Shown: one piece after another, positions 1-64,000 of the stretch | Position numbering within the stretch: position 1 is the stretch's first letter | Layout: the number at the start of each line of letters is the position of its first letter | Assembly (NCBI GenBank): GCA_009691765.1 | Contig: SIAO01000001.1 | Coordinates: 62,001-126,000, forward strand | Direction of reading: 5' to 3' | Origin: Planctomycetota bacterium | GTDB lineage: Bacteria; Planctomycetota; GCA-002687715 | DNA: 64,000 nt | Notes under the pieces: generated by a model | Databases searched by the model: none | Told to the model about the DNA's origin: nothing | The model's input: only the letters and a program-made list of their open reading frames with translations | Position numbers and translations under genes: made by a program

Positions 1-54
1 GCCGGGGCATTCCTCGTTGCACTCCAACGGCTTGCCACAGCACCTGGGCCGCGT

Positions 55-2088
55 TTGCACAGGCTTCGCGTCCTCAAGGCCGTCTTGAGCGTGAGCGTGC
101 TGCTGGGTGTTCCTGTGTGGTGGATGCTGCGGACAACAGAGGACGAAAACGTTGCGGTCATGCCGACCTTTGAAACCGTGATGAAGGACTCGATGTCACC
201 GTCAGTCGTGCCAACAAATGTGCTCCAACCGGACAACGCTGCATCGGAAGAGGAGCAGCGTGCACAGTTGGAAACTGCGGAACGTAACGCAGCGCTGCTG
301 GAACAGGCGCGGGTGGAGGATGAAGCTCAGAAAGCGGATTTTGTGAAGCGCCTCACGGAAGCGCTGGCGGTTTGCGGAGTCTGTGACGAAATTCTCGTGG
401 TTGATCGGGCAGGAGCTGAAGCCCTCGTGACGGCATGTGTGTTGGAGCAAGGCGGCGAAGCCACACTTCGTGCCGCTGAGCGCATTGTGGTGGCCGAGGC
501 GCGGCAGGTGGCCGTCGAACGCTTGGTTGGTACGACGCGAACGGCTTTCGATGCGGCCGTGAGTGCTGCGTTGGCAGCGCGGACGTCGCGTGATTTTGCT
601 GGAGCCATGGAGATTCTCGCTCAGGCAGGGCTGCGCTTCGGCGCGAAAGTGCCCGGAGCCGAAGAAGATGTGCGTCAGGTGCAGTCTTCGTTGCGCTCGG
701 AAGAACTGGAACGTACGAAAGCGCTCATGAATGTGCTCGACACGCTCGAAGTGTTGATCGTGCGCAAGGCCGAAGCCCCGGTGCTCACGGCGCAGACGGC
801 GGTGCTCGCCGCAGCACTCGCAGCCATGCCTCTACGGGCCATCGATCCAGCAAGCTCCTCTGAGTGCACAGATCCCGCGACAGATCTGTTGCGCACGCTC
901 GCGGTGCTTCCTGAATTGCGCAGCCGCGCAATGGCGCGCTCAGGGGCATTACTGAACAGTGCACAGCCGTTGCGAGTCAGAGGCGAACCACCCCGAGGTC
1001 TGCGCAAGTTGCGCCAAGTGAGCGAAGACTTGTGGGAATTCGAGCGCGAGGTGGATGGCCAACGCAGCAGCATTGCGTGGCGCGACATGGACGCAAGCAC
1101 GCAAGTGGAATTGGCAGGAGTGAAGAGTGATCCAGACGCCGCGCTCTTAATCCTGCTCGGACGCCTTGAAGCTGGCGATGTCAGCACTATCTGGGAATCG
1201 CTCCAAACAGCGAATCCCTCTGTGACACGATTGGCGCAGGTATGGCGCGTGCAGAGTCGGCAGGGTCTTGGGTCTGAGCTTGAAATCGCTGCGGCCGATG
1301 CTTTGACAGCAGCGCGAATCGCAGTTGCTTGCGGGGATTTTGATCAAGCTGTGCAGCACGCGGCACAGGTGAATGCGTTGCGTGCGAAGTCTGGTGGGCG
1401 AGGTGGTGCTGCTTGGCTGACATTGTTGCGCGAGGGGCGGGCGATTAGTGAACGTTGCGCTCCTCTCGCGTCGCGTCTTGCAGAATGGAGAAACTGCGGT
1501 TGGGCAGCCAATGTCGATTGGGACGCGCGCAGCGTGTGTGCAATCCCCGCGGTGGCGAATGGTGCGTTGAGCGTGCCTGTAACTGCTGCGGTCAGCGCTG
1601 CTGGATGCACATTGCTACCTGCAACGGATTTCGACACTGGCGCTGAATTACGTTTGCCTGCTGGCGAGTGGACGCTTGAACTTGGTACTCCGGGGTTCAG
1701 CGGCATGCTGCTGGGGTCATGGGGCTCTGACAGCTTCGTTGCGATTGGTCGCAGTGTTGAACCGCGCGGAGCCAACGGCATCCCGCTTCACGGACTCGAG
1801 CGCGATATCGTGCGCACGCTTCAAGTGCATCGGGCCGTTGCGTTCAAAGCTGCGCTTCGCACGTGGGCCGACGCATGGCCTCAGGCCGTGCCGTTCTCAA
1901 TTCCGGAGCGGCCAGCGTGGCGATTTGAGCGCATTGCAGACGGCAAGCGTCGCATCCAGTGCGGAACGTCCGCACTGGATCTTCCAAGCGACGCACCAAA
2001 GTCGGGCACGACCGTCAAACTTCTTAGCCCAGAGCCTCTGCGTCTTGAGGGTGTGCGTTTGTCCGCGCCTCTCGAAATCCGATTCTGA
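55..2088 (+). CDS. Membrane-anchored hypothetical protein, possibly 5'-incomplete
   Basis: I do not recognise this 677-residue protein. A short basic N-terminus is followed by one hydrophobic segment (about residues 8-24), so it is probably anchored in the inner membrane with a large extracytoplasmic part. Residues 65-100 are charged and Glu/Gln-rich, probably coiled coil, followed by a Cys-x-x-Cys pair (about residues 103-106) and a long alanine-rich helical region. The C-terminal third looks more beta-rich. The start used is a TTG without a clear ribosome binding site. The frame stays open to the left edge of the window, so the true start may lie outside. The stop codon abuts that of the convergent lamin-tail gene with no spacing. 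Confidence 0.75.
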   Translation: MHRLRVLKAVLSVSVLLGVPVWWMLRTTEDENVAVMPTFETVMKDSMSPSVVPTNVLQPDNAASEEEQRAQLETAERNAALLEQARVEDEAQKADFVKRLTEALAVCGVCDEILVVDRAGAEALVTACVLEQGGEATLRAAERIVVAEARQVAVERLVGTTRTAFDAAVSAALAARTSRDFAGAMEILAQAGLRFGAKVPGAEEDVRQVQSSLRSEELERTKALMNVLDTLEVLIVRKAEAPVLTAQTAVLAAALAAMPLRAIDPASSSECTDPATDLLRTLAVLPELRSRAMARSGALLNSAQPLRVRGEPPRGLRKLRQVSEDLWEFEREVDGQRSSIAWRDMDASTQVELAGVKSDPDAALLILLGRLEAGDVSTIWESLQTANPSVTRLAQVWRVQSRQGLGSELEIAAADALTAARIAVACGDFDQAVQHAAQVNALRAKSGGRGGAAWLTLLREGRAISERCAPLASRLAEWRNCGWAANVDWDARSVCAIPAVANGALSVPVTAAVSAAGCTLLPATDFDTGAELRLPAGEWTLELGTPGFSGMLLGSWGSDSFVAIGRSVEPRGANGIPLHGLERDIVRTLQVHRAVAFKAALRTWADAWPQAVPFSIPERPAWRFERIADGKRRIQCGTSALDLPSDAPKSGTTVKLLSPEPLRLEGVRLSAPLEIRF

Positions 2089-3117
2089 TCAGAGGATCAA
2101 GATGGTCTGCAAAGGCGAGGTGACGGCCACCGCGTTCCCGCCTGCATCAAGGAGCACGGCGTGATGGTGAATGGGCAGTCCTGAGAGGATGGGGAGTGGC
2201 GGCAGCAACATGGTGGCGTTGCTTTCACCGAACGGGCCGCACACGTTGATGCCGTAGTCGATGAAGACGCCGTTGTTGGGATCGAGTGTCATCCAGAACA
2301 GAGCGTCGAGGTCTAAGGCGATGGTGAGTGTTCCGATCTGGAAACCGGAATTGCCAAAGGACCCTGCGAGGACGCGCGCATTATTTGCAGAGCGTGCAGC
2401 GAGGATTTGAATCCCTACGCTGGTGCCAATAGTCGGCGGCGTCACGTTGCGGAGAAAGGCAACAGTTGTATCCACGGAATTGAGAGTGCCAGGCGATCCA
2501 TGATCTGTGACGCTTGGGATGAGGTTGGTTGAAGGGCCTACATTGCCTGGCAAAAACCAAGCGGCTCGCAAATCGCGACGCTCGTAGGAGGTGCCGTTGT
2601 AGGTGCTGCTTGGAGCTGGCAGAGCAGCAGCCGCGGCTTGCACAGCGTAGGGAGAGGTGGTCAGGGTGCCATAGCCGGCAACATCGAGCATCTGCCCGAG
2701 CGAATCGCGGAAGATGATGCCGTCGCCCGTTGCGCTGTTGCCGAGCAGCAGATTGCCGACAGTGGTGCAGGCAGGAGCGCCGCAGCCGACATAGCTCAAG
2801 ACAAGTCCGCTCGGCACAATGGCTGCGGCAACAACAGGATCGCGCACGAAGGCGCACGCTTGCCCGGGCGCGAGTTGAATGCTGATGCCGACGGTGACGC
2901 TCACCACCGCCGCAGTTGTGATGTCCGAGAAGGAGCAGCCGAGGAGTTCCACGGTGTGCGTTCCGATGTTGGTGACTTCGAAGTACTCACTCAGCTCGTC
3001 GAAGAAAGAAGCAGGGTTGGGCATCAGCTCTGAGATGACGAGTTCTCCTAGGACAGGACCAGGAACTTGAGCGGCTGCGAAACTGACCAGCACACAGAAA
3101 GCGGCGATGAACTTCAT
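2089..3117 (-). CDS. Secreted lamin-tail-domain (LTD) protein
   Basis: About 342 residues. An N-terminal signal peptide (basic MKF start, hydrophobic core, Ala-Ala-Ala-Gln cleavage region) precedes a lamin-tail domain (about residues 25-150). The domain is recognised from its opening ISELMPNP and the following EYFEVTNIG with later 'VELLGCSFSD', the usual pattern of bacterial LTD domains on secreted proteins. The C-terminal part ends with a 'LLDAGGNAVAV' style tail seen in many planctomycete surface proteins. The start at 3117 is preceded by AGGAG eight bases upstream, which favours it over an in-frame ATG 24 bases earlier. LTD domains are thought to mediate cell-surface or nuclease-associated interactions, but no catalytic domain is visible here. 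Confidence 0.8.
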   Translation of the reverse strand: MKFIAAFCVLVSFAAAQVPGPVLGELVISELMPNPASFFDELSEYFEVTNIGTHTVELLGCSFSDITTAAVVSVTVGISIQLAPGQACAFVRDPVVAAAIVPSGLVLSYVGCGAPACTTVGNLLLGNSATGDGIIFRDSLGQMLDVAGYGTLTTSPYAVQAAAAALPAPSSTYNGTSYERRDLRAAWFLPGNVGPSTNLIPSVTDHGSPGTLNSVDTTVAFLRNVTPPTIGTSVGIQILAARSANNARVLAGSFGNSGFQIGTLTIALDLDALFWMTLDPNNGVFIDYGINVCGPFGESNATMLLPPLPILSGLPIHHHAVLLDAGGNAVAVTSPLQTILIL

Positions 3118-3213
3118 TGGGATTCTCCTTTGAGGGCACAAGAATAGCGGATTGTACTGGGGAATTGCGCCACCATTTTCCCGAGGCAGCGTCTGGATGC
3201 TGCAAAGCGCCGA

Positions 3214-3681
3214 TCAAGAATCAGAGTTGGATTCAGGCTCCGTGCCTGGATTGGATACTGAACCCGAGGCATGTCCAGTTTCTGAAGCTGTTGTCGCATC
3301 CGAGGCCGGGATGGCGGGCGTTTCGTGACGCGCATCGTCTTCAGCCCGGGCGTCGCGGATGAGGCGCGTCATGCGGTCGACACCCTCGATCGAATCGTCG
3401 AAGGCGAAAGTGATGATGGGCGCGCGGCGCAAGCGCATGGATTCGGCGATGGCGCGCTGCACATAAGGCGTTGCCGCTGTCATGGCCGCAGCGGTTCTGC
3501 GGCGTGCGCCGCCTTCTTCGAGGCAGGACCAGAAGAGGATGCAGGTTTCGAAATCTGTGCTGAGCTTCGCGCGCGTCACGGTGACCATGCCGATGCGCGG
3601 GTCCGCGAGGTCGCGTTGGATGACCGTGGCAGCCTTGCGCAGGATCGCGTCTTGGAGCCGCTGCAAACCGCGCGAGGCCAT
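3214..3681 (-). CDS. rbfA: Ribosome-binding factor A
   Basis: 155 residues. Residues 1-115 match RbfA: the basic N-terminal helix, the 'DPRIGMVTVTRAKLSTD' strand and the 'APIITFAFDDSIEGVDRM' segment. RbfA is a KH-fold factor that binds immature 30S subunits and helps 16S rRNA 5'-end maturation. The last 40 residues are an acidic, Ser/Thr-rich tail not needed in the E. coli protein. It is the last gene of nusA-infB-rbfA, 31 bases after infB, with GGAGAT before its start. In this context the identification is secure. Confidence 0.93.
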   Translation of the reverse strand: MASRGLQRLQDAILRKAATVIQRDLADPRIGMVTVTRAKLSTDFETCILFWSCLEEGGARRRTAAAMTAATPYVQRAIAESMRLRRAPIITFAFDDSIEGVDRMTRLIRDARAEDDARHETPAIPASDATTASETGHASGSVSNPGTEPESNSDS

Positions 3682-3712
3682 CAGCTCATCTCCGTATTCA
3701 GGTCAGACAGGC

Positions 3713-6358
3713 TCACAGAGAACGTTTGATCTTCTCGACATCGAAGGCCGTGATGACGTCACCTTCTTCAATGTTTTCGAAGCGAGCGATGACCATGCCG
3801 CATTCCAAACCGTCTTTGACCTCTTTGACGTCGTCTTTGACGCGCTTGAGAGATTCAAGGCTCGTGTCGGAAGCAACGACGATGCCGCCGCGCGAAACGC
3901 GAATGTGGCTCGTGCGCTTGATGAGGCCTGACGTGACCATGCAGCCCGCGATGGTGCCGATGCGTGACACTTTCCAGACTTGGCGGACTACGGCTTCGCC
4001 GACGATCGATTCGCGCAGTTCTGGTGCGAGCTTGCCTGCGAGTGCATCGCGCAATTCTTCGATGAGCTTGTAGATCACCTGATAGATGCGGATTTCAACG
4101 CGCGAACGATCGGCAAGCTGGCGTGCGCCCATGTCGGCGGACACGTGGAAGCCGAGGATGACAGCGTCCGATGCGTCTGCGAGCGCCACATCGGTTTCGG
4201 TGATGCCACCGACGGCTGCGTGGATGATCTCCGGACGGATTTCCGGGTGGGTGATGTCGGCGATTTCCTTGCGCAACACTTCGAGCGAGCCAGTGACATC
4301 GCTCTTGATGATGAGCTTGAGAGAAGCGACGCCCTTGCTGTGAAACAGGCTTTCGAGCGAGATGTGCGTGGCTTTGGCGATTTCTTTCTCGCGCATGAGC
4401 ATCGCGCGTCTGCCCGCGATCTCTTTGGCTTTGTCCAAGCTCTCGACCACATAAAACTTGTCGCCGGCTTTGGGCAGTTCGTTCAATCCAGTGATTTCGA
4501 CAGGCATTGATGGCCCGGCTTCGGCGATATTTTTGCCGCTCGGTCCTTTGATGGCCCTGATGCGCCCATAAGCAACGCCGCATAAGAAGATGTCGCCGCG
4601 ACGCAGCGTTCCATCGTTGATGATGAGACGCGCGACGCTGCCCTCGCCTTTGCTTTGCTGCGCTTCGATCACGGTGCCGATGGCAGGCCGCGTCGGATCT
4701 GCGCGCAATTCCAAGATGTCGGATTCGAGCGCGAGATGCTCAAGCAGTTCTTGAATGCCCTGCTTGGTGGTCGCGCTGGTTTCGATGATGGTCGTTTGAC
4801 CGCCCCACTTCTCGTCTTGCAGCCCTTCGATGGCCAGTTCTTGGCGCACGCGCAAGAGGTTGGCTTCGGGCTTATCAATTTTGTTGAGCGCAACCACGAT
4901 CGGGACGTTCGCGGCCTTTGCGTGAGCGATCGCTTCCTTGGTCTGTGGCATCACGCCGTCATCGGCGGCCACAACCAACACGACCACGTCGGTGACTTGA
5001 GCACCGCGCGCACGCATTTCCGTAAACGCTCTGTGGCCAGGAGTATCGAGGAACACCACTGCACGCCCATCGGGGAGGTCCACGCGTGTGGCTCCGATGT
5101 GCTGCGTGATTCCACCGTGCTCTTTCGAGGCCACATTGGTCTTGCGAATGGCGTCGAGGAGCGAGGTCTTGCCGTGGTCGACGTGTCCGAGGAAGGTGAT
5201 GATCGGAGCACGCGTGACGCCCGTGCCCGAACCAGGGCGCGTAGCTTCCGCGATGACCTCTGTCTCAATGTCCTGCTTCTCTTCGCAGGTGATTTCGCAG
5301 TTCAGTTCGATACCGAGGAGCTCGATCGTGTCTTTGTCCAGCGGATCGTTGATTTTCACCATGCGCTTGTGATTCACGAACAAGCGTTGGATCAGCACGT
5401 TGGCCTTCACGGCCATTTGTTCTGAGAGGCCCTTCACGGTCAGTGGCAGTTGAACAGTGAGTTTCTCTGGAACCTGAACCGCATCAGGGCGCGGCTTGCC
5501 CCGTGAATCAACAGTGCGGTCGCCAGGGCGTTGATCGCGCGACATGGGCCCGCGTGGTCCCATGGGGCCGGGCCCGCGACGACCAGTGACCACGAAAGTG
5601 CGTGATCCGCCATCGGTCCGCGTTGCAATTAGTCCGTTATGGCCAGGACGCTGCACTTGTGCGGGAAGTTCTTTGCGCCCGAGAATTTCAGCCGTGCGCC
5701 GCGGAGGCAGCACTTTGCTGGGGCCGGCGGCATCAGGAGTGCGTAGCGGTGTCGTTCCTGCGATGACGCGCACCACGCGGGTCGGGGGAGCGCTGAGCCT
5801 TTGTGGTTCCATGCGCTGCTGGTCGGGCGGGCGTGGAGCAATGCTCGGCCTTACACCTGCGCGCTGTACGGCAACGAGGCGAGTTGGGGCGCTGCCGGGA
5901 GCAGGCGCTCGGTCCGATTCAGCATCGGGTTGTGCTTGTTTGGGAGATTGCGGCTGCGCTTGCGTGTGTGGATTTGTCAGCGTTTGTGTTTGCGGTTGCG
6001 CTGTGGCGCCTGCGCGCGCGGCAACCACTCGCACCACTGTCGTCTTTACGGTGTGCGTTGCGGGTGAGCTTTGCGGCGACGCACTCGTACGCTCGAGAGT
6101 GGCTTCTGCAACTACGTCAGAGGTGCTGCTATCGGCTGGCGCTGCGGCAGCAACAACTTCCGGTGCTGGCGCAGGAGCAACTGCTATGGGCTTCAGGTCT
6201 TCGAGGAACGCGCGGAGCATCATCTCCTCGTGCGCCTCGAGCGCGGCCATGTGATTCTTGAGATCTATGCCGTGGCGTGTCGCTTCCTCAAGGATCAACT
6301 TGGAGTCGATCCCGAGTTCCTTCGCCAGCTGATGTACGCGCGTCTTCTTGGTCGCCAT
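3713..6358 (-). CDS. infB: Translation initiation factor IF-2
   Basis: 881 residues, a full-length IF-2. The N-terminal IF2N helical domain (1-55) is followed by a long low-complexity linker rich in Ala, Pro and Gln (60-290), a second IF2N-like domain (295-370), and the GTPase domain. That domain has G1 GHVDHGKT at 391-398, DTPGH at 438-442 and NKID at 492-495. The C-terminal beta-barrel and initiator-tRNA-binding domains follow. It places fMet-tRNA on the 30S subunit and promotes subunit joining. It begins 12 bases after the nusA stop, so the two are probably co-transcribed. Confidence 0.97.
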
Positions 6359-6370
6359 TGGCTAAGAACA

Positions 6371-7435
6371 TCACTCCTGGGGCGCGCTGGAATCCGCTGA
6401 TGGGGCCGGAGCCACACCTTGCGCTGGCGGTGTCAGGCGGTCCTGGGGCAGGCCCGCAGTATAGATCTCGTTGTCCGTAGTGGCCGCAGCTTGGATACTC
6501 GCGTCTTTGGCACTGAGGATGTTGATGTTCCAGTCGGTGAGCTTCGTCGCAAGGCGCACGTTCTGGCCTTTCTTGCCGATAGCCAGCGACAAGAAATCTT
6601 CGGGCACGACCACGTCAGCTTGGCGCGCTTCGTCGTGGAGCGTAATGCTCTCGATTTCTGCGGGTTTCAAAGCATTCATGATCAGCACTTCCGCTTCTTC
6701 GCTCCAGCGGATGACGTCGATCTTCTCACCGCCGAGTTCGTCCGTGACATTGCGGATGCGGCTGCCGCGCACACCGACGCACGCACCGACGCAATCCACG
6801 CGCTGGTCGTACGAGTAAACCGCCATCTTGGTGCGATAGCCGGGCTCGCGCACGAGGCGCTTGATCTCAAGCGTGCCTTCCGCAATTTCCGGCACTTCGA
6901 GTTCGAAGAGTCGGCGAATGAAATCTTCGCTGGTGCGCGAAAGCTCCACTTGCACACGCGCGCCAGTGACACGCACGTCCTTGATAATGGCGCGCAAGCG
7001 GTCGCCGACGCGGGGAGTTTCGCCACGGATGCGGTCGGTGCGACGCAGCACGCCTTCGGTCTTGCCGAGCGTCACCACAATGTCATCGCGCTCGAAACGC
7101 ACGACTGTGCCAGTGATGAGTTCGCCACGGCGTGAGGCGTACTCGCTCATGACGGAGCTTTGTTCGGCTTCGCGCACTTTTTGAATGATGACTTGCTTGG
7201 CGGTTTGTGCGGCAATACGTCCGAGGTCGGCGGCGTTGATCGCCACCCCATCTTTGGATGCGGTCAGTTCGCCGTTCTTTCGGTCGATACGGACTACGAG
7301 CTCGACGCTGTCTTCGTAGCGCTTGCGCACAGCGGATTCGATGGCCGCCTCCAGCCCCTGGATTAAGATCTCGGGGTCGATGTCGCGCTCTCGGTGGATC
7401 ATGTCCACCAGTCTGAGCAATTCGGCACCATTCAT
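6371..7435 (-). CDS. nusA: Transcription termination/antitermination factor NusA
   Basis: 354 residues: N-terminal RNA-polymerase-binding domain (1-100), S1 domain (about 104-170), and two KH domains with 'GVRGSRI' (221-227) and '[12 protein letters not shown]' (285-296). It lacks the two C-terminal acidic repeats of the E. coli protein and is close to the short Bacillus form, with a Pro/Ala-rich tail instead. The frame is open 54 codons further upstream, but that extension runs through a terminator hairpin and up to a -35 box and has no NusA similarity, so I place the start at the ATG at 7435. rimP, which usually precedes nusA, is absent. Confidence 0.95.
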
Positions 7436-7501
7436 GCGTCTCTCCGCACCCGGCCGTCTCCGCATGGCGGAAAGCGACCCTGCCGCAGCCACTACTGCGG
7501 T

Positions 7502-7535
7502 AAAAAAAGACGAAGCCCGCGGCGAGCGCCTCATC
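7502..7535 (-). terminator. Intrinsic terminator in the nusA leader (probable attenuator)
   Basis: Read on the minus strand, an 8-bp stem (GATGAGGC pairing with GCTTCGTC, two G-U pairs) closes an 11-base GC-rich loop and is followed at once by seven T residues. It lies 66 bases before the nusA start codon. The upstream gene at 7661 is divergent, so no leftward gene exists for it to terminate. The likely role is attenuation of nusA-infB-rbfA. Confidence 0.7.
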
Positions 7536-7540
7536 CACCA

Positions 7541-7561
7541 GCCTTGTATGGACAACAAAGC
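7541..7561 (-). other. Upstream hairpin in nusA leader
   Basis: On the minus strand, GCTTTGT and ACAAGGC can form a 7-bp stem (one G-U pair) around a 7-base loop, six bases before the terminator hairpin. It could be part of a regulatory leader fold. No mutually exclusive antiterminator was identified by eye. Confidence 0.4.
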
Positions 7562-7578
7562 CCACACTTGACCTTGGC

Positions 7579-7607
7579 ACGGTAGCCGAGGCCCCAAGCC
7601 GAGTCAA
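7579..7607 (-). promoter_or_regulatory. Candidate promoter of nusA-infB-rbfA
   Basis: On the minus strand: TTGACT (7607-7602), a 17-base spacer, then TACCGT (7584-7579). The -35 matches consensus at five of six positions and the -10 at three of six. Transcription would start near 7572, giving a leader of about 135 bases that contains both hairpins. Confidence 0.5.
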
Positions 7608-7660
7608 GGAACGGAAAGTATCATCTGGCATCGACTTCAGCTCAAACGCAGGAGGCTCCG

Positions 7661-8959
7661 TTGGACATCGCTCGACGTCAACTTGCTGTGCCCGTAGTGG
7701 CTGCGCTCCTCGGGATCGCGCTCGTCCTCGGCACCATCGCCTTCGGTCGCAACCGTGTCTCTGACTTCATGGACACGGCGTTGTACCGCGCCGAATCTGA
7801 AAGCGCGGAGTGGTTGGGCATGCGTGCTTACGCGGTGTTCTTGGAACAAGCGCCTGGCATCGACGCAGCTTCGCAGCGCGCTGACCCTTCGAATCCGCGC
7901 TTGTGGCAAGCCTGCTTCCACACCATCGTTCTTGAGTTCGCGCGCTACCCCGGCTACCGCGGCGTTGCGCTTACTGTCGGATGGGCTGAGTTGGCAGATG
8001 CTGAGTTGGCAGATGCTGAGCCTAAAGATGGCATTAAGTCAGCGTTGCTGGATCACATCAAGGGCACTGACAAGGTCAGGCGCCGTGCAGACGGTGTTGT
8101 GTTTTCCACAGTGTCAGTACCCAATTGTCCGCAAGTGCGCATGGCTCTTGCTCGCACTAATGCGCTGCACCTTGAGGAGCGCGCTGGTTTGATGAACTTC
8201 GTGGCCTTCGTTCCAGTCGCTGTTGCGGTGGCTGCTTGGGTGATCGTGCTTTCGTTCTGGTACTTCGGGCGTGGCGTGCGCCGTGTGTTGTTCGAACGCG
8301 AGCAAGCGCGTTTGCGCATGGCCAATCTCTCTGATGCCGCACGCGGCATTGCCCACGAAGTGCGAAACCCTCTGAATGCGGTGTCATTGACATTGCAATA
8401 CATGCAGCGCTTGGCAGAGCGCCGCGGGGCGTTGCCCAGCGAGGCCGAGTTCACACGCATCCATGCGGAACTCCAGCGCGTGAATACGGTAGTGGACGGA
8501 TTCGTTCGTCTCGCACGCGCCGACGAGTTTCAGTCGCAGCGTTTTGATTTGAGCGTGATGCTCCAAGACGTGGATGCAGAACTACGCGCTGCGGAACGCA
8601 TCATTCCTTGCAACATGACGCCGGTGCGAGAGCTCTGGGTGGACGGTGATCGCGTGCGCCTAGCTGAGGTGGTGCGCACGCTCTTGCGTCACATGTCTCA
8701 TTCCGGCGCCAGTGCGTTGAAGGTGAGCGCTAACGCAGCAGGCGGAAGTGTGCTCGTTCGGATCGAGCCCGTGCATACGCCGGAAATCACTACGGCGGAC
8801 GCAACAGCGTCGCGCTCCACGCGCCCGAACAGCCCGCTCTTGGTGCATACACTTTCGCGGCTGGTGCTCGAAGCCCACGGAGGCAGTTTCTCGGTGGAAG
8901 TCGCCGCTGATGGTGCCGAAAGCTTGCAGTTGCGTTTGCCTCAGGCGCAGCGGGAATGA
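7661..8959 (+). CDS. Sensor histidine kinase with degenerate ATPase domain
   Basis: 432 residues. Two membrane segments (about 10-28 and 180-202) flank an extracytoplasmic sensor region. A HisKA dimerisation domain carries the H-box HEVRNP with the phospho-acceptor at His232. The C-terminal region sits where HATPase_c should be but has no recognisable N-box Asn, no DxGxG motif and no glycine-rich G2 box. Only a final 'EAHGG' resembles the family. The E-x-x-N motif next to His232, linked in HisKA proteins to phosphatase activity, is kept. It starts with TTG preceded by GGAGG at 7651-7655. The NtrC-type regulator follows 35 bases later and is the obvious partner. Confidence 0.85.
   Translation: MDIARRQLAVPVVAALLGIALVLGTIAFGRNRVSDFMDTALYRAESESAEWLGMRAYAVFLEQAPGIDAASQRADPSNPRLWQACFHTIVLEFARYPGYRGVALTVGWAELADAELADAEPKDGIKSALLDHIKGTDKVRRRADGVVFSTVSVPNCPQVRMALARTNALHLEERAGLMNFVAFVPVAVAVAAWVIVLSFWYFGRGVRRVLFEREQARLRMANLSDAARGIAHEVRNPLNAVSLTLQYMQRLAERRGALPSEAEFTRIHAELQRVNTVVDGFVRLARADEFQSQRFDLSVMLQDVDAELRAAERIIPCNMTPVRELWVDGDRVRLAEVVRTLLRHMSHSGASALKVSANAAGGSVLVRIEPVHTPEITTADATASRSTRPNSPLLVHTLSRLVLEAHGGSFSVEVAADGAESLQLRLPQAQRE
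7988..8017 (+). repeat. 15-bp direct tandem duplication inside the sensor kinase gene
   Basis: GAGTTGGCAGATGCT occurs twice in tandem and keeps the frame, producing the peptide ELADAELADA in the sensor region. It looks like a recent in-frame slippage duplication. Confidence 0.9.
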
Positions 8960-8994
8960 TGGATCCTCTTGCGCGCGCTTGGTAGCTTGCGCGC

Positions 8995-10380
8995 ATGAGT
9001 GCTCAGAAAGCTTCGCGCATTCTTGTCGTTGATGACGATGGCGCCCAAGCCCGTGCGCTTTCTGATTTGCTGAAGTTGGAGGGCTTTGAAGTGCGTTGCG
9101 CGGGCGGCGCTTCAGAAGCGCTCGCGCTGTTGCAGGCATGGTCGGCCGACGCAGTGCTGACCGACTTCACAATGCCCGGCACCGATGGCATCACGTTTCT
9201 TGGCCAAGCACGGCAGCGCGGCGTGCGTGCGCCTTTCGTGTTGATGACAGCCTTCGGCACTCTTGATGTTGCTGTCAGTGCGTTGCGCGCTGGGATGTCC
9301 GATTTCGTCACCAAACCCGTGGATGCGAGTTTGTTGGTGCACCGCCTCAAGGCTGCGCTGGAATTGGAAAATCTGCGTTCAGAAAACGCCGTGCTGAAGA
9401 CGGTGGTCGAGAACTCCGAAGAGCCGCTCGGTCTCGTGGGCAAGAACCCGCGCTATGTTGAACTCTTGGCCGCAGCGCAGCGCGTGGCTCCGAGCCATGC
9501 GACAGTCCTCATCACAGGTGAGAGTGGCAGCGGCAAGGAAGTCATCGCGCGCAGTCTGCATGTGTACAGCTCGCGGCGTAGTGGTCCGTGGGTGGTTGTG
9601 AATTGCGCGGCGATTCCCGACGCATTGCTGGAGGCGGAACTCTTCGGCAGTCTGAAGGGTGCGTACACCGGAGCAACGAGCGACAGAGTTGGACGCTTCG
9701 AAGCCGCGAACGGTGGCACGCTGTTCTTGGATGAGGTTGGCGACTTGCCTCTGCACTTGCAGCCGAAGTTGTTGCGCGTGTTGCAAGAACGAACGGTGGA
9801 GCCCTTGGGTGGCGGCAAACCGCGGCTTGTGGATGTGCGTCTCGTCGCGGCCACACACAAAGACCTGTTGGCCATGGTGCGCGAGGGTCGGTTCCGCGAA
9901 GACCTTTATTACAGATTGAATGTGATTCCTTTGACCATGCCAGCGTTGCGTGAACGGCCCGAAGACATCTTGGCGCTTGGGCGTCATTTCCTTGTGCGCT
10001 TCTCCCGCGAGAACAACCGCAAGATGAGTTTTTCGCAGGAGGCCGAAGAGCGCATGTTGGTTCATTCGTGGCCCGGCAATGTGCGCGAACTTCAAAACTG
10101 TGTGGAGCGTGCGGTTGTTTTGGCGCCGACGGAAACGATCATGCCCGCAGACTTGTTTGGTGCGCGTACCCAAGGTGGCGGTGACCGCGCTCGCGGTTTG
10201 GCTGTGTCGGTTTTGGACAGCGCGGTGAATATCGAAGGCCTCGAAGCGGCGCTCATCACCGAGGCGCTCGCGCGTTCTTCAGGCAATGTTTCGCTGGCTG
10301 CGCGAATGCTCGGTATGACGCGTCGCGCCATGCAGTACCGCGCTGGGAAACTGGGGCTCGATAGCGGAGACGGCGCGTGA
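8995..10380 (+). CDS. Sigma-54-dependent NtrC-family response regulator
   Basis: 461 residues. The receiver domain (1-120) has the acidic pocket DDD near residue 13 and the phospho-acceptor Asp57 in LTDFTMPG. The AAA+ domain has Walker A GESGSGKE (175-182), Walker B LFLDEVGD (243-250) and an arginine-finger region. The sigma-54-contacting loop reads GAYTGA (222-227), a Phe-to-Tyr variant of the usual GAFTGA. A Fis-type helix-turn-helix ends the protein. It activates RNA polymerase with sigma-54 when phosphorylated. It is presumably paired with the preceding kinase. Its stop overlaps the GTG of thiS. Confidence 0.93.
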   Translation: MSAQKASRILVVDDDGAQARALSDLLKLEGFEVRCAGGASEALALLQAWSADAVLTDFTMPGTDGITFLGQARQRGVRAPFVLMTAFGTLDVAVSALRAGMSDFVTKPVDASLLVHRLKAALELENLRSENAVLKTVVENSEEPLGLVGKNPRYVELLAAAQRVAPSHATVLITGESGSGKEVIARSLHVYSSRRSGPWVVVNCAAIPDALLEAELFGSLKGAYTGATSDRVGRFEAANGGTLFLDEVGDLPLHLQPKLLRVLQERTVEPLGGGKPRLVDVRLVAATHKDLLAMVREGRFREDLYYRLNVIPLTMPALRERPEDILALGRHFLVRFSRENNRKMSFSQEAEERMLVHSWPGNVRELQNCVERAVVLAPTETIMPADLFGARTQGGGDRARGLAVSVLDSAVNIEGLEAALITEALARSSGNVSLAARMLGMTRRAMQYRAGKLGLDSGDGA

Positions 10381-10586
10381 GCAACATGCAGCTCACTTTG
10401 AATGGCGTGCAGCGCGAAGTGCCGGACGGCATCAGCGTGAGTGCGCTGCTCGAAAGCCTCGCTGTGCGTCCAGACGCGCTTGCGGTTGAAGTGAATCGCT
10501 GTGTTGTGCCGCGCAGTAACTTTGATGAATGCCAATTGCGCAGCGGCGATCGCGTGGAAATTGTGACTTTGGTTGGGGGAGGTTGA
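10377..10586 (+). CDS. thiS: Sulfur carrier protein ThiS
   Basis: 69 residues with the ubiquitin-like fold pattern and the required C-terminal Gly-Gly (ending LVGGG). In thiamine synthesis the C-terminus becomes a thiocarboxylate that delivers sulfur to the thiazole made by ThiG. The GTG at 10377 overlaps the stop of the regulator gene. An ATG at 10386 is an alternative start. thiG follows after three bases. Confidence 0.92.
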   Translation: MSNMQLTLNGVQREVPDGISVSALLESLAVRPDALAVEVNRCVVPRSNFDECQLRSGDRVEIVTLVGGG

Positions 10587-10589
10587 GCT

Positions 10590-11393
10590 ATGCAGCACGC
10601 TGATGAAGCACTCGTGATTGCTGGGCGGCGTTTCGCATCGCGCCTGGTGCTGGGGACTGGGAAGTACCCGGACCACGCCACCATGCAGGCCGCGCACATT
10701 GCAGCAGGCGTGGACATGGTGACGGTGGCTGTGCGCAGAGTGGACCTCACCGGCAAGTCAGGCCCCGGCATTCTCGATTTCATCGACAAGACACGCATTG
10801 CGCTGCTGCCCAACACGGCGGGTTGCTACACGAGCGACGATGCTCTGCGCACTGCGCGCCTTGGGCGCGAAGCCCTTGGCACCGAGTGGGTGAAGCTCGA
10901 AGTGCTCGGCGACGAGCGCACGCTGCTGCCGGATGTCAGCGCCACGCTGGATGCCACCAAAGTGCTTGTGGCTGAGGGTTTCAAAGTTCTTGTCTACACC
11001 TCCGACGACCCTATTGCTGCGAAGCGCTTTCAAGACCTTGGAGTCAGCGCCGTCATGCCAGCAGGTTCACCGATTGGTTCCGGCCTCGGTGTGTTGAACG
11101 CGGTGAATTTGCGCTTGATTCTTGAGGCGGTGCAAGTGCCGGTGATTCTCGACGCAGGCGTGGGCACGGCGTCTGATGTCACCATTGCGATGGAACTTGG
11201 CGTGGACGGCATCTTGCTGAATAGCGCGGTGGCGCTTGCTAAGGACCCTGTACGCATGGCGCGTGCAATGGCGGGCGCGTGCACTTGCGGCCGCGACGCA
11301 TTCCTTGCAGGGCGCATCGGCAAGAAGCTGTATGGCAGCGCATCATCGCCACTCGAAGGACATTTCGCGGAACGCCCGCGCCGAGGAGTCTGA
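10590..11393 (+). CDS. thiG: Thiazole synthase ThiG
   Basis: 267 residues, the normal length. A TIM-barrel enzyme that condenses 1-deoxy-D-xylulose 5-phosphate with ThiS-thiocarboxylate and a dehydroglycine imine to form the thiazole phosphate of thiamine. The Schiff-base lysine is Lys102 in WVKLEVLGD. The phosphate-binding 'PIGSGLGV' and 'DAGVGTASD' segments are present. It lies between thiS and a CPBP protease gene with three-base gaps on each side, so the genes are almost certainly one transcript. Other thiamine genes are not in the window. Confidence 0.96.
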   Translation: MQHADEALVIAGRRFASRLVLGTGKYPDHATMQAAHIAAGVDMVTVAVRRVDLTGKSGPGILDFIDKTRIALLPNTAGCYTSDDALRTARLGREALGTEWVKLEVLGDERTLLPDVSATLDATKVLVAEGFKVLVYTSDDPIAAKRFQDLGVSAVMPAGSPIGSGLGVLNAVNLRLILEAVQVPVILDAGVGTASDVTIAMELGVDGILLNSAVALAKDPVRMARAMAGACTCGRDAFLAGRIGKKLYGSASSPLEGHFAERPRRGV

Positions 11394-11396
11394 CGC

Positions 11397-12185
11397 GTGG
11401 AGCAACAGTCCGAACTTTGGCTGGCTGTGTACGTGCCTTGCGCCGGGCTGGCGAGTTGGTGGATGTTGCGTTGTTTCGCGGCACGGCCTGCGCAAAGCCC
11501 ACGCCAAGATGGGCAAGACCTCGCCGCTATCGCTTTGGGTGTGTTGTTGGCCTCGCACTTGTTGCGGCTGTTTGTGCGCACGGTGGCGCGCGACTTGCCG
11601 GAACCCACACCACGCTTGCTCGGCTATGTGCCGCTGGTGCTCAGCAGTGCGCTGTTGTTGTGGGTTGGGCTTGCGCGTTACCGCGGAGTTTTGGGCGTGC
11701 GCATTGAGGTTCGCGAAGTGGTTCATGCTTTGGCGACCTACACATTGTTTTTCCCGTTGGTGCTCGGGCTGCATTGGTGCAACGAGCGAGCATTCGCGAA
11801 TGGCGCACCTGCGCCGCGGCAAGAGACCATGGTGTTTCTTGCAGATGCTTCCGTATGGTCGCGCATTCTCGTGGTCACTGCCTTGGTCAGCCTCGTGCCG
11901 CTTAGTGAAGAACTCATTTTCCGAGGGTTCCTGCTGCGCGGGTTGGAGGGGCTTGCCGCAGCGCAATTTGGCGCTGGCGCAACGGCGCGTTGGTTGGCGC
12001 TCGTAGGGAGTGCGTTGGTGTTCGCTGGAGTGCACGAACACTTCGCCATGCTCCCGGTGTTTGGAGTCGGGCTCATTCTCGGCTGGCTCACGCAGCGCAC
12101 AGGCAGCATCACTACCGCATGTGTTTTCCACGCGTTGCACAACGGAGTCACAGTGGCCTCGAGTCTTGGAGGGTGGGGCGCATGA
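11397..12185 (+). CDS. CPBP-family intramembrane metalloprotease
   Basis: 262 residues with several membrane segments. The diagnostic motifs are present: the paired glutamates in SEELIFRG (Glu171-Glu172), a histidine in FAGVHEH, and FHALHNG (His245, His248). These form the metal site of CAAX-protease/bacteriocin-processing (CPBP, Abi) enzymes, which cleave or process prenylated proteins or peptides within the membrane. The substrate cannot be told from the sequence. It starts with GTG behind a GAGGAG ribosome binding site and its TGA overlaps the ATG of the next gene. Confidence 0.88.
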   Translation: MEQQSELWLAVYVPCAGLASWWMLRCFAARPAQSPRQDGQDLAAIALGVLLASHLLRLFVRTVARDLPEPTPRLLGYVPLVLSSALLLWVGLARYRGVLGVRIEVREVVHALATYTLFFPLVLGLHWCNERAFANGAPAPRQETMVFLADASVWSRILVVTALVSLVPLSEELIFRGFLLRGLEGLAAAQFGAGATARWLALVGSALVFAGVHEHFAMLPVFGVGLILGWLTQRTGSITTACVFHALHNGVTVASSLGGWGA

Positions 12186-12682
12186 GTGCTTCTCCGTTGA
12201 TGACACCATTCGGCGAAGGCGCAGTGGCGCAAGGTGCCACGGTGATCGGTGACGTCAGCCTCGGACGCTGGAGTTCGATTTGGTTTGGCTGCGTTGTGCG
12301 CGCCGATGTCGCGGCCATCCGCATTGGTCGTGGGACCAACATTCAAGACCTCTCCATGATTCACCCAGAGCACGATCAGGATGTGGAAATCGGCGCTGAA
12401 GTCACCATCGGGCACAATGCGGTGATTCACTGCCGCCGTGTGGGTTCGCTCTCGCTCATTGGTATCGGAGCCGTTCTGTTGCCCGGTGTGGTGGTGGGCG
12501 AGAAGTGCATCATTGGAGCCGGTAGCTTGTTGACCATCGGCATGCAGGTGCCTGATCGTTCGCTCGTGCTCGGCACTCCAGCCAAAGTGATACGCACCCT
12601 GAAGCCTCACGAGATCGAGGGCCTCTACGAATCCGCCGAGCGCTACATCCATCTCGCGCGCCACCACGGCGCCACCTTCTAA
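12182..12682 (+). CDS. Gamma-carbonic anhydrase family protein
   Basis: 166 residues made of left-handed beta-helix hexapeptide repeats. The zinc-binding histidines of the gamma class can be placed in SMIHPEH and GHNAVIH, and the active-site Arg-x-Asp and Gln in VVRADV and NIQD. The family includes true carbonic anhydrases and YrdA/PaaY-like proteins of uncertain activity. The length and lack of an acidic loop resemble the shorter YrdA/CamH type. ATGA overlap with the protease gene makes translational coupling likely. Confidence 0.88.
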   Translation: MSASPLMTPFGEGAVAQGATVIGDVSLGRWSSIWFGCVVRADVAAIRIGRGTNIQDLSMIHPEHDQDVEIGAEVTIGHNAVIHCRRVGSLSLIGIGAVLLPGVVVGEKCIIGAGSLLTIGMQVPDRSLVLGTPAKVIRTLKPHEIEGLYESAERYIHLARHHGATF

Positions 12683-12706
12683 AAGGCGCTTGCCCTGCGC
12701 TGCCTT
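12683..12706 (+). terminator. Hairpin after the carbonic-anhydrase gene
   Basis: AAGGCGC and GCGC-T-GCCTT form a stem of seven pairs with one bulged T, directly after the stop codon. There is no T-run, so it may be a weak or Rho-assisted terminator. Confidence 0.35.
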
Positions 12707-12981
12707 CATGAGAATCATCCCCGACTCAAATGTCACTTCCGACCTGTTTTTCAAAAGACAGATTTCGGCCCCAAGGGGTGGGCGCGGAGCGGCCGGGGAT
12801 CCGGTCCCGCTTAGGACACCGATGCGGCTTCCTGGGTCCCACCGGGACCTCCCATAAATGCGCGCTGTGCCCTTCGGGCGTGTGGCAACTTTTCTGAAAC
12901 TCACCGTTGCTGGGGGATAGTCTCTGAATGCTCTCCATGTGGATTGAAGTTTCCACACCGTTCTTTCGGAGGGCTCAAATC
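12707..12981. other. Intergenic region without a gene
   Basis: No plausible coding frame on the plus strand. A 406-residue minus-strand frame across this area is an antisense shadow. Two compact hairpins are visible: GGTCCC/GGGACC with a 3-base loop at 12835-12849, and GCCC/GGGC at 12869-12879. The ribosome binding site GGAGGG at 12968-12973 belongs to the decayed gene that follows. Confidence 0.6.
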
Positions 12982-13440
12982 ATGGAAAGTCTCTGCAACG
13001 CGCCTCGATTTTCGTTTCTGGCTGTGGCGGCGTGAGCCGTGCTGCTGGTCCCGATGGCGTCGGCGCAGCAACTCAACACAGCGAGCGCTGCGCTGAGCAT
13101 CAACGGCACGGGTGAAGTCACATCGTCCGGCACCTCACGGCAGCCGTGGGTCGAGAACACGACGGGACCGCGCGATGTGTACCAGCTCACGATCCACTGG
13201 GACAACACCACCACCAGCGGTCCGTACTCGGCGCGGGAGCTTGGAGCGCTGTGGAGATCGCGATCGACCAGAGCGGTAACCGGATGGAGTTCGAAGGGCT
13301 GCAACTGAACCCCACTCCGGCCACCCAAACACTGAACCTCTCCGTGCCGGGTCTCCAGAGCGGGCCGGCTCTGGTCACCATCGAACGCATCGACATCTTC
13401 GGTGCTTCCTACCGCCCGCTACGTCAACTTCACGCTCTAA
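12982..13440 (+). pseudogene. Decayed gene for a small secreted protein
   Basis: A strong ribosome binding site (GGAGGG, 12968-12973) precedes ATG 12982. The encoded N-terminus is a signal peptide, but a TGA interrupts it at 13033-13035. The same frame then continues through a 'VPMASAQQ' cleavage region into about 65 residues of mature protein. Near 13225-13245 the protein-like reading moves to another frame ('AVEIAIDQSGNRMEFEGL'). Near 13410-13420 it shifts again to end in ARYVNFTL and TAA at 13438-13440. One nonsense and two frameshift changes within 460 bases point to a pseudogene, unless the stretch is of poor sequence quality. No domain is recognised. Confidence 0.6.
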
Positions 13441-13484
13441 CACCGTACGAGCGGGCGCAGCACGCAAGAACGGGTCGTGATCGT

Positions 13485-14471
13485 TCAATGGCTGGAAGGT
13501 AGGAGTGCTGCGAGGTCGGGAGCGAGGGGAGCGTAGAGGTGCAGTTCCGCTTTGGAGATTGGATGGGGGAAGCGCAGGCTCTCGGCATGGAGGGCTTGGC
13601 GCTCGAGGATAAGGCCGGATCTGTGAGTGAAGGGCTGTGATTGTTCGGGGTCGGGGTCGGGCACGCCATAGAGCCGATCGCAAAGCAGTGGGTGACCAAA
13701 GGCTTCGGCATGTACGCGGATTTGGTGTTGGCGACCGGTGAGAGGCAGGAAACGCAGCAGCGAGAATGTGCCGCAGCGCAGAAGTGTTTCGTAGCGCGTG
13801 AGAGCAAGGCGGCCGTCTTGCATCACGGCCATTTTTTGGCGGATGGCACTGTTGGTGTCGGAACCGATGGGCAAGTCGATTTCACCTTTGTCGTTGGCGG
13901 GTTCGCCGTGCACGAGGGCGAGGTAGGTCTTGCGCATGCGCCGGGTTTCAAAAGCGAGGCCGATGATCTTGCGCACATCAGGATCGGTAGCGAAGACCAA
14001 GACACCAGAAGTGTCTTTGTCGAGGCGGTGCACGATCATGGGAGCGCAGTTGCCCGGAGGCTTCGGTTCGCGCGCGTGGCGCGCATGCAGCACATTGAGC
14101 AGCGTGTCGTTCACGTAGCGGCCGACAGGATGCACCACGGTGCCGGCGGTTTTGTTGAGCACCATCATCCACGGGTCTTCATGCAGAAAGTTGAGCGGCA
14201 TGTCCAAAGGGATGTCCGAAGCCACGCCCGCCGCTTCGCCCACTTCCACGTTGATGCGCATGCCGGGTTGCATGCGCTGGGCTGGCCGTGCTGCTTGGCC
14301 GTCCACGAGAATCAACCTCTCGCGGATGCGGCGTTGCAAGTCGGCTCGTGAGCGCCACGGGAGCTCGCGAGTGAGCAGATGGTCTAGGCGCATGCCGTTG
14401 TCTTCGTCGGTGACGCAGATTTCAATGTGGGTGAGGGGGCTACCGATGTCGCGCGCCATGCGCTGGATCAT
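13485..14471 (-). CDS. RluA-family 23S/tRNA pseudouridine synthase
   Basis: 328 residues. An S4 RNA-binding domain (about 15-85) precedes the catalytic domain, whose signature HRLDKDTSG holds the catalytic aspartate. LTGRQHQIRVH is the second family motif. It isomerises specific uridines in rRNA or tRNA. The RluC or RluD subtype cannot be settled by eye. A second in-frame ATG lies 12 bases downstream of the chosen start. The gene is divergent from, and overlaps the upstream region of, the SpoU methyltransferase gene. Confidence 0.93.
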   Translation of the reverse strand: MIQRMARDIGSPLTHIEICVTDEDNGMRLDHLLTRELPWRSRADLQRRIRERLILVDGQAARPAQRMQPGMRINVEVGEAAGVASDIPLDMPLNFLHEDPWMMVLNKTAGTVVHPVGRYVNDTLLNVLHARHAREPKPPGNCAPMIVHRLDKDTSGVLVFATDPDVRKIIGLAFETRRMRKTYLALVHGEPANDKGEIDLPIGSDTNSAIRQKMAVMQDGRLALTRYETLLRCGTFSLLRFLPLTGRQHQIRVHAEAFGHPLLCDRLYGVPDPDPEQSQPFTHRSGLILERQALHAESLRFPHPISKAELHLYAPLAPDLAALLPSSH

Positions 14472-14529
14472 GACAAACCCAGCGTCTGCGCGCTATGCGA
14501 GCCTCGCAGCTTCGGCTATTCCTTGGGGC

Positions 14530-15297
14530 ATGAACGTGGCGCCATGGTCTCGTGAACGATTCCGCAGTGTGCGCGGCTTGCGCGAACGCTCGGAGCGTGT
14601 GGCTGCTGGCTTGCAGGTGCTCGAAGGCCCGCGGCTGGTGAGCGAGGCTTTGTCGCGTGGCCTTGTGAGCGAAGTGCTGTTGCGCGAAGGCGGGCCTGAA
14701 GATGAGTGGCGCAGGCGCGCTGGCTCTGTGCCGCTGACGATCATTCCGGCGATGGACTTCGAACGCCTCTGTGACACGCGGACTCCACAAGATGTGATCG
14801 CCATTGGGCCGTTGACGCCAGAGTTGCCCGTGGCCGAAGTGTTGCAGCGCTGCGCCCGCGTTCTCTATTTCGATGCGGTGCAAGACCCCGGCAATTGCGG
14901 CGCGTTGATGCGTACAGCGTGCGCACTTGGGGTTGAAGGTGCGTTGTTCGGCCCGGGATGCGCGGATGCGTCGGCACCAAGAGTGTTGCGCGCTGCTGCC
15001 GGAGCGAGCCTGCGCTTGTTGCAAGGACGCTGCACCGCGGAAGAACTGTTCGTCGCTACACAGGCTTCAGCGCACACGCTGCTGATTCCCGTGGTGAAGG
15101 ACGGGCGCGATGCGCTCGCGATGTCAGCGCCAGAGCGCTTCGTACTGGTGGCTGGCAATGAGGGCCAAGGCAGCAGCCTCACGAGCGCAAGTGCGGTGCA
15201 CATCAGCATTCCCATGGCAGCCGAGGTGGAATCGCTCAATGTGGCTGCAGCCACAGCAGTGATCCTCGGACGCTGGTGGCAAAGGCCTCAGCGATAG
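14530..15297 (+). CDS. SpoU/TrmH-family RNA 2'-O-methyltransferase
   Basis: About 255 residues. The N-terminal substrate-binding segment ('VLEGPRLVSEALS') is typical of SpoU methyltransferases. The catalytic knotted domain contains motif 1 'DPGNCGALMRTACALG', motif 2 'LVAGNEGQG' and motif 3 'IPMAAEVESLNVAAA'. It transfers a methyl group from SAM to a ribose in rRNA or tRNA. The frame is open much further upstream. I chose ATG 14530 because family similarity begins just after it. A TATTCC box lies seven bases before it. The stop overlaps that of the convergent protease gene by 10 bases. Confidence 0.9.
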   Translation: MNVAPWSRERFRSVRGLRERSERVAAGLQVLEGPRLVSEALSRGLVSEVLLREGGPEDEWRRRAGSVPLTIIPAMDFERLCDTRTPQDVIAIGPLTPELPVAEVLQRCARVLYFDAVQDPGNCGALMRTACALGVEGALFGPGCADASAPRVLRAAAGASLRLLQGRCTAEELFVATQASAHTLLIPVVKDGRDALAMSAPERFVLVAGNEGQGSSLTSASAVHISIPMAAEVESLNVAAATAVILGRWWQRPQR

Positions 15298-16619
15298 AAA
15301 GACTGGCGCGTCGTGATGACCGCGTTGCCGGGTTGAGGCGGCGTGCCAGTGGCGCTGAGAGTGCGCTGCAAGAAATCGCGCACGAGATCGGCACGCAAGC
15401 AGATGCCCAGCGTCTCGCTGTAGATGCGCGTGACCACACCGATGACTTCGCCGCGTTCATCCATCAAGGGCCCACCGCTGTTGCCCGGGATGATGGAAGC
15501 CGTGATGTGAATGGTGTCTTCGGCTTTGCGCACGGTGCCGAGGCTCGGTGAAGTTTGTGCGATGCCGCATTCCAGCCCGCGCTGTCCACGCGGATAACCC
15601 AGCGTCATGACGCGATCCAGCTTGCGCACGCGACCTGGCGCGGCGAGAGCGAGGCACGGGTACGGACCACCTTCGAGTTGCAGCAGAGCGAGATCGTTGT
15701 TGTCGAGTTCATGCAGCGGTGGTTCGGTGATACGCCCAAGAGTGTCGCGCTCGATGGGCCGCAGTGCATCGGGTGCGAAACCAGCGATGCGCAGCTTGCG
15801 TGGGCCTGTGGTGCTGAAAGCACGGGACAGCAACGGAACCCCGGCTTCGCTGACGCAACGCTCGCCGCAAGCCCATGCGTAGATGCGCGAAGGCCCGACA
15901 AGTTCAATCTCTTTCGAGGCCAACATGCTGGCGAGGTCTGGGTCGAACTTCCAGGGTTGCAGCACATGCTTGTTCGTGACGAGATGCCCGTCCGGTGAAA
16001 TCATGAAGCCAGAGCCCCAGCCAGTGCCGGTTTCAAGATCTCCCGGCGTGCCACCGACGACGCGGTAGTCAAACGTGCAGTGGAGCAAGAAGACACAAGG
16101 CGCTGCGCGCTCTTCGATGTTGCGGAAGACATTGATGATTTCAGATTGGCTCTGCACAGCAGCGAGGCGGTGATCGAGTGCCAAGAGGCGTTGCTCGAAT
16201 TGCTGGTCCGCAGTCATGCGGGCGTTCACCTCGTTGGCAGTGGAAGTGCGAGCCTTGCCAATAACAGCTTCAAGTTTGCGCGTGGAGTCTTGCCAGGTGG
16301 TTTGGCTCAACCCGCGCAGCCGACTTTCGATGTCGGCGGACGAACTCTGCACCAAGTCTTCGGCACGACGCACAGCGCCTTCTGCTGCCAACATCGCGGT
16401 GCGAGCGTGCTGTTGCAGCTCGACAACTTGACTTCCGGTTTGCACGCGATCTTCTTGCAAGCGCAGCACAACTCCGGCGATGAGCCCGAGGGCCACGAGA
16501 TTGATGGCGAGGAGAATGGCTGCGGTCTGACGCTTCGGACGTGGCGTTGGTGGGGTTGGAGTTCGATCGTCAACGAGAGGTCTGATCCACTCTCTGCTTG
16601 ATCGCCGATTCCAGCGCAT
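15288..16619 (-). CDS. Membrane-anchored trypsin-like serine protease
   Basis: 443 residues from ATG 16619, which has GGAGG five bases upstream. A GTG 33 bases earlier is the alternative. A Pro/Thr-rich cytoplasmic tail and one membrane helix (about 32-53) lead to a long predicted coiled coil (70-165) and a chymotrypsin-fold protease domain. The catalytic residues are His218 in VTNKHV, Asp309 in NNDLALLQL and Ser381 in PGNSGGPL. No PDZ domain follows, unlike DegP/HtrA. It probably acts in the periplasm. It overlaps the convergent methyltransferase gene at the 3' end. Confidence 0.88.
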   Translation of the reverse strand: MRWNRRSSREWIRPLVDDRTPTPPTPRPKRQTAAILLAINLVALGLIAGVVLRLQEDRVQTGSQVVELQQHARTAMLAAEGAVRRAEDLVQSSSADIESRLRGLSQTTWQDSTRKLEAVIGKARTSTANEVNARMTADQQFEQRLLALDHRLAAVQSQSEIINVFRNIEERAAPCVFLLHCTFDYRVVGGTPGDLETGTGWGSGFMISPDGHLVTNKHVLQPWKFDPDLASMLASKEIELVGPSRIYAWACGERCVSEAGVPLLSRAFSTTGPRKLRIAGFAPDALRPIERDTLGRITEPPLHELDNNDLALLQLEGGPYPCLALAAPGRVRKLDRVMTLGYPRGQRGLECGIAQTSPSLGTVRKAEDTIHITASIIPGNSGGPLMDERGEVIGVVTRIYSETLGICLRADLVRDFLQRTLSATGTPPQPGNAVITTRQSFYR

Positions 16620-16716
16620 GCACGCCTCCGAGCGGCCCGAGGTCTGTGGCACATCGTCACAGTCCTGCCCCTACACACATCTTCGGATGAACGGCCAAGT
16701 CTCCTGCGCGATTGAG

Positions 16717-16744
16717 AAAAAAATGCAGGTTTTGCAGACCTTGC
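16717..16744 (-). terminator. Intrinsic terminator of the hutH-hutU operon
   Basis: On the minus strand, GC-A-AGGT and ACCT-GC form six pairs with one bulged A around a 7-base loop, followed by A and seven T residues. It begins 39 bases downstream of the hutU stop codon. Confidence 0.6.
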
Positions 16745-16782
16745 GACGGTGAAGGGTCGGCGGCGCGTCGGATTTGTCGGCT

Positions 16783-18456
16783 TCAGCGCTCTTGCGCGGC
16801 CTCGTCCATCGGGATGCGAACACCGTGTTTCTTCGCGAAATCACGCGCTTCTTGGTACCCCGCGTCCACGTGGCGAATGATGCCCATGCCAGGATCGGAG
16901 GTGAGCACGCGCTCGAGTCTGCGAGCAGCTTCGTCGGTGCCGTCGGCCACGATCACTTGCCCAGCATGGATGGAATTGCCGATACCGACGCCTCCGCCGT
17001 GGTGCATGGAAACCCAAGTTGCGCCGCCAACAGCATTCACCATGGCGTTGAGAATGGGCCAATCCGCAACCGCGTCTGTGCCATCGAGCATGGCTTCCGT
17101 TTCGCGAAAGGGCGAGGCGACGGAGCCGCAGTCGAGGTGATCGCGACCAATCACGATGGGCGCCGAGAGCTCGCCGCTGCGCACCATGTCGTTGAGGATC
17201 AACGCGAAGCGCGCGCGTTCGCCGTAACCGAGCCAGCAGATGCGCGCGGGCAAGCCTTGGAAGGCGACACGCTCCGCCGCCATGCGGATCCAACGGCACA
17301 GGCCTTCGTTGTCAGCGAATTCGCGCAGCACCACGGCGTCGGTCTTATAGATGTCTGCAGGATCGCCAGACAGCGCAACCCAGCGGAACGGCCCGCGTCC
17401 TTCGCAGAAGAGTGGCCGGATGTATTCGGGCACGAAGCCCGGAATCTTGAACGCATCCTTGACGCCTTGGTCGAGCGCCACGGTGCGAATGTTGTTGCCG
17501 TAATCGAAAGTGATCGCGCCGCGCGCCTGCAACTGCAACATCAAGCGCACATGTTCGGCCATGGAGGCACTGCTGCGGCGCACATAGCTCGCGGGGTCGG
17601 CGCTGCGCAGCTCGGCGGCTTGAATCAAGCTCATGCCTTCAGGGATGTAGCCCGTGAGCGGATCGTGCGCCGATGTTTGATCGGTGAGCGCGTCGGGAGT
17701 CAGCCCGCGTTGCAGCAGACGGCGCAGCATGTCAATCGCGTTGCCGATGTAGGCCACTGACTTCGCCGACTGCGCTGCGCGGTGTGCCATGGCGCGGTCG
17801 ATGGCGGTGTCGAGGTCGGCATAGGCCTCGTCGAGATAGCGCGTGTCGATGCGGCGTTGTACGCGCACAGGATCGACTTCGGCGGCCAGCATCGTCGCTC
17901 CGCTGAGCACAGCAGCCAAAGGTTGCGCGCCACCCATGCCGCCGAGTCCGGCTGTGACGGCGAGTTTGCCTGCAAGAGAGCCGCCGAAGTGTTTGCGTGC
18001 GAGCGCTGCGAAAGTTTCGTAGGTGCCTTGCACAATCCCTTGCGAACCGATGTAGATCCAACTCCCGGCGGTCATCTGTCCAAACATCATCAACCCGCGC
18101 TGTTCGAGCTCGCGAAAATGTTCCCATGTTGCGAAGCGCGGCACGAGATTGGAATTAGCAATCAGCACGCGCGGGGCGTCGGTGTGCGTGCGGAAGATGC
18201 CCACCGGCTTGCCCGACTGCACGAGCAGAGTTTCGTCTGGCTTCAGATTTCGCAGCGCATGCAGAATGGCATCGAAGCAATCCCAGTCGCGCGCGGCTTT
18301 GCCGGATCCGCCGTACACCACGAGCTCGTCAGGATTCTCCGCAACCCCAGGGTCGAGGTTGTTTTGAATCATGCGGTACGCCGCTTCGATCTGCCAATTA
18401 GCGCAGTGCAAAGTGCGGCCCCGCGGCGCGCTGACGGGACGTGGGCCTGACTTCAT
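16783..18456 (-). CDS. hutU: Urocanate hydratase
   Basis: 557 residues, full length. Urocanase adds water to urocanate to give imidazolonepropionate, the second step of histidine breakdown, using tightly bound NAD. The family's glycine-rich nucleotide-binding stretch '[12 protein letters not shown]' and the conserved '[18 protein letters not shown]' region are both present. It lies 18 bases after hutH on the same strand, so the first two steps of the Hut pathway are one operon. hutI and later steps are not in the window. Confidence 0.97.
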
Positions 18457-18474
18457 CGTTGAGCTCGATTCTGC

Positions 18475-20010
18475 TTACAGAGGTGGTGCAACACGATTCA
18501 CGGCGGCGAGGAGCGATCCATCATCCATCAGTGTGCGGATGCACTTCAGATCTTCCGCGAACAAACGGTCGGGCCCCGGTGGCGCGATGTGTTGCGCGAG
18601 GAAATCGAATGCCGCTTGAACTCCGCGACCTGCTCGCAGAGGTTTGCGCCAATGCAGTGCGAAGTACGCGGCGAGAAGCTCGACGCACAAAACATGCCGC
18701 GTGTTGTTGGTGATGGCGCGCATAGTGCGTGCGGCAATCGGGCTCATGGAAACATGGTCTTCTTGATTCGCACTGGTGGGGATGCTGTCCACCGAAGACG
18801 GATGAGCGAGCCCTTTGTTCTCGGACACCAGCGCCGCGGCGGTGACTTGCGCCATCATCAGTCCGCTGTGCAAACCGGGCTTTCCGGCAGCAAGAAAGGG
18901 CGGAAGTCCTGAGAGGTCAGGATTCACCAAGTTTTCAATGCGGCGTTCGGAAATGCTTGCGAGTTCGGCGATGGCGCACTTGGCGTAATCCGCAGCCAGC
19001 GCCACGGCTTCACCGTGGAAATTGCCGGCGCTGATGCTCTCGCCGACATCGGCAAAAATCAGCGGGTTGTCGGCGGCGCTGTTCATTTCGCGTTCCAGCA
19101 CCATGCCTACATGTTCCAACGCATCGGACACAGCACCGTGCACTTGCGGTGTGCAGCGCAGAGAATACGGGTCTTGCACGCGTCCGCAGTCATGGTGCTC
19201 GCTTTCGATAGCGCTGCCTTGCAACAAGGAACGCATGCGTGCTGCGATGCGTGCGTGGCCTGGATGCGGGCGAATGGCAGCAACGCGCGCTTCAAAAGGT
19301 CTGTGCGAGCCTTGTAGAGCTTCCAGCGACATCGCGGCCGCGAGGTTGCCGAGTTCCAGCGCCTGCTGCGCAGAGCTCTGGCTCAATGCCGCCACCGCAG
19401 TCGAGAACGCAGTGCCGTTGATGAGGGCCAACCCTTCTTTGGGCTGGAGTTGCAGTGGTTGAAGGCCGCAGCGCTCCAGCGCGAGTTTGCCGGAGAGCGA
19501 TTCACCCTTCACGCGCGCACGGCCTTCGCCAATCAACACCAACGCAAGATGTGCGAGCGGTGCGAGATCGCCGCAAGCGCCGACCGAGCCTTGCTCCGGA
19601 ACTTCCGGATGGACTCCGTGCTGGAGCAGAGCGTGCAACAGCGCGCAAACTTCTTCGCGCACACCGCTGTTGCCGCGCAGCAAAGTGTTGAGGCGCAGCA
19701 GCAATAGCAAGCGCACCGTGGTGTCATCGGCCAGCGGTCCGACGCCAACGGCGTGCGAGCGCAGCAAGTTCACTTGCAGTTCCACGGCGTCGACAGGATC
19801 AATGCTGACGCTCTTCAGCTTTCCGAAGCCAGTCGTGATGCCATAGACAGGCTTGCCCGAGTGCAACAAGCGTTGCACGACTTCGCGAGAAGCGCGCACC
19901 GCAGTGCTGGCTTGCGCTGCGATCTCCAAGGTCCCGCCGTCGCGGCTGAAGCTGCAGGCGGCTTCGAGCGCGAGGGAGTGACCATCAATTTTCAAAGTAT
20001 CTGGGGGCAT
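18475..20010 (-). CDS. hutH: Histidine ammonia-lyase with Cys at the MIO-forming position
   Basis: 512 residues. HutH deaminates histidine to urocanate through the MIO prosthetic group, made autocatalytically from an Ala-Ser-Gly tripeptide. Here the motif region reads GSVGACGDLAPLAH, with Cys146 (codon TGC at 19573-19575) in place of serine. Other conserved parts are intact: GITTGFGKL, NPLIFAD, SGNFHGE-like 'SAGNFHGE' and NQEDHVSM. The ATG at 20010 is chosen because all similarity begins there. The open frame upstream to 20553 runs antisense through the flippase gene. hutU follows after 18 bases. Confidence 0.95.
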   Translation of the reverse strand: MPPDTLKIDGHSLALEAACSFSRDGGTLEIAAQASTAVRASREVVQRLLHSGKPVYGITTGFGKLKSVSIDPVDAVELQVNLLRSHAVGVGPLADDTTVRLLLLLRLNTLLRGNSGVREEVCALLHALLQHGVHPEVPEQGSVGACGDLAPLAHLALVLIGEGRARVKGESLSGKLALERCGLQPLQLQPKEGLALINGTAFSTAVAALSQSSAQQALELGNLAAAMSLEALQGSHRPFEARVAAIRPHPGHARIAARMRSLLQGSAIESEHHDCGRVQDPYSLRCTPQVHGAVSDALEHVGMVLEREMNSAADNPLIFADVGESISAGNFHGEAVALAADYAKCAIAELASISERRIENLVNPDLSGLPPFLAAGKPGLHSGLMMAQVTAAALVSENKGLAHPSSVDSIPTSANQEDHVSMSPIAARTMRAITNNTRHVLCVELLAAYFALHWRKPLRAGRGVQAAFDFLAQHIAPPGPDRLFAEDLKCIRTLMDDGSLLAAVNRVAPPL

Positions 20011-20082
20011 CAGCGCCGCCTTTCGGAACCGATTATGGACCAACGGAGCGGCACACTCAACGGAGCAGGATAGGCTGCGCGC

Positions 20083-21513
20083 ATGGGAAGTGGAGCCGCT
20101 TTGCGCAATTGGGGCACCGTAGGCGGTAGCCAAGATGTGTTGCTGCTCAGTTTTGCCGTGCGCATGGGCCTCGGCGTCCTTGTGACCAGCACCTTGGCGC
20201 GCGTGCTCGACGCCGACGGTTTCGGTTTTGTCGCGTATGTGGGCACGTTTCTCTTGCTCGCTCACATTGCTCTCGATGCCGGCACCGGCGTTGTGGCCAC
20301 TCGAGAAATTGCAGCCGCTCCTCAAGAGGAGCGCCACATCCTCGCTCGGCTTCTGGGTTTTCGCTTGCTCAGCAGTCTCCTCGTTGCTTTGGTTGTGTTT
20401 TGCTCTGCATGGTTGGAACAGGACGCTTCGAAGCGGATGATTCTGCTCTGCGCCGCCATGGTCGTGCCGCTTCAAGCGCTCGGTGCCTTCAGTGTGCCTT
20501 TGCAAGTGCGACAACGGCCGCACGGGCCCGCGCTGGTGGGTGTGTGCACTCAAGGACTAGTGCTCTTGTTGTTATGGGTGACGCCGTTTGGCAGCGCCTG
20601 GTTGCCATGCGCCTGCGCCGCGGGCGTGCTCTTGCTACGTGAAGCGCTCAACGCTCTCGGCACTCTCTGGTGTACACGGCGTGCTTGCGGCTTCTTTGTG
20701 TGGCCGCGTTTGGATCGCGAAGTGTGGGCCTTCATTCGCCTCGCGTGGCCTCAAGGACGCTTTGTGTTTCTGCAAGCTGCGTGGTTTCATGCGGACGTCT
20801 TCTTGGTGCGGTGGTTGTGTGGTGAGGAAGTTTTGGCCACCTACGCTGCGGCGTATCGGCCGGTGGTGCCCTTGTTGCTGATTCCGGGCATGCTCGTGCT
20901 GCCGCTCGTGCCGGTCTTTGCTGCGACCTCCGTGGAACAGGCGCGTCATCGTGTGCGCCAGCTGCTCGCTGTAATGCTCGGGCTTGGAAGCCTTGGTGCA
21001 GTTGCCGCCTGCCTCGCTCCTAGTTCGCTCTTGCGCTTGCTTTATCCCGACGCCATTGCTGCAGAGGAAGCGACGATCGTGTCACTGCGCTGGCTGGGGC
21101 TCGCGTTTCTGTTGGCATTCGCTTCGACACCGCTGCTGTGCGCTCTCACGGCACGGAGGAAAGAGCGATTGCTACTACGCATTGGCGCCTTTGCGCTGTT
21201 GGTGAACGTAGGCGCGAACTTGCTGTGGACTCCCGCCGGTGGTGCGGTATCTGCGGCCGCGATCACCGCTGCCACCGAGGCATGTGTGTTCGTAGGGGCT
21301 GCGTGGATTTGGATACGCCATTTCGGATCGCCTTTGGGTCGCATGAGCTTTGTAGCTTTGTTACCTGCTGGGGCCTTGGCGGCGACGCTTGCATTCTGGC
21401 AACCGGATGGCGTCGTGCTGTTACTGCTCGCGGTGGCGGGTTTGGTGCTGCTGCTTTGCTTGCCGCAGATTCACCGCGCACGCCGCGAACTTCGCGCTCT
21501 TGGCCGCGGCTAG
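20083..21513 (+). CDS. MOP-superfamily oligosaccharide flippase
   Basis: 476 residues with about 12-14 predicted membrane segments. The 'LARVLDADGFGFVAYVGTF' start of the second helix is typical of Wzx/RfbX-type polysaccharide flippases, which move lipid-linked oligosaccharides across the inner membrane. Two glycosyltransferase genes follow directly, supporting a role in surface glycan export. It is divergent from hutH with a 72-base gap. No Shine-Dalgarno is visible. A TAGGCT box ends six bases before the ATG, so the transcript may be leaderless. Confidence 0.85.
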   Translation: MGSGAALRNWGTVGGSQDVLLLSFAVRMGLGVLVTSTLARVLDADGFGFVAYVGTFLLLAHIALDAGTGVVATREIAAAPQEERHILARLLGFRLLSSLLVALVVFCSAWLEQDASKRMILLCAAMVVPLQALGAFSVPLQVRQRPHGPALVGVCTQGLVLLLLWVTPFGSAWLPCACAAGVLLLREALNALGTLWCTRRACGFFVWPRLDREVWAFIRLAWPQGRFVFLQAAWFHADVFLVRWLCGEEVLATYAAAYRPVVPLLLIPGMLVLPLVPVFAATSVEQARHRVRQLLAVMLGLGSLGAVAACLAPSSLLRLLYPDAIAAEEATIVSLRWLGLAFLLAFASTPLLCALTARRKERLLLRIGAFALLVNVGANLLWTPAGGAVSAAAITAATEACVFVGAAWIWIRHFGSPLGRMSFVALLPAGALAATLAFWQPDGVVLLLLAVAGLVLLLCLPQIHRARRELRALGRG

Positions 21514-21534
21514 ACTGCTACGCTGCGCACGCCC

Positions 21535-22683
21535 ATGGCTGCGCTCACGGTTGCCCTCGATTACCGTCCCGCCTTGCATCACGCCTTCGGTATCGGGCGT
21601 TATGTGCAGAATCTCGTGCCTGCGCTTTTGGAAGCAGACCCAGAATTGCGCCTGAAGTTGTACGGAGTGTTCTTGCGCGGGCGGCGTGAGCGCATAGCGG
21701 CGCATCATTTCCCAGAGTCGTCCCGAGCGAGCTTTCATGGTGCAGCGATTCCAGCGAGGCTGGTGCCGTGGTTAGCGCGTGTCCTGCCCATCGACGTTGC
21801 GAGCTTCACCGGCCCGTTCGACCTCTTCCATGACACCGACTACATCAGCACCCCGGTGAAAAACCGTCCGCGCGTGGCGACGCTGTATGACACAGCGTGG
21901 ACAGCGCAGCGTGGTTTCGTCAGCCCGGAACAGTCGCGCCACATGGGCGCAGCTGTGCGTCGCATCGTTGCTGGTGTGAAGCGCATCATCACGATTTCCA
22001 ACTTTGCGAAGCAAGAGTTGATGGAGGAGCTCGGACTGCCCGACGAGCTGATTGATGTCGCGCCTCTTGGTGTCGATGCGGTGTTCCGTGCGCCGCAAGA
22101 CGCGGCTGCAACCGCGCGAGTGCAGCAGCGCATTGGCATCGAAGCGCCTTATGGCGTGTTCGTCGGCACACTCGAGCCGCGCAAGAATGTGATTCGCTTG
22201 CTGCGCGGGTTTGCGCGCTTGCAGGAAGTCTCCCCGGAGCAGCGCTTGCTGTTGGTGGGGCGCGCAGGGCATGGTTGCGAGCGCATTTTCGAGGAGATTC
22301 GACGCTTGCGACTCGAGCGCTCGGTGGTGCGTACGGGTGTGCTCTCAGATGCCGAGCTTGTCCCGTTGCTGCATGGTGCGGACTACTTGGCGTATCCCTC
22401 ACTGCATGAGGGCTTTGGCCTCCCGGCGCTCGAAGGCATGGCGGCGGGCGTTCCCGTGCTTTCTTCCAACACAACCGCGCTGCAAGAAGTGTGTGGGGAG
22501 GGCGCGCTGTTGGTAGACCCGGCAGATGAGAACGCCATCGCCGAAGGCTTGTTGCGTTTGGCGTGTGACCGTTGCGAAGCGCTCGAAATCGCGGCGCGTG
22601 GGCGCGCTCATGCGGCGGCATTCACTTGGCAACGCTGCGCGGAGGCCACGTTGGCGTCCTACCGCCGGGCTTTGGAATCGTAA
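21535..22683 (+). CDS. GT4-family glycosyltransferase
   Basis: 382 residues with the GT-B fold. The C-terminal nucleotide-sugar domain has the 'GTLEPRKNV' motif and the 'YPSLHEGFGLPALEGMAAG' region, with the E-x7-E pattern of retaining GT4 enzymes. It probably transfers a sugar from a nucleotide sugar to a growing surface glycan. The acceptor is unknown. It lies 21 bases after the flippase gene, and the next glycosyltransferase follows two bases after its stop. Confidence 0.9.
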   Translation: MAALTVALDYRPALHHAFGIGRYVQNLVPALLEADPELRLKLYGVFLRGRRERIAAHHFPESSRASFHGAAIPARLVPWLARVLPIDVASFTGPFDLFHDTDYISTPVKNRPRVATLYDTAWTAQRGFVSPEQSRHMGAAVRRIVAGVKRIITISNFAKQELMEELGLPDELIDVAPLGVDAVFRAPQDAAATARVQQRIGIEAPYGVFVGTLEPRKNVIRLLRGFARLQEVSPEQRLLLVGRAGHGCERIFEEIRRLRLERSVVRTGVLSDAELVPLLHGADYLAYPSLHEGFGLPALEGMAAGVPVLSSNTTALQEVCGEGALLVDPADENAIAEGLLRLACDRCEALEIAARGRAHAAAFTWQRCAEATLASYRRALES

Positions 22684-22685
22684 GC

Positions 22686-23762
22686 ATGAAGCTGGTGTGG
22701 GATGCATTGAGCCTTGAACACGATAGACCCAGTGGCGTGCGGCGTCGCTTGCTTGCGCTCGCACCGCGTCTTACAGCGCATGCGTCTGTTCGCATCATCT
22801 GTGGCGACATTTGGAATGCGCAAGAGCAGCAGCAGTTGCAAAGGTGCGAACTCATTTACGCGTCGACGGCGCCTCATGGACTGGTGCGCCGCACTGTGGG
22901 TTCAGAGGCCTTGCTGCGGCGGAACGGAGCCTTCGATGCAGGAGTCGTGTTGTTGCAAGATGCGCAACCTTGGTCGGCGCATCCACGCTTGATCGGCACA
23001 GTCCATGACTTGCGGCACTGGCGTGCGGGTGTGTGCGGAGCGGTCCGCCGCAGTTTGCTCACTCGATCGTTTGAGCGCGCAGGCGCGATTGCATGTGTGA
23101 GTAGCGCAGTGGCAGGCGAGCTGCAGGTGGTTTTGCCGCAGCTCCATGCACGCAGTGTTGTCGTGCCCAACGGGGTGGATCCTTGTTGTTGTGCTCGGAG
23201 CGCCGTGCGGATTGCTGATCCACTCCTGTTGTGGGTTGGTCATCTTGAGGCCCGCAAAGATGTTCACACAGCCATGCAGGTGGTTTCTGCGTTGGCACAG
23301 CGAGGGCGCGCATTGCGTTTCGTGTGTGTGGGTCGTGGTGCTGCGCCTCTCGAACAAGAACTGCAACAACTGCAGAAGGCTCACGCCGGTTTCATCACGG
23401 CGGAAGTGCGGCGCAATGCTGACGATGCCCAATTGCTTGCGCTCTTTCATGAAGCGTCGGTCGTGCTGTGTCCATCGCGGTTGGAAGGATTTGGATTGGT
23501 TCCGCTCGAAGCTTTGGCTCACGGCGCTTGCGTGGTGGCTTCCGACATCGCGGCTCACCGTGAAGTGTTGGGCGACGCGGCTCTGTTCGCGAGTCCTAGC
23601 GATGTGTCAGGATTTGCGGCGGCCTGCACGAGCGTCCTGGATGATGAAATCCTGCGCCGCCAGTTGCAGTATCGCGCTGCTGCAAGTGTGGCGCGTTGGT
23701 CTTGGGATGTTGCAGCACAACGCTTGCTGGAAGCGTGCGAGCGCGTTCAGACCAAGGAATAG
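22686..23762 (+). CDS. GT4-family glycosyltransferase
   Basis: 358 residues, GT-B fold. The donor-binding domain carries 'VGHLEARKDV' and 'CPSRLEGFGLVPLEALAHG', the E-x7-E motif of GT4 enzymes. The frame is open upstream to 22572, but the first residues with family character (MKLVWDALS) start at ATG 22686, two bases after the previous stop. Its last 16 bases overlap the convergent FHA-domain gene. It is a likely partner of the preceding flippase and glycosyltransferase in one glycan pathway. Confidence 0.9.
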   Translation: MKLVWDALSLEHDRPSGVRRRLLALAPRLTAHASVRIICGDIWNAQEQQQLQRCELIYASTAPHGLVRRTVGSEALLRRNGAFDAGVVLLQDAQPWSAHPRLIGTVHDLRHWRAGVCGAVRRSLLTRSFERAGAIACVSSAVAGELQVVLPQLHARSVVVPNGVDPCCCARSAVRIADPLLLWVGHLEARKDVHTAMQVVSALAQRGRALRFVCVGRGAAPLEQELQQLQKAHAGFITAEVRRNADDAQLLALFHEASVVLCPSRLEGFGLVPLEALAHGACVVASDIAAHREVLGDAALFASPSDVSGFAAACTSVLDDEILRRQLQYRAAASVARWSWDVAAQRLLEACERVQTKE

Positions 23763-24325
23763 GCGCCGTAGAACAAGGCTGCGCAGAGCAGGATCAAGAG
23801 CGCCACCATGAGGGCCTTGCGAGATCCGTCGAGTTGCCCAAAGCTGTCGCGGTTGCGCTTGGAACTTTGCTCGCGTGCGGCTTTGGTGCGGATCACGGCG
23901 GCGCCAGCGGAACGGCCGACAGCTTGCACTTCATCCGTGCCTGCGCTTGCTGCGGGAGTTGCAGCAATTCGAGTGCCGCAATGCAGTTTCATGTGCACGA
24001 CGCCCAACGTGATGACACTTCCGCTTTGCACCACGCCGCGCGGCACGCGCACGCCATCAATACTGCTGCCGTTGCTGGACCCGAGGTCGATCAACGTCCA
24101 GCCTTGCTCGGTGCGCGAGAAGCGCGCGTGCTCACGGGAAACGCTCGCGTCGTCGATGCGGATGTCGGCGCGCCCGCTACGTCCAAGGACTTGGGTGTCT
24201 GCGAGATTCAGCGTTTCGCCGTTGCGGGGCCCAGAGAGGAAAGTGATGGAGTCCACGTGCAGCAGCGTAGAACGGCCGCGCTCCGTGCGGAAGGGCGGAT
24301 ACCATGCGCCGCGTGGAAACTGCAT
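23747..24325 (-). CDS. FHA-domain protein with C-terminal membrane anchor
   Basis: 192 residues. A forkhead-associated domain (about 25-115) shows the phosphothreonine-binding signature: GRSGRADIRIDD, SVSREHARF and DLGSSNGS. A polar linker leads to a single C-terminal membrane helix (about 168-190), so it is probably tail-anchored with FHA in the cytoplasm. Such proteins dock onto proteins phosphorylated by Ser/Thr kinases. No kinase is nearby. The start overlaps the divergent ABC gene by 22 bases, and a downstream GTG near 24256 is a possible alternative start. Confidence 0.82.
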   Translation of the reverse strand: MQFPRGAWYPPFRTERGRSTLLHVDSITFLSGPRNGETLNLADTQVLGRSGRADIRIDDASVSREHARFSRTEQGWTLIDLGSSNGSSIDGVRVPRGVVQSGSVITLGVVHMKLHCGTRIAATPAASAGTDEVQAVGRSAGAAVIRTKAAREQSSKRNRDSFGQLDGSRKALMVALLILLCAALFYGAYSLV

Positions 24326-25134
24326 TTCTCGTAGCTGAAGGATTGGGCTTCGAGTACCGCGAACCGGTGCTCGTGGAGTTCTCGGTGCTGGCCGCAGCAG
24401 GCACGCTCACGATCCTCGCGGGCACCAACGGCGCGGGGAAAAGCACTGCACTCTCATTGCTGGCTGGCGAGTTTACGCCGCGCCATGGTCACGTGCGCAT
24501 TTGCGGAGGCGATCCGCGCAAGGCTCGCACGCGGCGGGAGTTTTTCTTTCTTGCTGAGACCGCCCGTGATCTCCATTGGCTCAGCGCACGCGAAGCCGTG
24601 GATCTGCATCGAGATTTGTATGGGCTTTCCAAAACTGACGGGCTGCCCGCAGTTGAAGCGCTCTCGCGGCTTGGACTCGGCTCCGTTGCAGGGCGGCGAC
24701 TGAGTGGTTTTTCCAAAGGCATGCAACGGCGTGTCGAACTTGCCGCAGCCGTGGCCTGCGATCGCCCGGTGTGGCTCTTCGATGAACCAGAATCTGGTTT
24801 GGATCCTGAAGGACGCCTCGCCTTGCAAGATCTGTTGCTCGAAGCCAAAGCGCGTGGACGCACACTGCTCGTGAGCACGCATCTCGGCGGCACGGCGTTG
24901 CGCGGCGCGGACCAGTTGATCGTGCTGCGGCGCGGGCGCACGCGTTTTCAGGGCACTGTTCAAGAAGCCATGCGTGTGACGGGCTGCATGCAGTTGGAAG
25001 TCAGGGATTCCACAGAAGCCCTGTGTGAGCGCCTCAAGCAAACCGCGCAAGAAGCTGGCGCGCAATGTGCCGAAGCCAGTTTGTCCGCTGCGGGGTTACA
25101 GCGTCTGATGGCGCCGGCTGACGGCAGCTCATGA
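24304..25134 (+). CDS. ABC transporter ATP-binding protein
   Basis: 276 residues. Walker A GTNGAGKST, signature LSGFSKGMQRR, Walker B WLFDEPESGLDP and the switch histidine in 'VSTHLGG' are all present, so the ATPase should be active. The single ATPase domain and the following integral-membrane gene suggest an ABC-2-like exporter or resistance-type system. The cargo is unknown. Its TGA overlaps the ATG of the membrane-protein gene. Confidence 0.92.
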   Translation: MRRVETAFLVAEGLGFEYREPVLVEFSVLAAAGTLTILAGTNGAGKSTALSLLAGEFTPRHGHVRICGGDPRKARTRREFFFLAETARDLHWLSAREAVDLHRDLYGLSKTDGLPAVEALSRLGLGSVAGRRLSGFSKGMQRRVELAAAVACDRPVWLFDEPESGLDPEGRLALQDLLLEAKARGRTLLVSTHLGGTALRGADQLIVLRRGRTRFQGTVQEAMRVTGCMQLEVRDSTEALCERLKQTAQEAGAQCAEASLSAAGLQRLMAPADGSS

Positions 25135-26207
25135 TGGCGTTTTTCGCGCTGGTAGGCAGTGTCGTGCGGCGCCAAACGCGCAGTGCGTTGCCTTTGCTCG
25201 CGCTCGGTGCGTTCGTCGTGCTCGCCCAAGCATTGCCCACGGAGCCTGGCGTTGGCGCTTCCGAATTGCGGCGTCAGATGTTGGGCGCGATGTTGAACTC
25301 TGGAGCTTTGGTGCTTCTTTGCTGTGCCTTCGCGCTGCCGGCCGCAACGATGCGCGAACGCCGCGGCATTCTGTGCGCTGGCGGCCTCAGCACACGAGCG
25401 CGTTGCTTCGCTCTGTGGCTCGCGCACAGTTCAGTGCTCTTGTTGCTCGGTTGCCTCTTGGGTGTCGTTGCTGCGTTGTTGCTGCTGGCGGTTGCTGGAA
25501 TCAGCGAGCGTCCGGGAGAATCACCAACGCTGCGCACAGCGCTTGCGGTTGGTCCTGAACAGCCCGTGTTGGTGACCGGTGGGCACAAGTTTGTTTGCGC
25601 CTTGCCTGACGCTGATTCAGCCGAGCACACATGGGAATTGCGTTTGCGTCCTGTCGTGAGAGTCATCGCAGACGATGCGGTGCCTGCTTCGATGCGGGTT
25701 CCGCTCGCGCTCAGTGTGCGCGCGAGTGACGGTCGCGAATTGGCCGCAGAACGAGTGCATCTTGCGCCTCAAGGCGTAGTGTCGCTCCATTTTCGGGCAG
25801 CGCTCCAAGATGCACCGCTTCAAGTGCTCGTGCAGCTCCAGCGCTCGGGGCTTGGGCTTGAGTTCGATCACGCAAGCGTGTCGGTGCAAGGGCCGCCAGC
25901 TTCCGTGCTCGCTTCGACGTTGCGTGCCCTATTGGGTCTCGCGCTGCTTGCAGCAGTGATCAGTGCGGGCACATGTTGGTTCACTGGATTCGTGTCGCAT
26001 CCGTTGGCGGTGCTCGCAATGTTGAGCGCGCTCGCGGGATTGCTGCTCAGCCCGATGAGTGTGCCGGACTTGGTGGCGACGGTGCGCGGCGGTGCAGCCA
26101 TCGGTTGGAGCGAACTTGGGCGCTGCGCGCTGGCGACAGGCGGCGCTGGAGTTTTCTGTACGGCATTCGCCTTTGTGGACCGTCGCGCTGGGGGCGTGAC
26201 CGTATGA
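25131..26207 (+). CDS. Probable ABC transporter membrane subunit
   Basis: 358 residues. Membrane segments cluster at the N-terminus (about 20-40, 48-70, 95-125) and C-terminus (about 265-345). Between them lies a large soluble, beta-rich region (about 130-255), probably periplasmic. This is the arrangement of an ABC-2-like permease with an inserted extracytoplasmic domain. I do not recognise the family precisely. It is coupled by overlapping stop and start codons to the ATPase before it and the anchored protein after it. Confidence 0.75.
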   Translation: MMAFFALVGSVVRRQTRSALPLLALGAFVVLAQALPTEPGVGASELRRQMLGAMLNSGALVLLCCAFALPAATMRERRGILCAGGLSTRARCFALWLAHSSVLLLLGCLLGVVAALLLLAVAGISERPGESPTLRTALAVGPEQPVLVTGGHKFVCALPDADSAEHTWELRLRPVVRVIADDAVPASMRVPLALSVRASDGRELAAERVHLAPQGVVSLHFRAALQDAPLQVLVQLQRSGLGLEFDHASVSVQGPPASVLASTLRALLGLALLAAVISAGTCWFTGFVSHPLAVLAMLSALAGLLLSPMSVPDLVATVRGGAAIGWSELGRCALATGGAGVFCTAFAFVDRRAGGVTV

Positions 26208-27235
26208 AAGCGCTGCTGCTCTTGGTCGTTGCGTTTCTTTTGCAAGCGTGGCTGCGCCCTGACACGCAGGAAGGCGTAGCTGTTGCGCGCTCGACACGAA
26301 CGACGGCTTCCAGCTTGGTGTTCAGTGGCGCACGGCCGCTGCTCGCGCGTTGGCTCTGGTTCGACTTTGAAGCCTCGCTCGGCAAAGGCGCGTTGCCGCA
26401 GGCGCTCGACGATCTGCGCTTGTTGCTTCTTGTCGGCAGCGAAGACCCGCGTGCAGCGTTGCACCTCGCGCGTTTTCTCGCGTTTGATGTCGCGCCACGT
26501 GAGGGTGTTGCTCCAGAGCGTATGCAGCGTGTGTTTGAAGCCGAGAGCATCATCGCCCGAGCGCGCACGCAGTTCCCTTTGGATCCGCATTTGCCCTTGC
26601 TGCACGCGCAGATTCTTTCGATGCCTTGGACTGCGGAGCCACAGCTTCACGCAGTTTGGAGTCGGCGGCATGGTTGCACGCCAGCGCGCCAAGCAGCACG
26701 TGAGTTCGCTGAAGTGCTGCGCCTTGCTCCTGGCAGTCCGCACTCAGCCTTGTTGGCGGGGGATGCAGCACGAGTGGCAGGGATTGAAAGTGTCTTGACG
26801 GGCGCTTCCGGTGGCTGGGATGAGATCCTCGCGAGTGCGGCCATGATTAAACGAGGTCACTCTGCAGCCGGTGAGACGCTGTTGCAACTCACCTCTGCGT
26901 GGCAGGGCGCTGCTCGTGCCATGCAAGAAGGCGATGCAGCGGCGGCCGCTGTCGCGCTTGCCTCGGCCGTCCAATGCGAACTCCCGGGTGAGGAGGCGGG
27001 TTTCATCCGCGCCATGGTCCCAGAGTTCTGCGAGAAACTGACGCCGCAAGACGCTGCTTCGGCTGCGCGCGCCTTGTCCGCGGTTGAGGCCCTGCATAGC
27101 ATCATCAACCACACGGCAGCGGTTGGTATGGACCAACGAGCGCCCGCTGCACTACAGCGCCTCGTGCAGCACATTGTGGCGGCGGACCGAGACATGCGTG
27201 AGCGACTTCCAAAGCCGCTGCGCCCGGAGAAGTGA
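26204..27235 (+). CDS. Hypothetical membrane-anchored helical-repeat protein in ABC operon
   Basis: 343 residues. It begins with one hydrophobic segment (MKALLLLVVAFLLQAWL), an uncleaved anchor or signal. The rest is alpha-helical and alanine/leucine-rich, with helix pairs that could be TPR-like repeats ('ALHLARFLAFD', 'AREFAEVLRLAPGSP'). No catalytic motif is visible. An ATGA overlap joins it to the ABC membrane subunit, so it is probably an accessory of that system. An open frame upstream to 25973 lies inside the permease gene and is not used. Confidence 0.7.
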   Translation: MKALLLLVVAFLLQAWLRPDTQEGVAVARSTRTTASSLVFSGARPLLARWLWFDFEASLGKGALPQALDDLRLLLLVGSEDPRAALHLARFLAFDVAPREGVAPERMQRVFEAESIIARARTQFPLDPHLPLLHAQILSMPWTAEPQLHAVWSRRHGCTPARQAAREFAEVLRLAPGSPHSALLAGDAARVAGIESVLTGASGGWDEILASAAMIKRGHSAAGETLLQLTSAWQGAARAMQEGDAAAAAVALASAVQCELPGEEAGFIRAMVPEFCEKLTPQDAASAARALSAVEALHSIINHTAAVGMDQRAPAALQRLVQHIVAADRDMRERLPKPLRPEK

Positions 27236-27241
27236 GAGAAG

Positions 27242-27625
27242 ATGGTCAAGACCCCGAATCCGAAGCCAGTCGTTATTGGCACCAGCATCGCCCACCTTGC
27301 GGCGGACATCATCCTCGACAAGAAGGGCACGGAATTGCTTGTGCTGGACATCTCGGAGTGCTGCGATCTTGCAGACTACATGGTGATCGCCACCGGCAGC
27401 AACAAGCGTCAAGTGCAAGCCATGGCGGAAGAGATCCGCAAGCAAGTCAAGGCACACAAGGTTTTGCCGCTGAGCGTCAACGGCCTTGCCAACGGTTGGT
27501 GGGTGCTGCTCGATTGCGGCAGCGTGTTGGTGCATGTCATGCAGCCAGAAGCGCGCAGGTTCTACAACCTTGAATCACTCTGGGCCGATGGCGTCGTGGT
27601 GCGCCGCGGCATCGACGCAGCGTGA
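27242..27625 (+). CDS. rsfS: Ribosomal silencing factor RsfS
   Basis: 127 residues of the RsfS/YbeB/Iojap family. The core 'ELLVLDISECCDLADYMVIATG' shape (conserved Asp-x-Ser and DYMVIATGS) and the WVLLDCGSVLVHV strand are clear. It binds L14 on the 50S subunit and blocks subunit joining under nutrient limitation. It follows the ABC operon after six bases and may be co-transcribed, though its usual partner nadD is absent. Confidence 0.93.
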   Translation: MVKTPNPKPVVIGTSIAHLAADIILDKKGTELLVLDISECCDLADYMVIATGSNKRQVQAMAEEIRKQVKAHKVLPLSVNGLANGWWVLLDCGSVLVHVMQPEARRFYNLESLWADGVVVRRGIDAA

Positions 27626-27628
27626 GGT

Positions 27629-28075
27629 TTACAGATGTCCTGGAAAGCCGGGGATCAATTTGCCATGCACGCCTGTGAGCGTGGTGCGCTGGCCGCTCGG
27701 CACACTCAAGATCAGTGCCGCGAGTGCGCGCAAGTCGTTGCTTTGCCCCACGCGCTGAATCGCCTTGCCGGAGCCGCGGAATGCGGTGCCATCTGCAGTG
27801 ACGAAGCCCATCATGTCGCCATGCACGTCGAGGACGCTGGTGACGGTGGTGCTGTCTGCGCCTTCACCTTGCAAGGTGCGCACACTGCCGATGCACTTGC
27901 CGCCAACATCCACATCGGCGCGACCCAGCAATTTTGTGGGAAGCGCAGCGGGTGCCGCCACTTGCGCGGAGGAGCAGCTCGTTTCGCAACTCGTGCAGGC
28001 TGTCGAGGCACAGTTGCAGGAGCAGAGAACCAAGGCGAGCACAACCAAAGACGAGAGAGTGTGAATTCGCTGCAT
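27629..28075 (-). CDS. Putative lipoprotein
   Basis: 148 residues from ATG 28075. A signal peptide with core SSLVVLALVL ends in a lipobox-like Leu-Cys-Ser-Cys, followed by a Cys/Ser-rich stretch with seven cysteines in about 20 residues. The mature part contains 'TTVTSVLDVHGDMMGFVTADGTAFRGSG'-like beta-strand sequence (split here only for recognition). No known domain is recognised. The cysteine cluster could bind metal or form disulfides. It is convergent with rsfS (three-base gap) and divergent from the helicase gene. Confidence 0.7.
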   Translation of the reverse strand: MQRIHTLSSLVVLALVLCSCNCASTACTSCETSCSSAQVAAPAALPTKLLGRADVDVGGKCIGSVRTLQGEGADSTTVTSVLDVHGDMMGFVTADGTAFRGSGKAIQRVGQSNDLRALAALILSVPSGQRTTLTGVHGKLIPGFPGHL

Positions 28076-28143
28076 CGCAGACCTTTCTGGATCGGCCGCG
28101 ATCGTAGCAGCCCGCGCGCTCTGCGCCACAGAAGAGGAACTCG

Positions 28144-30105
28144 GTGAATCTCACGGTTCGCGACATCCTCGGGCAAGGCGGCGCCTTGTCGCGGCGGCAG
28201 GAAAACTTTCGCGAGCGCGCAACGCAGCTGAGCATGGCTGAAGCCGTGGCTGCGAGCTTTGCGGAAAAGCACCATCTCGTGTGCGAAGCGCCGACAGGGG
28301 TTGGCAAGAGTCTTGCTTATCTCGTGCCCTCCGTGCTCGCTCTCGGCAAACATGTTCGTCGTGTTGTCGTGGCGACGCACACGGTGGCTCTGCAAGATCA
28401 GTTGCTCCAGAAAGACTTGCCGTTGCTTCAGAGTACGCTGCCGTACGAGTTCACAGCCGTGCGCGCCGTCGGGCGTGGCCGCTATGTAGGGCTGCGGCGC
28501 TTGCGCATTGCGCTCCATGAAGCCCGCGAGCTTTTCCCCGATGCAGAACGCCAGGAAGCGCTGGAGCGAGTTGCGGAGTTTGTGGAGGAAGACGGCGTGG
28601 ATGGCACGCGCGACGAAATGGACCTGCGCGTCCCGGATGATGTCTGGATCGAAGTGCATTCGGACGGCGACAATTGTCAAGGAGCTCGCTGCGCTCACCA
28701 TGAACAATGCTTTTGGTTTGGCGCGCGGCGCCGCCTTGAACAGGCGGACATCATCGTGGCGAATCACGCACTGGTCATGCGCGATCTTGCCCTGCGCCGC
28801 GTGGGTGTTCAGTTGCTCCCAGACTATGACGCGCTGATTCTCGACGAAGCGCATTGTGTTGAGCAGGTGGCCCAAGATTGCTTTGGTCGCGAAGTGCGGC
28901 AGTCTTCGCTGCTCGGAGTGCTGACACGCCTGCGCGGCAAGGGCGCTGCACGTGGGTTACTCGACCGCGCTCATTGCAAGCCGGAAGTTGGGGTTCAGGT
29001 GCTGCGTTGCATTGAATCCACGCGCGCGCAGTTCGCTCTGGTGGGCGAGTGGCACGCACAGAATCCGCTGATGAACGGACGGCTGAATGAGCCGGGGTGC
29101 ATCGACAATGTGTTGTCTTTGACACTGCGGAGTTTCGTCAGCGCGCTGGACAATGCTGCCGGCGAAGCGGAGGAAAGCCACGCTGCCGAGTTGCGCTCTG
29201 CTGCGCTGCGGCTGAACGCGGCTGCGGACGACCTCGAAGAGGTCTTGCAGTTGCGTGACGAGGACCACGTGCAATTCGCAGAGGATGCCGGCACCAAGAG
29301 CGCTGCCCTCATGGCGCGTCCCATCGATGTGGCTGCAGTGCTCGAACGCGAGATGTTCTCCAAAGTGCCCGTGGTCGTGCTCACGAGTGCGACTTTGGCC
29401 ACCGGCCCAGCGGCATCGGATTTGAATCACTTCGTCGCAAAAATCGGCGCCGAGAATGCTCTGCGCCTCGTGCTCCCATCACCTTTCGATTTCGGGGCAC
29501 AGGCAGAGCTTCACATCGTGAAGGGGCTGCCGAAGCCAGATGAGCCTGCGTTCGTTGAACGCGCTTGCGCCGTTCTCAAAGAGTATTTGCAACGCACAGG
29601 CGGGGGCGCGTTTTTGCTTTTTACGAGCCGCAAGATGATGGAGGAGTTTCGCGTTGTACTTTGGGGCTGGCTGCAAACGCGAGGGTGGCTCACTCTCGTG
29701 CAGGGTGGCGAGTTCGATCGCAGTAGCATGCTGGAGCGCTTTCGCAGTGACGGGAACGCGGTGCTGTTTGGCTTAGAGAGCTTCTGGCATGGCGTCGATG
29801 TTCCCGGACCGGCGCTGCGCCTTGTTGTCATTCCGCGTCTGCCATTTCCGGTGCCTACGGAACCTTTGCAACAAGCACAGGCTCGGCGTGCAGAAGCACG
29901 CGGACAGAATGCCTTCCGGCACATCTCGTTGCCGACCGCCGTTGTGCGCTTCCGCCAAGGGTTCGGGCGCCTGATCCGTAGCGAAGACGATGAGGGCATC
30001 GTGCTGTGTCTCGACGTGCGCATGCACGAGAAACCGTATGGACGCCAGTTCCAGCGTGGCGCCAGCGGGGCCCCTATCACAGTGGTGGATTGCACTCCAC
30101 AGTGA
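28144..30105 (+). CDS. DinG/XPD-family ATP-dependent DNA helicase with incomplete Fe-S motif
   Basis: 653 residues. Superfamily 2 helicase motifs: Walker A APTGVGKS (49-56), DEAH (234-237), LTSATLA (motif III), and the C-terminal 'FWHGVDVPG' and 'FGRLIRSEDDEG' (motif VI). In DinG/YoaA four cysteines ligate a 4Fe-4S cluster. Three are here (Cys178, Cys183, Cys189) with the same spacing as the last three of E. coli DinG. The position of the first, after 'GR-Y', is Gly116. It probably unwinds D-loops or R-loops. GTG start with AGAGGA seven bases upstream. Confidence 0.9.
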   Translation: MNLTVRDILGQGGALSRRQENFRERATQLSMAEAVAASFAEKHHLVCEAPTGVGKSLAYLVPSVLALGKHVRRVVVATHTVALQDQLLQKDLPLLQSTLPYEFTAVRAVGRGRYVGLRRLRIALHEARELFPDAERQEALERVAEFVEEDGVDGTRDEMDLRVPDDVWIEVHSDGDNCQGARCAHHEQCFWFGARRRLEQADIIVANHALVMRDLALRRVGVQLLPDYDALILDEAHCVEQVAQDCFGREVRQSSLLGVLTRLRGKGAARGLLDRAHCKPEVGVQVLRCIESTRAQFALVGEWHAQNPLMNGRLNEPGCIDNVLSLTLRSFVSALDNAAGEAEESHAAELRSAALRLNAAADDLEEVLQLRDEDHVQFAEDAGTKSAALMARPIDVAAVLEREMFSKVPVVVLTSATLATGPAASDLNHFVAKIGAENALRLVLPSPFDFGAQAELHIVKGLPKPDEPAFVERACAVLKEYLQRTGGGAFLLFTSRKMMEEFRVVLWGWLQTRGWLTLVQGGEFDRSSMLERFRSDGNAVLFGLESFWHGVDVPGPALRLVVIPRLPFPVPTEPLQQAQARRAEARGQNAFRHISLPTAVVRFRQGFGRLIRSEDDEGIVLCLDVRMHEKPYGRQFQRGASGAPITVVDCTPQ

Positions 30106-30211
30106 CCGTTTTCGAGGACAGCGAAGGAAGGCTCGCGCTCGCCCGGACTCTCGGAGGCCTGTTTCATGGCGTCTATGGGTGTTTTGGCATTCCGTGAACA
30201 TTTCTCCACAG

Positions 30212-30226
30212 TGGCACGGATTTTGC
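30212..30226 (+). promoter_or_regulatory. Sigma-54 (-24/-12) promoter of the ECF sigma gene
   Basis: TGGCACGGATTTTGC matches the sigma-54 consensus TGGCAC-N5-TTGC, with the invariant GG and GC exactly ten bases apart. Transcription would start near 30238, 33 bases before the ATG. It would require an activator such as the NtrC-family protein encoded at 8995. Confidence 0.75.
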
Positions 30227-30270
30227 GTATTCCCTCGTGCCGTCCTCTATGGGTAGGACAGGAGAAAGCC

Positions 30271-30876
30271 ATGGACACCCAAAGCGCTCACGAGGTAGTC
30301 GCCGTCCGGGAACTGGTGGACTGTCGCGCTGAAGAGAAGCGCCAGATCATCGCCGCTCAGGCGGGTGATTTGAACGCTTTCGAAGCTCTCGTCCGCCGCC
30401 ACGAGCGCAAGGTGCTCTGGATCGCGCGCTCCTTGGTTGGAAACACCGAAGATTCCAAGGATATCGCGCAAGAAACCTTCCTCCGCGTTTGGCAAGCGCT
30501 GCCCCGCTTCCAAGTGCAATTCAACTTCTACACGTGGTTGCACCGCATCGTGGTGAACTTGAGCATCGATCATTTACGCAAGCATGGTCGTTTGCACCGC
30601 CACGCCTTGGAAGAGCAAGAAGAATTGTTGCTCGCGAGCGAGAGCCCCGAAGGCGTTGCTGAGCAGCATGAGCTGGGCGAGCGCATTCAGGGTGTGCTCA
30701 ATCAACTGCCAGCCAAGTACCGCATGGTGTTGGTGTTGCGCGATGTGCAAGAACTGTCTTGCGCCGAGATCAGTCGCATCATTCAGTGCACTCCGGCCAA
30801 CGCGCGCTGGCGCCTGCACCGTGCACGCACGCTGTTCCGCGAGGCTTGGAACCGCATCATGGCGACGTCTCCATAG
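30271..30876 (+). CDS. ECF-type RNA polymerase sigma factor
   Basis: 201 residues. Region 2 spans about 25-95 ('EALVRRHERKVLWIARSLVG', 'AQETFLRVW') and region 4 about 130-190 ('LPAKYRMVLVLRDVQELS', 'CTPANARWRLHRAR'). No long C-terminal extension. It redirects RNA polymerase to a specific regulon, usually held by an anti-sigma factor, but none is encoded next to it. The ATG at 30271 has AGGAGA eight bases upstream. A near-consensus sigma-54 promoter lies 45 bases before the start. Confidence 0.92.
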   Translation: MDTQSAHEVVAVRELVDCRAEEKRQIIAAQAGDLNAFEALVRRHERKVLWIARSLVGNTEDSKDIAQETFLRVWQALPRFQVQFNFYTWLHRIVVNLSIDHLRKHGRLHRHALEEQEELLLASESPEGVAEQHELGERIQGVLNQLPAKYRMVLVLRDVQELSCAEISRIIQCTPANARWRLHRARTLFREAWNRIMATSP

Positions 30877-30896
30877 GAGCAGAAAGTGCGCTGAGC

Positions 30897-30924
30897 GTGA
30901 CAGGCCCCCGGTGTCGCGTATCCT
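30897..30924 (+). promoter_or_regulatory. Candidate promoter of the tRNA-Met gene
   Basis: GTGACA (30897-30902), 16-base spacer, TATCCT (30919-30924), ending ten bases before the tRNA. A TATCCT box also precedes ychF at 31997-32002. Confidence 0.5.
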
Positions 30925-30934
30925 GTGCGCGAAC

Positions 30935-31008
30935 GGGCCCTTAGCTCAGTTGGTAAGAGCAGGCGACTCATAATCGCTTGGTCCCAGGTTCGACTCCTGG
31001 AGGGCCTA
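30935..31008 (+). tRNA. tRNA-Met (anticodon CAT)
   Basis: A 74-base cloverleaf without encoded CCA. The acceptor stem GGGCCCT pairs with AGGGCCT, including one G-U pair at the end. The D-stem is GCTC/GAGC. The anticodon stem GGCGA/TCGCT encloses CTCATAA with anticodon CAT at 30969-30971. The T-stem CCAGG/CCTGG encloses TTCGACT. The first pair is not the C-A mismatch of an initiator, so it is elongator Met, or Ile if the C is modified to lysidine. Confidence 0.93.
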
Positions 31009-31011
31009 TAA

Positions 31012-31031
31012 CCTCGGCAAAAAACCGAAGG
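31012..31031 (+). terminator. Weak hairpin terminator after tRNA-Met
   Basis: CCTCGG and CCGAAGG pair with one bulged A around CAAAAAA, followed by ATCTTATTTCT. The stem is short and the T-run interrupted. Confidence 0.4.
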
Positions 31032-31102
31032 ATCTTATTTCTATGGCAAGGTGGCGAATGAGGGGCGCATGAGCTTGTAGAGGCGCTGTAAACTCACAGC
31101 GA

Positions 31103-31511
31103 GTGCGGAGCCCAATACATCAGTGTTGTGCAGCCTTGTTGTTTTTCGGCCTGTGCGGGATTGGGTTGAGTCAAAGTCCTCAAGCCGCCGTGGACTACGG
31201 CCGCCAGATTCGCCCGATCCTCGCGTCACGGTGTTTCACCTGCCATGGCCCTGATGGTGCGAAACGCGAAGCAGAACTACGGCTCGATTTGTCCGAGTGC
31301 TGGTAGCGAGTGGGCGCACAATCCTGTGGATCACTTTGTCGCAGCGGCGCATGAGCAGCGCGCCCGCTTTGCTGCGGATACTGCTGCGGCGGAGCAGGTG
31401 TTGTCGCACGATGAACATCCGCGCCCGATGGTGGACAAGGCCGAGTGCGCTGCGTGGACGCTGCTGTGCAGTGTGTTGTTGAACCTCGACGAAACGTTGA
31501 CGAGAAACTGA
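31103..31511 (+). pseudogene. Internally deleted planctomycete cytochrome/DUF1549/DUF1553 gene
   Basis: The first part encodes a signal peptide and the start of a planctomycete cytochrome domain: 'GRQIRPILASRCFTCHGPDG' contains the heme-binding C-x-x-C-H, then 'LRLDLS'. That frame stops at 31304-31306. In a second frame, from about 31310, comes what looks like the far C-terminus of a DUF1553 protein: 'RARFAADTAAAEQVL', then '[19 protein letters not shown]' and TGA. Intact relatives are usually 700-1000 residues, so most of the gene, including the DUF1549 and DUF1553 cores, is missing. The two ends are out of frame, so it cannot give a functional product. Confidence 0.75.
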
Positions 31512-31536
31512 GCTGTCCAATCCATTCACTGAAGCC

Positions 31537-31968
31537 ATGAACATGAATCGGCGCCAACTTCTTGGCAGTGCGGCTTATGGATTGGGCGCTGTAGCTCTTG
31601 GCAGTTTGATGCGTGATGGTCAGCCAGAGCCGACGCCGACGCCGGAGGGCATTCTCTTGCCTGGAGACGGACGCACGATTTATTCACAGGGTCAACTCAG
31701 CAACGACAACTATGGGCGCGATCACCACGGGCGCTGTTTCACGATCTTCCTCGCTGGCGGTGGCATCAAGCCGGGGTTCGAGTACGGACGGACCGACGAC
31801 TACTCTTGGAACATCGTGAAAAACCCCGTTCATGTTCGCGACCTGCACGCCACCATCCTGCATTGCCTTGGGATCCGCCACGACAAGCTCGTCTACCCCT
31901 TCATGGGTTTGGACCAACGCCTGACCGGGACGGAACCCGCGCGTGTGGTGACCGAGCTCCTCGCCTAG
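31537..31968 (+). pseudogene. Internally deleted DUF1501-family gene (intact 143-codon frame)
   Basis: The N-terminus has a Tat-like signal ([20 protein letters not shown]) as in DUF1501 proteins. After about 15 linker residues the sequence jumps to the C-terminal end of the family: '[20 protein letters not shown]', the glycine-rich 'LAGGGIKPG' and the '[15 protein letters not shown]' segment. Full-length DUF1501 proteins (sulfatase-like fold) have about 400-480 residues, so roughly 300 internal residues are absent. Unlike its upstream neighbour the junction is in frame, and a short exported protein could still be made. DUF1553 and DUF1501 genes normally sit in this order in Planctomycetota. 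Confidence 0.75.
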
Positions 31969-31973
31969 AACGA

Positions 31974-32002
31974 TTGGTGCGCTGCGCTGCGGCACGTATC
32001 CT
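31974..32002 (+). promoter_or_regulatory. Candidate promoter of ychF
   Basis: TTGGTG (31974-31979), 17-base spacer, TATCCT (31997-32002), 24 bases before the ATG. The -35 match is modest. Confidence 0.4.
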
Positions 32003-32025
32003 GCCGCGCTCCAGCGGGGATCACC

Positions 32026-33117
32026 ATGGCACTTTCTTGCGGCATTGTCGGCCTTCCCAACGTTGGGAAGAGCACCATCTTTTCAGCACTCACGTCCGCG
32101 CAGGCGGAACGGGGCAATTACCCCTTTTGCACCATCGAACCCAACGTGGCTGTGGTGGATGTGCCCGATCCCGTCTTGCCGACGCTCCGGCGCCACATCA
32201 GCTCTGAAAAGATCATTCCAGCAAGCTGTCGCATCGTGGATATTGCAGGCCTTATCGAAGGTGCGTCTCGCGGTGAAGGCATGGGTAATCAGTTTCTCGC
32301 CAACATTCGCGAATGCGACGCCATCATGCAGGTCGTGCGTTGCTTCGAGAGCACTGTCGTGCTGCGCGAAGGAGCGGTGAACCCAGCGAAGGACATGGGC
32401 CTCATCGAAACGGAACTGATGCTGGCCGATTTGCAGACGCTGGAGAAGACCCTCGAACGCTCTGGGCGCGCGGCCAAGAGTGGCGACAAGGATGCAATTG
32501 TGTTTGACGGCGCAGTGAGGCGCGCCGCCGAGGCGTTGAATGCCGGCACTCTGTTGCGAGCCGTGGATTGGAAGCTCACCGAGCGCGAGGCGTTGAAGCC
32601 GCTTTGCTTGATGACCATGAAGCCCATGCTCTATGTCGCGAACGTGGCTGATGATGATTGCGCCGGTACCAGCAAGCATTCGCTCGCTGTCGCTGAGCAA
32701 GCGGCGCTGAGTCATGCGGAATGGCTTCCGATTTGCGGCGACATGGAATGTGAACTGCGCACTCTCGATGAATCGGAGCGCGGAGCATTCATGGAGCAGT
32801 TGGGAATGACAGAGCCCGGTCTCGACCGGCTTGTGCGCTCGGTTTATCGATTGCTGGGTTTGCAGACCTACTACACCGCTGGCCCGAAAGAGATTCGCGC
32901 GTGGACGATTCCCAGTGGCGCCACAGCCCCGGAAGCTGCTGGTGTCATTCACACCGATTTCGAGAAGGGTTTCATCCGCGCGCAGATTTACTCGGTCGCA
33001 GATATAGAAGAGCTGGGTGACGAAGCCACGATCAAGGCCTCGGGCCGCCTACGCACCGAAGGCCGGGACTATCGCATGCGCGAAGGCGATGTTTGCCACT
33101 TCTTGACCAACCGCTGA
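32026..33117 (+). CDS. ychF: Redox-regulated ATPase YchF (Obg-like)
   Basis: 363 residues, the usual length. P-loop GLPNVGKST near the N-terminus, the 'IVDIAGLIEGASRGEGMGNQ' switch region (AGLI-GAS), and a C-terminal TGS domain with 'EIRAWTI' and the 'FEKGFIRAQIY' segment. YchF binds ATP in preference to GTP, associates with ribosomes, and in E. coli influences the oxidative-stress response. A CGGGGA ribosome binding site precedes the ATG. Its stop abuts that of the convergent GroES gene. Confidence 0.96.
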   Translation: MALSCGIVGLPNVGKSTIFSALTSAQAERGNYPFCTIEPNVAVVDVPDPVLPTLRRHISSEKIIPASCRIVDIAGLIEGASRGEGMGNQFLANIRECDAIMQVVRCFESTVVLREGAVNPAKDMGLIETELMLADLQTLEKTLERSGRAAKSGDKDAIVFDGAVRRAAEALNAGTLLRAVDWKLTEREALKPLCLMTMKPMLYVANVADDDCAGTSKHSLAVAEQAALSHAEWLPICGDMECELRTLDESERGAFMEQLGMTEPGLDRLVRSVYRLLGLQTYYTAGPKEIRAWTIPSGATAPEAAGVIHTDFEKGFIRAQIYSVADIEELGDEATIKASGRLRTEGRDYRMREGDVCHFLTNR

Positions 33118-33504
33118 TCAGAAGTCCTCAGGCAAGCTGTCGGGCACTTTGGTTTCGCGCACGATCACGAGCATCGCTGCATAGGGCACGACCAGATACT
33201 TGTCACCTTCAAAGGTGATTTCCATGGCGGCTTTGCGGAAAAAAACGGTGGTGTCACCAATTGCTACCTGCATGGGCAGGTAACGCGGCTGCGAGGTGGC
33301 GAGCTTCCACGGTTCGCTGTCTTCGTCGAGGGGAGGTAAGGCTGTGCCCGGCCCAACGGCGACAACAATGCCGCTCTGCACGGCTTCTTTGTCGAGAGCG
33401 CCAGGTGGCAGCAGCAGACCGACTTGCGTGCGCGATTCCCCCTCCTCGAGTTTGACCAGCACACGGTCTCCAACAACGTGTAGCGACTTACGGCCCTTTT
33501 GCAT
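33118..33504 (-). CDS. Solitary GroES-like co-chaperonin with insertion
   Basis: 128 residues against about 95 for standard GroES. The N-terminal strand 'LHVVGDRVLVKLEE', the mobile-loop region 'TQVGLLLPPGA', 'VVAVGPGT' and the C-terminal 'YLVVPYAAMLVIV' fit the Cpn10 fold. About 30 extra residues are inserted after the VGPG turn, in the roof-loop area, before 'VAIGDTTVFFRK'. No groEL is nearby and no CIRCE element was found upstream. It may serve a paralogous GroEL or have diverged in function. The ATG at 33504 begins family similarity. Confidence 0.82.
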   Translation of the reverse strand: MQKGRKSLHVVGDRVLVKLEEGESRTQVGLLLPPGALDKEAVQSGIVVAVGPGTALPPLDEDSEPWKLATSQPRYLPMQVAIGDTTVFFRKAAMEITFEGDKYLVVPYAAMLVIVRETKVPDSLPEDF

Positions 33505-33752
33505 GCGCCGTGATCGTAGCGAGGCAAGTGCAACAAAGCCACGCTGCGTGTGAGGCTGTCTTTCAACAAGACCGCTGAACTTGATTAATTTCTCACGCGG
33601 CAAGGTCTGGTCAGCCCTCCAGTGTCTCAAAAAGCTACACCGCATGCACTCGGGTGCCGATGAGAAGTGCAACCGACAGGAGTTGTGGCAGTTTGTCGTC
33701 TGCCAAGCTCCTCGGTGTGTTACTGCATTCACTACGGAAGTGGGCTAACTGT

Positions 33753-36700
33753 ATGCGCTCGATGTACCTCACCGCGCTAATTTTTGCCTGTGCTTGTGTT
33801 CTCTCCGCTCAGTCGCCTCCAGCGCATCCGCGCTTGCAGTTCACTGCAGCCGAGTTGCCGGCGCTCAACGCCAAAGTGAACGCAAGCGGGACACCTGCGG
33901 CCGCGGCCTACGCTTCATGCGTGACTTCTGCAGCTTTGCAGATTTCGGGCACGCTGCCTTCCACATCCAACCAAATGGCTTTCGTGGTGATGCGCAGTCT
34001 GCGCCGTCTCCATGAAGTTTCCTTTCGCTATGCCCTCACAGGTAACGCCACCTATGGCACCAATGCGCGCAATTTATTGATGCAGATCGTGCCGCTGCTG
34101 ACGCCCACTGGGGCGTCGGCATACATGATGAGTTCGTACCCCATGGTGTTGGCGGCCACCTATGACACGGTGTACCCGCTGCTCACCGCCGCGGAGCGCG
34201 CACAAGTTGTCGCTCACTTGGAAGCGTGGATCGCGGCCATGAAGGTCGGGACGAATGGTGTGTCGTCATACAGCGGCTACGCAGCAGCTACAGACAACCA
34301 CTCGTTTGCATGGTGCGCAGGCATCGCCTTCACGGGGCTCGCGATCCTCGGAGATTCCACACTCTCGACTCTGTCTGCAGACATCACGAGCAATCTTGCG
34401 AAGATCAACAGCGGTTGGCGTGACGCGGTGTCGCCTGACGGCTCTGTGGATGAAAACACAGGTTATGCGAACTACGGAGTGCTCTATGCACTCCATGCTG
34501 CACGCGCTGCGGAGCGCTGTGGCTACGGCAACATCGTCACGGGCACCAACATTCTGCGCACTCCGCGCTGGGTGGCGGCCGCGTTGTTCGGCTCAGATTT
34601 CTACTGGGTAGGCGACTCTTCGCCGACGCACAAAGGCACGCGCATGGACCCCGTGCTCTACGACCTTGTGGCACGCACAGGCGATACAGAGGCACTCTGG
34701 GGCCTCGACCGCATCTTCGCCTTGAATGCTCTCGGGGACACGACGCCGACGCAAGCGTTTTCGCCGCATGTGAACAAGGCACTCTGTTACCCCTCGGGCT
34801 TCGTGGCGCAACAGCCAGCGGTGCTTTCAGCGTTCTTCCGCGACAATCTGAATGAAGGCAGTCCCACGGCCAGCAAGACGAGCAACGCATTTAGTGTCGG
34901 TGACGGCGGTCACGCTCTCTTGCACAACAGTGCGTCCTCGTTGCAAACGCAATTCGGGATCATGCACATGATCCGCGACGAGTGGATGAACCACAGCCAC
35001 GAGGACGATGGCAATCTCGTCGTCAGCAGCGAGGGGTCACATTTCTTCCTTGATCTTGGGTACGCGTCGACCAGCACCTATGCCGGAGCACAGAGCTCCG
35101 ACCACAACATTGTGCTCGTGCAAGGTGTGGCCGGTTTCGGCGGCGACACCAACAACTACTATAATCCTCCGAGCCCGAACGCTCGCTTCTTGGGAAAGCG
35201 TGAAGCGGCCCTAGTTTCCGCTCAGGTTGACTATGTGCGTGGCAACCACGCCAACATGTGGCAAATGAGCCGTGCAGATCGACGCGTAGTGTTGATCAAG
35301 GACGCGTCGGATCCGTACATGCTGCTGCTCGATGATGTCCAGAAGGACACCACGGTGCGCACCTACGAAGAGATCTTCCATGTGCCCGCAGTGCCTGTGG
35401 GCGCAGGGACCGTGGCCAGCCCGCTGCTCTGTACTTCAGGCGTGCGTACCTTGCGTTCAGTGTGGATGGCTCCGCAGGAAGTCAACATCAGTGCTGCCGC
35501 GGCGGTGACATCTTCTGGCGGCATCACCAGTTCCAAAGTGCGCGTGCAAGCGAGTGGCGCAAGTGCGCTTTATATGAGCGTGCACGGCCGCACGGCGCCG
35601 AGTGCGTTGCTTCCGCTTAGCGCAGCTCAGAGCGGAACCGTGGGCGGCTTGATGACGCGTGGAACCAGCAGCGACAAGGTGTTGGCCCGCGCAGGCTCAG
35701 GCAGCTTTGGTGACGCGCAAACCAGCGGCAACGGCCGTATGGCTTGGGTGCGTCTCGGTTCCAGCGGCATTGTCCCGCAGTGGTTTGCTGGGGAATGCAG
35801 TTTGCTGCAACACGAAGGGCAGGTGCTCTTGTTGGCCAACCGTCCCGTCAGTGTCGCGGCGCGCAGTGGAACACTCGTCATCAACACGGACGAGCTCGCG
35901 GGCCCTGTGCTCGGAGCCATTCTGCGCATCGGATTCAATGCTGCCAGCGTTGTGATTGATGGCGACCCCGTGTTGTTTACGCAGATTGGGAACCGCGTCG
36001 TCATCGGCCTCGCGCCGACGGGAGCGGAGTGCATTGACGACCGTGGTCACTCGTTTGAAGATGGCACGCTCGGCGATGCCGTCCCATTCGGTGCGTTGTG
36101 GATTCGCAACGGGCGCCTGACGAGCTCCACCGGAGTTGCCGGCGTGGACTTGAAGGCCGGTGGCGTGGTTCAAGCGCAACCCATGAGCTTGGGACTGACG
36201 GCTCGTTTCCTTCCCGGAGCTGGTGCCAATGCAGCAGCATGGAGACTGCGCACAGCTGGCAATGAAGTGCTGCGCCTGAGCTTTGCGCCTGGAGCGAGCG
36301 GTAGCGCCATCTTGAGCGCGCACGCTCAAGGCATGACGCTTGGCAGTGTCAGTGTGCCTCCAGACCTGAGCGGTCAAGCCTATCGCGCTGTCGTCCGTTG
36401 GAATCCTGCGAGCGGCACGCTGAGCGCATTCTCTTGCTTCGGGCTGTCGCTTGGGAGCCTTGGCACTCTGACGCATGGCAGCCCCATGCAGGTAGGCGTG
36501 GAATCGTCGGCCGAAGCCGAAGTGGATGATGTCACCCTTTTCTCATCTGAAGAAGATGGAGTCACTGCGCAAGGCGTCGTGCTGTGGGGCAGTTCTTTCG
36601 GTCGTTGTGGTATCTATCTCAGCCACCCTGCACTATCCTTCCACACTGAAACATCATTCCGCTACGGCGCACAGCGGCTTGATCCTGCGGTGCAAGCCGT

Positions 36701-36896
36701 GTGGATGCAAGTCTGCGGCATGCAAGAGTCGTTGTTCAGTTCGTCGGTGTTTCCGGGTTCACCTGCGCCGACCACGCTCCAAGAGATCGGAGTGCAGAGC
36801 ATCTATCCGGCGCTGAATCCGCTGGATCCCACGCAGGTCGGAGTGACGCTTTCAACGGCTTCGGGCTCTGAGCTTCTTGGTCGCTTCCAGTACTGA
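33753..36896 (+). CDS. Secreted heparinase II/III-like polysaccharide lyase
   Basis: 1047 residues. A signal peptide (cleaved near LSAQ) precedes an alpha-toroid domain opening with 'HPRLQFTAAELPAL', common to heparinase II/III-type and alginate-lyase-type enzymes. The heparinase II/III domain contains the 'HSHEDDGNLVVSSEG' motif with the expected His and Asp near residues 420-430. A long C-terminal region (about 700-1047) is beta-rich and probably binds carbohydrate or attaches to the surface. It likely cleaves uronic-acid-containing polysaccharide by beta-elimination outside the cytoplasm. The substrate cannot be inferred. A nearby in-frame ATG at 33762 is an alternative start. Confidence 0.82.
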   Translation: MRSMYLTALIFACACVLSAQSPPAHPRLQFTAAELPALNAKVNASGTPAAAAYASCVTSAALQISGTLPSTSNQMAFVVMRSLRRLHEVSFRYALTGNATYGTNARNLLMQIVPLLTPTGASAYMMSSYPMVLAATYDTVYPLLTAAERAQVVAHLEAWIAAMKVGTNGVSSYSGYAAATDNHSFAWCAGIAFTGLAILGDSTLSTLSADITSNLAKINSGWRDAVSPDGSVDENTGYANYGVLYALHAARAAERCGYGNIVTGTNILRTPRWVAAALFGSDFYWVGDSSPTHKGTRMDPVLYDLVARTGDTEALWGLDRIFALNALGDTTPTQAFSPHVNKALCYPSGFVAQQPAVLSAFFRDNLNEGSPTASKTSNAFSVGDGGHALLHNSASSLQTQFGIMHMIRDEWMNHSHEDDGNLVVSSEGSHFFLDLGYASTSTYAGAQSSDHNIVLVQGVAGFGGDTNNYYNPPSPNARFLGKREAALVSAQVDYVRGNHANMWQMSRADRRVVLIKDASDPYMLLLDDVQKDTTVRTYEEIFHVPAVPVGAGTVASPLLCTSGVRTLRSVWMAPQEVNISAAAAVTSSGGITSSKVRVQASGASALYMSVHGRTAPSALLPLSAAQSGTVGGLMTRGTSSDKVLARAGSGSFGDAQTSGNGRMAWVRLGSSGIVPQWFAGECSLLQHEGQVLLLANRPVSVAARSGTLVINTDELAGPVLGAILRIGFNAASVVIDGDPVLFTQIGNRVVIGLAPTGAECIDDRGHSFEDGTLGDAVPFGALWIRNGRLTSSTGVAGVDLKAGGVVQAQPMSLGLTARFLPGAGANAAAWRLRTAGNEVLRLSFAPGASGSAILSAHAQGMTLGSVSVPPDLSGQAYRAVVRWNPASGTLSAFSCFGLSLGSLGTLTHGSPMQVGVESSAEAEVDDVTLFSSEEDGVTAQGVVLWGSSFGRCGIYLSHPALSFHTETSFRYGAQRLDPAVQAVWMQVCGMQESLFSSSVFPGSPAPTTLQEIGVQSIYPALNPLDPTQVGVTLSTASGSELLGRFQY

Positions 36897-36909
36897 GCGC
36901 CAATAGACA

Positions 36910-36941
36910 ACGCCGACCACACCCTCAGGTGCCGTCGGCGT
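36910..36941. terminator. Bidirectional hairpin between lyase gene and rpmB
   Basis: ACGCCGAC (36910-36917) pairs perfectly with GTCGGCGT (36934-36941). Inside, CACC pairs with GGTG around a CTCA tetraloop. The 12-bp stem with one internal loop sits between two convergent stop codons. It lacks a strong T-run on either side. Confidence 0.65.
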
Positions 36942-36965
36942 CGTCGTTGAGTATTTCGTTCGAGA

Positions 36966-37286
36966 TCAGGGCTTCTTGAAGCCGAGAGCTGCGAGGCGGC
37001 GCTTGTTGCGGCCACGAGTAGCCTTCAGCAGTTTCACTGTGATCATGTTGCCCTTGAAGGCGATACGCGCGCTGCCCTTCTTGATGACGCTGGCTGCGAC
37101 GCGAAGCGTGCGCATGCCGCCGTCCGGCAGTTCGATACGCACATGGTGCAGGTTCGGGCGGAAGGTGCGCCGGGTGATCCCGGTGGTCTTCAAACCGACA
37201 CCGCCATCGGCCTTGGCCTTACCGCGGCGGGTGACTTTATTGCCCACGCGGGTCTTCTTGCCACTGATTTCACAGACGCGAGACAT
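36966..37286 (-). CDS. rpmB: Large-subunit ribosomal protein bL28
   Basis: 106 residues. The opening 'MSRVCEISGKKTRVGNKV' and the later 'RTFRPNLHHVRI' are diagnostic of bL28. About 25 residues longer than the E. coli protein because of an insertion after the first basic stretch (around residues 23-38) and a basic C-terminal tail. It lies 85 bases downstream of leuS on the same strand, and the strong hairpin at 36910-36941 would end its transcript. Confidence 0.94.
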   Translation of the reverse strand: MSRVCEISGKKTRVGNKVTRRGKAKADGGVGLKTTGITRRTFRPNLHHVRIELPDGGMRTLRVAASVIKKGSARIAFKGNMITVKLLKATRGRNKRRLAALGFKKP

Positions 37287-37371
37287 GCGGAAATCTCCGA
37301 AACAATGAGGTGTGCGCAGGCCCGATGGGGCGTTCGCGTTGGGTCTGATTATGGCTTGAGCGCGGCCAGAC

Positions 37372-39909
37372 TCAAGCGGGTGGCCCCACTACGAGGTTCA
37401 GCATGCGTTTGGGCACATAGATGACCTTGCGGATGGTGGCCCCAGCGAGGTGGCGTTGAACACCTGGGTCTGCAAGGGCGAGCTCACGAATTTGTGCTTC
37501 GGTGGCGTCCAAAGGCAGTTCCAGCGTGGTGCGCAGTTTGCCGTTGACACTCACTGGGATAGTGAGGGTGCTTTCGATCAGTTTCGACAGATCTGCCACT
37601 GGCCACGGTGCATAGGCGATGCTGTTTTTGTGGCCGAGGCGGCGCCAAATCTCTTCGGCGAAGTGGGGGCAGAAGGGCGCGACAAGCAAGAGATAGGTGT
37701 TGAGCGTGGCGCGCGAGCGCTGCGGAGCGGCGGTAAGCGTGTTCACCAGTTCCATCAGCTTCGAGATGGCGGTGTTGAAGCGCATCTGCTCGAGGTCTTC
37801 GGTCACTCCCGCGATGGTGCGATGTAGCTGCCGTTCGATGTCTTCGCTCGGCGCAGCTTCGCTCAACTGCGCTGCCCAGGTGTCGTCATCACCGGCCAGC
37901 CACAAACGCCACGAACGTTGCAAGAAACGCGACACACCTTCCATGCCGCGCGTTTGCCACGGCTTGGTCATGTCCAAGGGGCCCATGAACATCTCGTAGA
38001 GGCGCATGGCATCGGCGCCGTACTCGCTGATGATGTCGTCAGGGTTGACGACATTGAGCTTGGATTTGCTCATCTTCTCGACGCGCGTTTCCACAGAGGC
38101 GCCCGTAGCGCGCACGAAGTGTTTGCCGTCGCGTTCTTCGATGTCCTTTTCGTGCCAGTACTTGCCGCTGGCGTCTTGATAGGACCAAGCGAGGATCATG
38201 CCTTGATTGAAAAGTTTCTGGAACGGTTCGGGGGTGCTCACCAAACCGATATCGAAGAGCACCTTGTGCCAGAAGCGCGAGTAGAGCAGGTGCAAGACGG
38301 CGTGCTCAGTGCCGCCAACATAGAGATCCACCGGCATCCAGTAGCGCTCTTTCTCGGGAGCGAATGGAGCCTGATCGTTCTTGGGATCGAGATAGCGCAG
38401 GTAGTACCAGCAAGACCCAGCCCACTGCGGCATGGTGTTGGTTTCGCGCAGAGCCATCCCGCCACGCGGATCAGCAACTTGCAACCATGATTCAGCTCGC
38501 GCCAGGGGCGGTCGTCCGTCCGCCGTAGGTTTGAAATCCACGAGGTGTGGCAACTCCACGGGTAGCGCGTCGTCCGGCAACGGCACCGCCACGCCGTCGG
38601 CTCCAATGACCATAGGGAAGGGCTCGCCCCAATAACGTTGCCGCGAGAAGAGCCAATCGCGCAGAGCGTATTGCACCTTGGCGCGGCCTTGGCCACTGGC
38701 TTCGAGGTCTTGTGTGATGCGCGTGCGCATCGCAGCACTGCTCATGCCGCTATAGATGCCGGAGTGAGCACTCACACCGTCGTCGCCAAAGGCGCCTTCG
38801 CACGCGGCGCTTCCAGCGGCAGGGAGCACAACGGTCTTGGATGGCAATCCGTACGTGCGCGCGAATTCGTGATCGCGTGCGTCGTGCGCAGGCACGGCCA
38901 TCACCGCGCCCGTGCCGTACCCACCCACAACATAATCAGCAATCCAAATCGGAAGCAGTTCACCGGTGAGCGGATGCACGGCGCGCGCCCCAGTATCTAC
39001 ACCTGTCTTGGTGGCTTGATCCGCTTTGCGTTCGCGATCACTGCGCCGCGTGCTGCGTTGAATGTATGCATCTACAGCCGCGCGGTTGTTCGCGGTGGTG
39101 AGCTCTTGCACCAAAGGGTGTTCCGGAGCGAGTACGCACCATGTGACGCCGAACAGGGTGTCGGCTCTGGTCGTGTACACCGTGAAGCGGCGCTCACTAC
39201 CGGCAACTTTGAAATCCACTTCCGCACCGTTTGATTGCCCAATCCACTCGCGTTGCATCTTCTTGACGGGCTCGGGCCAATCGAGCAAATCGAGATCCTT
39301 CATCAGGCGTTCGGCGTAGGCGGTGATGCGCAGCATCCATTGCGTCATCAGACGCTTCTCGACGGGGTCGCCAGTTTCTTTGTAGGTGCCTTCCGGCGAG
39401 ACCTCTTCGTTGGCGAGCACGGTGCCGAGGGCTGGGCACCAATTCACAGGAAGTTCAGCGCGATAGGCGAGGCCACGCTCGTGCAGGCGCAAGAAGATCC
39501 ACTGCGTCCAGCGGTAGTAGTCAGGCGTGCTGGTGTTGATCTCGCGATCCCAGTCGTACGAAAACCCAAGGCGCTGAATCTGACGACGAAAGTTGTCAGT
39601 GTTGGTCTTGGTGATGTCCGCTGGATGGCGTCCGTCGCGCTCGGCGGCGCGTTCTGCTGGCAGCCCGAAAGCGTCCCAGCCCATGGGATGCAACACATTG
39701 AAGCCACGCATGCGCTTGTAGCGCGCAAGAATGTCCGTGGCGGTGTAACCCTCGGGGTGCCCTACATGTAGTCCCGAACCAGATGGGTAGGGAAACATGT
39801 CGAGCACGTAGTACTTCGGTTTGGCGTGGTCCTCGACGGTCCGAAAGGTGCGCTGTTCTGCCCAGAACTTCTGCCAGCGGGGCTCAATGATCGAGGGTTC
39901 GTATGGCAT
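37372..39909 (-). CDS. leuS: Leucyl-tRNA synthetase
   Basis: 845 residues, full length. Class I signatures: the HIGH-type motif in 'GSGLHVGHPEGYTA' near residue 45 and KMSKS in 'EKMSKSKLNVVNPDDI'. The inserted CP1 editing domain lies between them, and the C-terminal end has the usual short beta domain ('KVIYVPKRMLNLVV'). It charges tRNA-Leu. ATG 39909 (MPYEPS) is chosen over an in-frame start 66 bases upstream because LeuS similarity starts there. Divergent from the BON-like gene. Confidence 0.97.
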   Translation of the reverse strand: MPYEPSIIEPRWQKFWAEQRTFRTVEDHAKPKYYVLDMFPYPSGSGLHVGHPEGYTATDILARYKRMRGFNVLHPMGWDAFGLPAERAAERDGRHPADITKTNTDNFRRQIQRLGFSYDWDREINTSTPDYYRWTQWIFLRLHERGLAYRAELPVNWCPALGTVLANEEVSPEGTYKETGDPVEKRLMTQWMLRITAYAERLMKDLDLLDWPEPVKKMQREWIGQSNGAEVDFKVAGSERRFTVYTTRADTLFGVTWCVLAPEHPLVQELTTANNRAAVDAYIQRSTRRSDRERKADQATKTGVDTGARAVHPLTGELLPIWIADYVVGGYGTGAVMAVPAHDARDHEFARTYGLPSKTVVLPAAGSAACEGAFGDDGVSAHSGIYSGMSSAAMRTRITQDLEASGQGRAKVQYALRDWLFSRQRYWGEPFPMVIGADGVAVPLPDDALPVELPHLVDFKPTADGRPPLARAESWLQVADPRGGMALRETNTMPQWAGSCWYYLRYLDPKNDQAPFAPEKERYWMPVDLYVGGTEHAVLHLLYSRFWHKVLFDIGLVSTPEPFQKLFNQGMILAWSYQDASGKYWHEKDIEERDGKHFVRATGASVETRVEKMSKSKLNVVNPDDIISEYGADAMRLYEMFMGPLDMTKPWQTRGMEGVSRFLQRSWRLWLAGDDDTWAAQLSEAAPSEDIERQLHRTIAGVTEDLEQMRFNTAISKLMELVNTLTAAPQRSRATLNTYLLLVAPFCPHFAEEIWRRLGHKNSIAYAPWPVADLSKLIESTLTIPVSVNGKLRTTLELPLDATEAQIRELALADPGVQRHLAGATIRKVIYVPKRMLNLVVGPPA

Positions 39910-39990
39910 GCGCAGCTTGCTCCGCGAAGGGCCGATGAGGCCACGGATGCTATCGCACAGCTTCGGTCGCGCCACGCTGCGTTGCGCCTA

Positions 39991-40020
39991 TTGACGCTGC
40001 CCCAGAAGCGTGCGTAGAGT
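39991..40020 (+). promoter_or_regulatory. Candidate promoter of the BON-like gene
   Basis: TTGACG (39991-39996), 18-base spacer, TAGAGT (40015-40020). The predicted leader would be only about 13 bases, without a clear ribosome binding site. Confidence 0.45.
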
Positions 40021-40039
40021 GCAGCCGCGCTGATTGTTC

Positions 40040-40612
40040 ATGAAAAAGAGCCAATCCCCACAAACCCGCCCAGAAGGGCGTACACCCGCTCGGCCCCGGA
40101 GAAGCAAGTCTTCGGCGCAGCCGCGCGCAGCCGCTCGCGCTGACGATCTCAAAATGGCGGACAGCATTCAGGAAGAGCAGTTGGCTTGCAAACTCATTGG
40201 CGACCTTGAGTATCGCCACGGTGTGGACACGACGACGCTCGATCTCGTCTTGCGCGGTGGACGCGGCAGTGTGCGCGGTTTGGTGACCGATCAAGAAGAA
40301 CTCGAAGCGATTCGTGACTGCATCATGGAAGAGGGCGGCATTGCCGATCTCGAAGTGAGTTTGCGCATTGCTGGGACGCAGCGCGAAGAAGAACGCGACA
40401 CCGCTCGCAGCGTGCAGTTGACGCTTGAAGGCGTGCTCGATTTCATGGATGCGGACATTCAGGTGGCCTGCCTTCAAGTGGGCACTGGCCCGCGAACGCT
40501 GGTGTTGCGTGGCACCGTGAAGCGCCTGATGCAAAAGCACCTTGCAGGTCTCGTGGCGCTGCGTGCTGTCGAAGGTGCGCGCTTGCGCAACCGCCTTTTG
40601 CTCAAGCCCTGA
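40040..40612 (+). CDS. Hypothetical protein with two BON-like repeats
   Basis: 190 residues. The first 40 are very basic and rich in Arg, Pro and Ser. Two segments each resemble a BON domain: about 48-112 ('IGDLEYRHGVDTTTLDLVLR', then GSVRGLVTD) and about 125-187 ('VLDFMDADIQVACLQV', then 'LVLRGTVKR'). BON domains often bind phospholipid or link periplasmic complexes, but no signal peptide is evident here, so the location is open. A TTG two codons upstream is an alternative start. The BON assignment is by eye and tentative. Confidence 0.6.
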   Translation: MKKSQSPQTRPEGRTPARPRRSKSSAQPRAAARADDLKMADSIQEEQLACKLIGDLEYRHGVDTTTLDLVLRGGRGSVRGLVTDQEELEAIRDCIMEEGGIADLEVSLRIAGTQREEERDTARSVQLTLEGVLDFMDADIQVACLQVGTGPRTLVLRGTVKRLMQKHLAGLVALRAVEGARLRNRLLLKP

Positions 40613-40662
40613 TGAGCGCGCGGCGGTTTCCGTTGCGGCCATGGGCTGTAAGGTTGCTGAGC

Positions 40663-41129
40663 TCAGGCTCGCCACACATTCGCGAGCAAGCTGCGCGATA
40701 GCTGGTTCGCGGTCGCTGCAACTTCTTTGGAGTAGCTGTGGAGCTTCGCTCGGAGCGTAGGTCGCCACGAGACGCACAGCAGCGTGCCGGTCTTGAAGAG
40801 TGTTTTCAGCCCCCCACGTTCACTCATGCAGATGGCTTCGAGGGCTGCCGCTCGCACCTCTGCTGCAAGATCCTCGGCAAACAGTTGGCGCGCGCGGCTC
40901 TGCGTTGCAGAGGAGCGAGCGTCCGGAGTACGTGGGAGGGTTGTTTCAGCATCACACTCACGGTGGCCGTGAATGCGTGGATCTCTTGCGTCGCCAAGGC
41001 CAGTCGCAGTTGCTGTGCAAACGCAGGGCTTGCCGCCATGTGCTCACTGTCCCAAGGACGCACGGCCTGTTTATCTAGCGATGACCCAAGGCGTGCAAAC
41101 TGAGCTGCAAGCTCGGCCAACGACCCCAT
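40663..41129 (-). pseudogene. Frameshifted hypothetical gene
   Basis: ATG 41129 has GAGGTGA upstream and opens a protein-like frame ('SLAELAAQFARLG', 'FTATVSVMLKQPSHVLRTL') that turns meaningless after a GCGCGCGC run near 40893-40902. Moving by one base there restores a sensible helical sequence, 'QLFAEDLAAEVRAAALEAI', that runs to a stop at 40663. The joined protein would be about 155 residues, mostly alpha-helical, with no family I recognise. A single-base slip in the GC repeat, real or a sequencing error, explains the break. Confidence 0.45.
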
Positions 41130-41186
41130 GTTGATCACCTCAACCGTGATTGTGGGCTGCCTTTACCGGCGTGCGTCAAAGGGGAT

Positions 41187-42350
41187 TCATGAGGACTTTT
41201 GTAGCCATGAAGCCGCGGTCTCGAGTTCTCTCGCCAGGTTTTCTATCAGGCTCTCTGCTGCGCGTACGCTCTCGGGCAGCACATCAAAGGTGTAGGTCTC
41301 GACTTCGTAATGGGTGCAGCCTGTCGCTTCGAGGAGTTTCAGAGTGTGCGGCAATGAGGAGGCGGTGCTGCGAAGCGCGTTGGCAGGTTGCGCATGAATG
41401 GGGATGTGAAAATGGGTACGGGCCGTGCCGCAAGCTCCAGGCTCCAAGAGGTGCAGATCATCCACGGTCGTGACACCGTCTTCTTTGCGCAGACTTGTTT
41501 GATGCAGATAGCGCGGTTCGGCGCAGGCGTGCAGTGCTTCCGCTGCTGCCGGGAGGTCCGCTTCAAGGGCAGCAGAGATCTGAATCTTGTAGACCCTGCA
41601 CCCAACAGCGTTCAGTGCCCTCACGGCAGTTTCTGGAGTTTCGAACATGACAGCGCCGTGACAGCAATCGAAACAGGCGCCGATGTGGCGTTGCAGCAGT
41701 TTGGCCCCAAGGCCTGACGCGACGGCCGCTGGCAACAACACTTTGCCGTAGAAGCGAGCGAGATCGGCGGCCGTTTCCAGGAGACAACCCGGTTCGGGTT
41801 CGAGGGCGAGGCGCAGCGTGCGACCGTGGCTGCGTTCGAGCGTCGCGAAGTCGCGAGCGACTTCCATCAAGCGCGTTGCGGCAAGGATTTCGATATCTGG
41901 GTGTTTGGCACGTAGAGATGCATGGCCGAGCGGCAGCGTAGAAAGACTTAACGGCGAGGCATCCGCAGGTGCGAGCGCGAGAAGACAGCGAGCAGCAGCA
42001 AGCGTGTAGTCGCGGCGTTCGAGTGTGCTCCAGTCCGGTTCGTAGACGGCGTGCTTGACGACGGCGCTATGGAACGGGCGCTGCGGGAAGACATTCAGCG
42101 AGACAACGCGGAGACGGTGTGTTTGCAAGAATTGTGCGAGTGCGCTCAGTTTGGCCGCGTCATGCAGTTCGTGAACGGCGTGAGCTCCGAGGTGTAGGCC
42201 TACGACGAGCTCGTCGCAGCCGAGGCGTTCGCGCAAGGGCACTGCATGCGCCAGCAGTGCGTTGGCAATGTCAGCGACGCTGTGAGCGGGATGAACATTT
42301 GTGCAGTAGCCAAGCGAAAGTGGCTCTGCCGCAGGGCGCACAAGAAGCAT
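41187..42350 (-). CDS. EboE-like TIM-barrel protein (xylose-isomerase-like fold)
   Basis: 388 residues. The opening 'SLGYCTNVHPAHSVADI', the 'VVSLNVFPQRPFH' strand and 'EPDWSTLERRDYTLAAA' match the EboE ('metabolite traffic') branch of sugar-phosphate isomerase/epimerase proteins. Metal-ligand candidates include the Glu in 'LALEPEPGCLLE', the His/Asp in 'GACFDCCHGAVMFE' and a Glu near the end. In cyanobacteria and others ebo genes form a cluster linked to export or maturation of secondary metabolites. Here no other ebo gene is visible. The 5' neighbour is an unrecognised membrane-protein gene 25 bases away. Confidence 0.75.
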   Translation of the reverse strand: MLLVRPAAEPLSLGYCTNVHPAHSVADIANALLAHAVPLRERLGCDELVVGLHLGAHAVHELHDAAKLSALAQFLQTHRLRVVSLNVFPQRPFHSAVVKHAVYEPDWSTLERRDYTLAAARCLLALAPADASPLSLSTLPLGHASLRAKHPDIEILAATRLMEVARDFATLERSHGRTLRLALEPEPGCLLETAADLARFYGKVLLPAAVASGLGAKLLQRHIGACFDCCHGAVMFETPETAVRALNAVGCRVYKIQISAALEADLPAAAEALHACAEPRYLHQTSLRKEDGVTTVDDLHLLEPGACGTARTHFHIPIHAQPANALRSTASSLPHTLKLLEATGCTHYEVETYTFDVLPESVRAAESLIENLARELETAASWLQKSS

Positions 42351-42375
42351 GGTGCGAGTGTAAGCGCGACGGCGA

Positions 42376-43212
42376 TTAGGCGCCGGCGCTGTCGCCAATG
42401 TCTTGTTGCGGCCGCGGATTGGTGCGGCGACGCGATGGCGTTGCCTTGGTTTCAACGCGAGGAGCTGCGTCTGCTGCCGCGCACGCGCACAGCGCGCGGA
42501 GCGGGAGAAGATGATCGTCGAGAACCGGCAGCGTGCTGAGGTTCGTGCGAAGTTGAGCGAGCGCAGTGCGCGCTGTACCGAATCTGAGTTTTGCGCGCCA
42601 GCGCAGCGCACTGCGGTGTAGCGATGCAGCATCGGGCTGCGCGCACTCTGGGAGCATTCTCGCGGTCGCAAGGAGTTTGAGTGCGCTGTTGCGCAGTGTG
42701 TCGCAACGCGAATGCCATGTCTTGCAGCGCATTTGGGCCGCGCTCTGAAAGATCAGCAACGAACCAAGGCCCACGCTGCCCCACAGTGCGAGTTGCTCGA
42801 GGGATGCCAATCCGGCGCTGGCCCCGACCCACCACACAAGCCCGCAAGCGGCGAAGGCGGGAAGCGCCAACGCTACGGGGAGACGCGCGTTCACGATCAT
42901 TGTCCAGCGGAGGACGCGCTGTTCTGCAAGGGCGAGCGTGTTCGTTTCACGCTCGAGCGCCTCGACTTCGGGGAAACTCAGCGGAGAGTCTTCTCGTAGG
43001 CAGCGATCGAGATGCTCCAAGGAGACCAAGAGGAGCTGGTTTCGTTGTTGCAGAGCGAGTTGCTCGCGTTGCAGGCCCTGCTCAGCGAGGACACATTGTT
43101 CCAGCACATCTCGCAACGCAAGCGAGAGCTCGGAAGGTGAGCGAGGAGTGGTCCAGCCGTTGCCAGCGTCTGAATCCTCCAGCGAGCGTTGGGTAGACGA
43201 AAAGACACTCAT
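42376..43212 (-). CDS. Hypothetical protein with two membrane helices
   Basis: 278 residues. A Glu/Gln/Leu-rich N-terminal helix (about 25-105, likely coiled coil) leads to two hydrophobic segments (about 115-137 and 143-160). A basic helical C-terminal half with a Thr/Pro/Arg-rich tail follows. No domain recognised. ATG 43212 is preceded by AAAGGA. It lies 25 bases upstream of the EboE-like gene on the same strand, so the two are probably co-transcribed. Confidence 0.7.
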   Translation of the reverse strand: MSVFSSTQRSLEDSDAGNGWTTPRSPSELSLALRDVLEQCVLAEQGLQREQLALQQRNQLLLVSLEHLDRCLREDSPLSFPEVEALERETNTLALAEQRVLRWTMIVNARLPVALALPAFAACGLVWWVGASAGLASLEQLALWGSVGLGSLLIFQSAAQMRCKTWHSRCDTLRNSALKLLATARMLPECAQPDAASLHRSALRWRAKLRFGTARTALAQLRTNLSTLPVLDDHLLPLRALCACAAADAAPRVETKATPSRRRTNPRPQQDIGDSAGA

Positions 43213-43322
43213 CAAGGGTCCTTTCGGCGCGGGTGGTGCATTTCCTTGAGCTAAGCACGCTTGGTGGCGCGACTTTTGAGAGGGCATTCCGGGCCATAGC
43301 ATCCGGACCTTGGAGAATCCGT

Positions 43323-44300
43323 ATGAGTTTGAGCATCATTCAGGTGGGACTTGGTCCTATCGGTATCGCTATGGCCCGCAAAGCTGTGGCACGTGGTCAT
43401 CGCATCGTTGGCGCCGTGGACAGCGCTTCAACGCTGCAAGGGCGGTCCGTGGCGGATGTCCTCGGTTGTGCCGCTCTGGGCACCGTCTCGGGCAGCCCTG
43501 AAGATGCGCCTCACGCTGATGTGGCTTTGGTGACCACTGTCAGCGACCTCGAGCGCGTTGTGCCCACTTGCGTGCCCTTCTTGCGCCGCGGGACCGCGGT
43601 CGTCAGCACTTGCGAGGAGCTGATCTACCCTTGGAAGAGTTTGCCGGTTGCTTCACGGACTTTGGATGAAGCAGCGCGCATGGGTGGCGTGGCCTGCCTT
43701 GGAACCGGCATCAATCCCGGTTTTGTTTTGGACTATCTGCCGGTGATCCTCAGCGCGCCGGTGGAAGAGGTCCGCTCCATTCACGCCTGGCGCGTCGTGG
43801 ACGCAGGGAAGCGGCGCGGGCCTTTGCAGAAAAAAGTTGGCGCGGGTCTCACGCCGGCGGAGTTTGCGCAGCGTGTGGCCGCTGGTGGTTTCGGGCATCG
43901 CGGCTTCATGGAATCACTACATCTGTTGTGCGCTGCGTTCGGGTTGGACACGGCAGGTGCCAGCACCTTCATCGAGCCGGTGATCTCAGATGTTGCGATC
44001 ACCACCGAACACGCGAGCGTCGCGGTGGGTTCTGTCGCCGGCATTCATCAAGGAGCGCGTGATGCCAGCGGACGCATTGTGCTGGATCTCAAAATGTATG
44101 TGGGTGCTCTAAACCCCGCCGACATCGTGGAGCTCGATGGCACGCCGCGCATTCGTGTTGAGGTGCAAGGTGGCTATCACGGCGACATCGCTACTTGCGC
44201 TATCGCGCTGAACGCAGCGGAGAAAATTCGCAGCGCCCAGCCAGGACTGCGCACCATGTTGGACATGCCTGCTCTGTGCGCGCCGTTTGTTCGCGGATAA
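43323..44300 (+). CDS. DapB-like NAD(P)-binding dehydrogenase
   Basis: 325 residues. A Rossmann fold opens with 'IIQVGLGPIGIAMARKA' (GxGxxG), followed by a region like the N-terminal domain of dihydrodipicolinate reductase. The C-terminal half resembles the 2,4-diaminopentanoate dehydrogenase-like group ('GTGINPGFVLDYLP', 'HQGARDASGRIVLDLKMY'). It lacks the DapB catalytic HHxxK motif, so true DapB activity is unlikely. An amino-acid or related dehydrogenase is more probable. GGAGA precedes the start at 43323. Confidence 0.75.
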   Translation: MSLSIIQVGLGPIGIAMARKAVARGHRIVGAVDSASTLQGRSVADVLGCAALGTVSGSPEDAPHADVALVTTVSDLERVVPTCVPFLRRGTAVVSTCEELIYPWKSLPVASRTLDEAARMGGVACLGTGINPGFVLDYLPVILSAPVEEVRSIHAWRVVDAGKRRGPLQKKVGAGLTPAEFAQRVAAGGFGHRGFMESLHLLCAAFGLDTAGASTFIEPVISDVAITTEHASVAVGSVAGIHQGARDASGRIVLDLKMYVGALNPADIVELDGTPRIRVEVQGGYHGDIATCAIALNAAEKIRSAQPGLRTMLDMPALCAPFVRG

Positions 44301-44329
44301 AAGGCGAGGTTCCCAGCAGAGCGCCCACC

Positions 44330-44359
44330 GCAGCCGTCGAGTTGTCGCTCGACGCCTGC
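44330..44359. terminator. Strong hairpin downstream of the DapB-like gene
   Basis: CGTCGAG (44335-44341) pairs perfectly with CTCGACG (44348-44354) around a 6-base loop. The stem extends past a C-C mismatch by GCAG/CTGC. It lies between convergent genes but has no T-run. Confidence 0.55.
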
Positions 44360-44365
44360 AACCTG

Positions 44366-44444
44366 CTCTGAAAGGAACCTAGCGCATGCCCGAACAGACG
44401 GGCACCACAGCGTTCATAGAAGTCTCACGCTGTTTCTTTCAGAG
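44366..44444. other. Nested inverted repeats spanning the queG stop codon
   Basis: CTCTGAAAG (44366-44374) is the reverse complement of CTTTCAGAG (44436-44444). Inside are TGCCCG/CGGGCA (44387-44404) and CAGCGT/ACGCTG (44408-44432). Together they could fold as a three-way junction, or they may simply be terminators. Confidence 0.4.
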
Positions 44445-45528
44445 TGAGTTGCAGTTCTTCGAGCACCGCTGCATCGGTTTCTGCGTTGGCACATTCTTGC
44501 TGCCAAAGGCGTGCTTCTGCAGGGGCCAGGCGGCCTAATGCCCAGTGTGCATGCAAGCGCAGCAGCGCATCGGGGTGCTTGCTCCAGGGCAGGACCATCT
44601 CGTAAAGCGTGGCGTCATCTTGGTTGCCACAAGCCACCAAGACATTGCGCATGAACGCGCGCCAGCCCGTGCGCAACATGGCACTGTCGCGAAACACCAC
44701 ATCGAACTCCTCGGCGGTGAGACGGAGCCATTGCGGCAAATCTTGGCGCAGCACAGGGCGTGGTGCGAATGGCCCCGCTTCGGTTTGACGCGCAAAGCGA
44801 TTCCACGGACAAACATCCAAGCACAAATCGCAGCCGAAGATCCACGAGCCCATCAAGGCACGCAGTTCTCGCGGGATCACGCCGCGGAGTTCAATGCTCA
44901 AATAGGAAATGCAGCGGCGCGCATCCAGCACGAAGGGCTGGGGAAAGGCCTTGGTGGGGCAAATGTCGAGACACGCTGTGCAACTACCACAGCGTTCCGG
45001 TTGAGGAGGCGGCGAATCCTCAACCACCAGTGATGTGAGCAGCAATCCGAGGAAGCACCAACTGCCGCGGTCGGGCACGATCAAATTGGTGTGCTTGCCG
45101 ATGAACCCCAGCCCAGCAAGTTCAGCGCAGCGTTTCTCATTGAGCGGGTCGGCGTCCACAAAAGTGCGTGTCCACACGCCTGGCACTTGCGCCACAAGCT
45201 GTGCCGCTGCTACGCGCAACATGTCTTTGATGACGAGGTGGTAGTCCGTGCCTTGCGCGTAGTGCGCGATGCGGGCCTCGTTCGGCGGTAAAGCCTCGGG
45301 CGCGCCGAACTCGAAAAGGCCAACAGTGACGGTTTTGGTGCGTGGGAAAGCCGCTACCGGATTGGAGCGTGTGCGGGCATGGCGCTGCATCCATTCCAGT
45401 TCTCCGGCGTAGCCCGCGTCCATCCAGCCTTGCAGGTGCGGTTCCTGCAGTGCGGCCAAGGGGAAACTGGCAGCAAGATGAAAACCGGCTGCCTGCATGC
45501 AGGTCCGGAGTGTTTCGGCGGCATCCAC
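44425..45528 (-). CDS. queG: Epoxyqueuosine reductase QueG
   Basis: 367 residues. QueG reduces epoxyqueuosine to queuosine in tRNA using cobalamin and two 4Fe-4S clusters. The ferredoxin-like region has 'CGSCTACLDICPTKAF' and 'FGCDLCLDVCPWN', giving the eight cluster cysteines. The N-terminal cobalamin-binding domain includes the typical 'GELEWMQRHARTRSNP' segment. A C-terminal HEAT-like helical repeat is present. It is divergent from the TetR gene with a 61-base spacer. Other queuosine genes are not in the window. Confidence 0.95.
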   Translation of the reverse strand: MDAAETLRTCMQAAGFHLAASFPLAALQEPHLQGWMDAGYAGELEWMQRHARTRSNPVAAFPRTKTVTVGLFEFGAPEALPPNEARIAHYAQGTDYHLVIKDMLRVAAAQLVAQVPGVWTRTFVDADPLNEKRCAELAGLGFIGKHTNLIVPDRGSWCFLGLLLTSLVVEDSPPPQPERCGSCTACLDICPTKAFPQPFVLDARRCISYLSIELRGVIPRELRALMGSWIFGCDLCLDVCPWNRFARQTEAGPFAPRPVLRQDLPQWLRLTAEEFDVVFRDSAMLRTGWRAFMRNVLVACGNQDDATLYEMVLPWSKHPDALLRLHAHWALGRLAPAEARLWQQECANAETDAAVLEELQLTLKETA

Positions 45529-45554
45529 GGCCGGACTCTATCCGTTGCAGACGC

Positions 45555-45582
45555 TTGCACAGGCCTTCGTCGGCCTTATGAT
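45555..45582 (+). promoter_or_regulatory. Promoter of the TetR-hydroxylase operon
   Basis: TTGCAC (45555-45560), 16-base spacer, TATGAT (45577-45582). The -10 box matches consensus at five of six positions and ends seven bases before the ATG, so the predicted start of transcription is at or within a base of the start codon. Confidence 0.6.
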
Positions 45583-45583
45583 C

Positions 45584-45597
45584 TGAACCATGGTTCA
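45584..45597. promoter_or_regulatory. Perfect palindrome over the TetR start codon (candidate operator)
   Basis: TGAACCATGGTTCA is a perfect 14-bp palindrome that includes the ATG and lies just after the -10 box. Its position and symmetry suit an autoregulatory TetR operator. Palindromes of this size can also arise by chance. Confidence 0.5.
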
Positions 45598-46201
45598 AGT
45601 TCTGGACAAGGAGCGTGTGCAGGCCCGGCGGATGGAAATCCTCGCCGCAGCCAGTGCTGTTTTTCGCGAGCGCGGGTTTCATGCGGCTGGTATGCGCGAG
45701 ATCGCACAGCGCATGGGCGTAGCCGTCGGCAAGCTCTATTACTACTTTGCTGGAAAAGAGGCTTTGCTCGCATTCTGTCAGGAAGACTGTCTCGGACGCT
45801 TGTTACAGGTCGTGGAGGAAGCTGAGAAGGCGAGTGACGATCCTGCGCGGCAACTCGCGTACATCGTGCGGGGCCATGTGCGCTGTTTGAACTCCGAAGT
45901 GCCCGGCTCGCTTGCGCACTTGGAGGTAGAGAGCCTTGCGGCGGCCGATCGAGCGCGCATTCTGCGCCTGCGCCGTCGTTACGAGCGCGCTCTGCAAAAG
46001 GTGATCGAGCGAGGCGTGAGCACAGGGTGCTTGCGCTGTGGGGATCCGGCGTTGGCCACGCGCAGTCTCTTGGGAGCCATGAATTGGACTGTGAAATGGT
46101 GGCAGCCCGAAGGCCGCATGAATCTCGATGACCTCGCCGATGGGTTGTGTGAACACGCGTTGCACGGGCTTGCTGTGTCGCGCCGCAAGGGAGGAACGTG
46201 A
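45590..46201 (+). CDS. TetR-family transcriptional regulator
   Basis: 203 residues. The N-terminal helix-turn-helix is clear: 'ILAAASAVFRERGFHAAGM', then REIAQRMGVAVGKLYYYFAGKE-type sequence (recognised in two parts). The variable C-terminal ligand domain resembles the TetR_C families that sense hydrophobic or CoA-linked effectors, but the ligand is not readable. It is the first gene of an operon with the molybdenum hydroxylase, overlapping the next gene by one base. It most likely represses its own operon. Confidence 0.93.
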   Translation: MVQVLDKERVQARRMEILAAASAVFRERGFHAAGMREIAQRMGVAVGKLYYYFAGKEALLAFCQEDCLGRLLQVVEEAEKASDDPARQLAYIVRGHVRCLNSEVPGSLAHLEVESLAAADRARILRLRRRYERALQKVIERGVSTGCLRCGDPALATRSLLGAMNWTVKWWQPEGRMNLDDLADGLCEHALHGLAVSRRKGGT

Positions 46202-46740
46202 TGCCAACTGTGCTGAACTTGGAATTGAGTGTGAACGGGGAGCCGCGCCAGTTGCTGGTGCCGCCGCACCACAGTTTGTTGGAAGTGCTGCGCGAACGCT
46301 GTGGCCTCACAGGCACTAAGCATGGCTGCGAGCTCGGCGAATGCGGTACCTGCACTGTGTTGCTCGATGGCGAACCGGTGTTGGCCTGTTTGGTGTTGGC
46401 TGCTGAATGTGTCGGGCGTCGCATCGAAACCGTTGAAGGGTTGAGCGTTGGTGCCGAGCTTCACCCTTTGCAGCGCGCTTTCGCAGATCTTGGGGCCGCC
46501 CAGTGTGGTTACTGCACCCCAGGCATGTTGATGACAGCGAAAGCGTTGCTCGACGAGAATCCGCGTGCGGAGGAAATGGAAATTCGCGAAGCCCTCGCCG
46601 GCAATCTCTGTCGCTGCACGGGCTACTGGAAGATCATCGAAGCCGTGCAGTGGGCTGGGCGAATCCTAGCAGGCGATCCAACGCCACCTGCGATTCTGCG
46701 AGAGCCTAGCGAAGTGAAGGGCGGGTGCTCGCATGGCTGA
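46201..46740 (+). CDS. Molybdenum hydroxylase 2Fe-2S subunit (HcrC-like)
   Basis: 179 residues. The plant-type 2Fe-2S cluster is ligated by Cys43, Cys48, Cys51 and Cys63. The second, xanthine-oxidase-type cluster uses Cys102, Cys105, Cys137 and Cys139 ('QCGYCTPGM', 'LCRCTGY'). It passes electrons between the molybdenum site and the flavin subunit. The ATG at 46201 follows GGGAGGAA. A GTG one codon earlier is also possible. Overlaps the next gene by eight bases. Confidence 0.93.
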   Translation: MPTVLNLELSVNGEPRQLLVPPHHSLLEVLRERCGLTGTKHGCELGECGTCTVLLDGEPVLACLVLAAECVGRRIETVEGLSVGAELHPLQRAFADLGAAQCGYCTPGMLMTAKALLDENPRAEEMEIREALAGNLCRCTGYWKIIEAVQWAGRILAGDPTPPAILREPSEVKGGCSHG

Positions 46741-49213
46741 CGCAAAGGGGCGCAACATTATTGGAACTTCGTTCCGCCGCGTGGACGCTGTGGGCAAAGT
46801 CTCGGGCAGGACGCAATTCGCAGATGACCTGACGTTTCCACGCATGGTGCATATGAAGCTGTTGCGCTCACCGCTGCCACATGCGCAGATTGTGAGCATT
46901 GACACGAGCGCCGCAGAACAAGCGCTAGGCGTTTTGGGCGTACTCACCGGCCGAGATGTTCCCGTGCCGTTCGGCATTCTGCCTGTGTCCCACGATGAAC
47001 ATGCGTTGTGCCCGGACAAGGTCCGTTTTGTTGGCGATCCGGTGGCCGCAGTGGCGGCTCTGACGGAAGAGCAAGCGCAAGCTGCGGTCGCGCTCCTGCG
47101 TGTGGAATGGAAATCGCTTGACACCATCGCCGGCTACGACGACGCGCTCTGCTCGGGCAAGGATCAGATTCACGGTTACGGCGACGATCACAATTTCCAC
47201 AAAAAGGTCTCTCTGCGTTTTGGAGACCCTGAGGCCGGTTTCAAGGAAGCCGATCTCATTCTTGAAGACACCATGTTCTTCGATGGCAACACGCACTTGC
47301 CCATGGAAGAGCACGCGACGGTGGCTGTGCCCGAAGGCGATGGGCGCGTCGCTGTGTGGTCGAGCACGCAGACACCCCACTATTTGCACAAGGCGCTCAC
47401 GAAGGTTTTGGGCTTGCCCGCGCCGTGGATTCGCGTCATCGGGGTCACCAACGGAGGAGGCTTCGGGGGCAAGAGCGATCCGTTCAATCATGAAATCGTT
47501 GCGGCCAAGATGGCCTTGAAGCTCGGGCGTCCTGTGAAGATCTGCTTGACGCGTGAAGAGGTGTTTCAGTGCCATCGCGGACGGCATCCAACATTGATGA
47601 GCATTCGCAGTGGCTTCCGCAAGGACGGCAGTTTCACAGCGCAGCATCTGAAGACCTTGCTCGATGGCGGGGCGTATGGCAGCTATGGCGTGGCCAGCAC
47701 GTATTACACAGGAGCGTTGCAGACGGTCACCTACAAACTGCCGCATTATCAATTCGATGGCGCTCGTGTGTGGACCAACAAGCCGCCGTGCGGGCCCAAA
47801 CGCGGACACGGCACACCGCAACCGCGCTTCGCTTTGGAAGTGCAAATGGACAAGGCGGCGCATGTGTTGGGTTTAGACCCCGCGCAAATGCGTCTGAATC
47901 AATTGCAGCCCAAAGACAGCGTGACTGCGAATTGGTTGCGCATCGGGAGCATGGGTTTGGGAGCTTGCATCGAAGCGGTTCGGCGCGAGAGTCGCTGGGA
48001 CGAACGCCGCAGCAAACTTGGGGTCGGGCGCGGATTGGGGATCGCCTGCTCCTCATATTTGTCAGGTGCTGGTCTGCCGATCAACTGGAATCACATGCCG
48101 CATACTGGCGTGCAGCTCAAGTTGGATCGCAGCGGAGGCGTGGCTGTGTTTTGCGGGCAAACGGAAATCGGCCAAGGTAGCGACAGCATTCTTGCTGCGT
48201 GCGTGGCTGAGGTGTTGGGCATCACGCTGCAAGATATTCGTTTGTGTGTGGCCGACACAGACCTCACTCCGGTGGATCTCGGTTCCTATAGTTCGCGCGT
48301 CACACTGATGATGGGCAACGCCGCGGTGCAAGCCGCTGAGCGTGCGAAAGAGATCATCGCGCGTGCCGTGGCCGAAGAACTGAAAGTTGCAGCGACGAGT
48401 CTGGTGTTCGCGGAGCGTCGCGTGTTCGATGCGAGCAATCCGGAACATGGCCTCAGTTTTGCCGATGCTGTCCAGGCGGCGGAAGGGCGTTACGGAACGC
48501 TGGGCACGACGGGTTCCTACACACCACCGCGGGCTCCAGGGCGCTATCGCGGCGCTGGCGTCGGCCCGTCTCCGGCTTATTCGTATAGCGCGTGCATCGT
48601 GGAAGTGGATGTTGATCCCGCCAGCGGCATTGTGCGTGTCCCCAACGTTTGGATTGCCCACGATGTCGGTCGCGCACTGAATCCTGCATCGGTGGCTGGT
48701 CAGGTTGAAGGCAGCATCTACATGGGCATCGGTGAAGCGCTCATGGAAGAATCTGCTTTTCGACGCTTGCCTGCAAAGCTCTCCAGCGCCTTGGTGCACA
48801 AGTTCCCGAATATGCTCGAATACAAGAGCCCGACGTTTCTCGACATGCCGCGTGTACACACAACAATTATCGAAGAGCCCGACGTCAATGGTCCGTTTGG
48901 TGCGAAAGAAGTGGGGCAAGGGCCGCTGCTGCCGGTGATGCCTGCGGTGGCGAATGCGATCTTCGATGCGGTCGGGGTGCGCATCGATCAAGTGCCAATA
49001 CACCCGTGGATGGTGTTCAAGGCCCTCGATGAAAAGCGCCGCGGCGGCGAAGGACGCTATGGCCCCAAGCAGTTCCCCGCGATTGATTACGGCGATTGCC
49101 TGCTCGTGCCGACGCCAGAGCAGGGTGGCGACGGCAAAGCTCGCAATGCAGATGAGATCGGTGTGCGCAGCGGCACCATGAGCGACACAGCGAAAAAGGG
49201 GAAGCCATGCTGA
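46733..49213 (+). CDS. Molybdopterin-binding catalytic subunit (HcrA-like hydroxylase)
   Basis: 826 residues of the xanthine-dehydrogenase family. The a/b hammerhead domain is followed by the cofactor-binding parts: 'GVTNGGGFGGKSDP' and, near the C-terminus, the active-site glutamate in 'FGAKEVGQGP'. The subunit has no signal peptide. Together with the Fe-S and flavin subunits it forms a complete enzyme. The flavin subunit's extra cluster points to 4-hydroxybenzoyl-CoA reductase-like chemistry (reductive dehydroxylation of an aromatic CoA thioester), but a hydroxylase on another substrate cannot be excluded. Confidence 0.9.
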   Translation: MADAKGRNIIGTSFRRVDAVGKVSGRTQFADDLTFPRMVHMKLLRSPLPHAQIVSIDTSAAEQALGVLGVLTGRDVPVPFGILPVSHDEHALCPDKVRFVGDPVAAVAALTEEQAQAAVALLRVEWKSLDTIAGYDDALCSGKDQIHGYGDDHNFHKKVSLRFGDPEAGFKEADLILEDTMFFDGNTHLPMEEHATVAVPEGDGRVAVWSSTQTPHYLHKALTKVLGLPAPWIRVIGVTNGGGFGGKSDPFNHEIVAAKMALKLGRPVKICLTREEVFQCHRGRHPTLMSIRSGFRKDGSFTAQHLKTLLDGGAYGSYGVASTYYTGALQTVTYKLPHYQFDGARVWTNKPPCGPKRGHGTPQPRFALEVQMDKAAHVLGLDPAQMRLNQLQPKDSVTANWLRIGSMGLGACIEAVRRESRWDERRSKLGVGRGLGIACSSYLSGAGLPINWNHMPHTGVQLKLDRSGGVAVFCGQTEIGQGSDSILAACVAEVLGITLQDIRLCVADTDLTPVDLGSYSSRVTLMMGNAAVQAAERAKEIIARAVAEELKVAATSLVFAERRVFDASNPEHGLSFADAVQAAEGRYGTLGTTGSYTPPRAPGRYRGAGVGPSPAYSYSACIVEVDVDPASGIVRVPNVWIAHDVGRALNPASVAGQVEGSIYMGIGEALMEESAFRRLPAKLSSALVHKFPNMLEYKSPTFLDMPRVHTTIIEEPDVNGPFGAKEVGQGPLLPVMPAVANAIFDAVGVRIDQVPIHPWMVFKALDEKRRGGEGRYGPKQFPAIDYGDCLLVPTPEQGGDGKARNADEIGVRSGTMSDTAKKGKPC

Positions 49214-50247
49214 GGCTGCCGGAATTCACACTGCATCAGGCGCGTAGTTTGCAAGAGGCGTGCGCCTTGGTCGCCGAAGCGCCGCAATCAACGCGTCTGC
49301 TTGCCGGTGGCACGGACTTGCTGCCGAACATGAAACGGCGGCATCAGCACGCGCAGCGACTTGTTGCGTTACGCAATGTGTCTGAATTGCGTGGCGTTGC
49401 AGGTCATGGCAGCGGCGAAATGCGCGTGGGCGCCATGAGCACGTTGAGTCAGCTTGCACGCAATCAGGAACTGCAAAAGTCATGGCCTGGTTTCGTGCGC
49501 GCGTTGCGTTCAATCTCAAGCCCCGTGTTGCGCACCACTGGCACCATCGGTGGCAATCTGTGTTTGGACACACGCTGTAATTACTACAACCAGTCGGAAG
49601 AATGGCGCCAAGCCATCGGTGGCTGTATGAAAGAAGTTGGCGACACCTGTTGGGTGGCGCCCAGTTCGTCGCACTGTTGGGCTATTTCTGCCAGCGACTC
49701 TGCTCCGCTCTTATGCGCAATTGGCGCACGCGTGCGCCTTGCTTCTGTGCGTGGCGAGCGGGTGATTCCATTGGAACAACTCTTCGTTGACGACGGCATC
49801 GCCTATCTCGGCAAGGCGGCCGACGAGGTGTTGGTGGATATCTTGTTGCCACCCGTTGCCAACACCCGAGCGACCTATTGGAAGTTGCGGCGCCGCGGGA
49901 GTATCGATTTCCCGGTGTTGGGTGTGGGTGCTGCATTGCGTCTCGATGCGCACGGCGTGGTGGAGCATGTGCGGATCTATCTTGGCGCGGTCGCTTCTGC
50001 GCCGTTGCGGGCCGAGAAGGCGGAGGAAGCATTGTTGGGGCAGCCGCTCACAGAAGCGAGCGTGCGCGCTGCTGGTGAAGCGGCGCGTGGTGTCGCCAAT
50101 GCCTTGGACAACACCGATTTCACCATGCTCTGGCGCCGACAGATGACGGCGGTGTGGGTTGAAGGAGCGTTGCGCGAATTGGGAGGCTTGGCGCCGCGGG
50201 CGCACATGCCGGAAATGCCGCTGGGCGCGCCGGGAATGGTTGTCTAA
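49207..50247 (+). CDS. FAD subunit with extra 4Fe-4S loop (HcrB-like)
   Basis: 346 residues. FAD-binding motifs 'LLAGGTDLLPNMK' and 'TTGTIGGNLCLDTRC' are present. An inserted loop provides Cys124, Cys140, Cys148 and Cys157. Their spacing is the same as the four ligands of the additional 4Fe-4S cluster in 4-hydroxybenzoyl-CoA reductase beta subunit (offset by two residues), and the 'DTRCNYYNQS' context is shared. Ordinary xanthine dehydrogenases lack this loop. The start overlaps the catalytic-subunit gene, and the stop overlaps the convergent mocA-like gene by four bases. Confidence 0.92.
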   Translation: MLRLPEFTLHQARSLQEACALVAEAPQSTRLLAGGTDLLPNMKRRHQHAQRLVALRNVSELRGVAGHGSGEMRVGAMSTLSQLARNQELQKSWPGFVRALRSISSPVLRTTGTIGGNLCLDTRCNYYNQSEEWRQAIGGCMKEVGDTCWVAPSSSHCWAISASDSAPLLCAIGARVRLASVRGERVIPLEQLFVDDGIAYLGKAADEVLVDILLPPVANTRATYWKLRRRGSIDFPVLGVGAALRLDAHGVVEHVRIYLGAVASAPLRAEKAEEALLGQPLTEASVRAAGEAARGVANALDNTDFTMLWRRQMTAVWVEGALRELGGLAPRAHMPEMPLGAPGMVV

Positions 50248-50885
50248 CGCGACGGCGGCGGTTGCGCCCCGCCTTGGTCGCGGAGAAACTCCATAAGGAA
50301 CGCAAGGTCTTCGGCGGTATCCACATCGCGATGAATGTTCGCGTTCGTCACCGGTACCGTGCGCACTTTGGTGCGATGAGTGCGATACACCGTTGAGGCT
50401 GGCGTTCCTTCGTGGAGTGCAAGGAACTTCTCACGGTAGGCCGCGCCGAAAAGCACAGGATGCCCGAAGTTGCTTTCATGGACTGGTCGCAAGACCAGCT
50501 CTGCATCAAAGTCGGCCAAGGCGTGTGCTTGCAACAACGCTTGCACGTCTCTCGTTGTGGTGAAAGCAAAGTCGACGGGTAGCAACAAGAACGCGGATTG
50601 CGGCAGCGTTGAAATGCCAAGTTGGACGCTGTGGCTTTGACCCAAATCTGGGTGGTGATTGAGCACCACAGTGCAACCTAGCGACTGCGCGAGGGCGACG
50701 CTCGCTGGTTGGTCCGCAGCAACCACGATGCAAATGTGGTTGATGCCTGCATTGCGCAACATGAGTGTTTGTCGCGCAAGCAGCGGCACTCCTGCAACCA
50801 ACAATGTGGCCTTGGGTTGGCCGAGACGCTGACCGCAACCAGCGGCCGGAATGAGCGCTGTGCAGAGACCTAATGCACCCGGCAC
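50244..50885 (-). CDS. MocA-like molybdenum cofactor cytidylyltransferase
   Basis: 213 residues, a MobA/MocA-type nucleotidyltransferase. The N-terminal 'IPAAGCGQRLGQPKATLLV' is the nucleotide-binding signature. The 'LLLPVDFAFTT' and 'NFGHPVLFGAAYR' motifs follow the MocA pattern. MocA makes the cytosine dinucleotide form of the cofactor used by xanthine-dehydrogenase-type enzymes, which fits the adjacent hydroxylase operon. It starts inside the 3' end of the RlmI-like gene (16-base overlap), so it is probably translated from the same message. Confidence 0.85.
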   Translation of the reverse strand: MPGALGLCTALIPAAGCGQRLGQPKATLLVAGVPLLARQTLMLRNAGINHICIVVAADQPASVALAQSLGCTVVLNHHPDLGQSHSVQLGISTLPQSAFLLLPVDFAFTTTRDVQALLQAHALADFDAELVLRPVHESNFGHPVLFGAAYREKFLALHEGTPASTVYRTHRTKVRTVPVTNANIHRDVDTAEDLAFLMEFLRDQGGAQPPPSR

Positions 50886-52087
50886 AGAGCGGCCTTGAGG
50901 TAGCGCGTTTCGGGCACATCGAGAGCGATGGGATGATCTGGCGCGGCTCCGCCAAGATCCAAAACTTGCACCGTGCGGCCTGCAGTGTTCGCTGCCGTTT
51001 GCAGCATTTGCAGAAACTCATCCTCGCGCACAGAACCGCTGCATGAGCAACTGAGGAATAAGCCACCGGGTTCCACAACGCGCAAGGCCAACGCATTCAT
51101 GTCGCAGTAGTTGTCCAGAGCCTTCGGGACTTCTTCGCGCGCGCGAGCGAGCTTCGCAGGATCGAGAATGACGAGATCGAAACGCAACTGCCGTTCGCGC
51201 GCGCTGCGCAGCCACGGGAAGATGTCGGAGTGGATCCATTCGACGCGCACTTTGTTGCGGCGCGCGTTATTGGCGGCACGCGCGAGAGCCACTTCGTCGA
51301 GATCCACGGCCGTCACTGATGCAGCGCCCGCTTTGGCAGCCGCCAGCGCGAACCCTCCGGCATTGGTGCACAGGTCGAGCACGCGGCGGTTCTGTGCGAG
51401 GCCAGCGCAGCGGCGCCGGTGATCGCGTTGATCCAGAAACAGGCCTGTTTTGTGACCTCCGCTTAAGTCCACTTCGTAGGCCAATCCATCTTCGTGCACG
51501 AGCTGCGTGGTTCCCGCTGGAATTGGCGGCATGCTGAAGCCTTCAAGCTTCGCGGCGCGTTCATCGGCGCGGAACAGAACGCGTGTGATGCCAGGCAAGG
51601 ACAGCAGCGCTTGTTCCAACTGCTGAGCATGAGCCACCCAGCCAATGGAGTAGAGCGCTGCGACACAAGTGGGGCCGTAGCGATCCACGATGAGGCCGCT
51701 GAGGCGATCGCCTTCAGCATGAACCACGCGCCATGCATCCGTGCGTTCATGCAGTCGCAGAATGTCGTTGCGCAGTTGCCACGCAGGGCGCAGGCCTTGT
51801 TGCAGGAGTGTTGTGAAATCTGCAGGTGCGTTGGCGTCGCCGAGAATGCGGAACGCCAATTCACTTTGCCGATTCAGGAAGCCGCGAGCCAAGAGCTGGC
51901 CATCCTTGGCGTAGAGCGGCAAATAGCTTCCGTTCTGCACGGTCAAACGGGGCATGCGCAGCATCTTGCGAAACACCCATTGCCCTGGAGGCATGCGCGG
52001 AATGCGCAAGAGCACGCCTTCTTGAGGGACACCGGCGGGGAACTGCACTTCGGGAGCAGCGTTGTAATGAGGTCGAGCAGGTGGCAT
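50870..52087 (-). CDS. RlmI-family class I rRNA (cytosine-C5) methyltransferase
   Basis: 405 residues. An N-terminal PUA domain (about 25-100) and central EEHUD-type region precede the Rossmann methyltransferase domain. The SAM motif is 'VLDLCTNAGGFALAAAKAG' and the catalytic-region motif is 'DLVILDPAKLA', followed by 'FLSCSCSGSV'. RlmI methylates C1962 of 23S rRNA in E. coli. Whether the target is the same here is inferred. The mocA-like gene overlaps its 3' end. Confidence 0.9.
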   Translation of the reverse strand: MPPARPHYNAAPEVQFPAGVPQEGVLLRIPRMPPGQWVFRKMLRMPRLTVQNGSYLPLYAKDGQLLARGFLNRQSELAFRILGDANAPADFTTLLQQGLRPAWQLRNDILRLHERTDAWRVVHAEGDRLSGLIVDRYGPTCVAALYSIGWVAHAQQLEQALLSLPGITRVLFRADERAAKLEGFSMPPIPAGTTQLVHEDGLAYEVDLSGGHKTGLFLDQRDHRRRCAGLAQNRRVLDLCTNAGGFALAAAKAGAASVTAVDLDEVALARAANNARRNKVRVEWIHSDIFPWLRSARERQLRFDLVILDPAKLARAREEVPKALDNYCDMNALALRVVEPGGLFLSCSCSGSVREDEFLQMLQTAANTAGRTVQVLDLGGAAPDHPIALDVPETRYLKAALCRVH

Positions 52088-52178
52088 TGCGGCTTGTTGT
52101 AACAGCGTCGCGCGGCAGGTGTGGTGCTAAGCTCCCGCGCCTTATGGCGGCGTCAATCTCGGCGCCTCTCGCTGACTC

Positions 52179-53687
52179 ATGAGCCAACCCGCAACTGCCA
52201 ACGAAGCTGCCAAGATCGCTCGAGGTGGGCTGCTGCTCACAGGCACCAAACTCTGGTTCTTGGCAGGCAGCTACATCATTTATTTTGCGATGCCGCGCCT
52301 GGCAGAGCATGGCGATTCCATCCTCGGTCAGTTCAAGGCTGCGGGCGCATGGCTTTCCATTCTGAGCACCGTGTTGGTGCAAGGCACCACGCAGGCTGTT
52401 GCACGTTACGTCGGGGCCGAGCCAACGTGTGCGCGAGCTTTGCGCCGACGCGTCTTGTTGCTGCAAGTGTGCCTCGGGGGCGGTCTGTCCGCCATCTACT
52501 TTTTCGCTGCACCGTTCATTGCAGGGACTGACACCCAGTTGATCGCGCCGTTGCGAATCTCCGCGCTGATTCCGCTTATTTACAGCCTGTACGCAGTGCT
52601 CTTGGGCATTCTCAACGGCACGCGTGCGTTCGGCCTACAGGCTGCTGTGGACGGTTCGTTCACCACAGCCAAGGTGTTGTTCGTGCTCGTGGCAACATGG
52701 ATCACAGGCACTGCAGGTGGTGCCTATGCCGGATTCGCGGCAGCCGCATTGTTCGTGCTCATCGCTGCGCACTTCGCCTCCAGCCGCGTGCTGGATTCAC
52801 AACCCAGCAGAGCCACGGCTGGCCCGCGTGTGGGGGAGTTCTTGGGATATCAGTTGCAGACCGTTGGGTTCATGGTGGCGGTGCAGTGGTTGGTGCAAAT
52901 GGACCTTTGGTATGTGCAGTGGTTCCTGGATGGAAGCGATGCTGTTCGTGACAGTGCTCGCTCGCTCTACACGGCCATACAACTCTTCTCGCAGATTCCG
53001 TATTCGCTCGTGATCGCCGTCACACTCGTGCTGTTCCCGTTGGTCTCGGCCACTGCTGGCGCTGCCACAGAACAGACACGCCGTTACGTGCGCGAAGCGT
53101 TGCGTTGGGCTCTGATCATTGTGGCCACCAGCACGGTGGTGTTGGTAGCACGGCCCGAAGCAACGCTGTCTCTGTTGTTGAAGGACAGCGCTTCTCACTT
53201 GCTCCATCATCCTCTGGGAGCGCAAGGCTTGGCTTGGTTGGGGGCGGGATATGTGGCCTTTGCACTCTTCTTCTTGTTGTGTTCCACCCTGAATGCGGCA
53301 GGAGCAGCGCTCGTGAGCGTGGGTCTCGCCTTGAGCGTGGCCGCGATGCAGCTTGGGCTCGGAATGGTGCTGTTGCCACGCTACGGCATTGTGGGGCAGG
53401 GTATGGCCGGATGCTGCGCCATGGTCGTCGGCTGCGCGGCCGCATTCATCTTCGTGGGCCGACGCTTCGGCAACGTATTTCCCTTCGCCACGCTGTTGCG
53501 TGTCGTCGTGGCGGCGTCGTTCGCACTGCTTCTGGCGCATTTCTTGGAAGGCCAAGGTCTGATCTGGACACTCCTGCGTTTCTGCATTTGTGCCGCCGTC
53601 ATGTTCGTGACACTGGTTGCGTTGCGCGAATTTGGTTGTGCTGACCGCGACAAACTGATGCGCATGTTGGGACGTAAGCCGAAATGA
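52179..53687 (+). CDS. MOP-superfamily polysaccharide flippase
   Basis: 502 residues with about 14 predicted membrane segments. The protein fits the Wzx/polysaccharide-biosynthesis branch of the MOP flippases, for example 'GTKLWFLAGSYIIYFAMPRL' at the start. It is a separate protein from the flippase at 20083 with little visible similarity. It is followed by GT2 and GT4 glycosyltransferases with overlapping codons, so it forms a second lipid-linked glycan export module. Confidence 0.83.
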   Translation: MSQPATANEAAKIARGGLLLTGTKLWFLAGSYIIYFAMPRLAEHGDSILGQFKAAGAWLSILSTVLVQGTTQAVARYVGAEPTCARALRRRVLLLQVCLGGGLSAIYFFAAPFIAGTDTQLIAPLRISALIPLIYSLYAVLLGILNGTRAFGLQAAVDGSFTTAKVLFVLVATWITGTAGGAYAGFAAAALFVLIAAHFASSRVLDSQPSRATAGPRVGEFLGYQLQTVGFMVAVQWLVQMDLWYVQWFLDGSDAVRDSARSLYTAIQLFSQIPYSLVIAVTLVLFPLVSATAGAATEQTRRYVREALRWALIIVATSTVVLVARPEATLSLLLKDSASHLLHHPLGAQGLAWLGAGYVAFALFFLLCSTLNAAGAALVSVGLALSVAAMQLGLGMVLLPRYGIVGQGMAGCCAMVVGCAAAFIFVGRRFGNVFPFATLLRVVVAASFALLLAHFLEGQGLIWTLLRFCICAAVMFVTLVALREFGCADRDKLMRMLGRKPK

Positions 53688-54583
53688 GTTCGGGGCGCCC
53701 ACTTTGGGTGGTGATTCCCGCATTCGAGGAAGAGCACCTCATTGTCGCGGTTTTGCGTGGCATGCCCGAATGTGTTGAACGCATCGTGGTGGTGGATGAT
53801 GCTTCGACGGATGGCACGGTGGCTGCGGTGCGCGGGAGCGTCTCTGTCCGCTTGGAATTGCTCCAACATTCTCGCAACCGTGGCGTCGGCGCTGCGATCA
53901 CCACGGGCTACAGGCATTTCGTTGAGCAGTGCAAGGACCCGCGCGCGTTATGTGTGGTGATGGCGGGCGACAATCAGATGGACCCCGCCGACTTGCCTCA
54001 ATTGCTGGCCGCGATCGATAACGGCGCGGACTACGCCAAAGGCAACCGTTTCGCTCAGAGCGCTGCGCGAAGATCCATGCCCTTTGCGCGCTGGTTCGGA
54101 AACATTGTGCTCACTCTGCTGACACGTGTGGCCACAGGGATGTGGCACGTGACGGACAGTCAGTGTGGCTACACCGTCGTCACGCGCAGCACTCTTGCCG
54201 GCATGGAGCTCGCTCGTCTCTATCCGCGCTACGGGTTTCCGAACGACATGTTGCTGCACCTCGCGGCTTGCGGTGCGCGCGTCGTGGATGTGCCAGTACG
54301 CGCGGTCTATGCCGGGGAGCGTTCCAAGATCCGGTTGCTCCGTGTCGCGCCGCGCATCGCATGGCTGCTACTGCGTGGATGGTGGCAACGCACGCATCAC
54401 TGCGGCGCGCATGGCTGGCTCCTGTGTGGGCTTTGGGGAATAGCGCTGTTGGCGGCGTTTGCAGCCATCGGTGGTTTCATGTCCCTGAATGCTGCCGCAC
54501 TGACGGCTGGCGCCTGTATCTTGAGTGCGCTCTTGCTGGACTCGCTACGCTCCTTGCGCCTGCAATGCGCCTGCTTGCCCTAA
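53684..54583 (+). CDS. GT2-family glycosyltransferase with C-terminal membrane helices
   Basis: 299 residues. The GT-A domain has 'WVVIPAFEEEHLI', 'VVDDASTDGT' and 'VVMAGDNQMDP' (the DxD-like Asp-Asn-Gln), as in polyprenyl-phosphate sugar transferases of the DPM1/ArnC type. Two hydrophobic helices near the C-terminus (about 245-290) would anchor it in the membrane. ATGA overlap with the flippase gene. The next glycosyltransferase starts inside its last 19 bases. Confidence 0.9.
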   Translation: MSSGRPLWVVIPAFEEEHLIVAVLRGMPECVERIVVVDDASTDGTVAAVRGSVSVRLELLQHSRNRGVGAAITTGYRHFVEQCKDPRALCVVMAGDNQMDPADLPQLLAAIDNGADYAKGNRFAQSAARRSMPFARWFGNIVLTLLTRVATGMWHVTDSQCGYTVVTRSTLAGMELARLYPRYGFPNDMLLHLAACGARVVDVPVRAVYAGERSKIRLLRVAPRIAWLLLRGWWQRTHHCGAHGWLLCGLWGIALLAAFAAIGGFMSLNAAALTAGACILSALLLDSLRSLRLQCACLP

Positions 54584-55668
54584 CCACTTCCTATCCGCGA
54601 CACCGCCAAGATTACTGCGGGCGTTTTGTGCATGACCTTCATGCAGGTTTGCGCACTCTCGGTCACAGCGTGGTCACGATTGCACCAGCGGCAGTTGACG
54701 CGCCGAGTGAAGGAGAAGATGAGGCCGGCAGAGTTTTACGCCCCGGACCCGTAGAGCAGATTTTTTACCGACGCGGATTGGAGGCAGAGCTTTTGCGTCG
54801 CCCATGGCGCGGCTTGCACCTGATGCGTTGGCACCGTACGGCGCGCGTGGCTCTGACCCGCGAGGCACGCGCAGCAGACGCGTTGTTGCTGCATTGGGTG
54901 GTGCCCGGTGTGTGGGCCCTTCCGCGTGGACACAACTTGCCTGTCGTTGGTATCGGGCATGGCGCAGACTTGCATCAATTGGAATTGCCGCTGCTTGGAC
55001 GATTCCACGGGCTGAGCCTCAAGGGACGCGTGCACGCTCTGCTCACGACGCGTCGTTTGCCGCAGAAGTTGGTGAAAAACCTGTTCGGAGACATTCCGCT
55101 TCTCTCCACACCTATGGGCGTCGACACGAACGTGTTCTGCAAAGCCGGGCCTGAACATCTGGAGGATCGCGGTGCGCTCTTGGGTGTTGGTCGTTTTGAA
55201 TCCATGAAGGGCTTTGATGTGCTTCTGCGTGCAGCAGCGCTCACAGGTGATCGCGTGGTCCTCGCGGGTGCCGGGCCTTGCGGCGCCGCGCTGCGAGAGC
55301 TCGCACAGCAACTTCAAGTGCCATTACAGATGCCGGGGATTTTGGCACCGGAAGGCGTCGCTGCCGCGATGCGAGCGGCGCGAGCGGTGGTGATTCCCAG
55401 CCGCCCTGGGCGTGGTGGTCGTGAGGAGGGGGTTCCAGTGGTGGCCGCTGAGGCGCTCTCTGTTGGTCGGCCGCTTTTTGCGAGCTCGACGGGCGGCCTA
55501 GCGCAGTGGTTGCCCGAGTCCTGTCTGTTTCCCGTTGGCGATGCTGGCGCTTTGGCGATCCTGCTGCGAGCACCACAAGTTTCAGTGGCGGTTCCCGAAT
55601 GGACGGATCGCGTGCACACAGCGCGCTGCGTTCAGTGTTTGCTTCAAAGTACGCGCAGTATGGGCTGA
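54565..55668 (+). CDS. GT4-family glycosyltransferase
   Basis: 367 residues, GT-B fold. N-terminal 'LALTTSYPRHRQDYCGRFV' acceptor-domain start, 'GVGRFESMKGFDVLL' and 'REEGVPVVAAEALSVGRPL' in the donor domain, with the conserved second glutamate. The open frame extends upstream to 54142 inside the GT2 gene, but family sequence starts at ATG 54565. Last gene of the flippase-GT2-GT4 module. Its end overlaps the convergent lipoate-ligase gene by 25 bases. Confidence 0.9.
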   Translation: MRLLALTTSYPRHRQDYCGRFVHDLHAGLRTLGHSVVTIAPAAVDAPSEGEDEAGRVLRPGPVEQIFYRRGLEAELLRRPWRGLHLMRWHRTARVALTREARAADALLLHWVVPGVWALPRGHNLPVVGIGHGADLHQLELPLLGRFHGLSLKGRVHALLTTRRLPQKLVKNLFGDIPLLSTPMGVDTNVFCKAGPEHLEDRGALLGVGRFESMKGFDVLLRAAALTGDRVVLAGAGPCGAALRELAQQLQVPLQMPGILAPEGVAAAMRAARAVVIPSRPGRGGREEGVPVVAAEALSVGRPLFASSTGGLAQWLPESCLFPVGDAGALAILLRAPQVSVAVPEWTDRVHTARCVQCLLQSTRSMG

Positions 55669-56354
55669 AGTTCGTCAGCTTTGGCCAATTCGGCGGGAGT
55701 GAAACTGGAATCCTGCAGTGAGCCGAGAATGGCACTGAAGGCTGCTGCGCATTCGCCTGCTAGTGCAATGGCATCGACGGATGTTCCGAGCAAATCCTCG
55801 AGGGCTGCCGTGTTTGGCTGGTGCGGATTGGTGCGCAAGATGAGGGAACCGTGTTGCAAGAGATGGTGGCGCGTACGCCGCTGCGCCGAGCCCATCAGTT
55901 TGCGAGAGCCGCACACGAGGTCCAGATCTGTGGCGCGGTCGAAGCAAAGCAGCGGCGACGCTTGCGTATGCCCTTCGATGCCGCGTTGCACCACCGCAAG
56001 TCCGCGGGCAGCAAAGACGCGTTGGAATGGAGCGTGAATGGCAGCGTAGGAAGCGGCGCGATCACAACCGTGGAGCAACTCGTGTTGCAAAGGCAATACG
56101 AGGCTGTACGTGAGTTCGTGCCAGTGGACGATCGCGCCGCCACCGGTCATGCGCCGCACGAGCGGCAGTCCGAGAGAGCGCAGCTTCGCGAGATCTTCAG
56201 GTCTACGTTGGAAGTATCCAAGCGAGATCCCCGGAGGATTCCAAATGTAGAAGCGCAGGCTTGGCGCGTCGGCGCAGTGCAGCAAAGCTGCATCGAGGGC
56301 CATCTGACGATCCGGCGCAGCCGCCAGCGTAGGCAGCAGCCTCGCTCGCGTCAC
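55644..56354 (-). CDS. Lipoate-protein ligase A-like protein
   Basis: 236 residues of the biotin/lipoate A/B ligase family. 'RRMTGGGAIVHWHELTYS' is the lipoate-binding region, and 'VCGSRKLMGSAQRR' contains the conserved lysine. It lacks the C-terminal accessory domain of E. coli LplA, resembling LipM/LplA-N octanoyl- or lipoyltransferases. It starts with GTG immediately after the gcvPB stop and is the last gene of the glycine-cleavage operon, so lipoylation of GcvH is its likely job. Whether it uses free lipoate or transfers octanoyl from ACP is not settled. Confidence 0.88.
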   Translation of the reverse strand: MTRARLLPTLAAAPDRQMALDAALLHCADAPSLRFYIWNPPGISLGYFQRRPEDLAKLRSLGLPLVRRMTGGGAIVHWHELTYSLVLPLQHELLHGCDRAASYAAIHAPFQRVFAARGLAVVQRGIEGHTQASPLLCFDRATDLDLVCGSRKLMGSAQRRTRHHLLQHGSLILRTNPHQPNTAALEDLLGTSVDAIALAGECAAAFSAILGSLQDSSFTPAELAKADELQPILRVL

Positions 56355-57776
56355 TCAACCGCACTCCGCAGCAGTCCAGCGCACATCGAGGCTGCGCGCT
56401 GCGAGCACTTCGTCCACACGGCTCACGCACGTGGTGTGCGGCGCTGTCTTCAAGCGCTCGGGGTCTTCGGCGGCTTCTGTCACCACGGCGCAGAGCGCGT
56501 CGCAGAAACGATCGAGTTCATCCAGAGATTCCGTTTCGGTGGGCTCGATCATGAGAGCGCCTGGCACATGGATGGGGAAGTAGACGGTTGGCGGATGGAA
56601 GCCAAAGTCGATGAGGCGCTTCGCGAGATCCAGTGTGGTGATCTTGTTGGGCAGGTCGCGGTCGTTGAACACGACCTCGTGCAAGGTCGCAGCTTTCACC
56701 GGAAGATTCAGCACGCCATCGAGGCGGCTGCGCAGGTAGTTTGCATTGAGGACCGCCTGCTCCGTGGCTTCAGACAAACCACTGCTCCCGAGGCTGCGGA
56801 TGTAGACCCAAGCGCGGATGTACATGCCCCATTGACCGAACCACGCCTTCACTCGGCCGATGGATTGGGGCAAGCCGCTGTCTGGTGCGAAGGGCGCGAG
56901 ATTCTCGTTGAATCCGATTGGACCAGAACCGGGGCCACCTCCACCGTGCGGTGTGGTGAAGGTCTTGTGCAAGTTGAAGTGCATCACATCCGCGCCGATC
57001 CGGCCAGGTTGAAACACACCCATGGCTGCGTTGAAGTTGGCCCCGTCCATGTAGACCAGCCCGCCAGCCTTGTGCACCGCATCAGCGATGTCGCTGAATT
57101 GCGTTTCGTAGATTCCGAGGGTGTTGGGATTCGTGATCATGATCGCGGCGAGGCGCTCATTGAGATGAGCTTGAATGTCCTCGATGCGCAGCGTGCCGTT
57201 AGGCCCCGATTTTACTTGGACGCAACGGAATCCGCTCATCGCAGCTGAGGCTGGATTCGTGCCGTGAGCGCTGTCAGGAATGAGAAACACATCGCGCTTT
57301 GTGTCGCCACGGCTCAAGTGCCAAGCGCGAATCATGAACACAGCAGTGAGCTCGCCATGTGCACCAGCGGCCGGTTGCAAGCACACTTTGTCGAATCCGC
57401 TCAAGGTGGCGAGGTCATGAGCCAGCTCGCTCATGATGCGTTTGTGTTGTGCGAGGTACGTGGCTGGCCATTCAGGATGGGCATCAGCGTAGGCAGGATC
57501 TGCAGCCACGCGCTCGTTCAAGCGCGGATTGTGTTTCATGGTGCAACTGCCGAGTGGATAGAGCCCGCGATCGATGTCCCAGTTCAGCAAGCTGAGGCGG
57601 GTGTAATGGCGTACGACTTCCACCTCGCCGACTTGTTCCATGCCACCGAGTCCGTCGTTGCGCTCGCTAAAGCCGAGATCAATGGCATCGAGTGCTTGGT
57701 CGGCAGCAACCGCGTGGAAGTGTTCCTTCGCTGCGTCGGCACGATGAAAGATGACGCGCTCAAGAGGCGTGGGCAT
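56355..57776 (-). CDS. gcvPB: Glycine dehydrogenase (decarboxylating) subunit 2
   Basis: 473 residues, the C-terminal half of the split P-protein. The PLP-binding lysine lies in 'HFNLHKTFTTPHGGGGPGSG', and the glycine-rich stretch after it is typical. P-protein decarboxylates glycine and hands the aminomethyl group to lipoyl-GcvH. The gene overlaps gcvPA by 17 bases, which fits equal expression of the two subunits. Confidence 0.97.
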   Translation of the reverse strand: MPTPLERVIFHRADAAKEHFHAVAADQALDAIDLGFSERNDGLGGMEQVGEVEVVRHYTRLSLLNWDIDRGLYPLGSCTMKHNPRLNERVAADPAYADAHPEWPATYLAQHKRIMSELAHDLATLSGFDKVCLQPAAGAHGELTAVFMIRAWHLSRGDTKRDVFLIPDSAHGTNPASAAMSGFRCVQVKSGPNGTLRIEDIQAHLNERLAAIMITNPNTLGIYETQFSDIADAVHKAGGLVYMDGANFNAAMGVFQPGRIGADVMHFNLHKTFTTPHGGGGPGSGPIGFNENLAPFAPDSGLPQSIGRVKAWFGQWGMYIRAWVYIRSLGSSGLSEATEQAVLNANYLRSRLDGVLNLPVKAATLHEVVFNDRDLPNKITTLDLAKRLIDFGFHPPTVYFPIHVPGALMIEPTETESLDELDRFCDALCAVVTEAAEDPERLKTAPHTTCVSRVDEVLAARSLDVRWTAAECG

Positions 57777-59067
57777 GTGTTTTCACTTCCTTGATGAGAG
57801 CGGCCATCTTGGGGTATTCGATCTCGGTGAGCGCCACGAGCCTGTGATGCGGCAAGCCGTGCGCTTCGAGCGGGAGCCCCAAGAGGAACCCGGCAGCCTC
57901 GAGGCGGCGTGCGAGTTCCGGTCGCGCGGAACAATCCACCACAAACTCGTTGAAGAAATTGCCGCTGAAGGCTCGCTTCAGGCCGATTTCTTCGAGGGCA
58001 GCGAGGAAGGCGCGGGCGGCGCGCGCACTTTGGCGTGCAACTTCTTGCAAACCTTTGCGTCCGAGCAGCGAGGTGTACACCACACTGCGCAGGCACATCA
58101 ACCCAGACGAAGTGCAGATGTTGCTGGTCGCTTTTTCGCGTCGAATGAACTGCTCGCGTGTGGCCAACGTGATGCAGAAGGCTTCGGTGCCGTGACGGTC
58201 CACGGTGCGTCCCACGAGCCGCCCCGGCATGCTGCGCACGAACTCGCGCCGCGTGGCAAAAAAACCAGCGGTAGGTCCGCCGAGTTGCACGGGAATCCCG
58301 AGGCTCTGGAGTTCGCCGCACACCACTTCTGCTGGTGGTGGTTTGAGCAAAGCCAGAGATTGCGCTTCGGTGACGACCACGATGCGGAAGGCACCTGGTG
58401 CGATGCCTGCCGTGTCTTCAATCACGCCATAAGTGTTCGGGCTCTGGAGTAAGACAGCGATGGCGTCGGCTTGTGTCTGTGCATCAACATTGATGAGCGT
58501 GTGCCCCGTCGAACGATCGAAGGGCAGTAAGACGACCTCGACATTCTGGAAACGCATGTAGGTGCGCAGGACTTCGAGGTACTGCGGGTTGAGCGCAGCG
58601 CTCACCAGCACGCGGTTGGTCTTGGGGCGGAGGCGCTTCGCCATCAGCACAGCTTCGACGCACGCGGTGGACCCGTCGTACATGCCGCCGTTGGAAAGTT
58701 CCTGGCCAGTGAGCATGCTCACATAGGTTTGGAATTCGTAGTACATGCGCAGAGTGCCTTGCGACACTTCAGGCTGGTACGGCGTGTACGAAGTGACCCA
58801 CTCGCTGCGCGCGCACAGGCTGTCCACAGTGGCTGGGATGAAATGCCGATACAGCCCGCCGCCGATGAGCGCAACGCGTGGCGGTGCGACCTTTCCGGCT
58901 TCAAGCTCTGCGAGCAGCGTGCCTTCGGGTAGTGGCCCAAGCACGCTCGCCGCAGAGCGCGTACGAGCAGCCTCAGGCACACTTTGAAACAAATCTGCAA
59001 CCGAGGACACCCCGATGGTGTCCAGCATTCGCTGCCGCTCATTCGGGGTGGTGGCGCTGTAGCGCAT
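57760..59067 (-). CDS. gcvPA: Glycine dehydrogenase (decarboxylating) subunit 1
   Basis: 435 residues, the N-terminal half of the split P-protein. It begins with 'MRYSATTPNERQRMLDTIG', as usual for GcvPA, and contains 'FLGGGLYRHFIPA'-like sequence (here 'LIGGGLYRHFIPA') and 'PYQPEVSQGTLRMYYEFQT'. It forms the heterotetramer with GcvPB. Located between gcvH (20-base gap) and gcvPB. Confidence 0.97.
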   Translation of the reverse strand: MRYSATTPNERQRMLDTIGVSSVADLFQSVPEAARTRSAASVLGPLPEGTLLAELEAGKVAPPRVALIGGGLYRHFIPATVDSLCARSEWVTSYTPYQPEVSQGTLRMYYEFQTYVSMLTGQELSNGGMYDGSTACVEAVLMAKRLRPKTNRVLVSAALNPQYLEVLRTYMRFQNVEVVLLPFDRSTGHTLINVDAQTQADAIAVLLQSPNTYGVIEDTAGIAPGAFRIVVVTEAQSLALLKPPPAEVVCGELQSLGIPVQLGGPTAGFFATRREFVRSMPGRLVGRTVDRHGTEAFCITLATREQFIRREKATSNICTSSGLMCLRSVVYTSLLGRKGLQEVARQSARAARAFLAALEEIGLKRAFSGNFFNEFVVDCSARPELARRLEAAGFLLGLPLEAHGLPHHRLVALTEIEYPKMAALIKEVKTHAHAS

Positions 59068-59087
59068 GGCCGAAACTCCGCTCTGAA

Positions 59088-59489
59088 TCAGTGATGGTCG
59101 GGATTGGATTTCAGACGGAGTGCGTAGGCGTCAGCCTTCATGAGCTTGTCCGCTTCAATACGCTTCTCGACTCGGATTTTTAGCATCCAGCCATCGCCGT
59201 AAGGGTCTTTTTTGAGCATCGAGAGATCGTCGATGAGCGCGTCGTTGCGGCCTACGACTTCTCCGGTCATGGGCGCATAGAGATCAGCGACGGCTTTCAC
59301 CGATTCGATTTCGCCGAACACTTCGCCTTGCTGGATTTCCTTGCCGACTTCCGGAAGGTCGAGAAACACGAGATCACTCAACGCTTCTACGGCGGGCGCG
59401 GTGATGCCGACCCAAGCATGAATGCCGTCGGCGTCGAGACGGATCCACTCATCGTGTTCGCTGTACTTCAGATCCTGAGGCATCTTCAT
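59088..59489 (-). CDS. gcvH: Glycine cleavage system H protein
   Basis: 133 residues. The lipoyl-attachment lysine is Lys65 in 'EIESVKAVADLYAP'. The protein shuttles the aminomethyl intermediate between P, T and L proteins. The ATG overlaps the gcvT stop. The adjacent lipoate-ligase-like gene could modify Lys65. Confidence 0.97.
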   Translation of the reverse strand: MKMPQDLKYSEHDEWIRLDADGIHAWVGITAPAVEALSDLVFLDLPEVGKEIQQGEVFGEIESVKAVADLYAPMTGEVVGRNDALIDDLSMLKKDPYGDGWMLKIRVEKRIEADKLMKADAYALRLKSNPDHH

Positions 59490-60598
59490 GAATTGCTTTC
59501 CTTCACAGGCCCGGAGGCGCGTTTGCGGCTATAGAATGGCAGAATTGTTTTTTGAGCACCGACTTCGTTGCGGCGGATACGCACGCTGAGCGCGGCGTCT
59601 GCATCGAGCACGGCGCTATCGATGCGAGCGGTGGCGATGTTGCGCCCCAAAGTGGGGGAACGCGTGCCACTGCACACCACGCCGACCACTTGGCCCCCAG
59701 CAACGATTTCGTGTCCTTGGCGTGGAATTTGAGGACCATCCACGAACAGCGCGCAGAGCCGTCGCATGGGAGCGCTCTGGGAAAGTGCAGCAATGCGCGG
59801 CGAGCCGATGTAATCGGCCTTGGAGCGCAGCGCGTGATCCAACGCCGCTTCGAAGGGATTAACGGTCAGATCCATTTCGTGGCCATACAGGGGCATGCCG
59901 GCTTCGAGTCGCAGGGTGTCGCGACAACCGAGTCCGCAGGGCCGAGCGCCAAGGTCCTCTCCGGCTTGCAGTGCCGCCTTGAACAGCGCACAGGCATGGT
60001 CGCGCGGCACGAGAATCTCGAACCCGTCTTCGCCGGTGTAGCCCGTGCGCGACACGGTGAGGTTTCCGAAATCGCTCGGGCCATCTACGAAGCAGTAGTA
60101 CTTCAGGCTGGTTGCGAACCCGAGTCCGAGCCGCTGCATCAGGGTCGCAGCGTTTGGCCCCTGCAGCGCCACCATGGCGATGTCTTCAGAATCATCGCGC
60201 ACCGTTGCACCAAGGCGCTTGGCTTCAGCGTGAATGACTTCCAAGTCAGCGCTGCGGTTGCCCGCGTTAATCACAAGCAGGAATCCATCGGTTTCACGCG
60301 AGATGAGAATGTCATCCAACACCGTGCCTTCAGGCGTGAGCATGAGCGCGTAACGCACGCGACCGAGCTGCATGGACTCGGCATCAAAAGTTTGTACGCG
60401 GTTGGCCAACGCCATGGCGCGAGGGCCGGTGAAGCGCACGCGCCCCATGTGGGAAAGATCGAACACGCCGACAGCATTGCGCACCGTTTGATGTTCCGCA
60501 GTGATGTCTTGGTAGAGGACCGGCATTTCGAAGCCAGCGAACTCCACCAAGCGTGCGCCGAGTTCGGCGTGCAACGAATTCAGGACGGTCTTCTGCAT
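59486..60598 (-). CDS. gcvT: Glycine cleavage system T protein (aminomethyltransferase)
   Basis: 370 residues. GcvT releases ammonia from aminomethyl-lipoyl-GcvH and transfers the one-carbon unit to tetrahydrofolate. Family features: 'VGVFDLSHMGRVRFTGP', 'YTGEDGFEI' and 'GLGCRDTLRLEAGMPLYGHE', with the conserved aspartate in 'CRDTLRLE'. First gene of gcvT-gcvH-gcvPA-gcvPB-lipoate ligase, read leftward. No glycine riboswitch was recognised in the 147-base upstream region. Confidence 0.97.
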   Translation of the reverse strand: MQKTVLNSLHAELGARLVEFAGFEMPVLYQDITAEHQTVRNAVGVFDLSHMGRVRFTGPRAMALANRVQTFDAESMQLGRVRYALMLTPEGTVLDDILISRETDGFLLVINAGNRSADLEVIHAEAKRLGATVRDDSEDIAMVALQGPNAATLMQRLGLGFATSLKYYCFVDGPSDFGNLTVSRTGYTGEDGFEILVPRDHACALFKAALQAGEDLGARPCGLGCRDTLRLEAGMPLYGHEMDLTVNPFEAALDHALRSKADYIGSPRIAALSQSAPMRRLCALFVDGPQIPRQGHEIVAGGQVVGVVCSGTRSPTLGRNIATARIDSAVLDADAALSVRIRRNEVGAQKTILPFYSRKRASGPVKESNS

Positions 60599-60745
60599 GG
60601 GCGGCCCATTGTGCTTCAGGGATTGCGGGCATCAATCCCAAGGCTTGCGAGTTTCGAGCCGCTGAGCAGCGGCGGAACCTGACAAGCTCGAGGGCTGTTC
60701 TGGTCGAAGAAACAGGCGGCGAAAAGGGGTAACTCATCGCTCAGC
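60599..60745. other. Divergent intergenic region between gcvT and the MglA-like gene
   Basis: Contains a palindromic hairpin, CCGCT-GAGC-AGCGG (60659-60672). No gene, clear promoter or known riboswitch was identified. Confidence 0.5.
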
Positions 60746-61459
60746 ATGGAACTTAACGCAGCCACAGGCATTCTGACGTTTCGGATCCTGATCTCGGGAC
60801 CGGACGGAGCCACCAAATACCGCAATCTGATGGGTTTGCGCGAAGCTCTTCCGCGCGGCGAGGCTGGCGAGGTGAGTGTGATGCACGCCAGCGGCGACCG
60901 CGTCGCGAGCTTCGTGCACCGCCCCAAAGCGGCGCAACGGCGGGGCTTTCAATGTAATTTCCTGCTGGTGGCCGCCCCAGGAGCCGTTGGGGCACCAGCA
61001 CTCGACCGCTTGTTGACTCAATCTGCTGATGCCGTGGTGTTCTTGCCGCGCCGCGACGAACCGGGTGGCTCCGCGACTCGTAGCGCCTGGGATCTGTGCA
61101 TCCAGGATGTTCGCGGCGGACCGCGAAGCGACCGTGTCGCGATCTTTGCGATCGACTACTGCGACGTTCCGGATCGGGCAGGCACAACGGGGCTTTACCG
61201 CGCGGATGCGAGTGTTGAAGTCGTACCCTCGCCTGGTGACACCGAGCGCTCAATGCTGGAGATCTACGACAAGGTCCGTCAAGAAGTGCTGCGCCGGTTC
61301 GATGGTCTCGACCGCGCTGAACTCGCAAAACTGGAACACACACGCACGGCACACAGGCCTTCGCAGCGAATCAGGCGCAGCGTGTGGATCTGGGGCGCGG
61401 CTGCATTCGGACTCACGGGATTGAGTTTGCTGGCGTGGTTGGCTGCAGGCTCGCTCTGA
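60746..61459 (+). CDS. MglA-like pseudo-GTPase with C-terminal membrane anchor
   Basis: 237 residues. The order of elements resembles MglA/Ras-like small GTPases: an N-terminal strand and loop 'ILISGPDGATKYRNLMGL' where MglA has GPxxxGKTT, then 'FLLVAAPGAVGAPALDRLL' matching the MglA 'TVPGQVFY' switch II area, then 'ADAVVFLPRR' like 'ADGVVFVADS'. The P-loop glycine and Ser/Thr are lost (residues 18-25 read GPDGATKY), so nucleotide binding is doubtful. A membrane helix (about 213-235) ends the protein. The relationship is inferred by eye and moderately certain. Confidence 0.6.
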   Translation: MELNAATGILTFRILISGPDGATKYRNLMGLREALPRGEAGEVSVMHASGDRVASFVHRPKAAQRRGFQCNFLLVAAPGAVGAPALDRLLTQSADAVVFLPRRDEPGGSATRSAWDLCIQDVRGGPRSDRVAIFAIDYCDVPDRAGTTGLYRADASVEVVPSPGDTERSMLEIYDKVRQEVLRRFDGLDRAELAKLEHTRTAHRPSQRIRRSVWIWGAAAFGLTGLSLLAWLAAGSL

Positions 61460-61729
61460 TCAAGCACCTTCTTGGCTGTGACGCAGCCACGCGACGCGCA
61501 AGCCGTGCAGCGCGTGCTTCAGGAGCTTCTCTTCTTCGGCGGTGAGATGCCCTTCCGTCTTTTCCTGAAGCATCTCCAGCATGCCGATGTTGAAGCGCGC
61601 GCGCGGCAGTGACACATGAGTTTCGCCGGTGACGGGATTGGGCATTTCACCGAGTTCGATGCCCGCAGTTGTGAAGAGCTGCAGCACCAGATGCTCGAAC
61701 GCCGGTTCTGGCAACTCTTCTGCGCTCAC
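61460..61729 (-). CDS. DUF1844-family protein
   Basis: 89 residues. The pattern '[20 protein letters not shown]' followed by '[19 protein letters not shown]' and '[14 protein letters not shown]' is that of DUF1844, a small helical family of unknown role often near pyrG or translation genes. The start is a GTG (61727-61729) overlapping the pyrG stop in a GTGA, with AAGGAG seven bases upstream. The longer open frame back into pyrG is not used. Confidence 0.85.
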
Positions 61730-63366
61730 CGAGGTTCTCCTTGAACCGACGTCTTGGCTCGCTTGGCCCGTGCACGCAGTTGCGCGGCGCGCACGAAGCC
61801 GCGGAATAATGGATGCGGCGCCAGAGGCTTGCTCTGGAACTCCGGATGGAACTGCACTGCCACGAACCACGGATGATCTGGATACTCGATGATTTCGACG
61901 AGGTCCTTCTCGGTGTAGAGGCCTGAAATCACCAAGCCCTTCGCGGTCAAGAGTTGGCGATAGCGGTTGTTCACTTCAAAGCGGTGGCGGTGTCGCTCAC
62001 TGATGAGGTCGCGGCCGTAGATCGAGTGAGCCAGCGTTCCGGATTGCAGTGTGCAAGGGTAGGCGCCGAGACGCATAGTGCCGCCCTTGTTCTCAACGCC
62101 TTTCTGCTCGTCCATCAGGTCAATGACGGGCACAGGGCAATCGGCGTCGAATTCGGTGGAGTTTGCGGGGCCGAGACCACAGACATTGCGCGCGAACTCG
62201 ATGACTGCCATCTGCATGCCGAGGCAGATGCCGAAGAAGGGCAGCCCGTTTTCACGTGCGTAGCGGACGGATTCCATCTTGCCCTGAATGCCACGATGCC
62301 CGAAACCGCCAGGCACCAACAAGCCATCGACATGCTTCAAATGGACTTCGGCGCCGTCGCGCTCCACCGCCTCAGCGTCGATCTTCACGACACGCACTTT
62401 GACTTTGTGACTGATGCCGGCGTGAGCGAGTGATTCGTAGATGGACTTGTAGCTGTCGTTGAGCTGCATGTACTTGCCGCACACGCCGATGACGACTTCT
62501 TCGTCCAGATTGCGCACCGTGTTCACCATTTCGCGCCAGTCGTCCATGTGCAATTCGCCAGCGGAAAGCTGGAGGCGGCGCACGATGAGTTCGTCCAAGC
62601 CATGCTCTTGGAGCATCAGGGGAACTTCGTAGATGGTGGTGGTGACATCGCACTCTTCGATCACGGCTTCGCGCGGCACGTTGCAAAACATCGAGAGCTT
62701 GCTGCGCATGTCGTCACCCATAGTGCGTTCGGTGCGGCACACCAAGACATCGGGCTGAATGCCGATCTGGCGTAGCTGCGCGACGGAATGCTGCGACGGT
62801 TTGGTCTTCAGTTCGCCGGCAGCCTTGATGTAGGGGATGAGCGTCAAGTGAATGAACATCACCTTGTCTCTGCCCTGCTCCAATGCGAATTGCCGAATGG
62901 CTTCAAGGAAAGGGAGGCTCTCGATGTCGCCGACTGTGCCGCCAACTTCCGTGATAACCACATCCACATCTTGGGTGGCCATCTTCAGCACGGCAGCTTT
63001 GATCTCGTTGGTGATGTGGGGAACCACCTGAACGGTGCTGCCCAAGTACTCACCGCGTCGCTCTTTCTCGATCACAGAAAGATAAATGCGCCCCGTGGTG
63101 TAGTTGCTGGATTTGGTGATCGGGGAGTGCGTGAAGCGCTCGTAGTGCCCAAGGTCGAGGTCGGTTTCGCCACCGTCGTCGGTGACATACACCTCGCCAT
63201 GTTGATAGGGACTCATCGTGCCAGGATCGACGTTGATGTACGGATCCAGTTTCTGCATGCCGACGCGCAATCCACGTCGTTCGAGCAGCAAGCCGATGGA
63301 CGCTGCGGTCAGGCCCTTGCCCAGCGAAGACACAACGCCGCCTGTGACAAAGATGTACCGCGCCAT
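61726..63366 (-). CDS. pyrG: CTP synthase
   Basis: 546 residues, normal length. The synthetase domain starts '[20 protein letters not shown]' with '[20 protein letters not shown]'. The glutamine amidotransferase domain carries the nucleophile cysteine in 'FFGICLGMQ' and the His-x-Glu in 'QFHPEFQS'. It makes CTP from UTP, ATP and glutamine. It is two bases after kdsB, whose enzyme consumes CTP to activate KDO, and overlaps the DUF1844 gene. Confidence 0.98.
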
Positions 63367-63368
63367 GC

Positions 63369-64000
63369 TTACGACCTCCCCTGAACCGGACCGTTCCCGC
63401 GCAACCGCTCTTCGAAGGCCTTGAAGTCCGCTTCGGTGTCGATCCCGTGCGGGCTCTTCGAGGCTTGCGTGACATGGACCGCGATTCCGTTCTCAAGGAG
63501 TCGAAGTTGTTCGAGCGCTTCGATGCGTTCCAACTCGGATTCCGGGAGAGCGAGAAATCGTTCCAAGGCCGCGCGACGGTAAGCGTAGACCCCGATGTGC
63601 AGAAGTGGCCAGCCTCCGCCTTCTACAGGCCCAGTCTTGGAATGCGGGATCGCCGCTCGTGAGAAGTACAGAGCTCGTCCGTTGGCGGCGCACACGACCT
63701 TCACTCGGTTGGGGTCGCTGACGCTTTGACCGGTTGGCCACGGGGCGGCCGCTGTGGCCACACCCAGTTCGGGATTCGAGCGCAAAGCGCGGATGAGCGT
63801 GTCCACCAATTCAGGACCCATGTCTGGCTCGTCGCCTTGAACATTCACGATGATGTCGGCGTTGAGGCGCGGCAAGAGCTCGCCGATGCGATCCGTGCCA
63901 GTGCGGGCCGTGGCTGAAGTCATGACTGCGACACCACCGAAGTCTTGAACTGTGGCCAAGATGCGCTGGTCATCGGTGGCGACCACGATTTCGGACACTT
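63369..64000 (-). CDS. kdsB: CMP-KDO synthetase (3-deoxy-manno-octulosonate cytidylyltransferase), 5' end outside window
   Basis: About 209 residues are visible. Roughly the first 40, including the nucleotide-binding start of the family, lie beyond the right edge. The visible part begins at 'EIVVATDD' and contains 'SGTDRIGE'-type sequence (here '[11 protein letters not shown]'), '[15 protein letters not shown]', '[11 protein letters not shown]' and '[12 protein letters not shown]', all characteristic of KdsB. It activates KDO with CTP for lipopolysaccharide core synthesis, so the cell should have a KDO-containing outer membrane. pyrG follows two bases after its stop. Confidence 0.95.

Follow-up and report, generated by a model that had tools for sequence, protein, structure and literature searches.

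A lone terminator between promoter and nusA in Planctomycetota as a probable attenuator of the nusA-infB-rbfA operon

Background

Outside Planctomycetota, the operon that carries nusA usually starts with rimP. The primary paper on autoregulation through the nusA leader of Bacillus subtilis is reportedly that of Mondal et al. 2016. As summarised in a review (PMC12288461), termination in this leader is stimulated by NusA and autoregulates nusA. Terminators that depend on NusA or NusG are characterised by weak hairpins and by distal interruptions of the U-tract (PMC8060035). The rimP-leader, presented as the most ubiquitous transcription attenuator, comprises a GGGc(...)gCCC terminator without an antiterminator, and NusA was favoured as its effector, with the choice between NusA and RimP left open (Naville & Gautheret 2010, PMC2965389). 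In the rimP-nusA leader of Streptococcus agalactiae, a short and a long transcript arise from one start, the short one ending at an intrinsic terminator (PMC4448216), and in the metY-rimP-nusA-infB operon of E. coli two terminators, t1 and t2, precede rimP and NusA exerts feedback (PMC6511841). Autoregulation by NusA is thus a plausible idea and not a new one, having been proposed in 2010 as the rimP-leader.

Here we describe the nusA leader in a 64,000-nt stretch of a contig from a member of Planctomycetota, referred to below as the window. Like the B. subtilis nusA leader, it has a terminator ahead of the nusA operon and no antiterminator; the two differ in that in B. subtilis the action of NusA has been shown and rimP comes first, whereas the element of the window's genus has an uninterrupted T7 and a predicted response to NusA. 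The S. agalactiae leader likewise places an intrinsic terminator before the operon, but it is 31 nt long and leads into rimP, as compared with about 70 nt predicted here and nusA as the first gene (PMC4448216). The E. coli operon also has terminators ahead of it, but there more than one promoter is used and a tRNA gene and sites for RNase III are included, instead of one promoter and one terminator (PMC6511841). What the rimP-leader has in common with the window is a lone premature terminator with no visible antiterminator before a nusA/infB operon; in the window, however, the element lies directly before nusA, and the GGGc...gCCC motif is missing from the window's genus. What is new is that the element stands before an operon headed by nusA, with no rimP, and that this genus has lost the motif.

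Results

The nusA leader in the window

The first gene of the operon in the window is nusA, not rimP, and it is followed by infB and rbfA, as identified with Pfam (Table 1). Direct reading confirmed the leftward promoter given in the preliminary description, and the terminator reported there, an 8-bp stem plus T7, agrees base for base, with 66 nt between the end of the T7 and the nusA ATG at 7435. Two of the eight stem pairs are G.U, and folding gives a minimum free energy of about -11 to -12.5 kcal/mol. Set against the weak terminators that depend on NusA, the site is mixed: the two G.U pairs and the long loop would weaken it, but its T7 is uninterrupted and a G-C pair closes the stem. A generic terminator scanner assigns this site a low rank because the loop measures 11 nt. 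The 64-kb window contains four T7 runs on both strands, and only the one in the nusA leader follows a strong hairpin; the exact stem-loop pattern occurs once in the whole genome. Elsewhere in the window, a terminator-like hairpin with T6 at 13811-13837 on the plus strand lies inside the coding region of a pseudouridine synthase encoded on the opposite strand, and may end a plus-strand transcript.

Table 1. Features of the nusA leader and its surroundings (window coordinates)
Feature	Position	Strand	Basis or details
Sigma-70-type promoter TTGACT-N17-TACCGT	7579..7607	-	Read directly; TTGACT 7607..7602, TACCGT 7584..7579
Upstream hairpin GTGTGGGC-TTTGTT-GTCCATAC	7546..7567	-	Folding; not a conserved part
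Terminator stem-loop, 8 bp, 11-nt loop	7509..7535	-	Arm GATGAGGC 7535..7528, arm GCTTCGTC 7516..7509
T7 tract, predicted 3' end of the short leader RNA (~70 nt)	7502..7508	-	Direct reading
Post-terminator hairpin CCGCAGT-AGTG-GCTGCGG	7483..7500	-	Pairs kept in three species
nusA ribosome-binding site GGAGAG	7440..7445	-	Direct reading
nusA, 354 aa, NusA_N + S1 + KH domains	6371..7435	-	Pfam
infB (IF-2)	3713..6358	-	Pfam
rbfA	3214..3681	-	Pfam RBFA
Divergent histidine kinase gene	7661..8959	+	HisKA

On its other side, nusA is flanked by a divergent histidine kinase gene, next to which comes a gene for a sigma-54-type response regulator. Across relatives, nusA was matched in 57 of 59, and the histidine kinase is its divergent neighbour in all six family species compared (G000-G005). 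As stated in the preliminary description, the terminator has no upstream gene to end; with the neighbour divergent here and family-wide, the possibility that it terminates an upstream gene was ruled out. The histidine kinase gene itself contains an in-frame tandem repeat (AELADAELADAE) at window positions 7978-8012.

Between the terminator and the nusA ATG no promoter-like site that could serve as a second promoter is present, either in the window or in its two congeners. Searches with Rfam release 15 covariance models, run with a limit of E = 10 across 7400..7660 and of E = 1 in the leaders of 16 related loci, returned no match, by which a riboswitch or other known RNA family was ruled out.

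Conservation within the genus

The window genome (G000) was compared with two other species of its genus, in which NusA is 91% (G002) and 79% (G001) identical. When the three leaders are aligned on the correct strand, both congeners are seen to retain the two promoter hexamers with their 17-nt spacer (TTGAC[TG]-N17-TA[CT]C[GC]T) as well as the terminator stem and the T-run. Conservation of hairpin and T-run in relatives was one of two points on which the preliminary description had staked its claim, and on this point the claim survives. Every pair of the terminator stem is retained across the three species where both sides have letters; at three of the pairs one side varies with pairing unbroken; this is conservation, not covariation, as among three sequences no pair has changed on both sides.

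The hairpin that the preliminary description placed after the promoter does fold, but it is paired in G002 and broken in G001 (75% of cells), and was therefore discarded as a functional part. A hairpin absent from that description, directly after the T-run, retains 7/7 pairs in the three species while its loop varies; for this GC-rich structure a role in pausing, in the stability of the read-through mRNA or in ribosome access may be considered. The leaders of G000 and G002 differ in length by 1 nt, just after the T-run. Since this difference shifts the frame, the leader contains no conserved coding extension; the open frame reaching up to 7597 is broken in G002, and was thereby ruled out as an N-terminal extension of NusA.

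The element across Planctomycetota

For a survey of the phylum, to which named matches assign the group, the region before nusA was read in 144 genomes from 65 families, and terminators were counted as carrying the signature (GTGGG..CCCAC type) if they combined a G[TC]GG 5' arm, a C-rich partner and a U-tract. Signature terminators precede nusA in 69/144 leaders, as compared with 1/144 on the antisense strand and 0-2/144 in shuffled sequences, and they are found in 39 of the 65 families, including the other genera of the window's own family. Terminators of any kind were counted in 113/144 leaders; we preferred the signature count because the generic one has a notable antisense background (32/224). 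Stem pairs outside the invariant G-C core change across families and mostly stay paired: depending on the family, the second position of the core is T-A or C-G, and the flanks have A-T, G-C or C-G. A strict whole-genome pattern (GTGGG N3-14 CCCACTTTTTT) gave 29 matches in 199 genomes, 23 of them within about 300 nt upstream of nusA, four elsewhere and two unplaceable (one at a contig end in G008, one in G169, where the nusA position is unlisted). Upstream of the terminator, a promoter of the form TTGACN-N16..18-TANNNT occurs in 46 of 104 leaders from the phylum, against 0.44 in shuffles.

The ten Brocadiales leaders have a nearly invariant promoter and terminator, separated by about 107 nt of diverged sequence. 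A conserved sensor in these longer leaders was ruled out because the interval between promoter and terminator diverges, with no strong conservation in it. The length of this interval is itself almost constant (L010, L031-L034, L038, L039, L042, L145 and L146).

Other arrangements were also encountered. A different stem, GGCCACG...CGTGGCC, precedes nusA in other families (L074, L082, L090, L112, L186, L189), with CCGGGTCAT variants in L119, L122, L140 and L202; it recalls the inverse motif reported for Gammaproteobacteria. A distance of 190-290 nt separates the terminator from nusA in L008, L012, L036 and L038, which could accommodate a longer leader or a small gene missed in annotation.

Relation to rimP

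RimP_N was detected in 20 of 199 Planctomycetota genomes, often weakly, in a search sensitive to clear matches only, so that non-detection is not proof of absence. Among genomes in which both were placed, it was never found on the nusA contig; the window genome gave no RimP_N match, and its two congeners did. The signature was present at none of the 20 rimP loci within the upstream sequence examined, and it was present at nusA in several of the rimP-bearing genomes (G016, G045, G053, G014 and G004). In other phyla (Nitrospira, Deltaproteobacteria, Bacillota) the same signature lies 535-625 nt upstream of nusA, roughly the space that a rimP gene and its leader would take up; the intervening gene is presumably rimP. 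The position of the window-type element directly before nusA is explained by rimP being detached or undetected. Judged by its genomic distribution, the element follows nusA, not rimP, and since it is found at nusA and at 0/20 rimP loci, NusA or its operon, rather than RimP, would be what matters.

Motif loss in the window's genus

The Planctomycetota relatives resemble the rimP-leader in having a G-rich 5' arm and a C-rich 3' arm. The GGGc(...)gCCC motif is absent from the terminator stem in the window and in both congeners, and is present at the same place in the other species of the family (G003-G005). The T7 is uninterrupted throughout the genus, and in two of the three species the stem has a G-C pair at its base. 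With 2.6-2.9 Mb, the genomes of this genus are smaller than those of the other family members (5.1-6.1 Mb). The genus has lost the motif and the interrupted U-tract while keeping the promoter, the terminator and their spacing.

In other respects the window agrees with the description of the rimP-leader: the terminator falls within the range of 4-130 nt before the first gene, and there is neither an antiterminator nor a larger conserved element, the upstream hairpin being unconserved, the Brocadiales interior diverged and Rfam without a match. The window element would therefore be functionally like the rimP-leader family, and because the motif has been lost it is not a member by sequence definition.

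Discussion

The window offers no upstream gene for the terminator to end and no second promoter behind it; the promoter and the terminator are conserved across the phylum, and the leader between them diverges. For these reasons, interpretation of the element as a transcription attenuator of nusA-infB-rbfA, as put forward in the preliminary description, is strongly supported by the sequence comparisons, and we take the element to be almost certainly of this kind. Transcription would begin about 7 nt past TACCGT; after about 70 nt of leader, RNA polymerase would either stop at the hairpin and T7 or continue into nusA. Abundant NusA on the elongating polymerase would favour pausing and hairpin formation and so increase termination in the leader, and scarce NusA would permit read-through; no antiterminator or ligand-binding fold would be needed. 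The sequences show the components, how they are arranged and how well they are conserved, and that there is neither an upstream gene nor a recognisable promoter downstream; actual termination, affecting a part of the transcripts and at a level set by NusA, is inferred. NusA is a likely effector, by analogy with B. subtilis and given that the element sits at nusA rather than at rimP, and a leader attenuator of nusA-infB-rbfA with NusA as its most likely controller is, on the whole, the probable explanation.

The evidence on NusA-dependence points both ways. In 30 of the 39 signature families the U-tract is without an uninterrupted T7 (a count made on nusA terminators alone), and interrupted U-tracts are typical of NusA/NusG-dependent terminators (PMC8060035), which argues for dependence. 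Against it stand the uninterrupted T7 of the window's genus and, in two of its three species, the stem-base G-C pair, features of terminators that need NusA less (PMC8060035), and the missing GGG/CCC motif counts against the explanation as a whole. The same uninterrupted T7, the lack of a conserved regulatory fold upstream of it in the leader and the persistence of a terminator whose stem has changed in sequence are also what would be expected if the terminator simply trimmed the promoter output by a constant, unregulated fraction. We consider this unlikely, as a weaker promoter would achieve the same, and the retention of one signature at nusA in 39/65 families together with the B. subtilis precedent favours regulation. 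If read-through is regulated, its level could be set by another factor, such as cold-shock protein antiterminators, NusG or an operon product, e.g. IF-2. Antitermination by the CspA family has been proposed for the E. coli nusA-infB region, as cited in PMC6511841, the window genome encodes one cold-shock-domain protein, and in B. subtilis terminators of this type are served by NusG and NusA together (PMC8060035); however, the E. coli data are inconsistent with Csp antitermination (PMC6511841), and RimP is disfavoured by an element that is not at rimP. Control by a factor other than NusA is accordingly quite improbable.

Two possibilities remain. The leader folds better than its shuffled versions (z -2.8) and contains extra hairpins, as would an attenuator that senses a ligand or the ribosome through an alternative antiterminator pairing, but the loss of the upstream hairpin in G001, the unconserved Brocadiales interior, the silence of Rfam over the window leader and the shortness of the leader make such a device highly improbable. 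The terminator might also be no attenuator at all: it might stop antisense or stray transcription, or mark where a separate small RNA ends, since the expected leader RNA of about 70 nt would be stable and could act on its own. With the promoter directed into nusA, no co-directional gene upstream and the position relative to nusA kept phylum-wide, this too is very hard to believe.

Returning to attenuation by NusA, the loss of the motif can be read in two ways: NusA may act without it, or control may have changed in this small-genome genus. A more far-reaching scenario, which we put forward tentatively and regard as doubtful, is that Planctomycetota, by separating rimP from nusA, reveal that the most widespread bacterial attenuator belongs to nusA, that NusA recognises the GGG/CCC hairpin with interrupted U-tract in its own leader, and that the small-genome genus then lost the motif and kept a plain terminator in place, passing from sequence-specific to generic NusA control.

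Conclusion

The control of nusA is among the most widespread of attenuators. The detachment of rimP from nusA in Planctomycetota constitutes a natural experiment on who senses what, and an element kept at nusA and absent at rimP speaks for NusA (or IF-2/RbfA) as what is being controlled. In the window's genus the two candidate ingredients are in turn separated, with the terminator kept and the motif lost, and its comparison with the rest of the family would tell whether NusA reads the motif or the terminator only.
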